From assembly GCF_009649075.1 (NCBI RefSeq), contig NZ_CP045737.1, positions 496,001-560,000 on the forward strand: a DNA stretch of 64,000 bases. Reading direction: 5' to 3'. The notes under the pieces were generated by a model. It did no database searches. It worked only from the letters and a program-made list of their open reading frames with translations, and was not told where the DNA came from. Below are positions 1 through 64,000 of this stretch, piece after piece (positions within the stretch are counted from its first letter, which is position 1; each line of letters begins with the position of its first letter). The translations under genes were made by a program, and so were the position numbers. The stretch is from Aeromicrobium yanjiei (lineage in GTDB: Bacteria; Actinomycetota; Actinomycetes; Propionibacteriales; Nocardioidaceae).

Positions 1-1193
1 TTGATCGCCAGCACCCGGGGATCGGCTGCCGCCTGCTCGATGAACCGCTGGACGCTGGTCGCGAACGAGTCGTAGGGGTGGTGGACCAGCACGTCGCGCT
101 TGCGCAGTGCGCTGAACAGGTCGGCGGGCTTGGAGGTCTCGACCTCGGCCAGGTGCTGGTGGGTGCCAGGAACGAACGGCTCGTAGTGGAGCTCGGGGCG
201 GTCCAGGTCGGCGATCTCGTGGAGGCTGCGCAGGTCGAGCGGGCCCTGCAGGCGTACGACCTCCTCGGGCCGGATGCCGAGCTCGGAGACCAGCAGGTCG
301 AGCACCTCCGGGTCGATGGACCGCTCGACCTCGAGGCGTACGGGCGGGCCGAACTTGCGCCGCAGGAGCTCCTGCTCGAGCGCCTTGAGCAGGTTCTCGG
401 CGTCGTCCTCCTCGACCTCCAGGTCCTCGTTGCGGGTCACCCGGAAGGCGTGGTGGGCGATGACCTCCATGCCCGGGAAGAGCAGGTCCAGGTGGGCCGC
501 GATGACCTCCTCGAGGGGCACGAAGCGTCCGGGATCGGCCTCCATCCAGCGGTTGATGATCGGCGGGACCTTGACGCGCGCGAAGTGGTCCTTGCCGGTG
601 TCGGGGTTGCGCATCACGAGCGCGAGGTTGAGCGAGAGCCCCGAGATGTACGGGAACGGGTGGGCCGGGTCGACTGCGAGCGGGGTGAGGACCGGGAACA
701 CCCGGTTGCGGTACGTCGCGCTGATCTGCTCCTGCTCGTCGGGGCGCAGCGCGTCCCAGTGCAGCAGGTGGATGCCCTCCGCGGCCAGGGCCGGGACGAG
801 GTGGTCGTGATAGGTGTCGGCCTGCTGGATCAGCAGCTCCTGGCTCGCGGCGAGGCTGCGCGAGAGGACCTCACGGGGGTTGAGGCCGCTCGCAGCGGGG
901 ACTGCGACGCCGGCGGCGATGCGCCGCTTCAGACCGGCGATGCGCACCATGAAGAACTCGTCGAGGTTGCTCGCGAAGATGGCCGTGAAGCGGACGCGCT
1001 CCAGCAGGGGCAGGCTCTCGTCCTGCGCGAGCTCCAGGACCCGGGCGTTGAACGCGATCCACGAGAGCTCGCGGTCCAGGAAGCGGTCAGGGGGGAGCGT
1101 GCTGTCGGCCGGGTCGAACGGCGGGTCGACGTCGAACTCGTCCGGCGAGGCCGGGTCCTCCAGGTCAGCGACCGCGATGTCGTGTGTGTCCAC
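1..1193 (-). CDS. ppk1: Polyphosphate kinase 1 (N-terminal part; cut by window edge)
   Basis: PPK1 reversibly transfers the ATP gamma-phosphate to polyphosphate. About 397 N-terminal residues are visible, of a family length near 700; the catalytic histidine region lies beyond the left edge. Seen on the reverse strand: [14 protein letters not shown] at residues 36-49, [12 protein letters not shown], and [15 protein letters not shown] next to the edge, all typical of PPK1. I chose the GTG at 1193, which gives a short acidic lead ([14 protein letters not shown]) before the conserved domain. No convincing ribosome binding site precedes it, and a TTG at 1214 in the same frame is possible. It diverges from the esterase gene. 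The family assignment is secure; the start is not. Confidence 0.93.
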
Positions 1194-1271
1194 CTGTCCA
1201 GAGTGGCAGATCAACGTGAACGCGGCCTGAACAAGGACCGCGCGGACCTCCTCAGGCACTAGCGTGACCGC

Positions 1272-2312
1272 ATGGCACTCGTTCCCCAGCTCATCGGCGC
1301 CGCGCGGGGTGCCTCCGCCCGCGCTCTGATGCAGCTGCCGCGTCCCGCGATCGCTCGTCTGGCAGGCCCACCGGTCGTCGTCAACGGCCGTACGCTCGAC
1401 CCCGAGATGCAGCTGCTGCTTCGCCTCCAGCGACTCGAGGGACCGGCGGCCGAGTCCGTCGCGATCAGCCGGGGGCGCCGGATCATTGTGTCCTCGTCGA
1501 GGCTTGCGGGCGGCAACCAGCCGATCGGCGCCATCACGGATCGCACGATCGACGGTCCCGGCGGCCCGCTGGGCCTGCGCTTCTACACCCCGCGCGGGCT
1601 GACCGGGCGGGCGCCAGCGCTCGTGTTCTTCCATGGCGGCGGCTGGATCTACGGCGACCTCGAGAGCCACGACGCGACGTGCCGGTTCCTGGCGGAGGAG
1701 GCGCAGGTGCGGGTCGTCGCGGTCGACTACCGCCTGGCCCCGGAAGCGCCGTTCCCGGCCGCGGTCGACGACGTCCTGGCAGCGTGGAGCTGGATCGTGG
1801 AGCACGCGCCGGGGCTGGGCATCGATCCCGACCGCATCGCGGTCGGCGGCGACAGCGCGGGCGGCAATCTCGCCGCGGTGGTCGCGCAGCAGACCGCCGG
1901 CTCGGCGAGCGCTCCGGCGTTCCAGCTGCTGATCTATCCGGTGACGGACTTCCTCAACCGGGCCCCCAGCCGCACCACGTACGCCGAGGGCTTCTTCCTC
2001 ACCAAGGCGTTCATGGACCTCGCGGAGGAGAACTACCTCGTGGGTGGGGAGGACAGGTCCGATCCTCGCCTCTCGCCGCTCTACGGAGACGTCTCCGGCG
2101 TCGCGCCGGCGTACGTCGTGACGGCGGGCTTCGACCCGCTTCTCGACGAGGGCGATGCGTACGCCGAGAAGCTGCGCGAGGCCGGGGTCCCGGTCGAGCA
2201 CGTCCGCGAGGACGGTCTGATCCACGGCTTCGTCAACATGGTCGCGATCGGCCGCACCGCACCCAAGGCCGTCCGCCGCGCCGCCGCAGCCCTCCAGCGC
2301 GGCCTCTCCTGA
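1272..2312 (+). CDS. Alpha/beta hydrolase, hormone-sensitive lipase family esterase
   Basis: A 346-residue esterase of the HSL (family IV) type. The oxyanion-hole motif HGGGW is at about residue 121, the nucleophile elbow GGDSAGGN at about 192-199, the acid in [10 protein letters not shown] and the catalytic His in DGLIHGF near the C-terminus, so the triad is complete. An N-terminal cap of about 110 residues precedes the core and no signal peptide is evident. Substrate is probably a short acyl ester; nothing in the context narrows it. A TAGCGT hexamer at 1260-1265 ends six bases before the ATG, which suggests a leaderless transcript and supports this start. It converges on mshD across the 21-bp repeat array. 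Confidence 0.88.
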
Positions 2313-2324
2313 CCCACCCCAAAC

Positions 2325-2576
2325 GCTGACGCGCGCCTCCGGGCCGCCGAGGGGAGGCTCCGGATCGCTGACGCGCGCCTCCGGGCCGCTGACGCGCGCC
2401 TCCGGATCGCCGAGGGGAGGCTCGGAGTCGCCGGTCCGCATACGGGAGCCGCGCCTCAGCGCACCGGGGCCGCGCTTCAGCGGACGGGGGGCGCGCTTCA
2501 GCGGACGGGGGGCGCGCTTCAGCGGACGGGGGGCGCGCTTCAGCGGACGGGAGGCGCGCGTCAGCGGTGGGTGGAG
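2325..2576. repeat. 21-bp period tandem repeat array between convergent genes
   Basis: Twelve head-to-tail units of exactly 21 bases cover the whole spacer from just after the esterase stop to inside the mshD stop region. Units at 2325, 2367 and 2388 share GCTGACGCGCGCCTCCGG. Units at 2346 and 2409 share GCCGAGGGGAGGCT. Units at 2472, 2493 and 2514 are identical and contain GCGCTTCAGCGGACGGGG. The unit at 2535 differs by one base, and the last unit overlaps the mshD stop codon (2561-2563). The array is too regular for a terminator and has no unique spacers, so it is not a CRISPR. The gradient from diverged to identical units suggests recent expansion on the mshD side. Function unknown. Confidence 0.9.
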
Positions 2577-3376
2577 TAGAGGACGTCCTTCTTGTGGTCG
2601 CGGAAGCCGAGATTGCGGTAGACCTTGAGCGCGGGGGCGTTGTCGCCCTCGACGTAGAGGTCGACGACCGGCAGGCCCTGCTCGTGCAGGTGCCGCAGTC
2701 CCCGGGCCGTCAACGCGGTGCCGAGACCGCCGCCTTGGGCGTCGGGGTCGATGCCGACGACGTAGACCTCGCCGATCCCGTCCTCGACCTTGGTCCAGTG
2801 GAAGCCGATGACGCGGCCGTCGCGCTCGGCCACGAAGAGGCCCGCGGGATCGAACCAGTCCGAGGCCATCCGGCGGTCCAGGTCGGCCCGGTCCATGGCC
2901 CCCTGCTCGGGGTGGTGCGCGAACGCCCGCGCGTTGACGGACAGGATCGCCTCGGCGTCGTCGGGTCGGTACGTCCGCAGCGTGACGCCGTCGATCTCGC
3001 GCTCGGGGGCCGGCGGGCCGTCGAACGTCAGGCGCAGCACGAGCAGCTCGCGAGCGACCGTGAGTCCTGCCGCTGCGGCGAGCGCCTGCGCGCCAGGCAG
3101 GTCGCCGTGCGCCCAGAACTTCTCCTCGCCGTCGGCCACGAGCTCGTCGAGGATGCGGCGTCCGATGCCCTCGCGACGGCGATCGGGGTCGACGACGATC
3201 TCGACCGGGGCGTCGCCGACCGCGTACGCCGCGCCGACGATCGCACCGGACCGGTCGGACTGCTGCACCAGCACCCGGGCCCGGGCGCCCTCGCGCAGCG
3301 CGAAGAGGCTCGCCTCGTTGAACGGCGCGACGCCGTCGGCCTGCGTCGCCCGCTCGGCCAGGTCCAGGAGGCTCAT
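2561..3376 (-). CDS. mshD: Mycothiol synthase (MshD)
   Basis: MshD acetylates the cysteinyl amine of Cys-GlcN-Ins with acetyl-CoA, the last step of mycothiol synthesis. The 271-residue protein has two tandem GNAT folds: an N-terminal one with the acetyl-CoA loop [12 protein letters not shown] and a C-terminal one with [17 protein letters not shown] and the closing VYRNLGF, the layout of the family. Its ATG overlaps the accD3 stop in an ATGA, so the two are probably translationally coupled. The order glnR-(accD3)-mshD recalls the mycobacterial glnR-mshD neighbourhood. A longer in-frame reading upstream lies inside accD3 and was rejected. Confidence 0.93.
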
Positions 3377-4797
3377 CGGGACCTCAGCGCCACGAGCTGC
3401 GCGCCGATCTCGGCGGCCATCGCCCGGGCGAACGCCTCGGGGGTGTCGCCGGCCGGCTCGGGGACGATGTGGTGCACCGTGCCATTGTGCAGCAGGTCGA
3501 GGGCGCCGACCCGCTGGGCCGCTGCCATCTCGGCCGCGTGCTCGAGATCGCCGTGCACGATCGCGCTGGCTCCCTCGGGCGGCAGCGGCGACAGCCATGC
3601 GTTCTCCGCCGCGATCACGACGTCCGCCGGCAGCAGCGCGAGCGCTCCGCCGCCGCACCCCTGGCCGAGCAGGACCGAGACCGTCGGCACGGTCATCGTC
3701 GACATCCAGCTGATGCAGCGCGCGATCTCACCCGCGATCGCGCCCTGCTCGGCCTCGGGCGACAGCTCTGCTCCCGGGGTGTCGATGAACGAGACGAGGG
3801 GCAGCCGCAGCTCGTTGGCCAGCCGCATCCCGCGGCGGGCCTCGCGAAGGGCGGCCGGGCCCATCGGCTTGAACCGGGTCTGCGTCGTGCGGTCCTGACC
3901 GATCACGACGCACGGCTGACCGTCGATGCGGGCGAGGGCCACGATCATCGCGCTGTCGCGCTCGCCCTTCTCGGTGCCCTGGAGGCGCACGGTCGCGTCG
4001 CTGCCGTAGCGGAGCACCTCGCGCACGCCCGCGCGGCGGGGGCCGCGGGTGATCTGGATCGACTCCCACGCGGAGCGCTCGTGCCGGACCTCGGCGGTCC
4101 GGAGCTCACGCGTGCGCCGCGTCGGCGGATCGACCAGCAGGCTCAGGGCCCGGTCGACCAGCAGCGGCAGCTCGTCGGGCAGCACCACGGCGTCGATGAT
4201 CCCGCGGTCGGCGAGGTTCTCGGCGACCTGCACGCCGGGAGGGAAGGGCTTGCCCTCCATGATCTCGTAGACCTTGGGGCCGAGGAAGCCGATGAGCGCA
4301 CCCGGCTCCGCGATCGTGATGTGGGCCAGCGAGCCCCACGAGGCGAACACTCCGCCGGTCGTGGGGTGGCGCAGGTAGATCAGGTACGGCAGTCCGGCCG
4401 CGCGGTGGTCCATGATCGCGCGGGTGATGTCGACCATGTGGACGAACGCCGGGGTGCCCTCCTGCATGCGCGTCCCGCCGGACGCGGTCGTGGCCAGGAC
4501 GGGGATGCCCTCGGCCGTCGCCCGGCGCACCGCCGCGACGATGCGCAGCGCCGAGGCCCGGCCGATCGAGCCGGCCAGGAAGCGGAACTCGTTGACGACG
4601 ACCGCGACCGGCCGCCCGCGCATGAGGCCCCGTCCGGTCAGCACCGACTCGTCGGTGCCGGCGCGCTCGGCCGCGGCGCGGAGCTCCTGCTGGTACGTCG
4701 GGTCGAGACGGCTGTGGTCGACGGGCTCGTCCCACGACTCGAACGATCCCTCGTCGAGGACGAGGTCGAGGAGTCCTTGGGCAGTCAGATGGGCCAT
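3373..4797 (-). CDS. accD3: Fused beta/alpha acetyl-CoA carboxylase carboxyltransferase (AccD3 type)
   Basis: 474 residues containing both carboxyltransferase halves. The beta-like half has [36 protein letters not shown] and GFLGPKVYE. The alpha-like half (from about residue 270) has [34 protein letters not shown], the oxyanion segment [11 protein letters not shown] and the family tail region. This fusion, shorter than the 520-550 residue AccD4/AccD5 type, is what mycobacterial AccD3 shows. No zinc-finger cysteines precede the first half. It would transfer carboxyl from carboxybiotin to acetyl-CoA; the biotin carboxylase and carrier are not in the window. It sits 12 bases after glnR and overlaps mshD. 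Confidence 0.88.
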
Positions 4798-4809
4798 GCG
4801 CCCACCCTC

Positions 4810-5523
4810 TCAGGCCGTGACGTCGGCGCTGTCGCGAGCAGGCTCGGACTTGGTCGCGACGAAGCGGTACCCGACGTTGCGCACGGTGCCGATGAGCGTC
4901 TCGTTGTCGGTCCCGAGCTTCGCGCGCAGGCGGCGCACGTGGACGTCGACCGTGCGGGTGCCGCCGAAGTAGTCGTAGCCCCACACCTCCTGCAGCAGCT
5001 GCTGGCGGGTGAAGACCCGTCCGGGGTGCTGCGCGAGGAACTTGAGCAGCTCGAACTCCTTGAACGTCAGGTCGAGCGTGCGGTTCTCGAGCTTCGCGGT
5101 GTACGTCGCGTCGTCGACGACCAGGCCGCTGGAGGAGATGACGTGGCTCTCGTTGTCGCCGACCGAGCTGGCGGCGATGCGGCCGACGCCGAGGCGCAGG
5201 CGGGCCTCGAGCTCGGCGGGGCCGGCCGTCGTGAGGATGACGTCGTCCATGCCCCAGTCGGAGGCGGCCACGGCCAGGCCGCCCTCGGTGAGGATGAGGA
5301 TCAGCGGGCACTCGACACCGGTGGTGCGGATGACCCGGGTCAGGCTGCGGACCTGCGCGAGGTCGTGGCGCCCGTCGACCAGCACCGCGTCACACGGTGG
5401 TGCGTCCAGCAGGGCGCTCGCCTCGGCGGGGAGGATCTTGACGTGGTGGGGCAGCAGCGCGAGCGCGGGCAGCACCTCGACGGACGATTGCGTGCTCTTG
5501 GTGAGCAGGAGCAGGTGGGACAT
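4810..5523 (-). CDS. glnR: GlnR-type OmpR family nitrogen response regulator
   Basis: 237 residues: a receiver domain (about 1-120) and a winged-helix DNA-binding domain (about 140-225) with [20 protein letters not shown] and [15 protein letters not shown]. The receiver keeps an Asp at residue 50 (VLVDGRHD) but lacks the N-terminal acidic pair (the strand reads LLLLTKS) and the switch lysine (LTEGG), so it is unlikely to be a normal phosphorylation switch. Such an atypical receiver is a hallmark of actinobacterial GlnR, the regulator of nitrogen uptake and assimilation. The ATG at 5523 was chosen over one 45 codons upstream because the longer reading crosses the palindromic spacer. Context (mshD downstream) matches mycobacterial glnR. 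Confidence 0.87.
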
Positions 5524-5554
5524 GGCGTCGGCCTCCGGTGCTGCGATTCGTGCG

Positions 5555-5613
5555 GCAAGCATGCTTGCACAGTGTGCAGATATGCGAAGAGGCCATGGTG
5601 AATCACCGTGGCC
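5555..5613. promoter_or_regulatory. Cluster of three inverted repeats between glnR and the MoaD-like gene
   Basis: Three palindromes fall within 59 bases of the divergent spacer. GCAAGCATGCTTGC (5555-5568) is perfect. It overlaps TGCACA-G-TGTGCA (5566-5578), also with perfect arms. A third has 11-base arms (5591-5601 and 5603-5613, one mismatch) reading GGCCATGGTGA / TCACCGTGGCC. Operators for glnR and for the rightward gene are the simplest reading. The GCTTGCA heptamer also occurs in the palindrome upstream of the XRE gene at 21827. Confidence 0.65.
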
Positions 5614-5639
5614 TCGTTGCATGCACGAGAATACGACAT

Positions 5640-5933
5640 GTGTCCGATCAATTGCCACAAGATGACGCGAATGAGAATGACGTCACAGTTCGCTACTGGG
5701 CCGCTGCGCGCTCGGCCGCAGGCGTCGCCGAGGAGACTGTCGCCGCCCTGACGCTGGCCGAGCTGCTCGACGAGATCAGCCGCCGGCACCGCGACCGGGA
5801 CCGGTTCGACGACGTCATCTCGATCTGCTCGATCCTCGTCGGCGAGACGCCGGTGGGGGCCAAGGATCCTGCCCAGGTCGATCTCCCGCGCGGGGTCCAC
5901 GTGGAGTTCCTGCCGCCGTTCGCGGGCGGCTGA
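5640..5933 (+). CDS. MoaD/ThiS-family small sulfur-carrier protein
   Basis: About 97 residues with a ubiquitin-like fold pattern: [20 protein letters not shown] at the front, a LAELLDEI helix, and a C-terminal GG following VEFLPPFAG, the end that is adenylylated and thiocarboxylated in MoaD and ThiS. It could serve molybdopterin synthesis (a molybdenum enzyme lies at 41342) or another sulfur-transfer route; the sulfurtransferase downstream fits a sulfur-transfer role. I prefer the GTG at 5640, since residues upstream of VSDQLPQDD look non-conserved and cross the palindromes; an ATG at 5595 is the alternative. First gene of a rightward group ending with sseC. Confidence 0.8.
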
Positions 5934-5957
5934 CCGCTCGACTGGCATCATGCGGGG

Positions 5958-6764
5958 GTGCCCAGACTCGGATCCACGCTGTTCTCCGTCGCCCTCGTCG
6001 GAGTCATCACGCTGGCGGCGTACACCGACCCGTGGGTCCTGGGCGCAGCGCTGCTCCTGGTGCAGGTCATGATCGGGGCCGCCCCGGGCATCTTCGACGC
6101 GACGCACCGCTCGATCCCGTCGCCTCGCTTCGTCCCGGTCGTGGTGGCCGGCGTCGTCGCGACGGTCCTGACGCTCGAGCCCGATCTGCTGTCCGGCGCG
6201 GCCGGCACCTCGCCCGACGTGGTGGGCGCGACCAGCACCGGCATGGTGGGGGGCGTCCTCCCGGCCGTCGCCGCCGCCCTGCTCGTGGCGCTGGTGGCCC
6301 AGATGCTGCGGCGCGACGGGCGTACGCACCTGGTCCAGTCCGTCGGCTACGCCGTGCTGTTGGCGGTCGTGGCCGCCCTGGCGTCCGGATGGGTCAGCGC
6401 GGTGCACTCGGTCGACGGGCCCGAGGTGGTCGCGGTCGGTGCTGCGGGCGTCGCGGGCGGTCTCCTCGCCTGGACGCTGCCGGTCGACCGGTGGATCTGC
6501 CTGAGCCTCGCGACGCTGGCCGGCGCAGGAGCGGGCGCGGCGGTCGCGGCGGTCGTCGACTCCTCCATGACGGTCTACTTCGGCGTCGTCGTCGGTCCCG
6601 CCGTGGCCCTCGCGGCCGTGCTGGGACAGATCGTCGGCCGGGCGATCGCCCGTGGCCGCGCCCACGCCGCGGCGAGCTGGGGATTCCCCGGCGCCATGGC
6701 CGTCGCCCTCGCGGCACCGCTGGTCTACGTCGGCGGCCAGCTCCTGACGCTGCCCAACCTCTGA
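5958..6764 (+). CDS. Conserved multi-pass membrane protein (Rv0817c-like by position)
   Basis: 268 residues, very rich in Ala, Val, Leu and Gly, with about seven hydrophobic segments spread along the length (first at residues 7-25, last at about 240-260) and short charged loops such as RDGRTH. No catalytic motif recognised. Its length and its position between a regulator and a membrane-anchored thioredoxin match the mycobacterial protein of the Rv0816c-Rv0817c pair, but I cannot confirm homology by eye. GTG start 24 bases after the MoaD-like gene, so probably the same transcript. It may be a membrane partner for the thioredoxin; that is inference. Confidence 0.72.
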   Translation: MPRLGSTLFSVALVGVITLAAYTDPWVLGAALLLVQVMIGAAPGIFDATHRSIPSPRFVPVVVAGVVATVLTLEPDLLSGAAGTSPDVVGATSTGMVGGVLPAVAAALLVALVAQMLRRDGRTHLVQSVGYAVLLAVVAALASGWVSAVHSVDGPEVVAVGAAGVAGGLLAWTLPVDRWICLSLATLAGAGAGAAVAAVVDSSMTVYFGVVVGPAVALAAVLGQIVGRAIARGRAHAAASWGFPGAMAVALAAPLVYVGGQLLTLPNL

Positions 6765-6804
6765 GCCGTCGCGGCTCCGCGACTGTGCGGCGTACGCTGT
6801 CACG

Positions 6805-7224
6805 GTGATCGGAGTCGTCGTCCTGCTCGTCTCCGTCGTGGTCGCGGCCGCCGCAGCGCTGGCGATGCGATGGAAGAACGGCCGGTTCTCGCAGGTCGCT
6901 GACGATCGCGAGGTCATGACGCCCGGCCGGATCGGCGCACCGCTCGGCGAGCGCGCCACGCTGGTGCAGTTCTCGAGTGCGTTCTGCAGCCCGTGTCGGG
7001 CGACGCGCGTCCTGCTGGCCGACATCGCCTCGAAGGTCGACGGGGTCACCACGGTGGAGATCGACGCCGAGGAGCACCTCGACCTGGTGCGGGAGATGGG
7101 CATCATGCGCACCCCCACCGTCCTGGTGCTGGACGCCCGCGGTGCCGTGACGACCCGCGCCTCCGGCCTCCCGCGTCGCGAGCAGGTGATGGCGGCGCTC
7201 AACCGCGCTGTCGACGCTCGGTAG
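6805..7224 (+). CDS. Membrane-anchored thioredoxin-like protein (ThiX-like)
   Basis: 139 residues. An N-terminal hydrophobic helix (about 2-22) anchors a thioredoxin domain containing the redox motif CSPC in FSSAFCSPCRATRVLL and the cis-proline segment MGIMRTPTVLVLD. The expected role is thiol-disulfide exchange at the membrane. The GTG start is supported by a TACGCT hexamer at 6793-6798, six bases upstream, so a leaderless transcript may begin here even though the gene is co-oriented with its neighbours. It precedes DUF4395 and sulfurtransferase genes, an arrangement also seen in mycobacteria. Confidence 0.85.
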   Translation: MIGVVVLLVSVVVAAAAALAMRWKNGRFSQVADDREVMTPGRIGAPLGERATLVQFSSAFCSPCRATRVLLADIASKVDGVTTVEIDAEEHLDLVREMGIMRTPTVLVLDARGAVTTRASGLPRREQVMAALNRAVDAR

Positions 7225-7239
7225 AAGCTCTGGCGTCTC

Positions 7240-7306
7240 GACATGCGGGACACATGTCCACATGGTGGAATCGGTGCGGGTGTTCGGCGACCGGTGCCTC
7301 TACTGT
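7240..7306 (+). promoter_or_regulatory. Candidate promoter/operator region before the DUF4395-sulfurtransferase genes
   Basis: The 236-base spacer between the thioredoxin and DUF4395 genes holds an inverted repeat GACATG (7240-7245) and CATGTC (7253-7258), and a TACTGT hexamer at 7301-7306 that could be a -10 element, leaving about 150 bases of leader. No -35 is clear. The rest of the spacer shows no convincing open frame, riboswitch or terminator. Confidence 0.35.
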
Positions 7307-7460
7307 GGAGCCATGTTCCGGACGACACACCTGACGCGCCGACGTGCAGTGGACAACTGCCGTACGCGCTCGTCGCTGTGTCGCGCGCGCTGATCTCGAC
7401 GCCCATCAGCCCGGGCACACCTGCACGTCCAGGTCGTGCCGTCCCGTTCGCAGGAGCATC

Positions 7461-7901
7461 ATGTCCCAGCCCCTCCAGGTGGACCCACGTGGTCTGCGGG
7501 TCGTCGCCGGCATCACGGCGGCGGTCCTCGCGGCGGTGCTGCTGATCCCTGCGGAGCCCGTGCGCGCCGTGCTGCTCGCGGTCCAGGTCGTGGTGTTCGC
7601 GCTGGCCGCGTTCGTGGGCCTCGGTGCCTCGCCCTACGCGGTGCTGTACCGGCGGCTCGTGCTGCCACGCATCGGCCCGCCGCTCGTGCGGGAGGACGCC
7701 CGTCCGCCGCGCTTCGCGCAGGTCGTGGGCCTGACCTTCACCGGCGTCGCCCTCGTCGCACTGCTGGCGGGAGCGACGACCGTGTCCCTCGTCGCGACGG
7801 GCCTCGCGCTCGTCGCGGCCCTGCTCAACGCAGTCGTGGGCCTGTGCCTCGGCTGCGAGATGTACCTCGCGCTGCGCCGGCTCGCGCCGGCCGGCGCCTG
7901 A
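7461..7901 (+). CDS. DUF4395 membrane protein
   Basis: 146 residues with hydrophobic segments at about 14-50, 88-110 and 115-130. The motif GLCLGCEMY near the C-terminus, with two closely spaced cysteines, is typical of DUF4395, a family found beside thioredoxins and sulfurtransferases. The ATG at 7461 follows CAGGAG with five bases between, which decides this start over an upstream ATG at 7344. The gene order thioredoxin-DUF4395-rhodanese suggests a role in membrane thiol or sulfane-sulfur exchange; this is inferred from neighbours. Confidence 0.82.
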   Translation: MSQPLQVDPRGLRVVAGITAAVLAAVLLIPAEPVRAVLLAVQVVVFALAAFVGLGASPYAVLYRRLVLPRIGPPLVREDARPPRFAQVVGLTFTGVALVALLAGATTVSLVATGLALVAALLNAVVGLCLGCEMYLALRRLAPAGA

Positions 7902-7964
7902 ACCACCACTCAACCACTTCACGAACGTCCAACCAACGCCCGCTCGGGCACAACGGAGGTAAGC

Positions 7965-8813
7965 ATGAGCCGCGAATCCGCGCTCGTCACAGCAGACTGG
8001 GTCGAGGAGCACCTGAACGACCCGAAGGTCGTCCTGGTCGAGGTCGACGAGGACGCCGAGGCGTACGACAAGGGGCACATCCCCGGTGCCGTCAAGCTCG
8101 ACTGGAAGAAGGACCTCCAGGACGGCGTGCGTCACGACTTCGTCACCAAGGAGAAGCTCGAGGAGCTGTTGTCGGCCAAGGGCATCGCCAACGACGACAC
8201 GCTCGTCTTCTACGGCGGCAACAACAACTGGTTCGCGGCCTACGCCTACTGGTACCTCAAGTACTACGGCCACGAGAACCTGCGCCTGCTCGACGGCGGC
8301 CGCAAGAAGTGGGAGCTGGACTCGCGTGAGCTGACGACCGACGTCGCCGAGCGCCCGGCCACGACCTACACCGCGAAGGAGGCGGACACCTCGATCCGCG
8401 CCTACCGCGACGAGGTCATCGAGGCGATCGGCACCAAGAACCTGATCGACGTGCGCAGCCCCGACGAGTTCGCCGGCCGCCTGCTGGCCCCCGCGCACCT
8501 GCCGCAGGAGGCCGCCCAGATCGGCGGTCACATCCCCACGGCCGGCAACGTGCCGTGGAGCAAGGCCGCCAACGACGACGGGACGTTCCGCAGCGACGAG
8601 GAGCTCAAGGCCCTCTACGCGGACGCGGGTCTCGAGGACGGCAAGGACACGATCGCGTACTGCCGCATCGGCGAGCGCAGCTCGCACACCTGGTTCGTGC
8701 TCAAGGAGATCCTGGGCCTCGAGAACGTCAAGAACTACGACGGCTCGTGGAGCGAGTACGGGTCCCTTCGTGGCGTCCCCGTCGCGCTCGGCGACGAGCC
8801 GGGTGTCGCCTGA
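7965..8813 (+). CDS. cysA: Thiosulfate sulfurtransferase, two-domain rhodanese (CysA2/SseA type)
   Basis: 282 residues in two rhodanese domains. The inactive N-terminal domain has AYDKGHIPGAVKLDWKKDL. The active C-terminal domain has NLIDVRSPDEFAG and the catalytic loop CRIGERSSHTWFVLKEIL, whose Cys carries the persulfide. It moves sulfane sulfur from thiosulfate or a similar donor to a thiol acceptor. GGAGG at 7951-7955 fits the ATG at 7965. It overlaps sseC by one base (TGATG), so the pair is translationally coupled, exactly as the cysA2-sseC2 pair of mycobacteria. The MoaD-like protein upstream is a possible acceptor. Confidence 0.93.
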   Translation: MSRESALVTADWVEEHLNDPKVVLVEVDEDAEAYDKGHIPGAVKLDWKKDLQDGVRHDFVTKEKLEELLSAKGIANDDTLVFYGGNNNWFAAYAYWYLKYYGHENLRLLDGGRKKWELDSRELTTDVAERPATTYTAKEADTSIRAYRDEVIEAIGTKNLIDVRSPDEFAGRLLAPAHLPQEAAQIGGHIPTAGNVPWSKAANDDGTFRSDEELKALYADAGLEDGKDTIAYCRIGERSSHTWFVLKEILGLENVKNYDGSWSEYGSLRGVPVALGDEPGVA

Positions 8814-9109
8814 TGTGCGGGGCAGTCAAGGGCGGCCCCTCCCTCGAGGGCGTCGACGTGGCGAACCAGGCCGTGATCCAGGGCGTCGTCACGCGTGACG
8901 GCCAGCCGGTCGGCAACGCGTACGTGCGTCTGCTCGACCGCACGGGCGAGTTCACCGCCGAGGTCCCGACCTCGGCCACGGGTCAGTTCCGCTTCTTCGC
9001 CGGCCCCGGCGAGTGGACCCTGCGCACGCTGGCTCCCAAGGCGGTCTCGGTCGACAACACCGTGACGGCCGCCAAGGGCGTCGTCGCGGAGGTCGCGGTC
9101 GCGGTCTGA
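8813..9109 (+). CDS. sseC: SseC, DUF1416 protein
   Basis: 98 residues beginning MCGAVKGGPSLEGVDVANQA and continuing as a compact beta-rich domain (VIQGVVTRDGQPVGNAYVRLLD), typical of DUF1416/SseC, which nearly always sits behind a CysA-type sulfurtransferase. The conserved Cys2-Gly3 at the extreme N-terminus may matter once Met is removed. Biochemical role is not established; co-operation with the sulfurtransferase is inferred from the one-base overlap. The strong hairpin at 9131-9176 closes the transcript. Confidence 0.88.
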   Translation: MCGAVKGGPSLEGVDVANQAVIQGVVTRDGQPVGNAYVRLLDRTGEFTAEVPTSATGQFRFFAGPGEWTLRTLAPKAVSVDNTVTAAKGVVAEVAVAV

Positions 9110-9130
9110 GCCACGACAGCCACGACAGCA

Positions 9131-9176
9131 CGACAGCGAGGTGTGCCCGGCTCCGGCCGGGCGCACCTCGCTGTCG
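9131..9176. terminator. Hairpin terminator between convergent sseC and dtd
   Basis: About 20-bp arms run from CGACAGCGAGGTG to CACCTCGCTGTCG with one internal mismatch and a short loop (TCCG). It lies between the sseC stop and the dtd stop, so it can serve both strands. Confidence 0.85.
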
Positions 9177-9180
9177 TTGC

Positions 9181-9603
9181 TCACATCTCGAGGATCAGTG
9201 TCGTCGGGCCGTCGTTGACCAGCGAGATCTGCATGTCCGCGCCGAAGACCCCCTCCGCCACGGTCGCGCCGAGTCGCCGCAGGGCGGCGCAGAACTCGTC
9301 GTAGAGCGGCTCGGCAACCGGCCCGGGTGCGGCGGCCGTCCAGCTGGGGCGCCGCCCCTTGCGCGCATCGCCGTAGAGGGTGAACTGGCTGACGACCAGG
9401 ATGCCCGCGTCGAGGTCGGAGGCGGACTGCTCGTCCTGCATGATGCGCAGCCCCCAGATCTTGGCCGCGAGCCGCCCGGCCACCTCGGCGGTGTCGTCGT
9501 GGGTGACCCCGAGCAGGACCATGAGCCCCGGACCGATCTCGCCCACCGTCTCGCCCGCGACGTCGACCTGGGCACGTGTGACTCGCTGCACGACGGCTCT
9601 CAT
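9181..9603 (-). CDS. dtd: D-aminoacyl-tRNA deacylase
   Basis: Hydrolyses D-aminoacyl-tRNA so that D-amino acids are cleared from the tRNA pool. 140 residues, full family length, starting [15 protein letters not shown]. The catalytic [16 protein letters not shown] and the Gly-cisPro-containing [11 protein letters not shown] are both intact. The ATG at 9603 has a TACGCT hexamer (complement of 9610-9615) six bases upstream, pointing to a leaderless mRNA. It diverges from the FABP-like gene. Confidence 0.95.
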
Positions 9604-9639
9604 GCGTCGAGCGTAGCCGCGCCCAGTAGACTGGAATCC
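9604..9639. promoter_or_regulatory. Back-to-back leaderless promoters for dtd and the FABP-like gene
   Basis: In 36 bases there are two -10-like hexamers facing apart: TACGCT on the minus strand (9615-9610), six bases from the dtd ATG, and TAGACT on the plus strand (9627-9632), seven bases from the ATG at 9640. Both spacings put the transcription start at or within a base or two of the start codon. Confidence 0.6.
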
Positions 9640-10134
9640 ATGCCGTTCGAGATCCCGTCCGACCTCCACCCCGACCTCATGCCTGTGGTGTGGTTGCTCG
9701 GCAACTGGCACGGCAACGGCCAGGGCGACTACCCCACGATCGAGCCGTTCTCGTACGAGCAGGACGTCGTGTTCGCGCACGACACCCGGCCGTTCCTGCA
9801 CTACTTCAGCCGCACGTGGATCACCGACGAGGCGGGGGAGCGGTTGCGTCCCGGAGCCATCGAGACCGGCTTCCTGCGGCCGGCCGGCGGCAATCAGCTC
9901 GAGCTCGTCCTCGCTCACCCCACCGGCTACGCCGAGGTCTGGTACGGAGAGGTGGACGGTCCGCGGATCACGTTGGCGACCGATCTGGTCGCTCGCACGT
10001 CCACGGCCAAGGAGTACACCGCTGGACAGCGCATGTACGGGCTGGTCGAGGGCGACCTGATGTACGCGCAGGACATGGCGGCCGAGGGCCAGGAGATGCA
10101 GTCGCACCTGTGGGGGCGGCTCAAGCGTGTCTGA
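9640..10134 (+). CDS. FABP-like/nitrobindin-family heme-binding barrel protein
   Basis: 164 residues of the DUF1794 (nitrobindin-like) beta-barrel family: the N-terminal [14 protein letters not shown] is diagnostic, followed by FSYEQDVVF, a [20 protein letters not shown] centre and a C-terminal [11 protein letters not shown]. Relatives include mycobacterial Rv0813c and nitrobindins that bind ferric heme through a C-terminal His; the HLW near residue 158 is the candidate. Ligand here unknown. The ATG follows a TAGACT hexamer by seven bases. It overlaps ygfZ by eight bases. Confidence 0.85.
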
Positions 10135-11065
10135 CAGCAGCCCACTCCTCGCCCTCCCCGGTGCCGTGCCCGGCGACGCCCCGGACGGCGGCGTCGCGGC
10201 CCACTACGGCGCGATCTCGGCCGAGCAGCGCCGCCTCGTGCAGGGCGGCACGTTCGTTGACCTCTCGCACCGCGACGTCGTCACGATCAGCGGCCCCGAC
10301 CGGCTGACCTGGCTGCACTCCCTGACGACACAGTTCCTCGAGGGTCTCGCGCCAGGCGTCCCGACCGAGGTGCTGCTGCTGACCCCGCAGGGCCGCATCG
10401 AGCACGCCTTCTCGGGCGTGGACGACGGCGAGACCTTCTGGGCGCACACCGAGCCCGGCGCGGGTGCGGCGCTCGTGGAGTTCCTCGACCGCATGCGCTT
10501 CATGCTGCGCGTCGAGGTGGCCCTCGTCTCCCACGAGTGGTCCGTCATCGGGCTGCCCGGCCTGGCCTGGCGGATCGTGCCCCGCGCCTCGCTCCCCGAC
10601 CTGCCGGACGAGCTCGGCGACCCCGTCGGCATGTGGGCCTGGGAGGCGCTGCGCATCGAGGCCGGACGCGTCCGGGCGGGTCTGGACACCGACGACCGCA
10701 CGATCCCCAACGAGGCGGGCCTGCTCGGCGTCGCGGTGCACCTCGACAAGGGCTGCTACCGCGGCCAGGAGACCGTCGCCCGCGTCCACACCCTCGGCCG
10801 GCCGCCCCGCCGGCTCGTGCGCCTGCACCTCGACGGCTCGGTCGACCACCTCCCCCCGCACGGCTCGGACGTCCTGCTGGACGGCGTCCGCGTCGGCTTC
10901 GTCGGCACCGCCGCACGGCACCACGAGCTCGGCCCGATCGCCTTCGCGCTGATCAAGCGCAACGTCGACGTGGCCGCGACCCTCGAGGCCGACGGGGTGG
11001 CCGCGTCCCAAGAGGTGCTGGTGGACCCCGAGGCCGGGCTGCACGTCAGGCCGGTGCTGTCATGA
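10127..11065 (+). CDS. ygfZ: Folate-binding Fe-S cluster repair protein YgfZ
   Basis: 312 residues related to the glycine-cleavage T-protein. The signature [12 protein letters not shown] is present, with the conserved Cys, preceded by [21 protein letters not shown]. YgfZ uses tetrahydrofolate to support activity of some [4Fe-4S] enzymes. The GTG start overlaps the FABP-like gene by eight bases and the stop overlaps the phosphatase gene (ATGA), so the three are likely co-translated. Mycobacteria keep a YgfZ gene near sseC and the FABP gene. Confidence 0.9.
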
Positions 11066-11610
11066 GCGCCCCCCGGTTCGGCATCCTCGCCGTCTGCACG
11101 GCCAACATCTGCCGCTCCCCGATGATGGAGATGCTGCTGCAGGCCCAGCTCGACGACTCGCGCTACGAGGTCGCGAGCGCCGGGGTCCAGGGCTGGGACC
11201 GCAAGCCGATGGACGCGTCCGCGGCGGCCGAGCTCGAGCGCCTCGGCCACTCCGCGGAGGGATTTCGCTCCCACCCGATCGGCTCCTACCTCGTGGACTC
11301 CGCCGACCTGATCCTGACCGCGACCCGGACCCACCGCTCCGACGTCCTCGGCCTCAGCCCGCAGGCCCTGCGCCGCAGCTTCACCCTCGTCGAGTTCGCT
11401 GCACTGAGCGGCATCGTGACGGCCGACAGCCCGCGCGAGCTCGTCGCACAGGCTGCGCAGCAGCGCAGCCTCGCGCCGGCCGAGATCGACATCGGCGACC
11501 CCTACCGCCGGGGCCCCGAGGTGCACCGCGCGATCGCGGACCAGATCGCGGAGGCGGTCGCGACGATCAGCACCCGGCTCAACGCCCTGGTCACCGCCGA
11601 CAGCCACTGA
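11062..11610 (+). CDS. Low-molecular-weight protein-tyrosine-phosphatase-like protein
   Basis: 182 residues. The N-terminal P-loop reads CTANICRSPMMEML, i.e. C-x5-R with the Ser that follows, and a late DIGDPYRRGPEV supplies the general-acid Asp-Pro of the family. It should hydrolyse phosphotyrosine or a related phosphoester. The segment of about 25 residues around SGIVTADSPRELVAQAAQQ between the central part and the acid loop is longer than in the smallest members. ATGA overlap with ygfZ. Confidence 0.82.
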   Translation: MSAPRFGILAVCTANICRSPMMEMLLQAQLDDSRYEVASAGVQGWDRKPMDASAAAELERLGHSAEGFRSHPIGSYLVDSADLILTATRTHRSDVLGLSPQALRRSFTLVEFAALSGIVTADSPRELVAQAAQQRSLAPAEIDIGDPYRRGPEVHRAIADQIAEAVATISTRLNALVTADSH

Positions 11611-11643
11611 GTCCGATCACACGTCCCGTGAGTTTCGCCCCAG

Positions 11644-11759
11644 CGGCGCGGGACCGATATCGTGGGGTCGAGCGCGTACGTTTCCTCCCGCGACCTGGGC
11701 ATGCATTTGGGGCTGTCGATCGGTCTGACGGGACTCTCGACCGATCCGGTCCCGCGCCG
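11644..11759 (+). promoter_or_regulatory. Structured leader upstream of the DEAD-box helicase
   Basis: Two perfect 13-base arms, CGGCGCGGGACCG (11644-11656) and CGGTCCCGCGCCG (11747-11759), are 90 bases apart. Directly inside the second arm sits a hairpin GATCGGTC (11718-11725) and GACCGATC (11739-11746). A TATCGT hexamer at 11658-11663 could be a -10 box. If transcription starts there, the first long arm is outside the RNA and acts only as DNA; if it starts upstream, the leader folds into a long stem ending shortly before the ribosome site. Helicase genes of this family are often cold-regulated through leaders. Confidence 0.6.
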
Positions 11760-11776
11760 TCTACCCAGGAGAATGC

Positions 11777-13591
11777 ATGACATCCGACCTTTCCGTCGAC
11801 ACGCCCACCTTCGCCGATCTCGGCCTCATCGACACCCTCGTCGAGCGCCTCGGCTCGCTCGGGTACGAGACGCCGACCCCGATCCAGTCCCGCGCGATCC
11901 CCACCCTGCTCGAGGGCAAGGACGTCGTGGGTCTCGCGCAGACGGGCACCGGCAAGACGGCCGCCTTCGCGCTGCCGATCCTGCAGAAGATCGACCCGAA
12001 GAACAGCAAGACGCAGGCCATCGTCCTCGCGCCGACCCGTGAGCTCGCGCTCCAGGTGTGCGAGGCCATCACGACGTACGCGGTCAACCTCCCGGGCATC
12101 CGGGTCCTGCCGGTCTACGGAGGACAGGGCTACGGCTTCCAGTTGCAGGGCCTGCAGCGCGGCGCGCACATCGTGGTCGGCACCCCCGGCCGCGTCATCG
12201 ACCACCTGGAGCGGGGCAGCCTCGACCTGACTGCGCTGGAGTTCCTCGTGCTCGACGAGGCCGACGAGATGCTCAACATGGGCTTCGCCGAGGACGTCGA
12301 GCGCATCCTCGCGGACACGCCTGAGTACAAGCAGGTCGCCCTGTTCTCGGCGACCATGCCCAAGATGATCCGCAGCCTGGCCAAGAAGTACCTCCACGAC
12401 CCGGTCGACATCGCGACGCCCAAGGCGACGACGTCGACGACCACGGTCCGCCAGCGCTGGATCCAGGTCTCCCACCACCACAAGGTCGATGCCCTGACGC
12501 GTCTGCTCGAGGTCGAGACCGGCGACGGCATGATCGTGTTCGTCCGCACCAAGTCGGCCACCGAGGAGCTCGCCGAGAAGCTGCGCGCCCGCGGCTACAC
12601 CGCGGCAGCCCTCAACGGCGACCTGGTCCAGGCCCAGCGCGAGCGCACGGTCTCGCAGCTCAAGTCCGGGCAGATCGACATCATCGTCGCGACCGACGTC
12701 GCGGCCCGTGGCCTGGACGTCGAGCGCATCACGCACGTCGTCAACTACGACATCCCGCACGACACCGAGGCGTACGTCCACCGCATCGGTCGCACGGGCC
12801 GCGCCGGCCGCACGGGCGAGGCGATCCTGTTCGTCACCCCCCGCGAGCGCCGCATGCTCTCGGCGATCGAGAAGGTCTCGGGCCGCCCCGTCGAGGAGAT
12901 GTCCGTCCCGTCCGCCGAAGAGGTCAACGAGCGTCGCGCGGGCCGCTTCGCCCAGGCGATCACCTCGAGCATGGGCTCGCCGCAGTTCCACGCGTTCCGC
13001 TCGCTCGTCGAGGAGTACGCGAGCGAGAACGACGTGTCGATGACCGACGTCGCAGCAGCCCTTGCGGTCATGAGCCAGACGGACAAGGAGTTCTTCCTGC
13101 GTCCCGATCCGCCCAAGAAGCCCGCACGCGAGCGCGATCGCGACTTCGAGCCCCGCAAGAAGCCCGCAGGCTTCGATCGCAGCGACCGGCTCCCCGCCGA
13201 GGGCGCTGCGGTCTACCGCGTCGCGGTCGGCAAGCGCCACAAGATCGGCCCGTCCGCGATCGTCGGTGCACTGGCCAACGAGGGCAGCCTCAAGCGCTCG
13301 GACTTCGGCAAGATCACGATCGGCCAGGACCACACGCTCGTGGAGCTCCCGGCGGACCTGCCGGACGCCGTCTTCGAGGCGCTGGCCAACACCCGCATCT
13401 CGGGCAAGCTGATCGACCTGCAGCCCGACAGCGGGCCGCCGATCCGCCGCACCCGCGAGGACCGCAAGGGCAACCCGCCCCCGAAGAGGTCGCACGAGAA
13501 CCGGCCCTACCCGTCCAAGGCGCCGGACAAGGGTTCGTACGAGTCGAAGGGATCGAGCGGCAAGCCCGCTCGGAAGCCGCGGCACAAGTGA
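11777..13591 (+). CDS. deaD: DEAD-box ATP-dependent RNA helicase (DeaD/CsdA type)
   Basis: 604 residues. Core motifs in order: Q motif (GYETPTPIQSRAIP), Walker A AQTGTGKT, PTRELALQV, TPGRVIDHL, DEAD in VLDEADEMLNMGF, SAT in LFSATMP, then the second RecA domain with ATDVAARGLDV and HRIGRTGRAGR. After a charged linker (about 430-470) there is a DbpA-like RNA-binding domain, YRVAVGKRHKIGPSAIVGAL, and a basic Lys/Arg-rich tail of about 50 residues. It unwinds structured RNA in ribosome assembly or cold adaptation. CAGGAG precedes the ATG by five bases. Confidence 0.94.
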   Translation: MTSDLSVDTPTFADLGLIDTLVERLGSLGYETPTPIQSRAIPTLLEGKDVVGLAQTGTGKTAAFALPILQKIDPKNSKTQAIVLAPTRELALQVCEAITTYAVNLPGIRVLPVYGGQGYGFQLQGLQRGAHIVVGTPGRVIDHLERGSLDLTALEFLVLDEADEMLNMGFAEDVERILADTPEYKQVALFSATMPKMIRSLAKKYLHDPVDIATPKATTSTTTVRQRWIQVSHHHKVDALTRLLEVETGDGMIVFVRTKSATEELAEKLRARGYTAAALNGDLVQAQRERTVSQLKSGQIDIIVATDVAARGLDVERITHVVNYDIPHDTEAYVHRIGRTGRAGRTGEAILFVTPRERRMLSAIEKVSGRPVEEMSVPSAEEVNERRAGRFAQAITSSMGSPQFHAFRSLVEEYASENDVSMTDVAAALAVMSQTDKEFFLRPDPPKKPARERDRDFEPRKKPAGFDRSDRLPAEGAAVYRVAVGKRHKIGPSAIVGALANEGSLKRSDFGKITIGQDHTLVELPADLPDAVFEALANTRISGKLIDLQPDSGPPIRRTREDRKGNPPPKRSHENRPYPSKAPDKGSYESKGSSGKPARKPRHK

Positions 13592-13648
13592 GGCTTCACC
13601 ACTAGACTGGCTGGGCCCCACCGACCCCTTCCCTCACAAAGGTCGCCC

Positions 13649-14914
13649 ATGTATCTGCTGGACAACGCCTCGCGGCGCTACCACTGGGGCTCCACCTCTG
13701 ACATCCCGCAGTTCCTCGGGGAGTCGCCGGACGGCTCGCCGCTGGCCGAGATCTGGATGGGAACGCATCCGCTGGGGCCGTCGACCCTGGACACGCCCGA
13801 GCGGGTCCCGCTCGCGGAGGTCTCCGGGGAGCTGCCGTTCCTGTTCAAGATCTTGGCGGCCGACCGGCCGCTGTCCCTGCAGGTGCACCCGAGCCAGGCG
13901 ATGGCCCAGGCCGGCTACGCCGACGAGGACTCCGCCGGGGTCCCGCTCGACGCACCTGAGCGGACGTACCGCGATCCGCACCACAAGCCCGAGATGGCGT
14001 ACGCGCTGACGACCTTCGACACGCTGGTGGGGTTCCGGCCGACCGCCGAGATCCTGCGGGTGCTGCACGGCATCGACACGCCGCTGGCGCGCAGCCTGGG
14101 TGAGGACCTTCGCGCGTCCCCGGGCTTCCGGGGGATCATCCGGCTCGTCGAGCGGCTGCTGACCGAGGGCATCGGTGCGGACGAGATCACGGCGGTCGTC
14201 GAGGCGTGCCGCGAGCTCGTGAACGCGGGCATCGACGTCAAGCGGGCGTACGTCACGGCGGTCGAGATCGCCGAGCACTATCCCGAGGACGTCGGCGTGA
14301 TCATCTCGCTGACCCTCAACCGGCTGACGCTGCAGCCCGGTGAGGCAGCGTTCCTGGGCGCCGGCATCATCCACGCGCACCTCAAGGGGATGTGCCTGGA
14401 GATCATGGCCGCCTCCGACAACGTGCTGCGCGCCGGTCTGACCACCAAGCCGCTCAACCCCGCGGGCCTCGTCAAGTGCCTCGAGCGCGGCATGTCGCGG
14501 CTCGCGCGCGTGACGCCCGAGCCCTTCGGCTTCTCGACCGACATCTTCAACCCCGACGTGCGCGAGTTCGCGCTCGCGGTCACCCAGTCGTCCAAGGCCG
14601 AGCCCGAGGGCGTCCTGCTGCCTCCCGCACCGCACCGCATCGTGGTGTGCACGGGCGGCGAGGTCGAGCTCGTCAACGGTGCGGGGGACCACCTCAAGCT
14701 CGCGCGCGGCGACTCGATGTACGCCGGTCCGGACGACGGTGACGTGCGGGTGCTGGGCACCGGAGAGGTCGCCCAGGCCTACACGCCAGACCCGGACGCG
14801 CCGACGGCCGAGCTCGTCGACCTGGTGCTGCCGGGCGGCGAGCGCCGGGTGCGTCGTGGTCGCCGCATGGACGGGTCCGGCCAGGCCGAGCAGGTCGACG
14901 GGCCGGCCACCTAG
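13649..14914 (+). CDS. manA: Mannose-6-phosphate isomerase, class I
   Basis: Interconverts mannose-6-phosphate and fructose-6-phosphate. 421 residues with the type I zinc motifs: LQVHPSQAMAQ, HHKPEMAYAL (metal ligands), and FLGAGIIHAHLKGMCLEIMAASDN, which contains the usual active-site His region. AAAGG precedes the ATG by six bases, and TAGACT at about 13602-13607 could be its -10, giving a leader of about 35 bases. It converges on manC with a two-base gap; together they supply GDP-mannose. Confidence 0.93.
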   Translation: MYLLDNASRRYHWGSTSDIPQFLGESPDGSPLAEIWMGTHPLGPSTLDTPERVPLAEVSGELPFLFKILAADRPLSLQVHPSQAMAQAGYADEDSAGVPLDAPERTYRDPHHKPEMAYALTTFDTLVGFRPTAEILRVLHGIDTPLARSLGEDLRASPGFRGIIRLVERLLTEGIGADEITAVVEACRELVNAGIDVKRAYVTAVEIAEHYPEDVGVIISLTLNRLTLQPGEAAFLGAGIIHAHLKGMCLEIMAASDNVLRAGLTTKPLNPAGLVKCLERGMSRLARVTPEPFGFSTDIFNPDVREFALAVTQSSKAEPEGVLLPPAPHRIVVCTGGEVELVNGAGDHLKLARGDSMYAGPDDGDVRVLGTGEVAQAYTPDPDAPTAELVDLVLPGGERRVRRGRRMDGSGQAEQVDGPAT

Positions 14915-14916
14915 GA

Positions 14917-15999
14917 CTACACGAGGTCGGTGCGGCCGCGCTCCTTGAGCTCGGCGACCACGTCCTTGACCCGCTGGGCGTGCGCGCGGGTCGTCACGAG
15001 CAGCGCGTCGGCGGTCCGCACGACGACCACGTCGTCGAGACCGACGACGGCGATCGTCGTGTGGTCCGCCGCGATCGCCAGACCGCTCGCGTCGACCCAG
15101 ACGGTGTCGGGGGACGAGCCGGTGCCGACGTCCTGCAGCGCGGCGAAGTCGCCCACGTCGTCCCAGCCGAACGTTCCGGGCACCACGGCCATGCCGCCCT
15201 CGAGGGACACCGGCTCGGCGACTGCGTGGTCGATCGCGATCTTGGTCAGGCGCGGCCACGTGGCCTCGAGGACGTCCTGCTGTCGGTCGCCTCCCCAGGC
15301 ACGGGCGATCTCGGCGAGTCCCTGGTGCAGTCCGGGCTGGAGCCGCGCGAGGTGACCGAGCAGCACGTCGGTGCGGGTCACGAACATGCCGCCGTTCCAG
15401 CTGTGCGCGCCGCCCGCGACGTACGCAGCCGCGGTCTCGGCGTCGGGCTTCTCCACGAAGGCGGCGACGGCCTGCGCGGACGGCGCCCCGGGGACGTCGA
15501 GCTGCCGGCCTGACTCGATGTAGCCGAATGCGGTCGACGGACCGGTCGGTGCGATGCCGATCGTGGTGATCAGGCCCGTGCCGGCGACGGCGACGGCCTG
15601 CGTGATCGCGGCCGCGAACGCCTCCTGCCCCTCGATCACGTGGTCCGCGGCGAACGAGCCGATGATGGCGTCGGGGTCCGATGCGCCGATCACCGCGGCG
15701 GCAAGCCCGATCGCGGGCATGGAGTCCCGGGGCGAGGGCTCGACCAGCAGACCGGTCAGCTCGGGCAGCTGCTCGCAGATCGCGTCGGCGTGCGCGGCGC
15801 CGGTGACGACGTGGATGCGCTCGGCCGGCACCAGCTCGCGCAGGCGGTCCCAGGTCTGCTGGAGCAGCGAGCGCCCCGAGCCGTCGAGGTCGAGCAGGAA
15901 CTTGGGTCGCCCGGCCCGCGACAGTGGCCAGAGCCGGGTGCCGGCGCCTCCGGCGGGGATCACGGCGTGGAACGAGTCGAGGCTGTCCGGCGGGGTCAT
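14917..15999 (-). CDS. manC: Mannose-1-phosphate guanylyltransferase
   Basis: Makes GDP-mannose from mannose-1-phosphate and GTP. 360 residues beginning with the nucleotidyltransferase signature AVIPAGGAGTRLWPLSRAGRPKFL, then a SFAADHVI segment, a FVEKPDAETAAAYVAGG strand and NGGMFVTRTDVLL. It lacks the fused isomerase half of bifunctional enzymes, consistent with a separate manA beside it. The ATG is preceded by AAGGA. Confidence 0.92.
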   Translation of the reverse strand: MTPPDSLDSFHAVIPAGGAGTRLWPLSRAGRPKFLLDLDGSGRSLLQQTWDRLRELVPAERIHVVTGAAHADAICEQLPELTGLLVEPSPRDSMPAIGLAAAVIGASDPDAIIGSFAADHVIEGQEAFAAAITQAVAVAGTGLITTIGIAPTGPSTAFGYIESGRQLDVPGAPSAQAVAAFVEKPDAETAAAYVAGGAHSWNGGMFVTRTDVLLGHLARLQPGLHQGLAEIARAWGGDRQQDVLEATWPRLTKIAIDHAVAEPVSLEGGMAVVPGTFGWDDVGDFAALQDVGTGSSPDTVWVDASGLAIAADHTTIAVVGLDDVVVVRTADALLVTTRAHAQRVKDVVAELKERGRTDLV

Positions 16000-16027
16000 G
16001 GCGTCCTTCGTGTCACGGGGGCAGGGG

Positions 16028-17533
16028 TCACGGGGTGAGCTCGCCGACGGTCGTCGTCGGGGTGGGGTCGCCGAGCGACGCCTTCGCGGCGTCGAGGGCG
16101 ACCACGGCGCTGAGCAGGTTGTGGTCGGAGGTGACGGGTCTGGCGTAGCTGCCGCCGTCGAGCCGGACCAGCTGGGCCCACGACTCGACGTCGAAGTCCT
16201 TCGAGACCCAGATGTGGTCGACGTGGGCGCCGGCCGCCAGGAGCGTGGTCGCGAACGTGTGGCTCGTGCTGATGCGGCCGTTCGTCACGTCCTTGGTCTG
16301 CAGGAACGAGTTGGCGAACCCCGCCGCCCGCATCTTCACGCCCGGGGCATCCGCGGCGCGGTGGGTGCCGGAGTTGAAGTCGCCCGCATAGATCATGGGG
16401 GTGCCGGTGTCGTTGATCTGCGCCATCCGGCCGAGCATCACGTCCATCTCGCGCGACCGCTTCGCATTGGCGTCCGCGCTCTTGCCGTTCTCGAGGTGCA
16501 CGTCGACGAAGTAGAACGTGCGTCCGGTGTCGCGGGTCCGGAACTTCGCCCAGGTGGTGTCGCGCCCGTCGCCGATCGGGAAGCTGCCGCCGCTGATCTG
16601 CTCGAACAGGGCCGATCGATAGAAGATGTAGCGCGCCCGGGCACCTCCCTCGGCCCGCACGAAGCCCTGCGAGCCGCCCGTGAAGATCGCGTTGGTCGTC
16701 GCGCCGACGCGCTCGCCACCGGCCTCCTGCAGGCCGAAGATGTCGATCTTGTTGGCGTTGATGAACGAGGCCATGATGCGGGCCCGGCTGGGGTAGTCCG
16801 AGCACTTCTCCGAGCACACGTTCCAGGTGCCGACGCGGAACGACGACTCGCGCACACCGGTCGTGAACGTCACGGGCCTGGTGAAGGCGCCCACCTGGTC
16901 GCCGTTGACGGCGCGCACCCTGATCCAGTAGGCGGTGTCGGGGCGCAGTCCGTTGGTGATGAATGTCCGGCCGGTGCCGAGCGTGCGCACCGTCGTGGCC
17001 TTCTTGGTGAACCGCTTGTCGCGCGCGATCGACACGTCGAACTGTCGCGCGTTCGGCGTCCTGCGCCAGGTGGCCTTGATGCCTCCGGGGGTCACGGTGG
17101 TCACCTTGAGGCGGCGGACCGGGGCCGGCTTGAGCCGGAACCGGGCGATGCGCGAGGAACGGACCTTGCCGTCCTTGATCGCGTCGACGCGGTAGTACTG
17201 TTCGACGCCCGGGACCGCGGCCCGGACGTCCGAGAGGGTGAGCGTGGTGCGCCGCCGGTCGTCCCGCGCCTTGACCTTGGCCGTCACGGCGCGGGTCAGC
17301 GCGCGGTCGGGACCGACCCGGACGACGTACTCCTCGGCGTTGTCGGATCCGCGCCAGTCGAGCTCGACGCTGGTCGGCGTGAGGGGCTTGGCGGTCAGGC
17401 CGGTCGGCGCCTCGAGTCTCTCCTGCTCCGCGTACGTCCTCGACAGGCCGACGCCGAGCGCGCCGACCACGGCGAGGCACAGCAGCACGATCAGCAGCCG
17501 TCGAGGTCCGCGCCGCGTGCGCCGTCCGGCCAC
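16028..17533 (-). CDS. Secreted or membrane-anchored FnIII plus EEP phosphohydrolase/nuclease-like protein (paralogue 1)
   Basis: 501 residues. A basic N-terminus and a hydrophobic helix (about 13-32) look like a signal anchor. Two fibronectin type III domains follow (about 41-135 and 138-235, each ending in a YWIRVRAVNG-like strand). The endonuclease/exonuclease/phosphatase domain (about 240-490) keeps FRVGTWNVC, GLQEAGG, YFVDVHLENG, YAGDFNSGTH, HVDHIWV and SDHNLLSA, so the metal and catalytic residues appear complete. Two cysteines four apart in WNVCSEKC recur in both paralogues. Substrate unknown: extracellular DNA, sphingomyelin and sugar or lipid phosphates are all cut by this fold. GTG start; no strong ribosome site seen. 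Confidence 0.82.
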   Translation of the reverse strand: MAGRRTRRGPRRLLIVLLCLAVVGALGVGLSRTYAEQERLEAPTGLTAKPLTPTSVELDWRGSDNAEEYVVRVGPDRALTRAVTAKVKARDDRRRTTLTLSDVRAAVPGVEQYYRVDAIKDGKVRSSRIARFRLKPAPVRRLKVTTVTPGGIKATWRRTPNARQFDVSIARDKRFTKKATTVRTLGTGRTFITNGLRPDTAYWIRVRAVNGDQVGAFTRPVTFTTGVRESSFRVGTWNVCSEKCSDYPSRARIMASFINANKIDIFGLQEAGGERVGATTNAIFTGGSQGFVRAEGGARARYIFYRSALFEQISGGSFPIGDGRDTTWAKFRTRDTGRTFYFVDVHLENGKSADANAKRSREMDVMLGRMAQINDTGTPMIYAGDFNSGTHRAADAPGVKMRAAGFANSFLQTKDVTNGRISTSHTFATTLLAAGAHVDHIWVSKDFDVESWAQLVRLDGGSYARPVTSDHNLLSAVVALDAAKASLGDPTPTTTVGELTP

Positions 17534-17667
17534 GCGCTTCGGGGAGGATCGCCCGGGCGGCTCGGCGCGGCGGCGCGGTGGAGCGATCTTTCTACGTGTG
17601 ACGACGGGACGACTCCAGTGGCGTGCGGACAGGGTGGTCGAATACTACGACGCCGCGGGCGTGCTGG

Positions 17668-18921
17668 TCAGCCGAGCCGCACGTCGATGACCAGGGGGCT
17701 GTGGTCGGAGGGGATGGGCTTGACCAGGCGGCCGTCGGCGCCGATGAGCACGATGTTGCGCCAGGCGTCGACCCGGCTGCGCCACGGGTTCACGTAGACG
17801 TGGTCGACGTGGTCGCCCCACTTGTAGCTGATGACAGGCGCAGTCTTGAAGTTGTTGTAGCTGTTGAGGTGCTGGCGCTCCACGGTGCGGGCGAGATCGT
17901 ACGCATCGCGGAAGTTGTGTGCCTTCATCGCGGCGCCCACCACGTCGGGGGTGCGGTTCTTGTGCGAGTTGAAGTCGCCCGCGAACACGACCGGCAGGTT
18001 GGCGGTGTTGACCTGTGCGGCTGCCGCGAAGAGCAGGTTCATCTCCGCGCGGCGGTTGGTGACCGCGGTGGAGTTGGTGCCGGCCACGGTGTGCACGTCA
18101 AAGGTCAGGAAGTGCCGTCCGGTGGACTTCTCGACCAGCTCGGCCCAGACCGCGTAGCGGCAGCCCTTGGCGTGCCAGCCGAGGAAGACGTGCCCGGTCT
18201 GCGCGTCCGGTGCCGTGGTGGCCCGGCAGCCGTTCTTGTCCTTGCTGCCGTACTCGTAGGCCGGCTTGTCGGCCAGATCGAAGCGGCTCGCCTTGTAGTA
18301 CAGCCGCTTCGCGCTCACGTTGATCGCCTCGGCGTAGCCGGGCGGCGGGGTCGTGAGCTCGCCGGCCTCCTGCGTGGCCAGCACGTCGGGGCTCGCGGCG
18401 GCGATGCGCTCGAGGGCCGCAGGCTGACGGGGGCTGGGGCTGGTCGCGGAGGTCCGCACCCACGGGTAGCGGGTCGTGCTCTTCTGGTCGCAGACCGCCG
18501 AGCAGAGGTTGTACGTCATGACGCGGACGGCGAGCATGCCCTTGGTCGGGCCCGGGCGCACGATCGTGGTGCGGCCGACCCGGGTCGACTTCTTGCCCTT
18601 CTTGCTGCCGTTGATGCCGCGCACCTGGAAGAAGTAGTCGCGTCCGCGCGACAGGCCGGAGACCGTGATCTTGCTCGAGCGCACCGTGTAGGTCTTGGCC
18701 TTGCTCATCGAGTACGAACGCGACATGAAGACCTGGTACTTCTTTGCGCTACGGATGTCGGACCAGTCGAGCGACAGGCTCGTCGTGTCGTGGGTGCGGG
18801 AGTAGTTGGCCCCGACGAAGGAGACGAGACCGACCTTGCCCGGGGTCGAGGCGGCCGCGGCCGGCTGGAGCCCGGCGAGGACGAGCAGGCCGACAAGAAC
18901 GCCGACGACAGGGATGCGCAT
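17668..18921 (-). CDS. Secreted FnIII plus EEP phosphohydrolase/nuclease-like protein (paralogue 2)
   Basis: 417 residues with a clear signal peptide (1-23, ending QPAAAA), one fibronectin III-like domain (about 26-130) and an EEP domain from about 132: VMTYNLCSAVC, VLATQEAGE, FLTFDVHTVAG, FAGDFNSHKN, DHVDHVYVNP and PSDHSPLVI. All catalytic motifs are present. Its own TAGGGT hexamer (complement of 18928-18933) is six bases before the ATG, so it can be expressed separately from its neighbours, 56 and 134 bases away. Confidence 0.84.
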   Translation of the reverse strand: MRIPVVGVLVGLLVLAGLQPAAAASTPGKVGLVSFVGANYSRTHDTTSLSLDWSDIRSAKKYQVFMSRSYSMSKAKTYTVRSSKITVSGLSRGRDYFFQVRGINGSKKGKKSTRVGRTTIVRPGPTKGMLAVRVMTYNLCSAVCDQKSTTRYPWVRTSATSPSPRQPAALERIAAASPDVLATQEAGELTTPPPGYAEAINVSAKRLYYKASRFDLADKPAYEYGSKDKNGCRATTAPDAQTGHVFLGWHAKGCRYAVWAELVEKSTGRHFLTFDVHTVAGTNSTAVTNRRAEMNLLFAAAAQVNTANLPVVFAGDFNSHKNRTPDVVGAAMKAHNFRDAYDLARTVERQHLNSYNNFKTAPVISYKWGDHVDHVYVNPWRSRVDAWRNIVLIGADGRLVKPIPSDHSPLVIDVRLG

Positions 18922-18977
18922 GGGTAGACCCTAGTTGCTCAGGATGCCCACGTCAGGTCCTTGACCGACGTGTGACG

Positions 18978-20699
18978 TCATCGACCCGGCACGTCGAGCA
19001 TCGCGCGGACCCCGTTGTGGTCGGTCGCGAACGGCTTCGCGTACCCCCTGCCGTTGCGTGCCATGGACACCACGACCCGCCACTGCCGCACCGAGATGCG
19101 GGGATCGATGTAGATGTGGTCGACGTGGTCGCTGCTGCGCAGAGGCGGGTTCACGGCCTGGTTCGCGCTGTTGTACGTGCGGTGCACGGGGTTGGTCGCC
19201 CGGGAGAGCGAGTTGACGATCCCCGCAGCGTTGAAGACCCGCTTCGGGGCGTCGTACCCGCCGGGGAAGCGTCGCTGGGCGTTGCTCTTGTTGGAGTTGA
19301 AGTCGCCCGCGTAGACGACCGGCAGCCTGTCCCGGTTGACCGAGGCGATCTTGCGCAGCAGCACCTTGGTCTGGCTGCTGCGGACGTCGTCGAGTGCCCG
19401 GCCCTTGAACGGCTGGAGGTGCACGTCGACCACGAGGACGGAGGTCCGGCTTGCGGAGTCCCGCAGCTCGGCCCACACCGCGTACTTGCCCCGCTTCGCG
19501 CTCAGCGTGACCTTGCCCGAGCGTCGCAGGTCGTACTTCGACTTGTTGTAGAACAGCGACTTCGCGCTGTAGTACGCCGCGAGACCGAAGCCCGGCAGCT
19601 CGCGCCCGAACCGCGTGTCCTTGTCGTGCGACTCCTGCGTGGCGATGATGTCGGCGCCAGATCCACGCGCGATGCGCCCGGCGTATGCGCGACGGGTCGA
19701 CCAGCTTTTCATGCGGTTCGCGCGGGTGACGCACTTGTCCTGGCCGCAGAGGTTGTACGTCAGCACGTTGATGCGTGCGGGCAGCGAGGGCAGGCGCAGC
19801 GCACGGACCGGGGACCACTTGCCTTTCGAGGGGTTGTTGATCGCCCGGACGCGGAAGTAGTACGTCGTGCCGATCGTCAGGTTGGACTGCGAGGCGGTGG
19901 TGCGCCCCGTCGTCACGGTGCGCAGCGTGGACGTCATGGCCGAGTTCTTGGCGATCTGGAACTGGTACCACTCGGCGTTGACCGCTGCGGGCCACGAGGC
20001 CGTCACGCTCCCGGTCGCGCGTCCCCGCGCCGGCGAGACGCTGCGCACCTGGGACGAGGGCAGGTCGATGCGGTGCACGGCGGAGGCCGCCGACCTCGAG
20101 CCCCGGTGGGAGCGGACCCGGTAGAAGTAGTCGCCACCTCCGGTGGGCCGCAGGCCTGTGAACGTCACGGAGCGCCTCGCCGACGGTGCGGACGTCCGGG
20201 CGCACCGGGTGAGTCCACGGTTGCCCGACAGGCAGACCGAGTAGCTCGTCGCGTTCCGGGCCGCGGGCCACGAGATCGTGGCCTTGCTCCAGCTGACGGC
20301 CTGCCGGATCCCGGTGGGGGCGTCCGGCACCACGGGCGGCTTGAGGTTGAAGCCCTTGAGCGGTGACGTCCGGGTCCTGGACCCGCGACCGGCCGTGACG
20401 CGGAAGTAGTAGTCGGTGTCGGCGGTGGCCTTGAGCCCGGTCACGGTCCAGGACCGCTTGGACGACGTCGGGGAGAACCGGGTGCACGGCTTGTCGCGGG
20501 CGACAGTGAGACATGCGCGGTACTTCGTGGCGTGCCGGGCCGGCTTCCACGTCAGGACCGCCGACGTGTGGGTCGTGGTGGCCTTGAGCCCGGTGGGTGC
20601 CGCGGGCCGAGGACCGGCCTGGGCGGGCCCCGTGAGGGCCGAGGTGTACAGGAGGACGAGGACGCCGAGCGCGCAGGCGCGACCGATCCGAGAGTGCAT
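18978..20699 (-). CDS. Secreted FnIII plus EEP phosphohydrolase/nuclease-like protein (paralogue 3)
   Basis: 573 residues: signal peptide (1-28, ending GPAQA), three fibronectin III domains (about 31-122, 126-215, 218-315) and an EEP domain from about 317 with VLTYNLCGQDKC, IIATQESHD, VVDVHLQPF, YAGDFNSNKS, DHVDHIYIDP and ATDHNGV. The first two FnIII domains carry a Cys pair each (CLTVARDKPC, CLSGNRGLTRC) not seen in the third, probably disulfides outside the cell. It is the longest of the tandem trio and lies first in transcription order. Confidence 0.84.
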   Translation of the reverse strand: MHSRIGRACALGVLVLLYTSALTGPAQAGPRPAAPTGLKATTTHTSAVLTWKPARHATKYRACLTVARDKPCTRFSPTSSKRSWTVTGLKATADTDYYFRVTAGRGSRTRTSPLKGFNLKPPVVPDAPTGIRQAVSWSKATISWPAARNATSYSVCLSGNRGLTRCARTSAPSARRSVTFTGLRPTGGGDYFYRVRSHRGSRSAASAVHRIDLPSSQVRSVSPARGRATGSVTASWPAAVNAEWYQFQIAKNSAMTSTLRTVTTGRTTASQSNLTIGTTYYFRVRAINNPSKGKWSPVRALRLPSLPARINVLTYNLCGQDKCVTRANRMKSWSTRRAYAGRIARGSGADIIATQESHDKDTRFGRELPGFGLAAYYSAKSLFYNKSKYDLRRSGKVTLSAKRGKYAVWAELRDSASRTSVLVVDVHLQPFKGRALDDVRSSQTKVLLRKIASVNRDRLPVVYAGDFNSNKSNAQRRFPGGYDAPKRVFNAAGIVNSLSRATNPVHRTYNSANQAVNPPLRSSDHVDHIYIDPRISVRQWRVVVSMARNGRGYAKPFATDHNGVRAMLDVPGR

Positions 20700-20817
20700 C
20701 TGAGAACAACCTTGCTGGTGGGGAAGCGGCTCGACCGAGCCGACCAGTCCTCTGAGGGTAGGCGAAGAATTCGCGCAGACGGGGGTCTTGCCCGGTGTGC
20801 CGCCTAGGCTGTTGGAC

Positions 20818-21747
20818 GTGGACGTTCTGGCAGAAGTGATCCGGTCCGGGCTCGTCGAGAGCCGTCACCGAGGTGTCGCCGTGGGGGTGGACCCGTCCGG
20901 CGAGGTCGTGTGGTCGATGGGCGATCCGGGGACCGTCGTGTTCCCCCGCTCGGCCAACAAGCCCATCCAGGCCCTGGGGATGCTCCGCGCGGGGCTGCCG
21001 CTGGATGGACGCCTGCTGGCCCTCGCATCGGCCAGCCACTCCGGCGAGCCGTTCCACCTCGACGCGGTGCGGGAGATCCTCGCGCTGGCGGGCCTCGAGG
21101 AGTCCGCGCTGCAGACGCCGCCGTCGTACCCGCTGGACCCGCACGAGCACGCGGAGCTGCTGCGCGGGGGAGGCGGCCGTGCGCCGATCCTCATGGACTG
21201 CTCGGGCAAGCACGCCGCGATGCTGCTGACGTGCGTGGTCAACGACTGGCCGACCTCGACGTACCTCGACGTCGAGCACCCGTTGCAGCTCGCGATCACC
21301 CGGACGTTCACCGAGCTCACGGACGGCCCGCCGGCCGTGGTCGGCGTCGACGGGTGCGGTGCCCCCCTGCTCGCGACCTCGCTGCAGCAGCTCGCCCGCG
21401 CGATCGGACGGATCGTGCAGGAGCCGGAGGGGTCGAGCGGCGCGCGGCTCGTCGAGGCCATGCGGGCGCACCCCGAGTACGTCAGCGGCACCCGCCGGGC
21501 CGAGCTCCAGCTGATGCGGGCCGTCCCGGAGCTCGTCGCGAAGTCCGGCGCCGAGAGCGTCTACGTGGTCGGCCTGCCCGACGGATCGGCGTACGCGCTG
21601 AAGATCGAGGACGGCGCCGAGCGCCCGCTGTACGCGGTGATGAACCGGGCGCTCGAGCTGGCCGGGATCGACGCCCCGCTGCTGCGCGAACGGCCGGTGG
21701 TGCTGGGCGGCGGCAAGCAAGTAGGAGAGCTGCGAACCACCTTCTGA
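20818..21747 (+). CDS. Asparaginase II family protein (PF06089 type)
   Basis: 309 residues resembling the small asparaginase family first described in rhizobia and common in actinobacteria, unrelated to E. coli AnsA/AnsB. Visible family segments: SRHRGVAVGVDPSGEVVWSM, FPRSANKPIQALGML, ASASHSGEPFHLDAV, MDCSGKHAAMLLTC and GVDGCGAPLLA. It should deaminate L-asparagine to aspartate. I chose GTG 20818 rather than the ATG at 20788, because TAGGCT at 20805-20810 stands seven bases upstream, which fits a leaderless start. Confidence 0.85.
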   Translation: MDVLAEVIRSGLVESRHRGVAVGVDPSGEVVWSMGDPGTVVFPRSANKPIQALGMLRAGLPLDGRLLALASASHSGEPFHLDAVREILALAGLEESALQTPPSYPLDPHEHAELLRGGGGRAPILMDCSGKHAAMLLTCVVNDWPTSTYLDVEHPLQLAITRTFTELTDGPPAVVGVDGCGAPLLATSLQQLARAIGRIVQEPEGSSGARLVEAMRAHPEYVSGTRRAELQLMRAVPELVAKSGAESVYVVGLPDGSAYALKIEDGAERPLYAVMNRALELAGIDAPLLRERPVVLGGGKQVGELRTTF

Positions 21748-21789
21748 CCTGGCATTCCAGCCTCTGTGACCCAGGTCGCAAGCCGGACT

Positions 21790-21815
21790 GCTTGCATTTG
21801 CTAACTTTTGCAAGC
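21790..21815 (+). promoter_or_regulatory. Palindromic operator candidate overlapping the XRE promoter
   Basis: GCTTGCA (21790-21796) and TGCAAGC (21809-21815) are perfect inverted arms 12 bases apart. TAACTT at 21802-21807, between the arms, could be the -10 hexamer, so a bound protein would cover the promoter. Autoregulation by the XRE protein is the likely reading. Confidence 0.6.
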
Positions 21816-21826
21816 ACGATGGAGAC

Positions 21827-22237
21827 ATGGCCAAGCTGAACGTGCAGAAGACTGTCGGAGGACTCGGCGACTACTTGCGCGAGCAGCGTGGCCAGGCACA
21901 GATGTCGCTGCGACAGCTGGCCGAGCTCGCGGACGTCTCCAATCCGTACCTCAGCCAGATCGAGCGCGGCCTGCGCCGACCGTCGGCAGAAGTCCTGCAG
22001 CAGATCGCGAAGGCGCTCAGGATCTCGGCCGAGTCGCTCTACGTTCGCGCCGGCATCCTCGATGCCGACGAGAGCGGAGCGCGCATGGTCGAGGACGCCA
22101 TCGCCCTCGACCCGCAACTCACCGAGCGTCAGAAGACCGCGCTGCTCGACATCTACCGCTCCTTCGTCGGCACCGAGGAAGCGACCGACACCGAGCTGGC
22201 CGCCACAGTGACAGAAGCCAACCAGGAGGAAAAATGA
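21827..22237 (+). CDS. XRE-family transcriptional regulator (Rv0474-like by context)
   Basis: 136 residues with an N-terminal helix-turn-helix: LGDYLREQRGQAQMSLRQLA, ELADVSNPYLSQIERG and LRRPSAEVLQQIAKALR are text-book XRE helices (about residues 12-75). The C-terminal 60 residues are helical and acidic (ALDPQLTERQKTALLDIYR). It overlaps the HbhA-like gene in an ATGA, so the two are co-expressed; mycobacteria keep the same regulator-hbhA pair. The palindrome at 21790-21815 is its probable binding site. Confidence 0.88.
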   Translation: MAKLNVQKTVGGLGDYLREQRGQAQMSLRQLAELADVSNPYLSQIERGLRRPSAEVLQQIAKALRISAESLYVRAGILDADESGARMVEDAIALDPQLTERQKTALLDIYRSFVGTEEATDTELAATVTEANQEEK

Positions 22238-22986
22238 GCATCACCGACACCATCACCGTCCAGGTCAAATCCCTCGTCGACGACGTCCGGGGACTGCCCG
22301 AGTCGTTCAAGAAGATCGACATCGCCGACCTGCAGAAGCAGGCCGAGGGCCTGGTGCAGACCGCCGTCGGAACTGCCGCCGCGACGTACACCGACCTCAC
22401 CAAGCAGGCCGAAGGCTTCGTCGCACGGGCCAAGGGCCTGAACGTCGACGACATCCGCAAGACCGTCGACAGCTCCGTCGAGGACGCCACCAAGACCGCC
22501 AAGGGTCTGGCGGACGAGGCGCAGAGGACCGCGTACGAGTACGTGACGGTCGCCAAGACGCAGGTCACCAAGGTGACCTCGAAGGCGCCGACCACCGCTC
22601 GCAAGGCTGCTGAGGCGGTCGACACGACGGTCAAGAAGACGCCCGAGCCGGCCAAGAAGGCGCCCGCGAAGAAGGCCCCGGCCGCCAAGAAGGCTGCGAC
22701 CGCCGCCAAGAAGGCGCCGGCGAAGAAGGCGCAGGCCGCCAAGACGACGACGGCCAAGAAGACCTCGGCCGCCAAGACCACGACTGCCAAGAAGGCGTCG
22801 ACGGCCAAGAAGACGACGGCCAAGAAGGCCCCGGCCGCCAAGAAGGCTGCGACCTCCGCCTCCTCGGGTGCGTCGGCTGCGGCCAAGAAGGCTCCGGCCG
22901 CCCCCAGCGGCAGCTCCACGGGCAGCAGCTCCAGCACCCCGAGCAGCTCCAGCACCCCGAGCACGGGTTCGTCGGCCGCCAAGTAG
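22234..22986 (+). CDS. HbhA-like Lys/Ala-rich surface or nucleoid protein
   Basis: 250 residues in three parts. Residues 1-125 are a long amphipathic, coiled-coil-like helix region ([20 protein letters not shown]). Residues about 128-215 are a low-complexity Lys-Ala-Pro-Thr region made of repeats such as [11 protein letters not shown] and TTAKK. The last 35 residues are a Ser/Thr/Gly-rich tail ending SAAK. Mycobacterial HbhA binds heparan sulfate through a shorter Lys-rich C-terminus. The much longer repeats here resemble histone-H1-like tails, so a nucleic-acid or polyanion-binding role is equally possible. GGAGGA precedes the ATG. The repeat makes its length prone to change. Confidence 0.82.
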
Positions 22987-23009
22987 GCCCGTTGCAGCAC
23001 CAGCATCAC

Positions 23010-23039
23010 GAGGCGGGCTCCCATCGGGGAGCCCGCCTC
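23010..23039. terminator. Hairpin terminator after the HbhA-like gene
   Basis: Perfect 13-bp arms GAGGCGGGCTCCC and GGGAGCCCGCCTC around the loop ATCG, 23 bases after the stop codon. Confidence 0.85.
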
Positions 23040-23064
23040 TGCTGCTGCGCGGTAACCTTCGAGC

Positions 23065-23328
23065 ATGTTCGAGCTGCAGGGTGGCCTGCTCATCGTGTTG
23101 TCGCTGCTCCTCTTCGCGGCCAAGGGGTTCGCGCTGGTGGACTGCGTCGCGCGGCAGTCCTCGCAGTTCACCTACCTGGAGACCCTGCCCAAACGCAGCT
23201 GGCTCATCATCTTGAGCGTCTCGCTCGTGGCGCACCTGATCTGGTGGGACCCGCTGCAGATCTTCAACCTGATCGGGACCGTCGGGTCCCTCGTCTACCT
23301 CGCGCAGGTGCGTGGTTCCGCACACTGA
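23065..23328 (+). CDS. DUF2516 small membrane protein
   Basis: 87 residues with two to three hydrophobic helices (about 5-25, 45-62 and 65-80) and a polar loop RQSSQFTYLETLPKRSW between the first two. The family is a conserved actinobacterial two- or three-helix protein beside hbhA (Rv0476 in M. tuberculosis); its role is unknown. TAACCT at 23053-23058 lies six bases before the ATG, so it probably has its own leaderless transcript downstream of the terminator. Confidence 0.83.
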   Translation: MFELQGGLLIVLSLLLFAAKGFALVDCVARQSSQFTYLETLPKRSWLIILSVSLVAHLIWWDPLQIFNLIGTVGSLVYLAQVRGSAH

Positions 23329-23416
23329 GTCGCGGGCGGAGCCGGCCGCCACGTAGGCTCACGAGGTTGCCGTGCGCGTCCTCGACGCGCAGAAATCTAC
23401 GAGACCGGGAGATTTC

Positions 23417-25072
23417 ATGAGTCAGTCCTCCACGCGCACGCCGTGGCGTGAGCGCATCGATCCGATCGTCTTCGGGGTGACCGCCGTCATCGCAGTGGCC
23501 TTCGTCCTGTGGGGACTGATCAGCACGTCGGGCCTCGGCTCGGCATCGAGCAGCGCCCAGAAGTGGGTGATCACCAACACCGGATGGTTGTTCGTGCTGG
23601 CGTCCACGTTCTTCGTGATCTTCGTGATCTGGCTGGCGGCCAGCAAGTACGGACGCATCCCGCTCGGTGACGACGAAGAGGTGCCGGAGTTCCGTACGGT
23701 CTCGTGGGTCGCCATGATGTTCAGCGCGGGCATGGGCATCGGCCTGATGTTCTGGGGCGTCGCGGAGCCGCTCTCGCACTACGCGTCCCCGCCGCCCGGG
23801 ATGTCCGAGGCCGAGTCCGACGCCGCGATGCAGACGGCGATGGCCACGACGATGTTCCACTGGGGCCTGCATCCGTGGGCGATCTACGCGGTCGTGGGCA
23901 TCGCGATCGCGTACGGCACGTTCCGCAAGGGACGCTCGCAGCTCATCTCGTCCGCCTTCGCCCCGCTCATCGGCAAGCGCCGCGCGGCGGGACCGATCGG
24001 ACGGGTCATCGACGTCCTCGCCATCTTCGCGACCCTGTTCGGTTCGGCGGCGTCGCTGGGCCTCGGTGCGCTGCAGATCGGCAGCGGCCTGCAGTACAAC
24101 GGCTGGGTCGACAACGTCGGCAAGGTCGTCCTCGTCGTGATCATCGTGGTGCTCACGATCGCGTTCATCGCCTCGGCGGTGTCAGGCGTGGCCAAGGGCA
24201 TCCAGTGGCTGTCCAACACCAACATGGTCCTGGCGCTCGTCCTGGCGTTGTTCGTCTTCGTGGCCGGCCCGACGCTGCTGATCCTCAACCTGCTGCCGAC
24301 CGCGCTCGGTGACTACGTCTCGCAGATGACCGAGATGGCGTCCCGCACCGCGGCCAGCGGCGACGCGGCGATGGAGGAGTGGTTGGCCGGCTGGACGATC
24401 TTCTACTGGGCCTGGTGGGTGTCGTGGACGCCGTTCGTCGGCATGTTCATCGCTCGCATCAGCCGCGGGCGTACGATCCGGCAGTTCGTCACGGGCGTCC
24501 TGCTCGTGCCGACCCTCGTGAGCCTCGTCTGGTTCGCGATCTTCGGCGGCACGGCGATCGACGTCCAGCGCAGGACCGGCGACCTGATCGACAAGGCCGG
24601 CGCGGTCGACACCGACTCCGCGCTGTTCGCGGTGCTCGACCACCTGCCCATCGCGGGGGTCTCGACCGTCCTGGTCATGGTGCTGGTCGGCATCTTCTTC
24701 GTCTCGGGGGCCGATGCGGCAGCGGTGGTCATGGGCACCTTGAGCGAGAAGGGCTCGATCGAGCCGTCGCGCCGCACCGTGGTGTTCTGGGGTGCCGTCA
24801 TGGGCGGCGTCGCGGCGATCATGCTCGTCGTCGGAGGCGATGACGCCCTCAACGGACTGCAACAGATCACGATCGTGGCGGCGGTGCCGTTCGTCCTCGT
24901 GATGATCGCGTTGTGCATCGCCCTCTACAAGGACCTGCAGACCGATCCGATGGTCGTGCGGGGTCGTCTCGGGCGCAAGATGGTCGAGACCGCGGTGGTC
25001 ACGGGCGTCGAGGAGCACGACGGCGAGTTCGTCCTCGTCGTCGAGCGGGCGGAGGAGGAGGAGCCGCAGTGA
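23417..25072 (+). CDS. BCCT family transporter (choline/betaine/carnitine type)
   Basis: 551 residues, about 12 membrane helices. The family signature is clear: a Trp-rich helix WTIFYWAWWVSWTPFVGMF followed by IARISRGRTIRQF, as well as FSAGMGIGLMFWGVAEPL and the Trp-rich MFHWGLHPWAIYA. BCCT carriers import quaternary ammonium compounds such as glycine betaine using sodium or proton gradients; the exact substrate cannot be read here. An acidic and short C-terminal tail (VERAEEEEPQ) replaces the long regulatory tail of osmosensing BetP. GGGAG precedes the ATG at 23417, chosen over one 15 codons upstream. Its 3' end overlaps the opposite gene by 74 bases. Confidence 0.9.
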   Translation: MSQSSTRTPWRERIDPIVFGVTAVIAVAFVLWGLISTSGLGSASSSAQKWVITNTGWLFVLASTFFVIFVIWLAASKYGRIPLGDDEEVPEFRTVSWVAMMFSAGMGIGLMFWGVAEPLSHYASPPPGMSEAESDAAMQTAMATTMFHWGLHPWAIYAVVGIAIAYGTFRKGRSQLISSAFAPLIGKRRAAGPIGRVIDVLAIFATLFGSAASLGLGALQIGSGLQYNGWVDNVGKVVLVVIIVVLTIAFIASAVSGVAKGIQWLSNTNMVLALVLALFVFVAGPTLLILNLLPTALGDYVSQMTEMASRTAASGDAAMEEWLAGWTIFYWAWWVSWTPFVGMFIARISRGRTIRQFVTGVLLVPTLVSLVWFAIFGGTAIDVQRRTGDLIDKAGAVDTDSALFAVLDHLPIAGVSTVLVMVLVGIFFVSGADAAAVVMGTLSEKGSIEPSRRTVVFWGAVMGGVAAIMLVVGGDDALNGLQQITIVAAVPFVLVMIALCIALYKDLQTDPMVVRGRLGRKMVETAVVTGVEEHDGEFVLVVERAEEEEPQ

Positions 25073-25691
25073 CCGGGGCCTCTCGCTCGGCTGCCTGACG
25101 CTCGGCGTCCTTGACGCGTCGCCGGTCGAGCTCGCGGAGGGCGACGACGAGCGCGATCACCACCGGCAGCCAGTACTTCTGCTCCGCGAGCACGGCGTCC
25201 AGCCAGCCCGGCAGCTCCGGCGACGGGAGGTCGGGCCACGGCAGGTCGGGCAGGTCGGGCGACGGGATCCACGAGAGGTCGATACGGGGGAGCAGCGCCC
25301 CGAAGACGGCAGCGACCAGCGCTCCGATGCCCAGGGTGCCCAAGAGGATCTGGCCCAGCGCCTGCCCGACGCGGTGAGCCACGAACAGTCGAGGGTGGTC
25401 CCGCGCGAGCTCCTCGCGCTTCGCGGCCCTCGAGCCCGGCGGCGGCACGAGGGGCGTCCGGTGTGGTCCGCTTTCTGCCTCCTCCAGCAGGTGCGCCGCG
25501 ACGATGGTGTTGCGCGGGCCCCACTGGACCTCGAAGCGGGCGCTGTCCTCGTGGGTCAGTCTCGTCCGGCCCCAGAACCCTGCGGATCGCCGGTCGACCT
25601 CGACGCCGTCTGCGACGAGCAGCGCCTCACGGACGTCCTCGCCTGTGATGACGTCGTAGGCGGTGCCATGAGTGCAAAGCGTCCATCCCAT
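24999..25691 (-). CDS. Hypothetical membrane protein with Pro-rich segment
   Basis: 230 residues, family not recognised. The N-terminal 75 residues are soluble (MGWTLCTHGTAYDVITGEDV). Two hydrophobic helices (about 112-135 and 178-192) flank a Pro/Leu/Asp repeat (PDLPDLPWPDLPSPELPG). The C-terminus is charged and ends in a run of prolines then arginines. The GGGGAGG on the reverse strand about eight bases before the ATG at 25691 supports this start over the ATG at 25742. The last 74 bases overlap the end of the BCCT gene antisense, so the Pro/Arg tail may be a by-product of that overlap. Confidence 0.6.
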   Translation of the reverse strand: MGWTLCTHGTAYDVITGEDVREALLVADGVEVDRRSAGFWGRTRLTHEDSARFEVQWGPRNTIVAAHLLEEAESGPHRTPLVPPPGSRAAKREELARDHPRLFVAHRVGQALGQILLGTLGIGALVAAVFGALLPRIDLSWIPSPDLPDLPWPDLPSPELPGWLDAVLAEQKYWLPVVIALVVALRELDRRRVKDAERQAAEREAPVTAAPPPPPARRRGRTRRRAPRRP

Positions 25692-25767
25692 GCCTCGATC
25701 CTCCCCGCCGACGACGTGAGGCGGCATCGTCCGGACGTCCATGACAGGACGACCGAAAGTATGACCG

Positions 25768-26061
25768 TCAGCGTGGTCGAGCGCGGTGGAGCCAGCGGGT
25801 GACGATGACGCGCAGGTCCGAGAGGTCGTCCTCGGGATCGACCTCGGGGTGGGCCTCGCGGACGGCGCGGTGGGCGTGCACGAGGCCGACCAGCCACCTG
25901 GCGACGTCGGGGACGTCCAGCTCGCTGTCGATGTCGTGGACCTCCATCGCCGCGCTGATCAACGGCACCATCTCAGCCTCGTTCTCCGCGCCGATCGTGA
26001 GGGTCGGATCGGTGGCGAGGCGGTCGACGAGGTCGAGCAGCCGGTCCCAGGCGGAGTCCAT
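25768..26061 (-). CDS. Hypothetical small acidic protein
   Basis: 97 residues, helical and acidic (MDSAWDRLLDLVDRLATDP, then VHDIDSELDVPDVARWLVGL), with no membrane segment or known motif. It has a TAGGCT hexamer (complement of 26068-26073) six bases before its ATG, matching the leaderless pattern, and diverges from the AlkB-like gene, whose TAGGCT has the same spacing. The promoter pair argues that this is a real gene. Confidence 0.62.
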   Translation of the reverse strand: MDSAWDRLLDLVDRLATDPTLTIGAENEAEMVPLISAAMEVHDIDSELDVPDVARWLVGLVHAHRAVREAHPEVDPEDDLSDLRVIVTRWLHRARPR

Positions 26062-26122
26062 GAGCAGAGCCTAGTGGGCACGGGGGCTAGAACATGTGTT
26101 CGACGGAGCGTAGGCTCGGGGG
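26062..26122. promoter_or_regulatory. Divergent leaderless promoter pair
   Basis: Two identical TAGGCT hexamers point outward, at 26073-26068 on the minus strand and 26111-26116 on the plus strand, each exactly six bases from an ATG. The 37 bases between could hold shared -35 or operator sequence. Confidence 0.6.
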
Positions 26123-26746
26123 ATGACGGACTACTACCAGGGATCACTGCTCGACGCGGGTGTCGAGCCGCAGATCGCGCGGTTGGCGCCCGAGCGCACC
26201 CTGCTGTCCGGTGGTGCGTGGGTCGACGTCCAGCCGGGATGGATCAGCGGCTCCGACGACGTGTTCCTGTCCCTGCAGGGCCAGGTGCCGTGGCGCGCCG
26301 ACAGCCGGGAGATGTACGACCGGGTGGTCGACGTGCCGCGCCTGCTGGCCCACTACGGCACCCGTGACGCGCTGCCCCACCCGCTGCTGCTGACCGCTCG
26401 CGAGATGCTGTCCGACCACTATGAGCCCGAGCTCGGCGAGCGGTTCGCGACGGCTGGCCTGTGCTACTACCGCGACGGCCGCGACAGCGTCGCGTGGCAC
26501 GGCGACCGCATCGGCCGTGGCCGGACGAACGACACGATGGTCGCGATCGTCTCGCTCGGTGCCGCTCGTCGGCTGTCGCTTCGCCCGAGCGGTGGCGGGC
26601 CGCAGATCGGCTTCGCCCTCGGCCATGGCGATCTCGTGGTCATGGGCGGGTCGTGCCAGCGCACCTGGGAGCACGCGATCCTCAAGACCGCCCGCCCCGT
26701 CGGCCCGCGCATCAGCGTCCAGTTCCGCCCCCGCGGAGTCCTCTGA
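26123..26746 (+). CDS. AlkB-like 2-oxoglutarate/Fe(II) dioxygenase
   Basis: 207 residues. The iron ligands appear as HGD in SVAWHGDRIGRG (H-x-D) and the distal His in QRTWEHAILKT; the 2-oxoglutarate-binding Arg is in GPRISVQFRPRG (R-x5-R). CYYRDGRDSVAWHGD is very close to AlkB-family alkylation-repair enzymes, which oxidatively remove methyl groups from DNA or RNA bases. TAGGCT at 26111-26116 supports the ATG. No ada or alkA gene is adjacent. Confidence 0.87.
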   Translation: MTDYYQGSLLDAGVEPQIARLAPERTLLSGGAWVDVQPGWISGSDDVFLSLQGQVPWRADSREMYDRVVDVPRLLAHYGTRDALPHPLLLTAREMLSDHYEPELGERFATAGLCYYRDGRDSVAWHGDRIGRGRTNDTMVAIVSLGAARRLSLRPSGGGPQIGFALGHGDLVVMGGSCQRTWEHAILKTARPVGPRISVQFRPRGVL

Positions 26747-26755
26747 CCCCTGCCC

Positions 26756-26818
26756 CCCGGGGCGGTGCGCCAGCGTCCACAAAAGCCCCGTGGCTGGACG
26801 CCAGCGCACCGCCCCGGG
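26756..26818. repeat. Palindromic element, copy 1 (upstream of the AbiEi-like gene)
   Basis: Perfect 15-base arms CCCGGGGCGGTGCGC (26756-26770) and GCGCACCGCCCCGGG (26804-26818), extended after a two-base mismatch by GCGTCCA/TGGACGC. The 18-mer TGGACGCCAGCGCACCGC (26795-26812) recurs exactly at 27866-27883. It follows the alkB stop by nine bases, so it could also terminate that transcript. Confidence 0.8.
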
Positions 26819-26904
26819 TCCACAGGGGGCTTGGGGGTGCGCGGTCGTGCACAGACGGTTGCCCGGGCCGTACGTCAGTGGCTGGACGGCCGCACGGTGG
26901 TGGG

Positions 26905-27909
26905 ATGCCCCGTCCTCTGCCAGTGCCGGATGAGCTCGCCTCTCGCCCCTTCACCGCGGCCGAGGCGCGTGCACTCGGCCTCAGCGAGAAGGTCCTGCGC
27001 GGTAGCCGATTCCGCCGGGTCTTCGTGCGGGTCTGGGTGCACCGCGACCACGTCATGACGCGGGAGGACTGGATAACGGCAGCCTCGCTCGCGGTCCCTG
27101 AGCGCGCGCACCTCAGCCACGTCACGAGGCTCCAGGCCCTGGGTCTCGACGTCGGGCCCGAGCGTCCATTTCACTTCACGGTGGCCGGCGACCTGCACAT
27201 CGCGCTCGACGACATGTTCGTCCATCGGACGGAGGTCCTGCCGCCCTTGGACAGCGTCGGTGTCACGCCGGCTGCGGCGTTCATCCAGTACTGCTCGACG
27301 GCTCGCCTGATCGACGCCATCAAGGTGGGCGACTGGCTCCTGTACCGCCAGTACGCGACGATCGTCGAGATCGCGGAGCTGGCCGCTCGCGATCCGTGGC
27401 GCCCGGGCGCGAGTCAGGCGCGTCGGGTCCTGCCTCACCTGGAGCCCCGATCACGCTCGTTGAAGGAGTCGGAGACGCGGGCGCTCGTGGTGTTCTCGGG
27501 CCTGCCCGTGCCCGAGTCCAACGTCGACCTGGTCGTCCGGGGGAAGTGGCTCGGGTGCGTCGATCTGCTGTTCCGGCTCTGGATGCTGGTCCTGGAGTAC
27601 GAGGGACGCCAGCACGCGGAGTCGATCGAGCAGTTCGGCAAGGATCTCGCCCGCTATGCCGGTTTCCGCGACGAATCGGTTGCGTACCTGCAGGTCACCA
27701 ATCCCATGCTCCAGCGCCCGCGGGCGCTGGTGGGCCGGGTGCACCGGATGCTCGTCGAGCGAGGCTACGACGGGCCGGAGCCGGTCTTCGCGAGGCGCTG
27801 GGCCTCGCTGTTCCGCCCCATCCCCTCGGAGGGCGGTGCGATGGCGTCCAGCAGAGTGGTGAAAGTGGACGCCAGCGCACCGCGCCGGGGGAGGGGGGTG
27901 CGGCCCTAG
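26905..27909 (+). CDS. AbiEi-antitoxin-like N-terminus with DUF559 (Vsr-like) endonuclease fold
   Basis: 334 residues. The N-terminus (about 10-60) resembles the AbiEi winged-helix domain (FTAAEARALGLSEKVLRGSRF). The C-terminal part (about 210-300) has CVDLLFRLWMLVLEYEGRQH followed by DLARYAGFRDESVAYLQV, the DUF559 pattern with putative D, E and Q/H metal residues. Such proteins are common, usually alone, in Nocardioidaceae-type genomes; their function is not established, and no AbiEii toxin is adjacent. The last about 25 residues (from GGAMASSRVV) are encoded by palindrome copy 2, so the native C-terminus may have been replaced. No strong ribosome site precedes the ATG at 26905. Confidence 0.72.
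   Translation: MPRPLPVPDELASRPFTAAEARALGLSEKVLRGSRFRRVFVRVWVHRDHVMTREDWITAASLAVPERAHLSHVTRLQALGLDVGPERPFHFTVAGDLHIALDDMFVHRTEVLPPLDSVGVTPAAAFIQYCSTARLIDAIKVGDWLLYRQYATIVEIAELAARDPWRPGASQARRVLPHLEPRSRSLKESETRALVVFSGLPVPESNVDLVVRGKWLGCVDLLFRLWMLVLEYEGRQHAESIEQFGKDLARYAGFRDESVAYLQVTNPMLQRPRALVGRVHRMLVERGYDGPEPVFARRWASLFRPIPSEGGAMASSRVVKVDASAPRRGRGVRP
27833..27883. repeat. Palindromic element, copy 2 (inside the 3' end of the AbiEi-like gene)
   Basis: 18-base arms with one mismatch: GCGGTGCGATGGCGTCCA (27833-27850) and TGGACGCCAGCGCACCGC (27866-27883), loop of 15 bases. The second arm is identical to part of copy 1 at 26795-26812. It is translated as roughly residues 310-327 of the protein and may also end transcription towards typA. 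Confidence 0.78.
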
Positions 27910-27912
27910 GGC

Positions 27913-29778
<1,866 letters not shown>

Positions 29779-29830
29779 GCGAAAAAAAGTCCTAAGCGTG
29801 GGGAATGCTCACCAAAGTCGGAGCCTTCCC

Positions 29831-29836
29831 ATTCTA
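29831..29836 (-). promoter_or_regulatory. -10 element for typA
   Basis: TAGAAT on the minus strand, 52 bases before the typA start codon. No clear -35 was found upstream. Confidence 0.45.
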
Positions 29837-29903
29837 CGGGTGCGAGCCCTCAGGGCACGAATCGCGGTGCAAAGCGGACAGCGGGAATGTCGTTGTGCCG
29901 TAA

Positions 29904-29944
29904 CAAATATTTCATTTGATCAAAGGTTGCGTGATGGTTAGCAT
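29904..29944 (+). promoter_or_regulatory. Promoter and operator candidates for the marR-efflux operon
   Basis: An AT-rich patch in a GC-rich genome. CAAAT (29904-29908) and ATTTG (29914-29918) form an inverted repeat, overlapped by the perfect palindrome TTTGATCAAA (29915-29924). TAGCAT (29939-29944) lies six bases before the GTG and is a plausible -10, so the palindromes sit where a -35 would be and MarR binding would block polymerase. Confidence 0.6.
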
Positions 29945-29950
29945 CTTCGG

Positions 29951-30418
29951 GTGACCACTCCGGACCAGCTCTACGGCGCGCTCGAGGAGTTCGTGATGCG
30001 CCTGATGTATCTCGCCGAGTCCGACGGCATGGACGCGATGGTCGACCTCGATCTCTCGTTCTCGCAGGCACGTACGTTGTTCCTGCTGGCGAAGAAGGCA
30101 GAGCCCATGTCGATCCACTCGATCGCGACTGAGCTCGGCCTGTCGGACGCCGCCACCGGCCGCAATGTCGAGCAGCTGCTGAAGCTCGACGTCGTCGAAC
30201 GCCGAGAGAGTCCCGACGACCGGAGGGTCAAGCTCGTCTCCCTCACTCCGGCCGGCGAGAAGCTCGCAGTCAGTCATGTGGACGCCAAGCGCGACTCCAT
30301 CCGCGCCTTCACGGCCACCCTCCCCGAAGAACAGCGCGCAGACCTGCACCGAGCGCTGTCCGCCATCCTTGCCGGCGGCACCCTCCGCCCGCTCAAGAAC
30401 CAGGAGCACTGCCTATGA
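29951..30418 (+). CDS. MarR-family transcriptional regulator
   Basis: 155 residues: a winged helix-turn-helix with SFSQARTLFLLAKKAEPMSIHSIATELGLSDAATGRNVEQLLKL (helices 2-4) and the wing ERRESPDDRRVKLVSLT, diagnostic DxRxxxLxLT-type MarR features. Expected to repress its own operon until a phenolic or drug-like ligand binds. It overlaps the MFS transporter by four bases (ATGA). The GTG start fits the TAGCAT hexamer six bases upstream. Confidence 0.9.
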   Translation: MTTPDQLYGALEEFVMRLMYLAESDGMDAMVDLDLSFSQARTLFLLAKKAEPMSIHSIATELGLSDAATGRNVEQLLKLDVVERRESPDDRRVKLVSLTPAGEKLAVSHVDAKRDSIRAFTATLPEEQRADLHRALSAILAGGTLRPLKNQEHCL

Positions 30419-32031
30419 CCGCCCCCACCGAGCCGTTGTCCGAGGACGACGACAAGATCACCCCTGATCTGCTCAAGATCGCCGGAGTCGTCGTGCTCGG
30501 CGCGATCATGTCGATCCTGGACGTCACGGTCGTCAACGTCGCCCTGCCGACGTTCCAGACCGAGCTGTCGGACGGCGACGAGCCGCTGGCCTACTCGACC
30601 GTCGCCTGGACGGCGACGGCGTACATGCTCGCGCTGGCGGCGGTCATCCCGCTGACCGGCTGGGCCGCCGACCGGTTCGGCACCAAGCGCCTCTACATGA
30701 CCGCGATCGCGTTGTTCACGATCGGCTCGCTGCTGTGCGCGACGGCCTGGAACATCGAGGCGCTGATCGGCTTCCGCGTCCTGCAGGGCCTCGGCGGCGG
30801 CATGCTGATGCCGCTCGGCATGACGATCATGACCAAGGCCGCAGGCCCGCACCGCATGGGCCGCCTCATGGCGATCCTCGGCGTCCCGATGCTGCTCGGC
30901 CCCATCATGGGCCCGATCCTCGGCGGCATCCTGATCGATGCTGCGTCGTGGCACTGGGTGTTCCTGATCAACCTGCCGATCGGTCTCATCGGCCTGGCGT
31001 ACGCCGCGCGCGTGCTGCCCAAGGACGCGCCTGAGCCGAGCGAGTCGCTCGACGTCATCGGCATGATCCTGCTCTCGCCGGGTCTGGCCGCACTGCTGTA
31101 CGGCGTCTCCTCGATCCCCGAGGAGGGCACCGTCCTGGCGGTGAAGGTCCTCGCACCGGCCATCATCGGCCTCGCGCTGATCGTCGGATTCGTGTTCTGG
31201 TCGTTCAAGCCCAAGCACCCGCTGCTCGACCTGCGGCTGTTCCGGGATCGCAACCTGACCCTCTCGATCATCACGATGTTCCTGTTCGCCTCGGCGTTCT
31301 TCGGTGCGCTGCTTCTGGTGCCGACCTACTTCCAGCAGGTCGACGGCTACTCGGTGAAGAAGGCCGGCCTGCTCATCGCCGCACAGGGCGTCGGCGCGAT
31401 GCTGACGATGCCGATCGCCGGCGCGCTCAGCGACCGGATCCCGGTCGGGCGCATCGTCCCGTTCGGCTTCCTCGGCATCCTGGTGGGCTTGTTCGGCGTC
31501 GCGCAGAGCACGGACCCCGGCACGTCCGACTGGACGATCATGGGGTGGCTGTTCGTGACCGGCCTCGGTATGGGCTCGACGATGATGCCGCTGTTCACGG
31601 CTGCCCTCAAGACCCTCAAGGCCTCGGACGTGGCCCGCGGGTCGACATTGCTCAACGTGACGCAGCAGGTGGCCAGCGCCGCCGGCATCGCGACGATCTC
31701 GGTCGTCCTGACCAATGCGATGAAGAGCGGCGACGTCATCGCCGGCTCGGAGAAGCTGCCCGGTGTCGAGGGTGGCCTGACGCCCGCACAGCTCGCGGCG
31801 GGATCGCACACCGAGCAGGGCGCAGGTGTCGTCGACATGCTGCAGGTGCCCGGATCGGTCCTGCAGCAGGGTTTCCAGGACCTGGCCGACGCGTTCTCGA
31901 CGTCGTACTGGGTGGCCTTCGCGGTGCTCGTCGTGACGCTCGTCCCGGTCGCGTTCCTCCCCCGCAAGAAGCAGGAGTCGCACCTGCTCGACGACGAGGA
32001 CGGCGCGACGCCGCCGATCATGATGCACTGA
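30415..32031 (+). CDS. MFS drug efflux transporter, DHA2 (EmrB/QacA) family
   Basis: 538 residues with about 14 membrane helices. Family motifs: [16 protein letters not shown] in helix 1 (motif D1), [13 protein letters not shown] (motif A) and [17 protein letters not shown] (motif B/C area), ending in a charged cytoplasmic tail. It should export hydrophobic or cationic drugs by proton antiport. Its control by the coupled MarR regulator is inferred from the overlap. A strong terminator follows 12 bases after the stop. Confidence 0.92.
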
Positions 32032-32042
32032 CCCACCCCTTC

Positions 32043-32082
32043 GACGAGACCCCCACCGGAACCATCCGGTGGGGGTCTCGTC
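32043..32082. terminator. Hairpin terminator after the MFS gene
   Basis: Perfect 18-bp arms beginning GACGAGACCCCCACCGGA around the loop ACCA, lying between the convergent MFS and SDR genes. Confidence 0.9.
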
Positions 32083-32108
32083 GTCCTGGCAGGGCTCGGT
32101 CCGGGGGC

Positions 32109-32846
32109 TCAGCCCTCCCGGTGCACCTTCCACGAGGCGGCCTGCGCGAGCGGCTTCAGCACCATCAGGTCGACGTTGACGTGCTGCGGGCGCGTCGCGA
32201 CCCAGGTGATCGCGTCGGCGATGTCCTCGGCGACCAGCGGCTCGCGCACCCCGGCGTACACGGAGTCGGCCTTGTCGGCGTCGCCGCTGAACCGGTTGAG
32301 GCTGAACTCGTCGGTGCGGACCATGCCGGGCGCGATCTCGGTGACCCGCACCGGCTGCCCGTTCAGCTCGAGGCGCAGGGTCTCGGTCATGGCCGCGACG
32401 CCGTGCTTGGCCGCGACGTACCCGCCCCCGCCGACGTACGGCGTGTGGCCGGCGATCGAGCCGAGGTTGAGCAGTGTGCCGGCGCCGCTCGCGACCAGCG
32501 CCGGCAGGAGCGCGCGGGTCACCAGCAGCGTGCCCACGACGTTGACCTCGTACATCCGTCGCCAGTCGTCGGGATCGGACACCGCCACGTGGTCCGTGCC
32601 GATCGCCCCGCCCGCGTTGTTGACCAGCAGGTCGAGCGAGGGGCCGACCGTCTCGGCGAGCGCCGCGACCTGCGACTCGTCGGTGACGTCGCACGTCACG
32701 GCGGTGCCGCCGATCTCGGCGGCGAGCGGCTCGATGCGCTCGGTGCGCCGGGCGACGCAGAAGACGTGGAATCCGGCGGCGGACAGGGATCGGGCGGTGG
32801 CGGCGCCGATGCCACTGCTGGCTCCGGTCACGACGGCTGTGGGCAT
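32109..32846 (-). CDS. Short-chain dehydrogenase/reductase
   Basis: 245 residues of classical SDR type: [13 protein letters not shown] (cofactor site), [12 protein letters not shown], catalytic Ser in [13 protein letters not shown] and the YVAAK pair. The residues after the glycine loop (CVARRTERI) contain arginines, favouring NADP(H). It is most like the YdfG/serine-3-dehydrogenase group of 3-hydroxy acid dehydrogenases, but the substrate cannot be read. CACGAT six bases before the ATG is a weak leaderless -10. It diverges from mshA. Confidence 0.87.
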
Positions 32847-32936
32847 GGGGCCATCGTGGCAGACCCGCGCACGCCCAGCACTGGGGAGGACGGAGTGGGA
32901 GTCAGGTGGGACGATGGATCCGAAAGGCGGGTGCAC

Positions 32937-34190
32937 ATGCTCCAGCGGATTGCCATGCTCTCGGCGCACACCTCGCCGCTCGAGCAACCCGGCGACGGGG
33001 ACGCCGGCGGCATGAACGTGTACGTCATCGAGCTGTCCCGCCAGCTGGCCGCCCGGGGGATCGAGGTCGAGATCTTCACCCGCGCGACCTCGCGCCACCA
33101 GCCCGCGGTGCACGTCCCCGAGCCGGGCATCACGGTGCACCACGTCGCCGCGGGACCGTTCGAGGGCCTGGAGAAGAACGACCTGCCCTCGCAGCTGTGC
33201 TCCTTCGTCCGCGACGTGCTGCGCGCAGAGGTCGAGCGCGAGCCGGGGCACTTCGACCTCGTGCACTCGCACTACTGGCTCTCGGGACAGGTCGGCACCG
33301 TCGCCCGGGAACGGTGGAACGTCCCGCTCGTGCACACGATGCACACGATGGCCAAGGTCAAGAACGCGATGCTCGCCGAGGGGGACGCCGCCGAGCCGAT
33401 CGGTCGCATCCGTGGCGAGGAGGAGATCGTCCGTCTGGCCGACCGCCTCATCGCCAACACCGAGGAGGAGCGCCGCGAGCTCATCGAGCTCTACGGCGCG
33501 GAGCCGGACCGGGTCGCGGTCGTGCACCCGGGGGTCGACGTGAACGTGTTCCGTCCCGGGCAGCAGGCCGAGGTGCGCCGGCGCCTGGGGATAGCCGAGG
33601 ACGCTGCGGTGCTGCTCTTCGCCGGACGGATCCAGCCGCTCAAGGCGCCAGACGTCGTGCTGCGTGCCGCCGCGGTCCTGCTCGAGCGTGATCCGTCCCT
33701 GCGCGAACGACTCGTCGTCGCGGTCGTGGGCGGCGCGTCCGGATCGGGTCTCGAGCGCCCGACCGCGCTGTCGGACCTGGCCGTCGAGCTCGGCCTGGCC
33801 GATGTCGTCAGGTTCGTCCCCACGGTGGGTCAGCGGGTGCTCGCGGACTGGTACGTCGCCGCCTCGGTGGTCTGCGTGCCGTCGCACAACGAGTCGTTCG
33901 GCCTGGTCGCGATCGAGGCCCAGGCCTGCGGCACGCCGGTCGTGGCGGCGCGTGTCGGCGGCCTCGCGACGGCCGTGTCGGATGGTGTCACGGGCGTCTT
34001 GGTCGACGGGCACGACCCGGCCGACTACGCCTCGGCGCTGCACCGTCTGCTCACCGACCGCGAGCTGCGCGACGCGATGAGCCACAAGGCCGTCCGCCAC
34101 GCCGAGGGATTCGGCTGGGACGTGACCGCAGACCGTACGCTCGGCGTCTACGAGCAGGCCGTCACCACCCGCAGGGAGTCCCACGCATGA
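32937..34190 (+). CDS. mshA: D-inositol-3-phosphate glycosyltransferase (MshA)
   Basis: First step of mycothiol synthesis: transfers GlcNAc from UDP-GlcNAc to inositol-3-phosphate. 417 residues, GT-B fold. Diagnostic segments: [22 protein letters not shown], the [14 protein letters not shown] region, [39 protein letters not shown] and [20 protein letters not shown]. The ATG at 32937 gives the usual N-terminus ([11 protein letters not shown]); an in-frame GTG lies two codons upstream. It overlaps the YbjN gene (ATGA). Confidence 0.94.
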
Positions 34191-34672
34191 GCCCGATCGC
34201 CGTCCGCGACGTCATCGTCGACACGCTCGAGGCAGCAGACCTCGCCTACACCGAGCATCGCCCCGGCACGTTCGAGGTGATCCTGCCGGGCGAGCGCAAG
34301 CTGCAGACGACCTGTCGGCTCGAGGTGGGCAAGCACTCCCTCGGCATCCACGCGTTCGTGGCCCGCAACCCCGACGAGAACCACCAGGTCGTCTACCGGT
34401 GGCTGCTCGAGCGCAACCTCAAGATGTTCGGCGTCGCGTTCGCGGTCGACTCCGCGGGCGACATCTACCTCGACGGACGCCTGCCGCTCGGCGCCGTGAC
34501 TCCCGACGAGCTGGACCGGGTGCTGGGCGCGGTCCTGACCTATGCCGACGAGTCGTTCAACACGATCCTCGAGCTCGGATTCGCCTCGTCCATCCGCAAG
34601 GAGTGGCAGTGGCGCGAGTCCCGGGGCGAGTCGACCCGCAACCTCGACGCGTTCAAGCACCTGAAGCCGTAG
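34187..34672 (+). CDS. YbjN domain protein
   Basis: 161 residues with the YbjN/type III secretion chaperone-like fold: an N-terminal helix [17 protein letters not shown], a central [32 protein letters not shown] and a helical C-terminus [20 protein letters not shown]. Mycobacteria place the same family directly after mshA. Its molecular role is not established. Four-base overlap with mshA indicates co-expression with mycothiol synthesis. Confidence 0.85.
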
Positions 34673-34708
34673 GCGTGCGGCAACCGCCGCTCGCGTAGCG
34701 TGGGGCGC

Positions 34709-35374
34709 GTGAAGGTCATCGTTTTCGCCGATGTGACGGACCCGTGGTCGTACATCGGGTCGACCCGGTTCGAGCGTGCCGCCGCGATGTTCTCGATCCT
34801 GACGGGGGAGCCCGTCGAGGTCACCTACCGGGCGTTCCAGGTCGAGCCCGACGAGCCGAGCGACGGCCGGCTGCTGCTCGACGCGCTGGACGAGCGCCTC
34901 GGCGGCCGCGACAAGGTCGAGCTGGTCAACGCGCAGGTCACCGCGGCAGCACGCATCACCGGCATCGATCTCAACTTCGAGGAGGCCGTCCAGGCCGGCT
35001 CGTTCGACGCATGGCGGCTGCTGACGTGGGCCGACGAGTCCGGACCGGGGTTCCAGCGCGATCTGCTCCACCAGCTGTGGCGGGCGCACTTCCTGGAGGG
35101 GGCCGACATCGGCGACCCCTTCGCCCTCGCGACCCGTGCCGCCCTGGTGGGGCTGGACCTCGAGACCGCCGAGGCCCTGCTCGCGAGCACCGAGTACGCC
35201 GACGAGGTGCGCACCCAGGTCGAGACGGGCCGCTCGCTGGGAATCGCCCAGCTGCCCTACGTGGTGATCGAGCAGCAGTGGACGCTCGCCGGCATCCAGT
35301 CGCAGAACGACTACGTGCAGGCGTTGCACCAGATCCACACCGAGCTCAAGGACGCGGACCCGGAGCCCGAATGA
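34709..35374 (+). CDS. DsbA/FrnE-like thioredoxin-fold protein lacking the redox cysteines
   Basis: 221 residues of the DsbA-like FrnE/HCCA-isomerase family, with a helical insertion (about 55-150) and the closing GRSLGIAQLPYVVIEQQW (cis-proline loop) and GIQSQNDYVQAL. The active-site stretch reads ADVTDPWSYIGSTRF: the CPWC of FrnE is replaced, and no cysteine remains in the protein. It is thus unlikely to be a disulfide oxidase; binding of a thiol cofactor, perhaps mycothiol given mshA nearby, is conceivable. TAGCGT at 34696-34701 is seven bases before the GTG at 34709, which decides this start over GTG 34700. Confidence 0.8.
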   Translation: MKVIVFADVTDPWSYIGSTRFERAAAMFSILTGEPVEVTYRAFQVEPDEPSDGRLLLDALDERLGGRDKVELVNAQVTAAARITGIDLNFEEAVQAGSFDAWRLLTWADESGPGFQRDLLHQLWRAHFLEGADIGDPFALATRAALVGLDLETAEALLASTEYADEVRTQVETGRSLGIAQLPYVVIEQQWTLAGIQSQNDYVQALHQIHTELKDADPEPE

Positions 35375-35399
35375 CGCCCGGACGCAATAGGCTCGGAGC

Positions 35400-36143
35400 A
35401 TGAGCACCTTGATCCTCCTGCGCCACGGCCACAGCGAGTGGAACGCCAAGAACCTCTTCACCGGCTGGGTCGACGTCGACCTCAACGAACAGGGTGTCGA
35501 GGAGGCCGTCAAGGGCGCCTCGATGCTGGCCGAGGCAGGCCTGCTGCCCGATGTTTCCCACACGTCCCTGCTGCGCCGCGCGATCCGCACCTCGCAGATC
35601 GTCCTGGACGGCATCGACCGCCACTGGATCCCGGTCAAGCGCTCGTGGCGGCTCAACGAGCGCCACTACGGCGCGCTGCAGGGCAAGGACAAGAAGGCCA
35701 CGCTGGAGCAGTACGGCGAGGAGCAGTTCATGACCTGGCGCCGGTCGTACGACGTCCCGCCGCCGCCGCTCGCCGACGACGCCGAGTTCAGCCAGGCCGA
35801 GGACCCCCGCTACGCGGCCCTGCCCGATGAGCTCCTGCCGCGCACCGAGTGCCTGGCCGACGTCCTCGACCGGATGCTGCCCTACTGGTACGACTCGATC
35901 GTGCCCGATCTGCTCGACCACCGCACGGTCCTGGTCACGGCCCACGGCAACTCGCTGCGGGCGCTCGTCAAGCACCTCGACGGGCTGAGCGAGGAGGCCG
36001 TGGTGGGTCTCAACATCCCCACCGGCATCCCGCTCGTCTACGACCTCGACGCCGATCTGCGCCCGACGATTGCGGGCGGGACGTACCTCGACCCGGCCGC
36101 CGCGGAGGCCGCGATCGCCGCCGTCGCCAACCAGGGGCGCTAG
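35400..36143 (+). CDS. gpmA: 2,3-bisphosphoglycerate-dependent phosphoglycerate mutase
   Basis: Interconverts 3- and 2-phosphoglycerate in glycolysis. 247 residues, family length. The phospho-His is in [44 protein letters not shown] and [16 protein letters not shown] are all present. A TAGGCT at 35388-35393, six bases before the ATG, suggests a leaderless mRNA. Its TAG stop shares bases (CTAG) with the stop of the convergent gene. Confidence 0.96.
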
Positions 36144-36724
36144 CCGGCCGGCTCGGTTGCGCGCTCCTGGCCCAGTGCACGTGAGAGCCGTTCGAACTGA
36201 CCCTGGCGCCAGCGCCAGAGCCGGTCGAGGCCCCACGCGCTGACGACCACCAGCACCGTGAGGAGACCCAGGACAGGGAGGATGAAGATCAGGTAGGACG
36301 CCGTGCCGCGCACGAGGATGGTGCCGATGGCGGCGACGACGGCGGCGAGCATGAGGGACCACCAGATCAGGTGCACCCGGCGGCCCTCGCGGATGAATCG
36401 CAGCTGCTTGCGCACCACGGGGCGCCACCTCTCGACGTCCGCTCCCTCGGGGACGACGCCCGTCCGGTACGCCTGACGGTAGAGGCTGAGCTGGCCCCTG
36501 CCCCCGAGACGGCGGCGCTGGACGAGGGCACCGACCGGGACGAGCGGCAGGGACACGAGGATGAAGAGCCAGGAGATGAGGCTCCGGTCCGAAGCGGGGT
36601 CCAGATCGAAGATGGACGCGACCAGCAGATGTCCGAGCGCGTACAGACCTGCGCACAGCGCGATCCCTGCGGTCCACCTGAGGACGCCGTGCTGCCGGTT
36701 CCACCACTGCGGCATCGACCGCAT
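36140..36724 (-). CDS. Hypothetical membrane protein
   Basis: 194 residues with four hydrophobic helices (about 17-35, 45-65, 115-135 and 140-160). A polar central part contains [34 protein letters not shown] and the C-terminus is basic. No family recognised, though small Arg-rich four-helix proteins of this shape are common in actinobacteria. The first of two nearby in-frame ATGs (36724) was chosen. Its TAG stop is interleaved with the gpmA stop. Confidence 0.68.
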
Positions 36725-36821
36725 GCCTGCCCCCTGACCGCGCCCGAGGTGCCGGGAGCGTGACCCGAGTATCCCGGACGGCGGGGAGCATCCGCAGCCG
36801 GTTCCCGCAGGGAGGTCGGGG

Positions 36822-37502
36822 CTAGGCGTCGAACTTGTAGCCGAGCCCGCGGACGGTGGTGAGGGTCGTGGGATTGGCCGGATCGGGCTCGATCTTGGAC
36901 CGCAGACGCTTGACGTGGACGTCGAGCGTCTTGGTGTCACCCACGTAGTCGGCGCCCCAGACCCGGTCGATGAGCTGACCGCGGGTGAGCACGCGGCCGG
37001 GGTTGCGCAAGAAGTACTCCAGCAGCTCGAACTCCTTGAGTGGCAGCTTCGCGACGGCTCCGTCGATCGTCACCAGGTGGCGGTCGACGTCCATGCGCAC
37101 GCGCCCGGCCTCGAGGGACGTGTGGTCGTCGACCTCGTCGGCGGCTCCGCGACGCAGGACCGCCCGGATGCGCGCGACGAGCTCGCGCGGCGAGTACGGC
37201 TTGGTCACGTAGTCGTCGGCGCCCAGCTCGAGCCCGACGACCTTGTCCACCTCGGTGTCCTTGGCGCTGACCATGATGATCGGCACCGAGGAGACCTGGC
37301 GAAGGGCGCGGCAGACCTCGGTGCCCGACAACCCCGGCAGCATCAGATCGAGCAGGACGATGTCGGCCCCGCCGCGGTCGAACTCCGTCAGGGCGTCCGG
37401 GCCGGTCTCGGCGATCGCGACGTCGAACCCCTCCTTGCGCAGGACGTACGACAGCGCCTCGCTGTAGCTCGCCTCGTCCTCGACCACCAGTACCTTCGTC
37501 AC
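36822..37502 (-). CDS. regX3: Phosphate response regulator RegX3
   Basis: 226 residues: receiver (1-120) with VVEDEASY, phospho-acceptor Asp in IVLLDLMLPGLSG, the MVSAKD switch and KPYSPRELVARI; then an OmpR winged helix (about 128-225) with LTRGQLIDRVWGADYVGDTKTLDVHVKRLRSKI. It is the partner of SenX3 in phosphate control. The GTG start overlaps the senX3 stop (GTGA), so the pair is one operon. The receiver is complete, in contrast to the GlnR-type protein at 4810-5523. Confidence 0.93.
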   Translation of the reverse strand: MTKVLVVEDEASYSEALSYVLRKEGFDVAIAETGPDALTEFDRGGADIVLLDLMLPGLSGTEVCRALRQVSSVPIIMVSAKDTEVDKVVGLELGADDYVTKPYSPRELVARIRAVLRRGAADEVDDHTSLEAGRVRMDVDRHLVTIDGAVAKLPLKEFELLEYFLRNPGRVLTRGQLIDRVWGADYVGDTKTLDVHVKRLRSKIEPDPANPTTLTTVRGLGYKFDA

Positions 37503-38656
37503 GCCTGCTCCTCTTCGCTGTCCTCAGTGTCTTCGATGTCGTGGTGGTGGGCCGGCAGGACGAGGGTGAATGACGAGCCGAGGCCCGGCTCGCTCCACAC
37601 CTCCACGCTTCCGCCGTTGCTCGCGGCGACGTGCTTGACGATCGACAGCCCGAGGCCCGTGCCGCCGGTCGCGCGGGCCCGCGCGGGATCGACGCGGTAG
37701 AAGCGCTCGAAGATCCGATCGAGCTCCTCGCCGGGGATGCCGATGCCGTTGTCTGTGACGGTCAGGCGTACGTCGGGACCGTCGCGGTGGGCGCTGACGG
37801 CGACCCGCGAGCCCTCGGGGCTGTACGTCACGGCGTTCTCGACCAGGTTGCTGACCGCCGCGTGCAGCTGGGCGCGATCCCCGTGGACGAACAGGTCGGG
37901 CTCGACCGACGCGACGATCTCGATGTCCTTGTGCTCGGCGTCCGTCGCGGAGTGCTCGCAGGCCTCGGAGACGAGCTCGCCGACCTTCACGGTCGTGGCG
38001 TCGTCGCTCAGGATGTCGTTCTGCAGGCGGGAGAGATCGATGATCTGCTGGACGAGACGGGTCAGGCGGTCGCTCTCGAGGTGCATCCGGTGGGCGAACC
38101 GCACGACCGCCTCCGGATCGTCCTTGGCTTCGCCGACGGCCTCGGCCAGCAGGTTCAGGGCGCCGACCGGCGTCTTGAGCTCATGGCTCACGTTGGCGAC
38201 GAAGTCGCGTCGGATGGACTCGACCTGCTGCTCGCGGGTGCGGTCGTCGGCGAGGACGAGGATCAGGCGGGACGTCAGGGGGGCCACGCGGGCGTGGATG
38301 TGTGCCGTGCTGCCACGGCGGGGCTGCAACGAGATGTCGGCGTCGCGGACCTGGCCGTCGCGACGCACCTGCCGGACCAGGGCCATCAGCTCGTCCGGCT
38401 CGAGGCGGTCGTCGTGGATGAGCCCCATCGCGAACGCCGGCGCGGACGCCTTGACGACGGTGTCGGCCGAGTCGATCAGGACCGCGGAGGACGAGAGCAC
38501 GGACAGGACGAGCTCCGCTCCGGGCGGGACCACGGGGGTCGGCTCGGGCACGGTCTGCTGCTGCCTCTTCTCGCTGAAGCGCCAGACGTACGTGACCATC
38601 GCGCCGATGACAGCACCGATCGCTCCGGCGATCGCCATGCCCGCGCTGGTGTCCAC
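37499..38656 (-). CDS. senX3: Phosphate sensor histidine kinase SenX3
   Basis: 385 residues: one N-terminal membrane helix (MAIAGAIGAVIGAMVTYVW), a PAS-like domain (about 55-150), the H-box FVANVSHELKTPVGALNLL and an ATPase domain with NLVENAVTYSPEG, VTDNGIGIPGEELDRIFERFY and GGTGLGLSIVKHVAASNGG. It ends in an acidic tail. The GTG at 38656 is preceded by TATCCT (complement of 38663-38668) with six bases between, indicating leaderless translation and ruling out the longer reading from 38683. It diverges from phoU. Confidence 0.93.
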   Translation of the reverse strand: MDTSAGMAIAGAIGAVIGAMVTYVWRFSEKRQQQTVPEPTPVVPPGAELVLSVLSSSAVLIDSADTVVKASAPAFAMGLIHDDRLEPDELMALVRQVRRDGQVRDADISLQPRRGSTAHIHARVAPLTSRLILVLADDRTREQQVESIRRDFVANVSHELKTPVGALNLLAEAVGEAKDDPEAVVRFAHRMHLESDRLTRLVQQIIDLSRLQNDILSDDATTVKVGELVSEACEHSATDAEHKDIEIVASVEPDLFVHGDRAQLHAAVSNLVENAVTYSPEGSRVAVSAHRDGPDVRLTVTDNGIGIPGEELDRIFERFYRVDPARARATGGTGLGLSIVKHVAASNGGSVEVWSEPGLGSSFTLVLPAHHHDIEDTEDSEEEQA

Positions 38657-38727
38657 ACCTTGAGGATAGGGCCGCGCTGGCAAGGAACCGTCCTGCGGTG
38701 GTCGCAGAGACAGGCCTTTCCGCTGGC

Positions 38728-38781
38728 GTTCATGCCCCGTTCACCAGGGGTCGCCGTCCGTTCACCGCCGATCCGTACGGT
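38728..38781. promoter_or_regulatory. PHO box direct repeats and phoU promoter
   Basis: Three 11-base direct repeats of the actinobacterial PHO-box type: GTTCATGCCCC (38728-38738), GTTCACCAGGG (38739-38749) and GTTCACCGCCG (38760-38770), with a degenerate 10-base GTCGCCGTCC between. TACGGT at 38776-38781, seven bases before the phoU ATG, is the likely -10, and the last repeat ends five bases upstream of it. This is where RegX3 or PhoP would bind, for phoU and perhaps the divergent senX3. Confidence 0.78.
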
Positions 38782-38788
38782 GGCATAC

Positions 38789-39430
38789 ATGCGCGATCAG
38801 TATTACGAACAGCTCGATGCCATCGTCGACGACCTGGTGGCCCTGACCGGTACGGTCCGGCGTGCCGTCGCCGACGCCACCACCGCCCTGCTCGAGGCGG
38901 ACGGCCAGATCGCCGAGTCGGTGATCGCCGGCGACAAGGACGTCGACGAGGCCACCGAGACGATCGAGGAACGGACGCTCCTCCTGCTCGCGACGCAGCA
39001 GCCGGTCGCCACCGACCTGCGCCAGCTGATCGCGACGCTGCGGATGCTGGCCGATCTGCAGCGGATGGGCGACCTGTCGGTGCACGTCGCGAAGATCGCG
39101 CGCCGCCGCATGCCCGAGTCGGCCGTGCCGGAGCACCTGCACCCGACCATCGTGTCGATGGCGTCGGTCGCGGACTCGATGATCGACTCCGCGTCGCGCA
39201 TCGTCGCGAACCGTGACGTGGCCAAGGCCGCGCAGCTGGAGGCGGAGGACGACGAGATGGACCTGCTGCGCAAGGACCTGTTCCGGTCACTGCTGGGCGA
39301 CTCCTGGGACCACGGTGTGGAGCCGGCGGTCGACGTCGCCCTGCTGGGCCGCTACTACGAGCGCATCGGTGACCACGCGGTGTCGATGGCGCGCCGGGTC
39401 GTGTACCTGGTCACGGGTCAGCTGACCTGA
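38789..39430 (+). CDS. phoU: Phosphate signalling protein PhoU
   Basis: 213 residues made of two three-helix PhoU repeats: the first with IAGDKDVDEATETIEERTLLLLATQQPVATDLR, the second with RNRDVAKAA-like ASRIVANRDV and ending LLGRYYERIGDHAVSMARRVVYLVTG. The E/DxxxD metal motifs appear in both. It couples phosphate transport state to SenX3-RegX3, which lies divergently next to it. The ATG follows TACGGT by seven bases. Confidence 0.94.
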   Translation: MRDQYYEQLDAIVDDLVALTGTVRRAVADATTALLEADGQIAESVIAGDKDVDEATETIEERTLLLLATQQPVATDLRQLIATLRMLADLQRMGDLSVHVAKIARRRMPESAVPEHLHPTIVSMASVADSMIDSASRIVANRDVAKAAQLEAEDDEMDLLRKDLFRSLLGDSWDHGVEPAVDVALLGRYYERIGDHAVSMARRVVYLVTGQLT

Positions 39431-39448
39431 GACCGGCCGACCCGCTCC

Positions 39449-39482
39449 GAAGCCCCTGCTGCCTGCCGCAGCGGGGGCTTTC
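39449..39482. terminator. Hairpin terminator between phoU and the lipoprotein gene
   Basis: GAAGCCCCTGCTGC pairs with GCAGCGGGGGCTTTC (one G-U), between convergent genes. Confidence 0.75.
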
Positions 39483-39488
39483 GCGGTC

Positions 39489-40055
39489 CTACTGGCCGTC
39501 GCCGGTCGTGGTGTCCTCGGTCCTGGAGGCGGCGTCCTCGTCGGAGGTCGCGGCCTCGGAGGGGGACTGGACCACGTCGGCGTACTCGCTGGTGCGGTCG
39601 ACGACAGGGGCCTCGACGGTGATCGGCGAGGAGTCCGAGAAGGTCAGGGTGACCTTGACGTAGAGGCCCGCGGGGGCGTCCTTGTCGACGATGAAGATGC
39701 CGGCCGGATCAGAGGTTCCCACCTGCGTCAGGTAGCCGGGCTTGAGCGGCAGCTGCTCGTCGGGAGCCGTGACCTCGAGCTCCTGGTCGTCGAGCGTCGT
39801 GACCGTGACGGAGGACAGCGTCTGGTCCTTCTTCAGGTTGTTCTGCAGTGCCGTCGAGAGCGTCGCCGATCCGTCGGGGTTGGCGACCAGCAGGGTGTTC
39901 ATCGCGTCGATGTCGCCGCGCGCGTTGGCGCCGACGCCCGGCTGGTACTGCTGGTTGGTCTGGGCGCTGAAGCTCGTTCCACACCCGCCAAGGACGAGGG
40001 CCGTCACCACGGCAACGGAGGCGACAGCCAGGGGGCGACGTCGTGCTGAGCTCAC
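39489..40055 (-). CDS. Lipoprotein (LpqE-like by position)
   Basis: 188 residues with a signal peptide and lipobox LVLGGC (Cys about residue 25), so it is lipid-anchored outside the membrane. The mature part is a beta-rich domain (VTVTTLDDQELEVTAP, GIFIVDKDAPAGLYVKVTLTF) and ends in an acidic Ser/Thr-rich tail of about 35 residues. Its place beside carD matches mycobacterial lpqE, a PCuAC-like copper protein, but the Met/His copper ligands are not seen here, so metal binding is doubtful. GTG start at 40055. Confidence 0.72.
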   Translation of the reverse strand: MSSARRRPLAVASVAVVTALVLGGCGTSFSAQTNQQYQPGVGANARGDIDAMNTLLVANPDGSATLSTALQNNLKKDQTLSSVTVTTLDDQELEVTAPDEQLPLKPGYLTQVGTSDPAGIFIVDKDAPAGLYVKVTLTFSDSSPITVEAPVVDRTSEYADVVQSPSEAATSDEDAASRTEDTTTGDGQ

Positions 40056-40209
40056 CAGATCACTCTTTCGGTCGGTCGGTGCGAGGGGCGCAGAGTCCCC
40101 CACGATGGTATCGGAGATGGCTGGTGGAATTGCCTTTGACCTGTGGACACAGCGTCTGCTATGGCACCCATGCCCTGAAACGGCAGGGGTCTTTGTCGGC
40201 GCTTCGTGG

Positions 40210-40215
40210 TATTCT
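40210..40215 (+). promoter_or_regulatory. -10 element for carD
   Basis: TATTCT, 26 bases before the carD ATG, within an unusually AT-rich patch (ATTCTTGAGG...TTTTCTCTATG). No good -35 is visible. Confidence 0.45.
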
Positions 40216-40241
40216 TGAGGTCTACGAAGGGTGTTTTCTCT

Positions 40242-40727
40242 ATGACTTTTACTGTCGGCGAAACCGTTGTCTATCCCAATCACGGTGCGGCAGTCATCGA
40301 GGACATCGAGACCCGGACGATCAAGGGCGAGGAGCGTGATTACCTCGTGCTGCGCATCGTGTCGCAGAACGACCTGGTCGTCCGCGTCCCCGCGTGCAAC
40401 CTCGATCTTGTCGGAGTTCGCGACGTCGTCGACGAGGCGGGGCTCGAGCGGGTTTTCGGGGTCCTGCGTGCTGAGCACGTCGAGGAGCCGACCAACTGGT
40501 CGCGCCGCTACAAGGCCAACCTCGAGAAGCTGCACTCCGGTGACGTCCTGAAGGTGGCCGAGGTCGTCCGCGACCTGTGGCGCCGCGACCACGAGCGTGG
40601 CCTGTCCGCCGGCGAGAAGCGCATGCTGGCCAAGGCCCGTCAGATCCTCGTCTCCGAGCTCGCGCTCGCCGAGAAGACCAACGAGGACAAGGCCGAGACC
40701 CGTCTCGACGAGGTCCTCGCCTCCTGA
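40242..40727 (+). CDS. carD: RNA polymerase-binding transcription factor CarD
   Basis: 161 residues. The N-terminal RNAP-beta-interacting domain reads [25 protein letters not shown]; the C-terminal helical DNA-binding domain has [27 protein letters not shown] and [16 protein letters not shown]. CarD stabilises open complexes, notably at rRNA promoters. The ATG at 40242 matches the usual N-terminus; GAAGG lies about 12 bases before it and TATTCT at 40210-40215 is a plausible -10. Confidence 0.95.
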
Positions 40728-40740
40728 GCTGATCTGTCCA

Positions 40741-40775
40741 CGAAGCCCCCGGTTCCTCTGGAGCCGGGGGCTTCG
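40741..40775. terminator. Hairpin terminator between carD and ispF
   Basis: CGAAGCCCCCGG (40741-40752) pairs perfectly with CCGGGGGCTTCG (40764-40775), loop of 11 bases, between convergent genes. Confidence 0.85.
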
Positions 40776-40807
40776 TCGTTCAGGCCGGCGCGGGGCCGGC
40801 AGTCTGC

Positions 40808-41284
40808 TCAGAGGGGGTGGACGAGGGCGGTGGCGATCGCCGCGATGCCCTCGCCGCGCCCGGTCAGGCCCAGACCGTCGGTCGTCGTCGCCGAGAGGCC
40901 GACGGGCGCTCCGATCGCGTCGCCGAGCACGCGCTGGGCCTGCTCGCGGCGGGTGCCGATCTTGGGCCGGTTGCCGATGACCTGCACGGACACGTTGCCG
41001 ACGGCCCAGCCGTGGTCGCGCAGCCGTCGCGCCGTCTCGACCAGGAAGTCCACCCCCGCAGCCCCGGCCCATCGCGGGTCCCCGGTGCCGAAGTGGCTGC
41101 CGATGTCACCGATCCCGGCGGCGCCCAGCACCGCGTCGACGATCGCGTGGGAGACGCAGTCGCCGTCGGAGTGGCCCTCGAGGCCGTGCGCCTCGTCCGG
41201 CCACTCCAGGCCCGCGAGCCACAGGGGGCGTCCCGCCACGAGGCGGTGGACGTCGGTGCCGATGCCGATGCGCGCAGAAGTCAC
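40808..41284 (-). CDS. ispF: 2-C-methyl-D-erythritol 2,4-cyclodiphosphate synthase
   Basis: Fifth step of the MEP isoprenoid pathway. 158 residues, family length. Zinc and substrate motifs: [46 protein letters not shown] and the C-terminal [24 protein letters not shown] start at 41284; CATGAT six bases upstream is a weak leaderless -10. The usual actinobacterial partner ispD is not beside it. Confidence 0.94.
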
Positions 41285-41341
41285 CCGCTGATCATGCCAT
41301 TTCGCCGGGCAGGGCCGATGTGGTCGGGCGACGATGGTCCG

Positions 41342-42856
41342 GTGAGATCTCGTACGACGTCGGCCGCCGGCGCCCTGGCCGCCCTGGCGGGGCTGGCGGT
41401 GGGCGAGGGGCTGGCCGCGGTGCTCGACCTGCGCGAGTCGCCGGTGCTGTCTGTCGGCCAGTCCGTCATCGACGTCACGCCCGGACCGGTGGCGCACGCG
41501 ATCATCGACGCCGTGGGCACCCGGGACAAGCCCCTGGCGGTCGCGAGCGTGGTCCTGGGCATCGTCCTGCTCGGCGCGCTGGTCGGTCGGTGGTGGACGA
41601 GCCGCCGCGCGGCCGCATGCCTCCTGGTCGCCGGTCTGGTGGCCGCGGGAGTCGCCTCCGTCCTGACACGTCCCGCGGCGTCACCGGCGGCCGTCTTCGC
41701 GTGTGTCGCGGGCGGCGTGACGGTCATGGCGGTGCTCGAGCTGCTGCTCCCGCAGCGCGGCCGGGCCGAGCCCCCGGGGGACGGCGACCCGTCGCGCAGG
41801 ACGTTCCTGGTGCGCGTGGGTCTCGTGGCGATCGCCACGGTCGTGGTGGGCGGAGCCGGTCAGGTCCTGGGCGCCCGTCACCGTCGTCGTCGGGAGATCG
41901 AGGAGGTGCGTGCGGGGCTCGCGCTGCCGACGCGGCCCGCCTCGGCTCCCGCGGGGACCGATCTCGGCGTCCGGGGCCAGGGCCCGTGGCTGACCGCGAA
42001 TCGCGACTTCTATCGCATCGACACGGCACTCAGCCCGCCGCTGATCGACCCCGCCGACTGGAGCCTGCGGATCCACGGGATGGTCGACCGGGAGATGACC
42101 CTGACCTACCAGGACCTGCTCGACCGCGGCCTCACCGATGCGTGGATCACGATCGCGTGCGTGTCCAACGAGGTCGGCGGCGACCTGATCGGCAACACCT
42201 CGTGGGGCGGCGTGCCGATCAAGGGCCTGCTCGAGGAGGCCGGCGTCCAGGACGGCGCGGACGCCCTGCTGTCGACGTCCGAGGACGGCTGGACGTGCGG
42301 GACCCCGCTCGAGGCGCTGACCGACGGCCGGGCGGCGCTGCTGGCGCTCACGATGAACGGCGAGCCCCTGCCCGTGCCGCACGGCTTCCCGGTGCGCCAG
42401 GTCGTGCCGGGCGTCTACGGCTACGTCTCGGCGACCAAGTGGGTCACCGACTGGGAGGTCACCCGCTTCGCGGACTTCCAGGCGTTCTGGACGAGGCGCG
42501 GGTGGGGCGAGCGCGGACCCGTCAAGATCCAGTCACGCATCGACGTGCCGGGATCCGGAGACACGATCGACGCCGGCCCGCTGACCGTCGCGGGCGTCGC
42601 GTGGGCGCAGCACGTCGGCATCGCCGCGGTCGAGGTCCGGGTCGACGGCGGGCCGTGGCGGAGGGCGACCCTCGCCGCTGCTCCGAATGACGACACGTGG
42701 GTGCAGTGGATGCTCGACTGGGACGCGGACGAGGGTCGTCACTCGCTCGAGGTCCGGGCGACGGGCAAGGACGGCGTGCCCCAGACCGCACGGCGCGCGG
42801 GCGTCCTGCCCGACGGCGCGACCGGCTACGACCAGGTCGACGTCGTCGTCGGCTGA
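41342..42856 (+). CDS. Membrane-anchored molybdopterin-dependent oxidoreductase, sulfite oxidase family
   Basis: 504 residues. The N-terminal part has four hydrophobic helices (to about 140) and a further hydrophobic segment after [11 protein letters not shown] that resembles a Tat-type RR signal. The catalytic domain (from about 215) has [19 protein letters not shown] and the molybdenum-ligating Cys in [18 protein letters not shown], then [19 protein letters not shown] and a dimerisation-like C-terminal domain. Acceptor and substrate are unknown; sulfite or sulfoxide chemistry is typical. The start is uncertain: GTG 41342 was preferred, ATG 41294 and 41309 are in frame. Confidence 0.86.
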
Positions 42857-42863
42857 TCCGGCG

Positions 42864-44105
42864 TCACCAGCGGGGCGTGTCCTTGGGCAGGGCCTTGCTG
42901 GTCGGCCGGATGACGTACACGACGCCGCCGCTGCCGCGCAGCCACGCCTTCTCGAACTGGGCCCGCGAGTACGTGCGGCGGACGGTCGAGTTGGTGCGGG
43001 CCGCCGGGTCGTTGACGATGACCTGGCCGGTGGAGGTGAACCCCCGGATCACCAGGAGGTGCCCCGGGGTCGAGGAGATCGGCGCGCCGGACAGCTCGCC
43101 CCGTCCGAACGCGACCGACGCCACCAGCGGGATGCCGGCCTTGATGAACGCCTCGGCGTCCCGCAGGGTGTGCAGCCGCGTGACGAACGTGTCGAGCGAG
43201 TAGCGCGCGGCGTACGCGGTGTTGAAGGGCCAGTTGCCGGTGCCGTCGTATGCGTGGTCGAACGTGTAGCGCGCTGCGTGGTCGACGAACGAGTCGGCGT
43301 ACCGGGACCAGGAGTAGTCGGCCTTGACCGGACCCTTGCCGAAGAAGCGCATGACCATCGAGGTGGACGTCGGCGAGCACCACGCCTCGCCACCGCCGCC
43401 GTACTGCGGGAACTCGCCCTGGTGGATCATCTGTGACGACATGGGGACCGCGAGGTCCTTGGTCGCGGTCATGGTCGTGCTGCTCGCGCTCTTGAGGTGG
43501 CGTGCGGTGTAGGTCGCGGCGACGCCGTTGACCGCGTGCAGCGTGGGGCTGGTCTTGGCGCCCTTCGGCTTGAGCAGCAGCACGCGCACCTGCCACTGGT
43601 CGAACGACTTGCCGGGATTGGCCAGCACCGTGTCGGTCGACACCTTCGCGAGGTCGTCGGACTGCGAGGAGTAGGAGGACCGCTTGATGCTGGAGGTGTT
43701 GTCGGCCCAGCGAGCGACCGTGTCCCAGCTGCCGACCGTCGAGCCCTTGCGGACCCGCACGTCGATGCGCGCCCACGTGCCGCCGGGCGTCGTGACGCTC
43801 CATGACGGGAGGAGGCTCTTGGCGGCGAAGCCGGTCTTGTGCCACGGGCCCTTCCAGTAGCCCCGGTCGTACGACTTCGCCCCGCCTGAGACCTTGGGGT
43901 CGTCGTAGCGCAGGGTCTTGGTCCCCTTGCCGAGAGTCATCTTGCCCGTGCCGGCGGCGAGCCCGTAGGAGGTGCCCTTGGTGAAGTCGCGCGTGGACGT
44001 CCACCGGGCGAACCCGGCCTTGTCCGACGAGGCGTTCGCGGGGGCGCCGGGCAGCAGGGTGAGACCGAGCACCGCGGCGACGAGGAGGGGAAGATGACGA
44101 CGCAT
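42864..44105 (-). CDS. Secreted C39-like cysteine peptidase
   Basis: 413 residues with a signal peptide (1-26, ending APANA). The N-terminal half (about 30-205) looks like a jelly-roll-like beta domain with repeated GSWDTVARWAD and RVLLLKPKG strands. The C-terminal half is a papain-like C39-family domain with the catalytic Cys in GGGGEAWCSPTSTSMVM, His in TPGHLLVIRGF and Asp/Asn in QVIVNDPAA. Secretion without an ABC partner suggests a free extracellular protease rather than a bacteriocin processor. TAGCAT (complement of 44112-44117) is six bases before the ATG. Confidence 0.85.
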   Translation of the reverse strand: MRRHLPLLVAAVLGLTLLPGAPANASSDKAGFARWTSTRDFTKGTSYGLAAGTGKMTLGKGTKTLRYDDPKVSGGAKSYDRGYWKGPWHKTGFAAKSLLPSWSVTTPGGTWARIDVRVRKGSTVGSWDTVARWADNTSSIKRSSYSSQSDDLAKVSTDTVLANPGKSFDQWQVRVLLLKPKGAKTSPTLHAVNGVAATYTARHLKSASSTTMTATKDLAVPMSSQMIHQGEFPQYGGGGEAWCSPTSTSMVMRFFGKGPVKADYSWSRYADSFVDHAARYTFDHAYDGTGNWPFNTAYAARYSLDTFVTRLHTLRDAEAFIKAGIPLVASVAFGRGELSGAPISSTPGHLLVIRGFTSTGQVIVNDPAARTNSTVRRTYSRAQFEKAWLRGSGGVVYVIRPTSKALPKDTPRW

Positions 44106-44207
44106 CTGCCCATGCTAGGTGACAAATGTGACTCGTGGGGCTGATGAGGACACCGAGCCGATGTGCGGGCGGCAGTCGCGCGTCGCGGGAGCCGATAGGC
44201 TTGCCCC
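44106..44207. promoter_or_regulatory. Divergent leaderless promoters for the C39 peptidase and cysS
   Basis: TAGCAT on the minus strand (44117-44112) and TAGGCT on the plus strand (44196-44201) each lie six bases from their start codons. No other open frame or hairpin of note in the 102-base spacer. Confidence 0.55.
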
Positions 44208-45617
44208 GTGGCATTTCACCTGTACGACACCGCATCCCGGCAGATTCGCGAGCTCGTCCCGGTCGTCCCCGGGCGGGTGTCGATCTATCACTGCGGGCTG
44301 ACGGTGCAGGGCCCGCCGCACATCGGCCACATTCGCAAGGAGGTCGTCTTCGACGTCTTGCGCCGCTGGCTCGAGCGCTCGGGCGTCGAGGTCGCGATCG
44401 TCGCCAACGTGACGGACATCGACGACAAGATCCTGGCCAAGGGCGTCGAGCAGGGGCGACCGTGGTTCGCGGTGGCCTATGAGAACGAGCGGGCGCTCCA
44501 CGCGGCGTACGAGGTGCTGGGCTGCATCCCGCCGACGTACGAGCCGCGCGCGACCGGTGTCGTGCCGGAGATGATCGAGCTCATGCAGACGCTGATCGAG
44601 CGCGGGCACGCGTACGCCGCCGAGGACGGCTCGGGCGACGTGTACTTCGACGTGCGGTCGTGGCCCGCGTACGGCGAGCTGTCGCGCCAGAAGGTCGAGG
44701 ACATGCTGCCCGCCGAGGACGCCCCCGCCGAGGGCAAGCGCGACGGGCGCGACTTCGCCCTCTGGAAGGGGCACAAGGCGGGCGATCCCGACTCCGCCTC
44801 GTGGCCGACCCCGTGGGGACGTGGACGGCCCGGCTGGCACCTGGAGTGCTCGGCGATGGCTGCCAAATACCTCGGCGAGGAGTTCGACATCCACGGCGGG
44901 GGCCTGGACCTGCGGTTCCCGCACCACGAGAACGAGCTCGCGCAGTCCCGCGCCGCGGGTCAGCCGTTCGCGCGCTTCTGGATGCACAACGCGATGCTGA
45001 ACCTGGCCGGCGCCAAGATGTCCAAGTCGGTCGGCAACACGCTCATGGTCAGCGAGGTCGTCAAGCGCGTGCGGCCGATCGCGCTGCGCTACTACCTCGC
45101 CGCCTCGCACTACCGCTCGATCGTGGAGTTCTCCGAGGAGTCGCTGGCCGAGGCCGCGACCGCCTTCGACCGCATCGAGGGATTCGTGCGTCGTGCGGCG
45201 GGTCTCGTGGGCCCAGGGGAGCTCGGTGACGTGCCGGCCGCCTTCGCCGCCGCGATGGACGACGACCTCTCGGTGCCGGCTGCGCTGGCCGTGCTGCAGG
45301 GGCGGCTCTCCGAGGGCAACCAGCTGCTTGCAGCGGGCGCGTCGGCCGAGCTGACCGCCGCGCTGGCGGACGTACGCAGCATGCTCGACGTGCTCGGTTT
45401 GGATCCTCTGTCCCCGACGTGGGATCGTGGGGGTGACGATGCGGCTTATGCGCAGGTGATCGACTCCCTCGTCGAGGGGCTTCTCGAGCAGCGCCAGCAG
45501 GCACGCGCGGCCAAGGACTTCGCGACTGCCGACCGGGTGCGCGACCAGCTCACGGCGGCAGGCATCGAGATCGAGGACACGCCGCAAGGTGCGCGCTGGT
45601 CCGTGAAGGGTAGCTAA
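44208..45617 (+). CDS. cysS: Cysteinyl-tRNA synthetase
   Basis: 469 residues, normal length. HIGH motif in the expected place ([22 protein letters not shown]), the zinc/specificity segment [32 protein letters not shown] and the KMSKS loop [10 protein letters not shown]. It is a true CysS rather than the related MshC ligase, which is about 410 residues. GTG start fits TAGGCT at 44196-44201. The rlmB gene follows after three bases. Confidence 0.95.
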
Positions 45618-45620
45618 GAC

Positions 45621-46565
45621 ATGCCGGGCAACAGCAAGCGCAAGGGCGCCATCAAGAAGACCGGCAAGGGCAACCCCACTGCCGGTTCCGGTGGACGCCG
45701 CCGTCAGGGGCTCGAGGGCAAGGGCCCGACGCCGCGCGCGGAGGACCGTCCCAACCACAAGCTCTACAAGATGAAGAACGCCTCGGCCAAGCGCGAGGCC
45801 GCTCGTCCCAAGCGCAAGCAGGGTGACGCCGCCGAGTGGGTCGCGGGGCGCAACTCGGTGCTGGAGCTGCTGAAGGCGACCGTGCCGGTGCACGCGCTGT
45901 ACGTCGCCGAGGGCACCGACCGCGACGAGAAGGTGCGCGAGATCTTCAAGCTCGCCGCCGAGCAGCACGTCAGCCTGCTCGAGATCGGTCGCATCGAGCT
46001 CGACAAGCTCACGGGGGGAGCGGTCCACCAGGGCATCGCCGCGAAGCTCAACGCGTACGAGTACGCCGCCCCGCAGGACCTGCTGGACTTCGCTGCAGAG
46101 CGGGACGAGCCGGCCCTGATCCTCGTGCTCGACGGCATCACCGATCCGCGCAACCTCGGCGCGATCATCCGCTCCGCCTCGGGCTTCGGCGCGCACGGCG
46201 TGGTCATCCCCGAGCGCCGCGCCGCGCAGATCACCGCTGCCGCGTGGAAGACGTCCGCGGGCGCGGCGGCACGGGTGCCGGTCGCCCGCGTCACCAACAT
46301 CACCCGCACCCTCAAGCAGTTCCAGGAGGACGGCTGCATGGTCGTCGGCCTGGCCGCTGACGGCACGGTCGACGTGGCCGAGTCCGAGCTGGTCGACGGC
46401 CCGCTGGTCATCGTGATCGGCAGCGAGGGCAAGGGCCTGTCCCGCCTCGTGGGCGAGACCTGCGACGAGATCGTGTCGATCCCCATGTCGACGGGCCTCG
46501 AGAGCCTCAACGCGGGCGTCGCAGCGGGCATCGCGCTCTACGCGATCAGCCAGAAGCGCCGCTGA
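45621..46565 (+). CDS. rlmB: 23S rRNA 2'-O-ribose methyltransferase RlmB (SpoU family)
   Basis: 314 residues. A strongly basic N-terminal extension (about 1-70; NSKRKGAIKKTGKG) precedes the substrate-binding domain (GRNSVLELLKATVPVHALYV) and the SPOUT domain with motifs DGITDPRNLGAIIRSA, IGSEGKGLSRLV and IPMSTGLESLNAGVAAGIALY. It methylates the ribose of G2251 in 23S rRNA in E. coli; the actinobacterial protein usually carries such a basic tail and follows cysS, as here. Confidence 0.93.
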   Translation: MPGNSKRKGAIKKTGKGNPTAGSGGRRRQGLEGKGPTPRAEDRPNHKLYKMKNASAKREAARPKRKQGDAAEWVAGRNSVLELLKATVPVHALYVAEGTDRDEKVREIFKLAAEQHVSLLEIGRIELDKLTGGAVHQGIAAKLNAYEYAAPQDLLDFAAERDEPALILVLDGITDPRNLGAIIRSASGFGAHGVVIPERRAAQITAAAWKTSAGAAARVPVARVTNITRTLKQFQEDGCMVVGLAADGTVDVAESELVDGPLVIVIGSEGKGLSRLVGETCDEIVSIPMSTGLESLNAGVAAGIALYAISQKRR

Positions 46566-46566
46566 T

Positions 46567-46612
46567 CCCTCCCCGCCCGTTGGCCGTCAGGGTCAGCGGG
46601 GCGGGCGGAGGG
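46567..46612. terminator. Possible bidirectional hairpin between rlmB and the TetR gene
   Basis: CCCTCC (46567-46572) and GGAGGG (46607-46612) plus inner GC-rich pairing with a two-base bulge; the right arm lies inside the end of the TetR coding sequence. Weak support. Confidence 0.4.
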
Positions 46613-47186
46613 CGTCCAGGACCAGGGCGACGTAGTGCCGCCACGTCGCCGGATCCCGGTCGTCACGGTCCAGCAGGACCGTCGAGAAGCCGCTGACGAG
46701 GACCTGCAGGTCGGTCGTGGTGGCGTCCGGTCGGAGGGTGCCCTGGCGCTGGGCAGCGGCGACGATACGGTCGAGGACCCCGGCCCGTTCGTGGTCGCCC
46801 CGCCACTGGTCGGCACGGCCCAGCACCTGGCCGAACAGTCGGTCCTCGGCCAGACGTGCCGCGATTTCCCCGAGCAGGTCGGCCAAGGCCTGGAAGGCAT
46901 CCTCGTGCTGCTCCGCCTCGGCCGCGAGGGCGTCGAGCCAGCGGATCTGCTCTCGGGCCACTGCCTCGACCAGGTCGCCCTTGGTGGGGTAGCTGCGGTA
47001 GACCGTGGCCTTCCCGACACCCGCCCGCTCGGCGATCACCGGGATGGTGGCCCCCATGCCCTGGGCCGCGAACACCTCGCACGCGGCGGCGAAGACCGCC
47101 TGCTGGTTGCGCCGTGCATCAGCGCGGAGGCCGGCCCGTGCGGCGGGGCCAGCCGCGGGGGAGGGCGGGCCGTCGGGATTGCTCAT
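46593..47186 (-). CDS. TetR-family regulator (unknown target)
   Basis: 197 residues: an N-terminal HTH (ADARRNQQAVFAAACEVFAAQGMGATIPVIAERAGVGKATVYRSYPTKGDLVEAVAREQ) typical of TetR and a helical ligand domain. GAGGA precedes the ATG by six bases. It lies tail-side of the mycofactocin regulator and in the same direction, but is not a known part of the mycofactocin set. It may simply be an independent regulator; no structural gene is adjacent on its own strand. Confidence 0.85.
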   Translation of the reverse strand: MSNPDGPPSPAAGPAARAGLRADARRNQQAVFAAACEVFAAQGMGATIPVIAERAGVGKATVYRSYPTKGDLVEAVAREQIRWLDALAAEAEQHEDAFQALADLLGEIAARLAEDRLFGQVLGRADQWRGDHERAGVLDRIVAAAQRQGTLRPDATTTDLQVLVSGFSTVLLDRDDRDPATWRHYVALVLDALRPPR

Positions 47187-47293
47187 CGGCGTCCTCGTGG
47201 TGCGAGATCTGCGGACGGATCGGTCCATCTCGAGGATAACGGGACCACCGAGTCCAGTTGTCCCCGGCGGCGGGGTCCGAAGGCTCGGCGCTC

Positions 47294-47884
47294 TCAGCAG
47301 AGGTAGTCGCGCAGTGCGGCGAGGTTGGCTTCGAGGATCTGGGTGAGTGAGCGGTCCGGATCGCCCAGCCACTGCTCGTACGCCGCCACTGACTGCGCGA
47401 GGCTGACGTGCCCGACGAGGCGGGGAACCGCGTCGTCGGGTGCGAGGCCCAGCCGGGTGGCGATGAACTCGGCGATGACGCCGCGCCAGGCCTCGTACTT
47501 GAGGGCCGAGTGCGCCTGGAGCGCCGGAGTCGTGAGGAGCAGCCGCATCCGGAACCGGTGCTGGTCGAGCGCGACGTCGTCGAAGCGGTTGAAGTCCACG
47601 ACGCAGCGGTGCACCGCGTCGGCCAGCGGCATGTCCGCGGGGATCTGGTCGAACTGCTGGCGGAATCCGCGCAGGCTCTCGTCGAACTGTCCCCACGGGA
47701 TGTCGTTCTTGGACGGGAAGTAGCGGAACAGGGTGCGCCGCCCCACGCCGACCGCGTCCGCGATCTGCTCCAGCGTGGTCTCCTCGAAGCCCTGGCGCTC
47801 GAAGAGCTGGAACGCCGCGTGCTCGATCGTCGCGTGATCTGTCACCGAGGGGCGACCAAGAGACCGGGAGGGCGGGGCGTTCAT
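47294..47884 (-). CDS. mftR: Mycofactocin system TetR regulator MftR
   Basis: 196 residues. HTH with HAAFQLFERQGFEETTLEQIADAVGVGRRTLFRYFPSKNDIPWGQFDESL, where the IPWGQFDE stretch is characteristic of MftR-type proteins. It is divergent from mftA, the usual arrangement, and should repress the operon until an acyl-CoA-type ligand binds, as reported for the mycobacterial protein. TAGATT lies eight bases before its ATG. Confidence 0.9.
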   Translation of the reverse strand: MNAPPSRSLGRPSVTDHATIEHAAFQLFERQGFEETTLEQIADAVGVGRRTLFRYFPSKNDIPWGQFDESLRGFRQQFDQIPADMPLADAVHRCVVDFNRFDDVALDQHRFRMRLLLTTPALQAHSALKYEAWRGVIAEFIATRLGLAPDDAVPRLVGHVSLAQSVAAYEQWLGDPDRSLTQILEANLAALRDYLC

Positions 47885-47939
47885 CGCCTCGGAATCTAAC
47901 AGTGGCGCGTGTCACTTCCCTTTTGACCCTGAGTGCCAT

Positions 47940-47972
47940 TATCGTGTGCCACGGGTCACAAGCGGTGACCCG
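47940..47972 (+). promoter_or_regulatory. mftA promoter with palindromic operator candidate
   Basis: TATCGT at 47940-47945 may be the -10. Just downstream, CGGGTCAC (47952-47959) and GTGACCCG (47965-47972) form a perfect inverted repeat with a five-base centre (AAGCG), well placed for MftR to block transcription start. The motif GTG...CAC recurs imperfectly at about 47901-47915, closer to mftR. As RNA the repeat could also fold 16 bases before the mftA start. Confidence 0.65.
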
Positions 47973-47988
47973 CGATCAGGAGGACACC

Positions 47989-48096
47989 ATGGAGAACAAC
48001 CCGACCGCTGCTCCCACGACGAACGACGACACCGCGCTGGCGACTGCGGACCTCATCGAAGAGGTCTCCATCGACGGCATGTGCGGCGTCTACTGA
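47989..48096 (+). CDS. mftA: Mycofactocin precursor peptide MftA
   Basis: 35 residues ending in the invariant IDGMCGVY core, whose C-terminal Val-Tyr is decarboxylated and cross-linked by MftC and then released by MftE. The acidic helix ADLIEEVSIDG before it is the leader recognised by MftB. CAGGAGGA eight bases before the ATG at 47989 is a strong ribosome site and rules out the longer reading from 47902. Too short to be found by length-based gene calling. Confidence 0.95.
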   Translation: MENNPTAAPTTNDDTALATADLIEEVSIDGMCGVY

Positions 48097-48113
48097 GCCG
48101 GGGGAGACCACCC

Positions 48114-48413
48114 ATGTCAGGAATGCTCGACGAGTCGTGGCGGCTGTCGCCGTCCGTGGAGCTGCGCCCCGAGCCCTTCGGTGCGCTGGCGTACCACTTC
48201 GGCAATCGCAAGCTCACCTTCTTGAAGAGGCCGGAGCTCGTCGCTCTGGTCCGCGGTCTCGGCGAGCATCCTGACGTCCGGTCCGCCCTCGTGGCCGCCG
48301 GCATCGCGCCCGACCAGTGGTCGGCCTACGAGTCGGCCCTGCAGGGCCTCGCTGACACCGACATGATCCGCCCGAACGAGAACACCCGCATCGCCGAGAA
48401 AGGTGTCGCATGA
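48114..48413 (+). CDS. mftB: Mycofactocin peptide chaperone MftB
   Basis: 99 residues, a RiPP recognition element-type (PqqD-like) protein: WRLSPSVELRPEPFGALAYHFGNRKLTFLKRPELVALVRGL matches the MftB pattern, including the FGALAYH strand. It binds the MftA leader and presents it to MftC. GGGGGAGA precedes the ATG. It overlaps mftC by four bases (ATGA). Confidence 0.93.
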   Translation: MSGMLDESWRLSPSVELRPEPFGALAYHFGNRKLTFLKRPELVALVRGLGEHPDVRSALVAAGIAPDQWSAYESALQGLADTDMIRPNENTRIAEKGVA

Positions 48414-49642
48414 CCATCCTCGAGACCCGTCCGACCATCGAGCGTCCGAAGAACGGCTCGCTGATCGAGCAGTTCGAGCACGGCCTCGACGCGCCGATCT
48501 GCCTCACGTGGGAGCTCACCTACGCCTGCAACCTGGAGTGCGCCCACTGCTTGTCGTCCTCGGGTCGCCGCGACCCCAACGAGCTGACGACCGCCCAGGC
48601 GGAGGCGGTCATCGACGAGCTGCAGCGCATGCAGGTGTTCTACGTGAACATCGGCGGCGGTGAGCCCACGATCCGACCCGACTTCTGGCACCTCCTGCAG
48701 TACGCGGTGGACCACAACGTCGGCGTGAAGTTCTCGACCAACGGCGTGCGCCTCAACAAGGAGAAGGCCGCGCTGCTGGCCTCGACCGACTACGTCGACG
48801 TGCAGATCTCGCTCGACGGCGCGACCGCCGAGGTCAACGACTACGTCCGCGGCCCCGGCTCGTACGACACCGCGATCACGGCGTTGGCGAACCTGCAGGA
48901 AGCCGGGTTCAAGGACGCCAAGATCTCGGTCGTCGTGACCCGCCAGAACGTCACCCAGCTCGACGAGTTCAAGGCCCTGGCCGACAAGTACGGCGCGACC
49001 CTGCGACTGACCCGCATGCGGCCGTCCGGTCGCGGCGCGGACGTCTGGGACGAGCTGCACCCGCTGCCCGAGCAGCAGCGGATGCTCTACGACTGGCTCG
49101 TCGCGAACGGTGACAACGTGCTCACCGGCGACTCGTTCTTCCACCTCGCTGCCTTCGGCGAGAGCCTGCCCGGCCTGAACCTGTGCGGGGCCGGACGCGT
49201 CGTGTGCCTGATCGACCCGGTCGGCGACGTGTACGCGTGCCCGTTCGCGATTCACGACAACTTCCTGGCCGGCAACATCCTGGCCGACGGCGGATTCCAG
49301 CGCGTGTGGCAGAACTCCGAGCTGTTCAACGAGCTGCGCTCGCCGCAGACCGGTGGCGCCTGCACGAAGTGCGAGTTCTTCGACGCCTGCCGTGGCGGCT
49401 GCATGGCCGCGAAGTTCTTCACCGGCCTGCCGCTGGACGGACCCGACCCCGAGTGCGTCCAGGGCTACGGCGAGACCGCACTGGCCGGCGAGCGCGTCAT
49501 CCCGGCGCAGTCGCAGGACCACTCCAAGGCCAACCCGACCCGCAACCAGCCGGTCATGCTCACCCTCACCCGCCGCGAGGACATGACCGCACCGCCGGTG
49601 TCGGCCTGCGCCGAGAACCCCCTCGCCGGCTTCACCCTCTGA
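48410..49642 (+). CDS. mftC: Mycofactocin radical SAM maturase MftC
   Basis: 410 residues. Radical SAM cluster motif C-x3-C-x2-C in TYACNLECAHCLSSSG, GGGEP in NIGGGEPTIRP, and a C-terminal SPASM domain with auxiliary-cluster cysteines (LCGAGR, YACPFAIH, CTKCEFFDACRGGC, ECVQGYG). It decarboxylates the MftA C-terminal Tyr and forms the Val-Tyr bond. Family length and motifs are intact. Confidence 0.95.
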   Translation: MTILETRPTIERPKNGSLIEQFEHGLDAPICLTWELTYACNLECAHCLSSSGRRDPNELTTAQAEAVIDELQRMQVFYVNIGGGEPTIRPDFWHLLQYAVDHNVGVKFSTNGVRLNKEKAALLASTDYVDVQISLDGATAEVNDYVRGPGSYDTAITALANLQEAGFKDAKISVVVTRQNVTQLDEFKALADKYGATLRLTRMRPSGRGADVWDELHPLPEQQRMLYDWLVANGDNVLTGDSFFHLAAFGESLPGLNLCGAGRVVCLIDPVGDVYACPFAIHDNFLAGNILADGGFQRVWQNSELFNELRSPQTGGACTKCEFFDACRGGCMAAKFFTGLPLDGPDPECVQGYGETALAGERVIPAQSQDHSKANPTRNQPVMLTLTRREDMTAPPVSACAENPLAGFTL

Positions 49643-49662
49643 CCAGAAAAGAGCACCTCAGC

Positions 49663-50916
49663 ATGCCGAAGAACCCCTGGGCCCAGAACCCCTGGTTCGA
49701 GTCCGTCGCCGTCGCCCAGCGTCGTGCCAAGAAGCGTCTGCCCTCCTCGGTCTACGGCGCACTCGTCGCCGGGTCCGAGCGCGGCCAGTCGACCGCCGAC
49801 AACGAGGCCGCGTTCATGGAGCTGGGCCTCGCGCCCCACGTCGCCGGGCACCAGCCCGAGCGCTCGATGGCCACGACGGTCATGGGCCAGGACGTGTCGA
49901 TGCCGGTCATCATCTCGCCGACCGGCGTGCAGGCCGTCCACCCCGACGGTGAGGTCGCCGTCGCGCGGGCTGCTGCGTCGCGTGGCACCGTCATGAGCCT
50001 GAGCAACTTCGCCAGCAAGTCCATCGAGGAGGTCGCCGCGGTCGCGCCCAGCACCTTCTTCCAGATGTACTGGACCGGCGACCGCGACGTGATGGTCCAG
50101 CGCATGCAGCGGGCCCACGCAGCCGGAGCCGTCGGCCTCATCGCGACGCTCGACTGGTCGTTCTCGATGGGACGCGACTGGGGCAGCCCGGAGATCCCCG
50201 AGAAGGTCGACTTCAAGACCGCGCTGAAGTTCGCGCCCCAGGTCGCGCGCAAGCCGCGCTGGCTGGCGCAGTTCGCGCGCACCGGAGCGATCCCCGACCT
50301 CACCGCGCCCAACCTCGCCGCCCCCGGTGAGGCCAAGGGCCCGACCTTCTTCGGCGCGTACTACGAGTGGATGACCACGACGCCCCCGACGTGGGAGGAC
50401 GTGGAGTGGATGCGCGAGCAGTGGCACCAGATCAGCGGCCACCCGTTCATGCTGAAGGGCGTGTGCCGCGTCGACGACGCCCGTCGCGCGGTCGACGCCG
50501 GCGTCACGGCGATCTCGGTGTCCAACCACGGCGGCAACAACTTGGACGGCACCCCGGCCCCGATCCGGGTGCTCCCCGGCATCGCCGATGCCGTGGGCGA
50601 CGAGATCGAGGTGCTGCTGGACGGTGGCATCCGGCGCGGCAGCGACGTCGTCAAGGCCGTCGCGATGGGCGCCCGCGCGGTCATGATCGGACGCGCGTAC
50701 CTGTGGGGACTCGCTGCGAACGGCGAGGCCGGCGTCGGCAACGTGCTGGACATCCTGCGCGGCGGCATCGACTCCTCGCTGCTGGGCATGGGCCTGGCGT
50801 CGATCGACCAGCTCGACCGCGACATGCTGGTCGTCCCCGACGGCTTCACCCGTCGGCTCGGCGCAGCCGGTCCGGCCGCTGTCGCCCAGGACGTCGCTGA
50901 CACGGCGACCGCCTGA
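49663..50916 (+). CDS. mftD: Mycofactocin FMN dehydrogenase MftD
   Basis: 417 residues of the L-lactate dehydrogenase/glycolate oxidase fold: ISPTGVQAVHPDGEVAVARAA, the FMN-phosphate site LLDGGIRRGSDVVKAVAMGARAVMIGR and the active-site His in SVSNHGGNNLDGTPAPI. In the pathway it oxidatively deaminates the released AHDP intermediate to give premycofactocin. It begins 20 bases after mftC, and mftE starts one base after its stop. Confidence 0.94.
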   Translation: MPKNPWAQNPWFESVAVAQRRAKKRLPSSVYGALVAGSERGQSTADNEAAFMELGLAPHVAGHQPERSMATTVMGQDVSMPVIISPTGVQAVHPDGEVAVARAAASRGTVMSLSNFASKSIEEVAAVAPSTFFQMYWTGDRDVMVQRMQRAHAAGAVGLIATLDWSFSMGRDWGSPEIPEKVDFKTALKFAPQVARKPRWLAQFARTGAIPDLTAPNLAAPGEAKGPTFFGAYYEWMTTTPPTWEDVEWMREQWHQISGHPFMLKGVCRVDDARRAVDAGVTAISVSNHGGNNLDGTPAPIRVLPGIADAVGDEIEVLLDGGIRRGSDVVKAVAMGARAVMIGRAYLWGLAANGEAGVGNVLDILRGGIDSSLLGMGLASIDQLDRDMLVVPDGFTRRLGAAGPAAVAQDVADTATA

Positions 50917-50917
50917 C

Positions 50918-51640
50918 ATGGCCGCCGAGCTCGCCGACACCACCTGGACCGAGGTGGCCGCCACGCCGCTCGTGCTCGTCCCCGTGGGGTCGATCGAGCA
51001 GCACGGTCCGCACCTGCCCCTCGACACCGACACGGCCATTGCGGTGGCGGTGGCCGAGGGCGTCGCCGAGCGGCTCGGCGGCGACGTGCTCGTCGCTCCG
51101 CCGGTGTCGTACGGGTCGAGCGGCGAGCACCAGTCGTTCGCCGGCACGTGCTCGATAGGCTCGGAGGCGCTGCGGACGTTCGTCATCGAGCTCGTGCGGT
51201 CCATGAGCACGTGGGCGGGGCGGATCGTGTTCGTCAACGCCCACGGCGGCAACGTCGCGGCGCTCGCCAAGGCGACGTTCCAGATGATCGTCGAGGAGCA
51301 CGACGTCTCCTGGGCCGCGTGCGCGACCGAGGGGGTCGACCTCCATGCCGGGATCACCGAGACCTCGTTGATGCTGCACATCCGCCCCGGATCCGTCCGG
51401 CTGGACCGCGCGGAGGCGGGCGAGAAGCGTCCGCTGGCGGAGATCCTGCCGCTCATGATGGCCGGCGGGGTCGGGGCCGTGTCACCCAACGGGGTGCTCG
51501 GCGACCCGGCCGGCGCGACTGCCGAGAACGGTGCGCAGGTGCTCGAGGACATGATCGCCGAGATCGCGCACCGGATCCGCGACGGCGTCCCCGACGCGCG
51601 TGGCATGCTGGCGCTCAGCCCCATGGCGAGGACACAGTGA
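50918..51640 (+). CDS. mftE: Mycofactocin peptidase MftE (creatininase family)
   Basis: 240 residues of the creatininase fold with metal motifs VPVGSIEQHGPHLPLDTDT, SYGSSGEHQSFAGT and FVNAHGGN, and a late DLHAGITETSLML with a further metal-ligand Glu/His set. It cuts the modified peptide to release the C-terminal Val-Tyr-derived product. One-base gap to mftD. The stop lies inside the short tandem repeat before mftF. Confidence 0.94.
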   Translation: MAAELADTTWTEVAATPLVLVPVGSIEQHGPHLPLDTDTAIAVAVAEGVAERLGGDVLVAPPVSYGSSGEHQSFAGTCSIGSEALRTFVIELVRSMSTWAGRIVFVNAHGGNVAALAKATFQMIVEEHDVSWAACATEGVDLHAGITETSLMLHIRPGSVRLDRAEAGEKRPLAEILPLMMAGGVGAVSPNGVLGDPAGATAENGAQVLEDMIAEIAHRIRDGVPDARGMLALSPMARTQ

Positions 51641-51658
51641 CGAGGACAGTGACGAGGA
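51635..51658 (+). repeat. Two tandem 12-base units at the mftE-mftF junction
   Basis: CAGTGACGAGGA occurs twice in tandem (51635-51646 and 51647-51658), followed by a diverged third (CGCGGTGACGAG). The first unit carries the mftE stop and the last holds the mftF GTG; the GAGGA of unit 2 is the mftF ribosome site. Confidence 0.8.
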
Positions 51659-51662
51659 CGCG

Positions 51663-53057
51663 GTGACGAGCGCGTCGCGGCTTCCCGACGGATTCGTCGT
51701 CCGTCTGCACGACGACGTCGCCGTCGGGAAGCTGCTCGTGCGTGGCTCGCGCTTCGTCCGCCTGTCGGCGACTGCCCGGCAGATGCTGGCCGATCGCTCG
51801 CTGACGGTCGGCTCCCCGATGTCGGCCGCCCTCGCCGCGCAGCTCCTCGACCTCGACCTCGCGCGGCCGGAGCCGGGCGGTGACGCCCCGGAGCTCGAGG
51901 ACGTCACGGTGGTGGTGCCGGTGCGCGACAACGCGCTCGGCGTCGATCGCCTGCTGGCCCGTCTCGCGCCGCACGTGGCCTGCGTCGTGGTCGATGACGC
52001 ATCCGTCGACCACCACGAGGTGGCCCGCGTGGCCGAGCGGCACGGAGCGACCCTCGTGCGGCTCGATCGCAACGTGGGCCCTGCGGCTGCTCGCGACATG
52101 GGGATGCGATCCGTGCGGGCCCCGTTGGTCGCGTTCGTCGACTCCGATGTCGTCGTGTCGGCGTCCGCGCTGGGCCTGCTGGCCGCGCACTTCGCGGATC
52201 CGGGCCTCGCGGCAGCCGCACCGCGCATCCGGTCGCGCGGCGGACGCCGCTGGTTCGAGCGCTACGAGGACGCGTGCGGATCGCTCGACCTGGGGCCCGT
52301 GCCCGCGACCGTCCGGCCGTGGTCGCCCGTCGCGTACGTGCCGAGCGCGTGCCTGGTGGCCCGGGTGGCGGCGCTGGGAGACGGTTTCGACCCCCGGCTG
52401 CGCAGCGGCGAGGACGTCGACCTGGTGTGGCGGCTCGTCGACGCGGGCCGCCGGGTCCACTACGCGGCGGAGGTGGAGGCGGCCCACGACGTACGCCCGT
52501 CCGTCGTGCGCTGGCTGGGACGCAAGGCGTTCTACGGCACCAGCGCGGTCGCGCTCGCGGCCCGACACGGTGACAAGGTCGCCCCGGCGGTGCTCACGCC
52601 GATCGGCGCAGCGGCGGTGCTGGGTGTCCTCGTCCAGCGCCGGTGGTCGTGGGCGGTCGCGGCGGGATGCGCGGGCCTCATGACACGCGACGTCGCGCGC
52701 CGACTGCCCGAGCTGACCCTCGCGCAGCAGGCGGGGGTCGTCCGCACGACGGGCCTCGCGCTGGCCCGTCAGACGGCTGGACTCGCTCTGCGGCACTGGT
52801 GGCCGGTCTCGGTCGTGCTGGCCGCGGGGTCCACCCGGGCCAGGCGTGCGGTCGCGGTGATGGCCGTCGCCGAGGGGATCGCGGCGCGCCGCAGGTCCGG
52901 CACCGATCTCGACCCGATCCGCTTCACGCTGGCCCGTCGGGCCGACGACCTCGCGTACGGCGCGGGCGTCTGGTGGGGGGCCGCACGGGAGCGCTCGATC
53001 TCGTGCCTGCTGCCCCGTTGGCTCCCGTCGCGACCTGCGTCCGCGGCCCGGCCGTGA
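51663..53057 (+). CDS. mftF: Mycofactocin glycosyltransferase MftF
   Basis: 464 residues, GT2 fold: VTVVVPVRDNALGVDRLLARL, CVVVDDASVDHHEVARVA, LVAFVDSDVVVS (D-x-D) and the acceptor Asp in LRSGEDVDLVWRLVDAGRRVHY. C-terminal hydrophobic segments (about 300-420) suggest membrane association. It adds oligo-glucose chains to the mycofactocin core. Start at GTG 51663, the only in-frame one that follows GAGGA at proper spacing. GTGA overlap with mftG. Confidence 0.92.
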   Translation: MTSASRLPDGFVVRLHDDVAVGKLLVRGSRFVRLSATARQMLADRSLTVGSPMSAALAAQLLDLDLARPEPGGDAPELEDVTVVVPVRDNALGVDRLLARLAPHVACVVVDDASVDHHEVARVAERHGATLVRLDRNVGPAAARDMGMRSVRAPLVAFVDSDVVVSASALGLLAAHFADPGLAAAAPRIRSRGGRRWFERYEDACGSLDLGPVPATVRPWSPVAYVPSACLVARVAALGDGFDPRLRSGEDVDLVWRLVDAGRRVHYAAEVEAAHDVRPSVVRWLGRKAFYGTSAVALAARHGDKVAPAVLTPIGAAAVLGVLVQRRWSWAVAAGCAGLMTRDVARRLPELTLAQQAGVVRTTGLALARQTAGLALRHWWPVSVVLAAGSTRARRAVAVMAVAEGIAARRRSGTDLDPIRFTLARRADDLAYGAGVWWGAARERSISCLLPRWLPSRPASAARP

Positions 53058-54643
53058 TCTACGACTACGTCGTGGTCGGTGCGGGCGCGGCCGGGTGCGT
53101 GCTCGCGGACCGGCTGTCGGTCGACCCGTCGGTCGAGGTGCTCCTGGTCGAGGACGGGGGGCCGGCTCGCAACCCCGTGCTCTCGGTCCCCAGGGCGTTC
53201 TACTTCACGCTCCGCTCCGACCGGTACACGCGTCGCTATCCCACCCGGCCGAGCCCCCTCGGGACGCCTGCCGAGACATGGGTCCGCGGCCGCGGACTCG
53301 GCGGGTCGACGCTCGTCAACGGGATGATGTACGTCCGTGGGGCGCCGGCCGACTTCGACGCCCTCGAGGCGGCCGGCGGCCCCGGCTGGGGTGCGAGCGC
53401 GTTCGGCCGCGCGTACCGCGCGATCGAGGACCACGCTCTCGGCGCCTCCCGGTCGCGCGGCGCCGGAGGTCCGCTGGCGATCTCGGTACCGGACTCCGGT
53501 GACGAGGTCACCGAGGCGCTGTTCGCGGCGGCGGGCGCCCACGGGCTGCGGCGTACCGCCGATTTCAACGACTCCGACGACGCGCGGATCGGCTTCACCC
53601 CCGCGACGATCCGCCGCGGTCGGCGGGTGAGCGCGGCGTCGGCCTTCCTGACCCCTGCCCGGCGTCGCGCCAACCTCACCGTGATGACCGGCACCCGGGC
53701 CGAGACGGTCGTCATCGCGGGCTCCCGGGCGGTCGGTGTCGCCCTGCGCACGGGGGACCGGGCGCAGGTGGTGAGGGTCCGCCGTGAGGTGCTGGTGGCC
53801 GCGGGCACCATCGAGAGCCCGCTCCTGCTGGAGCGCTCGGGCATCGGCCGCCCCGAGGTCCTGGCCGCGGCGGGCGTGGTGCCGCAGGTCGATAGCCCCC
53901 ACGTCGGTGAGCGGGTCATCGAGCAGCGTGCCGTCAGCCTGCAGGTGCGGTTCCGTGGGCGCCGTGGACCGACCGAGCGGCTCAACCGCTGGCCCGGTCA
54001 GGCCCTCGAGGGCGCCCGCTACCTCGCAACGAGGCGGGGACCGGTCGCGACCAGCGGCTACGACGTCGTGAGCGCGTTCCGGTCGGGGCCCGGGGTCGAA
54101 CGTCCCGACGTCCAGGGTGTGTGGGTCCCCATGGCGATCGACGAGACGTCCGAGCAGATGCGGCTGGCGCCCTATTCGGGGCTGCTGTTCACGGGTTATG
54201 CGATCCGCCCCACGAGCACCGGCTCGGTGCACCTCGCCTCTGCCGCGGACGGCGGCCCGCCCGTCGTGTCACCCCACCATCTCCAGGACGAGCCCGAGCG
54301 TGCGGCGACGGGCGCGATCCTCGATCACGCGCGATCGATCGTGGCGACCTCGCCGCTCGCGGACCTCGTGCAGGACGAGGTTTTCCCGGGGCTGTCGGTC
54401 GCGACCCCGGACGAGGTCGTCCGGCACGCGATCGGGCACGGCGGCGGCATCTATCACGCGGTCGGCTCGTGCGCGATGGGTCCGCACGACGACGACGTCG
54501 TCGACGGCGACCTGCGCGTGCGTGGGGTGGAGGGGTTGCGGGTCGTCGACGCGTCGGTGCTGCCGTTCCAGGTGTCCGGCAACACCGCCGCTCCGGTCAT
54601 GGCGCTCGCCTGGCTCGCCGCCGAGCGGATCCGCTGGTCCTGA
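53054..54643 (+). CDS. mftG: Mycofactocin-associated GMC oxidoreductase MftG
   Basis: 529 residues of the glucose-methanol-choline family. FAD site YDYVVVGAGAAGCVLADRLS with LLVEDGG, GRGLGGSTLVNGMMYVRG, AAGTIESPLLLERSGIG, and the catalytic end HAVGSCAMGPH...VVDASVLPFQVSGNTAAPVMALA. MftG is reported to re-oxidise mycofactocinol and pass electrons to respiration. It closes the operon and faces cofE tail to tail with a 13-base gap. Confidence 0.93.
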   Translation: MIYDYVVVGAGAAGCVLADRLSVDPSVEVLLVEDGGPARNPVLSVPRAFYFTLRSDRYTRRYPTRPSPLGTPAETWVRGRGLGGSTLVNGMMYVRGAPADFDALEAAGGPGWGASAFGRAYRAIEDHALGASRSRGAGGPLAISVPDSGDEVTEALFAAAGAHGLRRTADFNDSDDARIGFTPATIRRGRRVSAASAFLTPARRRANLTVMTGTRAETVVIAGSRAVGVALRTGDRAQVVRVRREVLVAAGTIESPLLLERSGIGRPEVLAAAGVVPQVDSPHVGERVIEQRAVSLQVRFRGRRGPTERLNRWPGQALEGARYLATRRGPVATSGYDVVSAFRSGPGVERPDVQGVWVPMAIDETSEQMRLAPYSGLLFTGYAIRPTSTGSVHLASAADGGPPVVSPHHLQDEPERAATGAILDHARSIVATSPLADLVQDEVFPGLSVATPDEVVRHAIGHGGGIYHAVGSCAMGPHDDDVVDGDLRVRGVEGLRVVDASVLPFQVSGNTAAPVMALAWLAAERIRWS

Positions 54644-54656
54644 GCTCGTCCCGGGT

Positions 54657-55619
54657 TCAGTCCTGCGGCAGCGACGTCACCCGGACGCCGATCGCGGTGC
54701 CGTGGGCGATGCCGAGGGACACGAGGCGCTGCGCCAGCACGCCGGCGCCGAGCTGGTCGTCGAGCCCGATCGACAGCACGACGGTGCTGCCGTCGACCGA
54801 CACGTGGCGGCGCGGGAAGTCCAGCCCTGAGAGCGCCAGGTCGACGATGTCGTCCAGGGTCATGGTCGGATCGACCGGCAGGCCGCGGACCGGCTGGTCG
54901 CCGATGACGGCCGCGACCGCTGCCTCCCGGGCCCCGAGACCGAACATGTCGCTCGCCTCGTCGCGGATGAGCGCCCGGGCGCCCGAGCCGTCGTCCTGCA
55001 GGAGCCAGGCCGGGTCGGCGCCGCGCACGACGACCACCGGTCGGGCGCCGAACTTGCCCGAGGCCAGCTCCGCCCCGCCCGCGAGCTGATCGGCGATCGC
55101 CGGTGCGGTGACCGCGAGCGGGTTGCCGTACGGATCGGTGCGTCCCTCGAAGGAGTCGACCGGCAGGAGACCTGCGCAGCCGATCGCGATGTCGGTCTGT
55201 CCCGTCCGCCAGGCGCGTCCCGCGGTGTCGCTGATGACCACTGCGACGGACAGCCCGGTGAGCTCCTCGAGGCGGCGGCGGATCGCTGATGCTGCGCCGT
55301 CGGGGTCGGGCGGCAGCGGGATGAGCGTGCCCGGTGCGGTGTTGCTGTTGTCGATCCCAGCGGCGGCCATCGTGATGCCGTGGTGGGTCCGCACGATGCT
55401 CGTGGGGCCCCGCCGGGCGACGACCCGATCGGTCTCGGCCGCGAGCAGCTCGTCCTTGGGACGCGTCGTCGCGAGGCCTGCGGACTTGCTGACGATCTTG
55501 CTCGTGACCACCACGACGTCGCCGGGCGAGAGCTCGCAGCGCTCGGCGATCAGCGCGGCGATGTCGTCGCCGGGGGAGACCTCGCCGATGCCCTCGACCG
55601 GCTCGAAGACGAGGGTCAT
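54657..55619 (-). CDS. cofE: Coenzyme F420-0:L-glutamate ligase (CofE/FbiB N-domain) with short C-terminal extension
   Basis: 320 residues. The CofE domain (about 1-245) shows GDDIAALIAERCELSPGDVVVVTSKIVSKSAG, GIDNSNTAPGTLIPLP, VISDTAGRAWRTGQTDIAIGCAG and GKFGARPVVVVRG. It adds glutamates to F420-0. Mycobacterial FbiB (about 448 residues) continues into a nitroreductase-like FMN domain of about 200 residues; here only about 75 residues follow (MTLDDIVDLALSGLDFPRRHVSV), so that domain is absent. ATGA overlap with cofD. Confidence 0.9.
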   Translation of the reverse strand: MTLVFEPVEGIGEVSPGDDIAALIAERCELSPGDVVVVTSKIVSKSAGLATTRPKDELLAAETDRVVARRGPTSIVRTHHGITMAAAGIDNSNTAPGTLIPLPPDPDGAASAIRRRLEELTGLSVAVVISDTAGRAWRTGQTDIAIGCAGLLPVDSFEGRTDPYGNPLAVTAPAIADQLAGGAELASGKFGARPVVVVRGADPAWLLQDDGSGARALIRDEASDMFGLGAREAAVAAVIGDQPVRGLPVDPTMTLDDIVDLALSGLDFPRRHVSVDGSTVVLSIGLDDQLGAGVLAQRLVSLGIAHGTAIGVRVTSLPQD

Positions 55620-56593
55620 CGGCGGGCTCCGATCGAGTGGGCGAGCTGGACGGTGTCCTCGGCGAGCCGGTCGGTGGTGCCGGCGTCGGTCATCCAGAGC
55701 GGGACCGCGCGGGCGGCGAGACCGAGGGCCTCGAGGGCGGGGAGCTGGTCGGCGTCCGTGGTGTCCACGAGCCAGCCGTCGAGGAGCCCGCCGGAGCTCC
55801 GAGCCCCGTGGTGCGCCGCGACGCCGGTCGCGCTCAGCTCGATGCCGAGGCCGGTCAGCAGCTGGTCGGCCATGCCGCGCACGGCGCCGCCGCCGATGAG
55901 CGGGGACACCCCCACGACGGGTGCGGGCGTCGCGGCGATGGCCTCCCGGATGCCGGGAACGGCGGCGATCGGGCCGATCGACACGATGGGGTTGGACGGC
56001 GGGAGCAGCACCAGGTCGGCCCCGCGGATCGCCTCGACGACGCCGGGCGCGGGTCGGGCGTCCTGGACGCCCTGCACCACGACCTCCTCGACGGGCACCT
56101 GGGCGCGGAGCCTGATCCAGTACTCCTGGAAGTGGATGATCTCGCGCCGCCCGTCCCGGTCGATGCCGATGTGCGTCTCCACCCGGTCGTCGGTCATCGG
56201 CAGCAGCCGGACCCCGGGCTGCCAGCGCTCGCACAGCTCGGCCGTGACCTCGCTGAGGGTGCGCCCTTCCTGCAGCCTCATGGTGCGCACGAGGTGCGTC
56301 GCGATGTCGCGGTCACCCAGGCCGAACCAGGCCTGCTCGATCCCGTACGTCGCGAGCTCGTCCTTGGCGTTCCAGCTCTCGTCGGTGCGGCCCCATCCGC
56401 GCTCGCGGTCGATGCCGTCGCCGAGCGTGTACATGACGGTGTCGAGGTCCGGGCTGATGTGCAGCCCGAACAGGGAGATGTCGTCGGCCGTGTTGGCGAT
56501 GACCGTCACCTCGTCGTCCGGGCCCTTGGTCCGCAACAGTCCCTCGATGAACCGAGAGCCACCGACTCCGCCTGACAGCACCGTGATCTGCAC
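55616..56593 (-). CDS. cofD: 2-phospho-L-lactate-type transferase CofD/FbiA
   Basis: Joins the Fo riboflavin-like core to the phospho-lactate or phosphoenolpyruvate moiety in F420 synthesis. 325 residues beginning ITVLSGGVGGSRFIEGL, then VIANTADDISLFGLHISPDLDTVMYTL, RDIATHLVRT and LLPPSNPIVSIGPI, all CofD signatures. GTG start. Fo synthase and the guanylyltransferase are not in the window. It forms an operon with cofE. Confidence 0.94.
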   Translation of the reverse strand: MQITVLSGGVGGSRFIEGLLRTKGPDDEVTVIANTADDISLFGLHISPDLDTVMYTLGDGIDRERGWGRTDESWNAKDELATYGIEQAWFGLGDRDIATHLVRTMRLQEGRTLSEVTAELCERWQPGVRLLPMTDDRVETHIGIDRDGRREIIHFQEYWIRLRAQVPVEEVVVQGVQDARPAPGVVEAIRGADLVLLPPSNPIVSIGPIAAVPGIREAIAATPAPVVGVSPLIGGGAVRGMADQLLTGLGIELSATGVAAHHGARSSGGLLDGWLVDTTDADQLPALEALGLAARAVPLWMTDAGTTDRLAEDTVQLAHSIGARR

Positions 56594-56729
56594 ACCTCAT
56601 TGTCCCCCACCCGGTGGCGCGGATCGTCCCGGGCGGCTCGCCCCTACACCACGACTCGGGCGCTGAGCGGCGCGTCCGCCATCCGGGAGCCCCCGGCACG
56701 GTTTCGCGCCCCGGCCTAACGTCGAGACC

Positions 56730-57227
56730 ATGAGGCAAGAACCACGCATCGACGCCGAGGTGCTGCAGAAGTCGTTCCGGTCCGCGATGGGCAATGTCGC
56801 TGCTGCCGTGTCGGTCGTGACCACGTTCCACGACGGCGGCCCGCACGGCACGACCGTGAGCGCGTTCTCGTCGTTGTCGATGGATCCGCCGATGCTGCTG
56901 GTCTCGCTCGACAACAGGTCGAACCTCCTCGCCAAGCTCGAGGTGGGATCGCGCATCGGCGTCAACGTCCTGGCGGCGCATCAGGAGCGGGTGGCCCTGC
57001 GGTTCGCCGGCAAGGGCGACGACAAGTTCCTCGACGTGCCCTGGCAGCTCGAGGACGGGGCGCCCGCTCTGCGCGAGCGGCACGCCTGGGTCGCGCTGAC
57101 GGTGGAACGCCTCGTGGTCGCCGGCGACCACACCCTCGTCCTCGGCGACGTCGAGGCAGCCGACTCGACCGATGCGGCCCCGCTGACGTACTGGCAGCGC
57201 ACCTTCGGCACCCACACCCCGCGCTGA
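56730..57227 (+). CDS. Flavin reductase-like FMN-binding protein
   Basis: 165 residues of the HpaC/flavin reductase family: FRSAMGNVAAAVSVVTTFHDGGPHGTTVSAFSSLSMDPPMLLVSLDNRSN and a late HTLVLGDVEA with the conserved His. It reduces FMN or FAD with NAD(P)H, or binds flavin or F420 in related families. It may feed reduced FMN to the SsuD-type monooxygenase encoded just downstream on the other strand, the classic SsuE role; this is inferred from proximity. TAACGT at 56717-56722 lies seven bases before the ATG. Confidence 0.87.
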   Translation: MRQEPRIDAEVLQKSFRSAMGNVAAAVSVVTTFHDGGPHGTTVSAFSSLSMDPPMLLVSLDNRSNLLAKLEVGSRIGVNVLAAHQERVALRFAGKGDDKFLDVPWQLEDGAPALRERHAWVALTVERLVVAGDHTLVLGDVEAADSTDAAPLTYWQRTFGTHTPR

Positions 57228-57236
57228 CCCCACCCA

Positions 57237-57293
57237 GATTTGCGGACTCCTGCACGCTTTGTCGGGCAAAAAGCGTGCAGGAGTCCGCAAATC
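57237..57293. repeat. Long palindrome, copy 1 (3' side of the ssu cluster)
   Basis: Perfect 24-base arms (57237-57260 and 57270-57293), starting GATTTGCGGACTCCTGCACG, with a nine-base loop GTCGGGCAA. The flanks CCACCCA and GGGGCGGGG are also shared with copy 2 at 61083-61139. It sits between the convergent flavin reductase and ssuD genes and is likely to terminate both. Confidence 0.9.
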
Positions 57294-57304
57294 GGGGCGG
57301 GGGG

Positions 57305-58438
57305 TCAGGCGAGGAGGCCGCGGTGGCGCAGGATCGGCTTGACGCCCTCGGCGAACCAGTACGCCTCCTCGACGTGCGGATAGCCCGACAGGATGAACTC
57401 GTCGATGCCGAGCGCCGCGTACTCCTCGACCAGGTCGGCGACCTCGGTGTGACTGCCGACGAGAGCAGTGCCCGCTCCGCCCCGGACGAGACCGACGCCC
57501 GCCCAGAGGCCGGGGTGGATCTCGAGGTCGTGTGCGTCCGTCACGTCCCGGCGGCTCTCGTGCAGAGCGCGCATGCGCTGCTGGCCGACCGACTCGGACG
57601 CCGCGAGAGCGGCCTGCGCCTGAGCGACGTCCGCGGGGTCGAGATCGTCCAGCAAGGACTGGGCCTGCGCCCACGCGGCCTCCGTGGTGTCGCGGGTCAG
57701 GACGTGCAGACGGATGCCGAAGCGCACCTCGCGTCCCTCCTGCTTGGCGAGGCCGCGGATCCAGTCGAGCTTCTCGGCGACCTGCGCGGGCGGCTCTCCC
57801 CACGTGAGGTAGACGTCCGCGTGGCGTGCGGCCACGGGTCCCGCGGGCGCCGAGGAGCCGCCGAAGTAGATCCGCGGCAGCGGGTCGGGCGCCTCACGCG
57901 TCCGTGCGTCGGTGACGTCGTAGTGCTCACCGTGGAAGTCGAAGCCGCCTCGCCACGCGCCGCGCACGACGCTGAGGAACTCATCAGTCCGGGCATACCG
58001 CTCGGCAGGGCTCGAGTGGTCGCCGAAGCGGGCCTGCTCGGTCGGCTCCCCGCCCGTGACGACGTTGAGCAGGAGCCGCCCGCGCGACATCCGCTGGAAG
58101 GTCGCGGCCATCTGCGCCGCCAGGGTCGGGCTGATGACGCCGGGTCGGAACGCGACGAGGAACTTGAGCCGCTCGGTCTCGCGGACGAGGGCGGCGGTCG
58201 TCAGCCAGGCGTCCTCGCACCACGTGCCGGTGGGCGTCAGGACGCCGTCGTAGTCGAGGTGCTCGGCGGTCCTGGCGACCTGCGCGAGGTAGTCGATGTC
58301 GGGCTCGCGGAACTGTCCCGCGGTGCCGGGGGCGCCGGTCGGCAGCCCGACCCCCTTGGGGACGCTGTGCCCGCCGCCGACGAGCGTACGCCCGTCGCCG
58401 GTGGTGGGCAGGAACCAGTGGATCTTCAGGCTGCTCAT
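57305..58438 (-). CDS. ssuD: FMNH2-dependent alkanesulfonate monooxygenase
   Basis: 377 residues of the bacterial luciferase-like family. N-terminus IHWFLPTTGDGRTLVGG, then YDGVLTPTGTWCEDAWLT, FLVAFRPGVISPTLAAQMAATFQRMSRGRLLLNVVTGG and EHYDVTDARTREAPDPLPRIYFGGSSAPA, all close to SsuD. It splits alkanesulfonates to aldehyde and sulfite, giving a sulfur source. It is the last gene of a leftward ssuCBAD operon and overlaps ssuA by four bases. Confidence 0.92.
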   Translation of the reverse strand: MSSLKIHWFLPTTGDGRTLVGGGHSVPKGVGLPTGAPGTAGQFREPDIDYLAQVARTAEHLDYDGVLTPTGTWCEDAWLTTAALVRETERLKFLVAFRPGVISPTLAAQMAATFQRMSRGRLLLNVVTGGEPTEQARFGDHSSPAERYARTDEFLSVVRGAWRGGFDFHGEHYDVTDARTREAPDPLPRIYFGGSSAPAGPVAARHADVYLTWGEPPAQVAEKLDWIRGLAKQEGREVRFGIRLHVLTRDTTEAAWAQAQSLLDDLDPADVAQAQAALAASESVGQQRMRALHESRRDVTDAHDLEIHPGLWAGVGLVRGGAGTALVGSHTEVADLVEEYAALGIDEFILSGYPHVEEAYWFAEGVKPILRHRGLLA

Positions 58439-59448
58439 CGGGTCTCCTCCTGCGCTGCTGCCAGCGACGAACGGTCGAACGTGGATACGAAGTACGGGGT
58501 CAGGTCGACGCTCGCGCCGAGCTGCTTCTCGGCTGCGAACGCGTCCCACATCTGCTGCTCGGACTCGACGGCCGACGGCACCGGGATGGGCTTGAAGTTG
58601 CGACGCTCGATCGCCCGGGCGGTCACGGCGGGATCGAGGCCGGTGTCCTTCGCCCAGGTCTGCGCCCACTCGTCCTTGTGGTCGTTGGTCCAGACCTGTG
58701 CACGTGACAGCCGGGCGAGGTAGTCCTCGATCGCGGCCCGGGTGGCCTTGTCGCCCAGCGCCTTGTCCGATGCGAGCTGGAACACCAGGCCGTTGACGAG
58801 GTCCTCGCCGGTCGACAGCACCCGCGCGCCGACGAGCTCCTCGGCCTGGGAGGTGAACGGGTCCCAGATGGCCCAGGCGTCCACGTGGTTGCCGCGGAAC
58901 GCCGAGAGCGCCTCGGTCGGCTGCAGGTAGACCGGCTCGATGTCGCTGAAGGACAGGCCGGCGTCCTTGAGCTGGGCGAGCAGGTTGTAGTTGGCCGAGC
59001 TGCCCTTGGCGACGGCCACCTTCTTGCCCTTGAGCGCCGCGACGGACGTCAGCGGGGAGTCCTTGGGCACGACGATCGCATCCCCTTCGGCGCTCTGCTC
59101 CGCGGCGTGGACGACCTTCACCTTCTTGCCCTCGTTGATCGCGAACAGCGGCGGGGTGTTGCCGACGCCGCCGATGTCGACCGAGCCGCCGCCGACGGCG
59201 TCGAGCAGGGGCGGACCGGAGGTGAACGGCTTCCACGCGATGTCGTACGGGACGTCGTCGAGCTCGCCGGCGGCCTTCAGCAGCGACTCCGAGCCGCCCT
59301 TCTGGTCACCGACCACGAGCGAGACCTTCGACAGGTCGACGCTGCCGTCGTCCTTGACCGCATCGGCGTTCGAGGGCCCGCCGCACGCCGCGAGCGCGGC
59401 GACGAGGCCGAGCGCGGCAAGCACGGGGGCGGGGCGGGTGATCTTCAT
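58435..59448 (-). CDS. ssuA: Sulfonate ABC transporter substrate-binding lipoprotein
   Basis: 337 residues: signal peptide with lipobox LAAC (Cys about residue 22), then an SsuA/NMT1-type binding fold with VVGDQKGGSESLLKAAGEL, FTSGPPLLDAVGGGSVDIGGVGNTPPLFA and NHVDAWAIWDPFTSQAE. The order and the SsuD partner argue for aliphatic sulfonates rather than taurine or thiamine precursors. ATGA overlaps at both ends link it with ssuB and ssuD. Confidence 0.91.
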   Translation of the reverse strand: MKITRPAPVLAALGLVAALAACGGPSNADAVKDDGSVDLSKVSLVVGDQKGGSESLLKAAGELDDVPYDIAWKPFTSGPPLLDAVGGGSVDIGGVGNTPPLFAINEGKKVKVVHAAEQSAEGDAIVVPKDSPLTSVAALKGKKVAVAKGSSANYNLLAQLKDAGLSFSDIEPVYLQPTEALSAFRGNHVDAWAIWDPFTSQAEELVGARVLSTGEDLVNGLVFQLASDKALGDKATRAAIEDYLARLSRAQVWTNDHKDEWAQTWAKDTGLDPAVTARAIERRNFKPIPVPSAVESEQQMWDAFAAEKQLGASVDLTPYFVSTFDRSSLAAAQEETR

Positions 59449-60206
59449 GCGGTCTCCTGGTGGGCGGTGGTGGACTGGGGCTCGACGACGCCGAGGTGCG
59501 CGAGCAGCTCGACCCGGCGCCGGGCGATGTCTGCGTCGTGCAGGGCACGGGGGCGCGGGGCAGGAACGGGGGACTCGTGGACGATGCGTCCCTCGGCCAG
59601 GACGATGACGCGGTCCGCGAGTCGCAGCGCCTCGTCGACGTCGTGGGTCACGAGCAGCACCGAGGGGCGGTGCTCGCGCCAGACCCGCAGGACGAGCTCG
59701 TGCATCTCGATGCGGGTCAGGGCGTCGAGCGCGCTGAACGGCTCGTCGAGCAGCAGCAGCTCAGGATCGTTCGCGAGGGCCCGCGCGAGCGAGGCGCGCT
59801 GGGCTTGCCCGCCGGACAGGGTGACCGGCCATGCGTCGGTCTTGTCAGTCAGGCCGACCTCGGCGAGCACCTCGGCCGCACGACGGCGCCGTTCGGCCCG
59901 TCCGCGGCCCCGCAGTCCCAGGCCCACGTTGTCGGCCACCCGGCGCCACGGCAGGAGCCGTGGCTCCTGGAACGCGACCGAGGCGGCACCGTCGATCTCG
60001 GCCGTGCCTGACTGGGGCTCGTCGAGCCCGGCCAGGATCCGCAGCAAGGTCGACTTGCCCGAGCCGCTGCGGCCGAGGAGCGCGACGAGCTCGCCGGGCG
60101 CGATGTCGAGGTCGAGGTCGTCGAGGACGACGTGCGTGCCGAACGTGCGCCGCAGTCCGCGGATGCGGACGGCCGGCGGGGTGGACGTGATCAGCCGATG
60201 CGCCAT
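59445..60206 (-). CDS. ssuB: Sulfonate ABC transporter ATP-binding protein
   Basis: 253 residues: Walker A GRSGSGKST, Q-loop in VAFQEPRLLPWRRV, signature LSGGQAQRASLARAL, Walker B LLLLDEPFSALD and the switch His in LLVTHDVDEAL. The EPRLLPW stretch is typical of the SsuB/TauB/NrtD group. Its start lies inside the end of ssuC (16-base overlap). Confidence 0.92.
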   Translation of the reverse strand: MAHRLITSTPPAVRIRGLRRTFGTHVVLDDLDLDIAPGELVALLGRSGSGKSTLLRILAGLDEPQSGTAEIDGAASVAFQEPRLLPWRRVADNVGLGLRGRGRAERRRRAAEVLAEVGLTDKTDAWPVTLSGGQAQRASLARALANDPELLLLDEPFSALDALTRIEMHELVLRVWREHRPSVLLVTHDVDEALRLADRVIVLAEGRIVHESPVPAPRPRALHDADIARRRVELLAHLGVVEPQSTTAHQETA

Positions 60207-60976
60207 GCGAGGGCCTTCCTTTCGATGAGGCGGACCAAGGAGTCGGTGAGGAGTCCCAGCACGCTGTAGACGAGCAGGCCGCCGACGACCTCGTCCGTAC
60301 GGCTGAACGACGCCGCGTCGGACACGAGGTAGCCGATGCCGGCCGTGGTGTTGATCTGCTCCGCGACGATCAGGGTCAGCCACGCGACGCCGAGGCTCAG
60401 CCGCAGCCCGACCAGGGCGGACGGAAGGGCGCCCGGCAGGATCACGTGGCGGATCCGCTCGGACCAGGACAGGCCGAGCGCGCGTCCCGCCTCCACGAGC
60501 TTGGGATCCACGCCACGGATGCCCGCGAACGTGTTGACGTACAGCGGGAACGCGACGCCGAGCGCGATCAACGCGATCTTGGGGGTCTCGTCGATGCCGA
60601 ACCACAGGATGAACAGCGGCAGCAGCCCGAAGTGGGGCAGCGTGCGCAGCATCTGCATCGGTGGGTCGACGGCGTCCTCGCCGAGGCGGGTCAGTCCGGC
60701 GACCAGCGCGAGGGTCACGCCCACCGCGGCGCCGATCGTGAACCCGACCAGCACCCGCTGCACCGACGTGCCGATCGCGTCCTGGAGCGTGCCGGCCTGC
60801 CACAGGTCGACCAGGGCGCGCACGACGTCGCTGGGCGGGGAGAGCTTGTCAGCCGGCAGAACGCCCGTGGTCGAGGCGACCTGCCACAGGGCGAGCAGGG
60901 CGATCGGGCTGGCCGAGCGGCGCAGCCCCGAGGAGTGGCGCACACGCTTGGTCGGCGCCGGAGCGATCGTGGTCAT
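60191..60976 (-). CDS. ssuC: Sulfonate ABC transporter permease
   Basis: 261 residues with about six membrane helices and the EAA-like loop EAGRALGLSWSERIRHVILPGALPSALVGLRLSLGVAW, typical of SsuC/TauC permeases. First gene of the operon; its ATG at 60976 follows a leader with a CCTCTC/GAGAGG hairpin (61015-61033). Confidence 0.92.
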   Translation of the reverse strand: MTTIAPAPTKRVRHSSGLRRSASPIALLALWQVASTTGVLPADKLSPPSDVVRALVDLWQAGTLQDAIGTSVQRVLVGFTIGAAVGVTLALVAGLTRLGEDAVDPPMQMLRTLPHFGLLPLFILWFGIDETPKIALIALGVAFPLYVNTFAGIRGVDPKLVEAGRALGLSWSERIRHVILPGALPSALVGLRLSLGVAWLTLIVAEQINTTAGIGYLVSDAASFSRTDEVVGGLLVYSVLGLLTDSLVRLIERKALAWRIG

Positions 60977-61014
60977 GACCCCGAGACTCGCAACTTCCGG
61001 ACGTCCTGCGGGCG

Positions 61015-61033
61015 CCTCTCAGCCCGTGAGAGG
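61015..61033 (-). promoter_or_regulatory. Small hairpin in the ssu operon leader
   Basis: CCTCTC (61015-61020) and GAGAGG (61028-61033) form perfect arms around AGCCCGT, about 40 bases upstream of ssuC, followed by further GC-rich inverted sequence (GGGCC...GGCCC). It might be a regulatory fold; no known sulfur or S-adenosylmethionine riboswitch pattern was matched. Confidence 0.35.
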
Positions 61034-61082
61034 GCCCAGGGGCCAGGCCCGCCCCGTGGTATCTCGCGCGCGGACCCACCCA

Positions 61083-61139
61083 GATTTGCGGGCTCCTGCA
61101 CGCTTTGTCGGGCAAAAAGCGTGCAGGAGTCCGCAAATC
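61083..61139. repeat. Long palindrome, copy 2 (5' side of the ssu cluster)
   Basis: 24-base arms (61083-61106 and 61116-61139) with the same nine-base loop as copy 1. Copy 2 differs from copy 1 by one base in the left arm (GCGGGCTCC instead of GCGGACTCC), which leaves one mismatch in its stem. It is in the same orientation as copy 1 and sits between the end of the lactone oxidase gene and the ssu leader. Confidence 0.9.
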
Positions 61140-61152
61140 GGGGCGGGGTGGA

Positions 61153-62463
61153 TCAGCCGAGGACGCGGTCGAGATAGGCGTTGCTGAACGTACGTCCGGG
61201 GTCGAGCTGGTCGCGGATGTCCACGAAGTCGTCGAAGTGGGAGTACGTCTTCGCGAAGTACGACGCGTCGAGGGTGTGCATCTTGCCCCAGTGCGGACGG
61301 CCCTCGTGCGCGGTGAAGATGTCCTGCGCGGCGGCGAAGTACGCCGTGGGGTCGCTGCGCCAGTACTGGTGGACCGCGACGTAGCAGTTGTCACGCTCGT
61401 GGCCGGTCGACAGCCAGACGTCGTCCGCCGCGGTGAACCGCACCTCGATCGGGAACGAGATGTTCTCGTGGCCGGCGCCGAACCAGGCCGCGAGCTCACC
61501 GAGCACGTGGGGCAGGGCTTCGCGCGGCATCGCGAACTCGGACTCGCGGAAGCGCACCCGGCGGGAGGAGATGAACACGTTGTAGGAGTCGTCGACGTAC
61601 TCCCGGGCGCTCAGGGCGGACGCCGCGAGGGCGTTGACCCGGGGGACCAGGGCGCGTCGCCTCGCGACGACCCGGTTGATGCCCTCGAACGCGGTGTTGC
61701 TGAGGAGCTCGTCGTCGAGCCAGTGGCGAAGACGCCCGACGGGCCGGCGTCCGGTGCCGTCGGGCACGCGGTTGTTGCGCTTGACCGACGTCTTCTCGGT
61801 GTGCGGGAACCAGTAGAACTCGAAGTGGTCGTTGTCGGCGACGAGCTCGTCCACCTGGCCGAGCACCTCGGGCAGCGGCATCGGCTCCTCGCGGGCGTGC
61901 AGCAGGAAAGCCGGGACGCACTGCAACGTCACCTCGGTGACGATCCCGAGCGCGCCCAGCGTCACCCGACTGGCGCCGAACCACTCGTGCTGGTCGTCGA
62001 TCTCCTGGACGTCGCCCGCGGCGGTCACGAGCTGGACCGCGACGATCGCGGCCGAGATGCCGAACAGCCTGCCGCCCGTGCCGTGCGTGCCGGTCGACAC
62101 CGCCCCGGCCACCGACTGCGGGTCCACGTCACCGAGGTTCGGCAGGGCCAGCCCCCGCGCGTGCAGCTGGGGGTTGAGCTCGTGCAGCGAGATGCCGGCC
62201 TGCACCCGGACGCGTCCGGTCGCGGCGTCGGCGCCGAGGATCGCGTTCATGCGGTCGAGCCGCAGCAGGACGCCGTCCGTCGCCGCGATCGCGGTGAACG
62301 AGTGGCTCGCGCCGACCGCCTTTACCGGGAGCCCGGCGGCGACGGCCTCGCGAACGACCCGGACGACCTCGGCGGTCGATCCGGGATGCGCGATGCGCAC
62401 GGGGTGCGTCGTGACGTTGCGGCCCCAGTTCTGCCACGTTGGTGAGGTCGTCCGAGCCGTCAT
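61153..62463 (-). CDS. D-arabinono-1,4-lactone oxidase-type FAD-linked oxidoreductase
   Basis: 436 residues. N-terminal PCMH-type FAD domain with VKAVGASHSFTAIAATDGVLLRLDRMN, LPNLGDVDPQSVAGAVSTGTHGTGG and LGALGIVTEVTLQC; C-terminal ALO domain with FEFYWFPHTEKTSVKRNNR and HWGKMHTLDASYFAKTY, where the HWGK motif is diagnostic. Related enzymes oxidise aldonolactones, alditols or L-gulonolactone. The HSFT motif has no His/Cys at the usual covalent flavin position that I can define by eye. It overlaps the upstream PLP gene (ATGA). Confidence 0.88.
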   Translation of the reverse strand: MTARTTSPTWQNWGRNVTTHPVRIAHPGSTAEVVRVVREAVAAGLPVKAVGASHSFTAIAATDGVLLRLDRMNAILGADAATGRVRVQAGISLHELNPQLHARGLALPNLGDVDPQSVAGAVSTGTHGTGGRLFGISAAIVAVQLVTAAGDVQEIDDQHEWFGASRVTLGALGIVTEVTLQCVPAFLLHAREEPMPLPEVLGQVDELVADNDHFEFYWFPHTEKTSVKRNNRVPDGTGRRPVGRLRHWLDDELLSNTAFEGINRVVARRRALVPRVNALAASALSAREYVDDSYNVFISSRRVRFRESEFAMPREALPHVLGELAAWFGAGHENISFPIEVRFTAADDVWLSTGHERDNCYVAVHQYWRSDPTAYFAAAQDIFTAHEGRPHWGKMHTLDASYFAKTYSHFDDFVDIRDQLDPGRTFSNAYLDRVLG

Positions 62464-63623
62464 CCGAAGTTCCTGCCCTCTCCGCGATACGTCGGCGTGA
62501 GGTCCACGGAGCCGTCCGCCCCGACCACCGCGACCTGGTCGAAGCGCTCGCACATCTCACCGGCCTTGGCGTAGCGCATGACGACGCGGTCGCCGATGGA
62601 CAGGCCTCGGGCCGCGTCGCCCTTGACCGGGCTCTGCACCTCACCGGCGCCCTCGGTGCCGATCGCCATGAGACCCTCGGGCCAGGTGGGCGCAGGCTGA
62701 CGGTTCTTGTTGGTCGGGCCCGAGGCGACGTATCCCCCCGCGAACAGGGTCGCGATGTCCGGGGCCGGCTTGCGCACGACCGACAGCACGAAGTACGCCG
62801 CGGGGCGCGACGTGAAGGCGTCATAGCCGTCGAACAGGACGGGGGAGAACAGGCCGGAGCCCGCGGTCAGCTCGGTGATCGCACGGTCCCGCCCGGTGAC
62901 CTCGAGGCTCCCGGTCCCGCCGGCGTTCACGATCTCCAGATCGGCGTGCTGCCGCACGGCGTCCACGACCCGGGTGCGCCGCTCGAGGAGCTCGGCGGCC
63001 GACCGCTTCTTGACCAGGCGCACCGCGCGGGAGGAGTCGGGCAGTCCCGCGATCTGCGCGTCGTAGAACATCAGTCCCACGAGGTCGAAGCCGCGCCGCT
63101 TCTCGATCGCCGCGGCCAGGGCCCCGGCCTGCGCAGCCGAGTGGACGGGGGAGCGCCGGACGCCGAGGTGGACGGGGCCCAGCTTGAGCGAGGCGTCCAC
63201 GTCGATGCACACCCGGATCGGCGGGTGGTCGGCGCCGAGCAGGGAATCGATGTGGTCGAGCGACTCGGTGCTGTCCACCATGACGGTGATCGCGGCCAGC
63301 CGGGCTTCGTCGGCGACGAGGGCCTCCAGGGCCGTCCGGCTGGTGGTCGGATAGGCCAGGAGGACGTCGTCCGCCCCGTGGTCGACGAGCCAGTTGGACT
63401 CCGCGAGCGAGTAGGACATGATCCCTGCGAACCCGTCACGGGCGAGGGTCTGGTCGATGATCGAGCGGACGCGCACGGACTTGCTCGCGACGCGGATCGG
63501 CACGCCGGCGGCACGGCGGACCAGGTCCGACGCATTGGCCCACAGCGCCGGGGCGTCGACCACGGCGAACGGCGTGTCCAGGGCTGCCGTCGCGTCGAGC
63601 AGGCGGTCGTACGGCTGTGGCAT
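62460..63623 (-). CDS. PLP-dependent amino acid deaminase/aldolase-like protein (alanine racemase N-domain fold)
   Basis: 387 residues related to D-threonine aldolase/D-serine dehydratase-type enzymes. TPFAVVDAPALWANA precedes the PLP lysine segment IRVASKSVRVRSII; then ICIDVDASLKLGPVHLGVRRSP-like sugar-free core, IVNAGGTGSLEV and a C-terminal metal-dependent domain ending with GDRVVMRYAKAGEMCERFDQVAVV (the H/C metal site has Cys here). Substrate unknown; co-expression with a lactone oxidase is unusual. ATG 63623 was preferred to GTG 63641 because CATACT lies six bases before it. Confidence 0.82.
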   Translation of the reverse strand: MPQPYDRLLDATAALDTPFAVVDAPALWANASDLVRRAAGVPIRVASKSVRVRSIIDQTLARDGFAGIMSYSLAESNWLVDHGADDVLLAYPTTSRTALEALVADEARLAAITVMVDSTESLDHIDSLLGADHPPIRVCIDVDASLKLGPVHLGVRRSPVHSAAQAGALAAAIEKRRGFDLVGLMFYDAQIAGLPDSSRAVRLVKKRSAAELLERRTRVVDAVRQHADLEIVNAGGTGSLEVTGRDRAITELTAGSGLFSPVLFDGYDAFTSRPAAYFVLSVVRKPAPDIATLFAGGYVASGPTNKNRQPAPTWPEGLMAIGTEGAGEVQSPVKGDAARGLSIGDRVVMRYAKAGEMCERFDQVAVVGADGSVDLTPTYRGEGRNFG

Positions 63624-63676
63624 CTCGTCAGTATGTCGCACCGCGGTTCCACGTCCCGGTCACCGATACTGGAACG

Positions 63677-64000
63677 ATGCGCAGACTTCTCGGGACGTTC
63701 GTGGCAGGGCTCGTGGTGTGTGCCGGGTGCACCTCCGGATCCGACGAGCAGCCCTCGCCCGCACCGGCCAGCCCGCCGGCGTTGTCCCTCGCGTCCCTGG
63801 ACCTCGGCTGGTCCACGGCGCAGGGCAAGCTCGACGCCGGCGATCCGCCGCCGGCCCCCGAAGGCGTCAACCCCCTCACGTACGAGCGCATGGCCGCGGA
63901 CCTCGCGAGCTGGGCGCGGGTCACGACGGTCGACGACTCGGTGTGGCACGCGGCCAAGCCGGTCGACGCCGTGTCCGAGGTGCTTCCGGCCCGGGCCGCC
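63677..64000 (+). CDS. Lipoprotein of unknown function (C-terminus outside the window)
   Basis: The first 108 residues are visible. A short signal peptide with lipobox LVVCAGC (Cys at residue 18) is followed by a Pro/Ser/Ala-rich linker and a region TYERMAADLASWARVTTVDDSVW. Family not recognised. GATACT six bases before the ATG supports the start and mirrors CATACT in front of the divergent PLP gene. Confidence 0.75.
   Translation, partial: MRRLLGTFVAGLVVCAGCTSGSDEQPSPAPASPPALSLASLDLGWSTAQGKLDAGDPPPAPEGVNPLTYERMAADLASWARVTTVDDSVWHAAKPVDAVSEVLPARAA

Follow-up and report, generated by a model that had tools for sequence, protein, structure and literature searches.

The window (the whole 64,000-nucleotide stretch analysed, from the 3.68 Mb genome of Aeromicrobium yanjiei, G000) contains a solitary gene for a two-domain protein, bracketed by two palindromes and lying between an oxygenase gene, whose Pfam family is taken here to be AlkB, and a convergent typA/bipA gene (Table 1). 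No AbiEii toxin partner gene adjoined it in the window, the immediate neighbours being the AlkB-like oxygenase and TypA.

Table 1. Coordinates, within the window, of the gene, its neighbours and the flanking half-sites
Feature	Position	Strand	Basis
Upstream neighbour, AlkB-like 2OG-Fe(II) oxygenase (place marker)	26123..26746	+	Pfam PF13532, E 2.6e-15
Upstream array, half-site 1, GGTGCGCCAGCGTCCA	26764..26779	+	Palindrome arms
Upstream array, half-site 2, inverted, 31 bp from half-site 1	26795..26810	-	Palindrome arms
TCCACAG motif between upstream array and gene	26819..26825	+	Common in homologue loci
Weak half-site 3 (2 mismatches), 41 bp beyond the upstream pair	26836..26851	+	Half-site spacing survey, locus L046 position 1432
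Solitary gene (ATG at 26905, stop codon 27907-27909), AbiEi-like DNA-binding domain and Vsr/I-Bth0305I-like nuclease domain, 334 aa	26905..27909	+	Reading frame, PADLOC, AlphaFold, Foldseek/VIA
AbiEi-like region, residues 3-180	26911..27444	+	VIA alignment to 6y8q
Predicted recognition helix, SEKVLRG codons, residues 27-33	26983..27003	+	Model helix 28-31; co-variation with half-site
Vsr-like nuclease domain, residues 183-289	27451..27771	+	Matches to 3r3p, 3hrl and 1cw0; invariant residues
C-terminal tail, translated downstream array and following bases	27835..27906	+	pLDDT <50 at residues 311-333; mostly absent from aligned homologue matches
Downstream array, half-site 1, within reading frame	27835..27850	+	Palindrome arms
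Downstream array, half-site 2, inverted, 31 bp from half-site 1	27866..27881	-	Palindrome arms
Downstream convergent neighbour, TypA/BipA (place marker)	27913..29778	-	Pfam BipA_C, E 2.6e-44

The protein itself had no Pfam or NCBIfam match, and its domains were recognised from PADLOC AbiEi profiles, which matched residues 16-113 (E 2.6e-6), and from an AlphaFold model with a mean pLDDT of 90 (24-row alignment). The N-terminal fold matched 6y8q and 1zel by Foldseek/VIA, residues 3-180 aligning with the Streptococcus agalactiae AbiEi antitoxin 6y8q at a VIA Z of 8.8 (rmsd 4.9 over 171 residues; Foldseek probability 1.00). Residues 185-288 aligned with the catalytic domain of the homing endonuclease I-Bth0305I (3r3p; Z 9.3, rmsd 2.4, 95 residues) and residues 183-287 with Vsr (1cw0; Z 7.9), and the nuclease domain also matched 3hrl (Z 9.0); absence of a structure from a VIA or Foldseek listing was regarded as uninformative. 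The matches to 3r3p and 1cw0 indicate a PD-(D/E)XK fold of the Vsr type, with Pfam support among relatives only, where DUF559 and REase_MTES_1575 (MTES_1575) each matched 8 of the 24 aligned homologues. A preceding sequence-only reading had labelled the gene AbiEi/DUF559, and both parts of the label are backed, the first by the PADLOC profiles and structure matches and the second by these matches in relatives. Residues E188, D220, E231, H237 and Q243 were invariant in the 24 homologues and are predicted from the fold to be catalytic. No Transposase_17 (HUH) domain occurred among the Pfam matches of the 24 members at E 0.01.

The palindromes bracketing the gene are both 47 bp long and follow the pattern GGTGCGCNNGCGTCCA-N15-TGGACGCNNGCGCACC, with a single mismatch in the downstream copy and 15 nt between the arms in each; the upstream one extends to 26756-26818, with 24-nt arms that are 92% complementary. 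As the sequence-only reading had stated, they share an exact 18-mer, TGGACGCCAGCGCACCGC, at 26795-26812 and 27866-27883 (1071 bp apart), and the downstream palindrome overlaps the end of the gene, falling within the reading frame from codon 311 onward. Most of the 24 aligned homologues stop near codon 311, these aligned ends being the ends of search matches, and residues 311-333 were left disordered in the AlphaFold model (pLDDT <50). An Rfam search of the window at gathering thresholds gave no match.

Homologues were sought in 49 genomes of the genus and found in 44, and 70 loci were compared (30 from the first search and 40 fetched, the remaining listed matches being left out). The upstream 260 bp of each locus was compared by local score with its own downstream flank, with non-own pairs as the null. 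Own-flank pairs had a median score of 57 versus 23 for non-own pairs (95th percentile 37), with 63 of the 70 homologues above that percentile; the own downstream flank was the best of 70 partners in 47 cases, and the own-pair mean was 64.4, as against a largest mean of 29.7 in 2000 permuted pairings. At 195 control places in the window, the median was 23 and the maximum 34. Seven loci failed the flank test (L047, L051, L055, L064, L075, L107 and L108); half-sites were still present on both sides of L047, L051 and L055, as judged by eye, and L108 contained more than two in-frame stops. The sequence-only reading had proposed to examine whether homologues are flanked by hairpins of the type seen in the window; homologues are generally flanked by repeats of their own, but TGGACGCCAGCGCACC is only this clade's type and the others differ. 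In a wider sample of 20 loci not titled Aeromicrobium, drawn from a set of 80, the same test was passed by 17. Its members were Mumia, Nocardioides, Flexivirga, Klenkia, Blastococcus, an Actinomycetes MAG and Nocardioidaceae MAGs, which could include Aeromicrobium members; six further loci (L319, L325, L332, L339, L362 and L363) were excluded as belonging to, or resembling, genomes already in the genus set (G032, G040, G018). The arrangement in the window exemplifies a system that is general in Aeromicrobium (Nocardioidaceae) and that, to judge from the flanking repeats, appears to be present in other Actinobacteria also.

The upstream array lies approximately 130-180 bp before the start in most homologues. 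Between it and the gene, in the -110 to -50 region, TCCACA was present on the + strand at 61 of the 70 loci and in two copies at 29, with a spacing of 28-30 bp in 23 of those 29, and was rare in the other regions counted. TCCACA(G) resembles the core of an actinobacterial DnaA box. As a candidate component of the dispersed arrays described below, TCCACAG was rejected (8 seen versus 4.7 expected).

Patterns derived from the gene flanks were then searched in the 49 genomes, and reversed-pattern controls gave 0 matches in the type A, B, C, D, GTTCCACC and Blastococcus/Klenkia searches. Type A, the type of the window (the 47 bp pattern GGTGCGCNNGCGTCCA-N15-TGGACGCNNGCGCACC with 3 mismatches allowed), was present in 15 of the 49 genomes, the reversed control being 0 in all 49. 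It occurred at 6 places in G000 (2 at the gene and 4 elsewhere), at 13 in G006, 25 in G008, 12 in G045 and 13 in G036; a search of the own genome with the 16-mer arm at up to 2 mismatches gave 30 matches versus 14 for its reversed control. Type B was found at 14 places in G010, 9 in G020, 7 in G023, 5 in G042, 4 each in G036 and G038 and 1-2 in four more genomes. Type C, derived from the G042 gene, was confined to G042, where it occupied 17 places (2 of them at the gene), with 0 in the 48 others; type D matched 11 times on each strand in G021, at most 5 times in G006 and 0-3 times elsewhere. The GTTCCACC type, carried by the fetched genes of G031, G041 and G043, was found at 5, 5 and 4 places in those genomes (2 each at the gene in G031 and G043, none in G041) and at 0 in the 46 others. 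Outside the genus, the Blastococcus and Klenkia genomes contained 9 and 3 places of their own gene's type, 2 at the gene in each case, with 0 in 12 other genomes; the L377 genome, one of these 12, had no match in this Blastococcus/Klenkia pattern search, though a related half-site lies upstream of its gene. Gene and sites were not always matched. G008 has 25 type-A places, yet the 4 family members examined there (of 10) carry no type-A half-site, and G010 (type B), G020 (GTCGAACC type) and G045 (type A) had no matching gene among the family members checked. Across these four genomes, no cognate gene for the orphan sites was found in 17 loci, bar a stray one-mismatch match at L218, and these orphan families were counted against the best explanation.

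The repeat unit is a half-site of approximately 16 bp, with a constant outer GGTG box and a variable inner box. Searching the own genome with one arm alone revealed five inverted half-site pairs, each exactly 31 bp apart, and one inverted pair at 62 bp with another half-site between. In 31 type-A loci, which were selected by a pattern fixing one inverted pair at 31 bp so that 33 such pairs follow from the pattern, the further half-sites formed 13 tandem pairs at 31 bp and 3 pairs at 41 bp, with a few other spacings seen once each. Independently of any pattern, the outer length of the gene-flank palindromes was 46/47 bp in 62 of 78 and one helical turn more (56/57 bp) in 9, and was equal on both sides of the gene in 33 of the 39 measurable genes among the 70. 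At variable arm positions, the arms of type A (n=45) matched about as often as independence predicts and those of type B (n=25) less often than expected under independence; the arms of type C (n=14) were also uncoupled except at position 7 (0.79 versus 0.48), which was counted against the best explanation. This general lack of coupling argues against recognition of a hairpin single strand, making it unlikely that the protein recognises hairpins, and the importance that the sequence-only reading had attached to the hairpin form was not upheld. The repeats look instead like arrays of double-strand half-sites.

That reading had also named an outcome that would count against it, namely the occurrence of such hairpins all over the genome as plain terminators, independently of DUF559 genes. 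Palindromes do occur away from the gene, but they are not plain terminators and their types are specific to one or a few species. The idea that the repeats are simply intrinsic terminators that happen to be alike draws on their position after stop codons and on arms that can form a hairpin, and is extremely improbable given that the sequences are species- and gene-specific, that the half-sites also stand in tandem at helical spacing and that the arms are mostly uncoupled. Furthermore, inspection of the sequence revealed no T-run after either palindrome arm, and a search for terminator-like sites with a T-run gave 0 in 26600-28000, its loop limit of 3-8 nt excluding a 15-nt loop.

Co-variation between protein and half-site was assessed in the 38 of the 70 genes whose half-site could be measured. 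Genes alike in the inner box tended to be alike in residues 27-33 (r 0.48; partial r, corrected for overall identity, 0.41, reached in 0 of 5000 permutations), a relationship that shared ancestry may inflate despite the identity correction. When 342 seven-residue windows were scanned, the top seven fell within residues 23-35, the SEKVLRG window was among the three best, and the best window clear of the helix reached 0.21. On this comparative evidence, no other part of the protein co-varies with the variable box as strongly as the recognition helix does. Readings of helix against box, made after the table was seen, paired SEKVLRG with GCGTCC (4 of 4 genes, including two that share just 45-52% identity with the query), PLKVLRG with GGGCCC (one gene), R.L(E/D)H helices with CCACC (10 of 11 genes) and R.(L/F)Q(G/H) helices with CAACC (7 of 8 genes, the exception being L065). 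L323 (TDRMLQG, CAACC) fits these readings, and L310 and L312 (K29, GTCCC) are compatible with them; the Mumia locus L309 (SERVLRG, R29, GCGTCC) breaks a strict K/R rule.

The surroundings of the dispersed sites were surveyed at 84 loci, comprising 24 of the 25 type-A places in G008, 14 of the 15 dispersed type-C and 1 of the 5 type-B places in G042, 12 loci in G006, 4 in G000, 12 type-B loci in G010, 7 in G020, 5 in G023 and one each in five more genomes. By rough GC3-based ORF calling, 69 of the 84 stand next to the 3' end of at least one gene (31 have convergent neighbours, 35 tandem ones and 3 a single neighbour), at a median distance of 23.5 bp from the stop codon (100 ends); 10 lie inside ORFs, which was counted against the best explanation, 4 between divergent genes and 1 elsewhere. 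This distribution bears on the possibility that the arrays are operators of an AbiEi-derived repressor with a regulon. According to PMC7319586, AbiEi, like Rv2827c, binds inverted repeats located in its own promoter, and the distance of the upstream array from the start in most homologues would suit such a role. A repressor of this kind is nevertheless very unlikely, as the dispersed arrays stand at 3' ends and seldom between divergent genes, the presumed nuclease residues are invariant in the 24 homologues, and the downstream array of the gene would be left unexplained.

Grouped by neighbouring sequence, the 84 loci represent 52 places, 18 of which are common to two or more genomes and 34 of which were seen in one genome only. 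Half of the shared places (9 of 18) carry different types, and in 44 orthologous pairs the palindromes coincide in position to within 150 bp, 20 of these pairs differing in type. At the place represented by L134, an array was present in 17 of 30 fetched genomes, with the TAG of the first half-site at the same spot in the array-bearing genomes; the remainder comprised 7 with a short gap and no array, 1 with a longer insert and 5 with no single gap. ORF calling placed the stop of the preceding gene at that TAG in L134, L175 and L003. G042 and G021 carry an old-type first half-site beside new-type ones at this place. G013 and G037 have neither a gene homologue nor an array there, and the array is also absent in genomes with homologues, such as G025, G019 and G033. 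With types assigned by eye and the incomplete genes of G036 and G048 left out, 12 genomes allowed the types of both the place and the close homologue to be read, and the two agreed in 9 of them (expected 3.5, p 1e-4), or in 9 of 15 (expected 3.7, p 2e-4) when the less comparable G026, G002 and G045, with fetched genes of yet other types, were added; the disagreeing genomes G008, G020 and G038 were counted against the best explanation. At the same place in G020 (L283), a further half-site type, GGTCGAAC, was observed, with no matching flank in the five G020 family loci checked.

The spacers of orthologous sites bear on the route of type change. Spacer similarity was 0.56 for sites of the same type (n=24) versus 0.32 for sites of different type (n=20), against a null of 0.33, and at a matched flank identity of 82-86% it was 0.43 (n=9) versus 0.22 (n=6). 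The spacers of different-type orthologues, usually non-homologous, suggest that the unit was replaced and not simply altered by base changes, which was counted against the best explanation, and mutation in place as an account of every type change is unsupported for A/C to B, where the spacers are unrelated. Two A-C pairs keep their spacers (0.69). By these comparisons, the change from A to C may be a base change in place, and in that from A/C to B the unit itself looks to have been replaced where it stood.

By neighbouring sequence, the 70 genes occupy 11 shared places and 6 single ones. At the alkB-typA place, all five type-B genes group with that of G035 (type E) in a single clade, the type-A genes fall into two, and for G010 and G008 the gene tree disagrees with that of alkB; this disagreement and the type-B clade indicate that cassettes with their flanks have probably been exchanged between lineages, which could explain orphan sites as left from an earlier resident gene. 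The sequence-only reading had proposed a comparison with empty sites in relatives; in G013 (L142) this place is cleanly empty and without an array, with 3 bp between the two stop codons, whereas in G045 (L141) the gene is gone and a remnant is left, made up of one half-site, approximately 100 bp of other sequence and a whole palindrome. No family member and no site of the searched types was found in G013, and G045 keeps 12 type-A sites. At another place, L068 (G031) and L172 (G042) share the same neighbour gene, followed by a cassette in the former and a solo array in the latter (69% over 483 bp). An apparent inversion of the gene between alkB and typA was rejected, as the signal came from unoriented minus-strand loci.

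These exchanges and empty places, together with the non-homologous spacers of different-type arrays, the cassette and solo array at one place in G031 and G042, the 34 places seen in one genome only, and an organisation matching that of RAYT-REP as described in PMC2817692, could be taken to indicate REPIN-like mobile elements, in which the nuclease would excise and copy arrays and the gene cassette itself would hop. This interpretation is considered unlikely, as 18 of the 52 dispersed places are common to at least two sampled genomes, the L134 place retains its array in more than half of the fetched genomes, spacers of unrelated sites are only slightly more alike within a genome (0.38) than between genomes (0.33), and the genes themselves are confined to so few places. 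The suggestion of the sequence-only reading that the gene is an actively mobile unit was likewise not supported by the limited number of gene places and the many dispersed sites conserved in position.

The system is best explained as a solitary, sequence-specific DNA-binding endonuclease with half-site arrays at its own gene and at the ends of other genes, an account considered probable. The AbiEi-like winged helix would read a half-site of approximately 16 bp, and monomers would occupy duplex DNA as tandem and opposed pairs at a spacing of about three (or four) helical turns. Recognition sites would be arrayed on both sides of its own gene, with solo arrays elsewhere in the genome, mostly just downstream of stop codons and numbering 1 to 25 found per genome and type. 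Matching flank arrays, genome-specific copies, helical spacing, little arm coupling and co-variation with the helix were established by comparison of sequences, and binding of the protein to its half-sites is strongly supported by the same comparison. The Vsr-like domain may nick or cut at or near the arrays, and the upstream array may mediate autoregulation as in AbiEi. The dispersed arrays would be long-lived sites that are retained through binding or activity of the protein there, whether as a boundary or roadblock at gene ends or as maintained targets of a selfish nuclease. The matching flanks, dispersed copies, co-variation and Vsr-like domain make a Vsr-like enzyme reading its own sites, in a RAYT-REP-like organisation, a good description. 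The sequence-only reading had speculated on a Vsr-like endonuclease acting on its own palindromes in the spirit of REP-associated tyrosine transposases; of this, the fold, the own palindromes and the pairing of a nuclease with cognate sites stand, the connection of gene and palindromes extending more widely than that reading had proposed, action on the sites is inferred, and hairpin recognition and active mobility do not find support.

A more speculative and somewhat doubtful extension is that the nuclease and its sites constitute a self-rewriting system across the chromosome, in which a domesticated or selfish drive keeps many sites in register with one protein. Specificity would change through the recognition helix or through replacement of the cassette, and arrays at fixed places behind stop codons would be overwritten with the new type, either by nuclease cut-and-copy or by selection.

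Comparison with described systems indicated several partial resemblances. According to PMC2817692, the enzyme gene of RAYT-REP stands alone between inverted copies of a palindrome that is dispersed in the genome, usually in more than 100 copies, with enzyme and palindrome changing together and orthologues at one place having different palindromes. The present system resembles it in an enzyme gene flanked by two inverted repeat copies, dispersal of the repeat in the same genome, co-variation of enzyme and sites and differing types at orthologous places; unlike the RAYT-REP of that account, it has an AbiEi-Vsr-like rather than HUH enzyme, 1-25 dispersed copies found, half-sites at helical spacing with little arm coupling, and hosts among soil actinobacteria. 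The N-terminal fold is shared with the AbiEi antitoxins of type IV AbiE systems, including Rv2827c, and inverted repeats upstream of the own gene with spacings differing by 10 bp are reminiscent of the AbiEi promoter, where, according to PMC7319586, inverted 23-bp repeats lie 3 or 13 bp apart. Unlike AbiE systems, no toxin partner adjoins the gene in the window, and unlike AbiEi, the protein has a fused nuclease domain and sites that also lie downstream and dispersed. The system works like RAYT-REP, which it matches in organisation, or like an AbiEi-operator system, which it matches in DNA binding, and is neither, a defining feature of each being absent. The C-terminal domain has the fold of Vsr and of the EDxHD homing endonuclease I-Bth0305I; unlike Vsr, no mismatch-repair context was seen at the gene, and in relation to homing endonucleases, the empty place in G013 is without an array and one place has a solo array in G042 and a cassette in G031. 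In Neisseria, the Ssn GIY-YIG nucleases are encoded near their own dispersed NTS repeat targets, which are single-stranded. The present nuclease gene similarly lies near its own dispersed repeats; the differences are its nuclease fold and the single-strand nature of the Ssn targets.

Literature searches, confined to open-access papers, turned up no account of such a system. It is easy to overlook solitary DUF559/AbiEi-like genes as stray defence genes, and the present comparison suggests that their DNA targets are readable from their flanks. The system would represent a second, unrelated solution to what RAYT-REP does and a natural record of DNA-binding specificity switched at many chromosomal sites, with a correspondence of recognition helix to base that is open to in vitro testing. 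Elsewhere in the own genome, a DUF559 match below the family cut-off (L078, G000:C2:2843181-2846381) lies among several short GATGAGGGTTTGCGG-type palindromes, possibly representing another such family of gene and palindrome.
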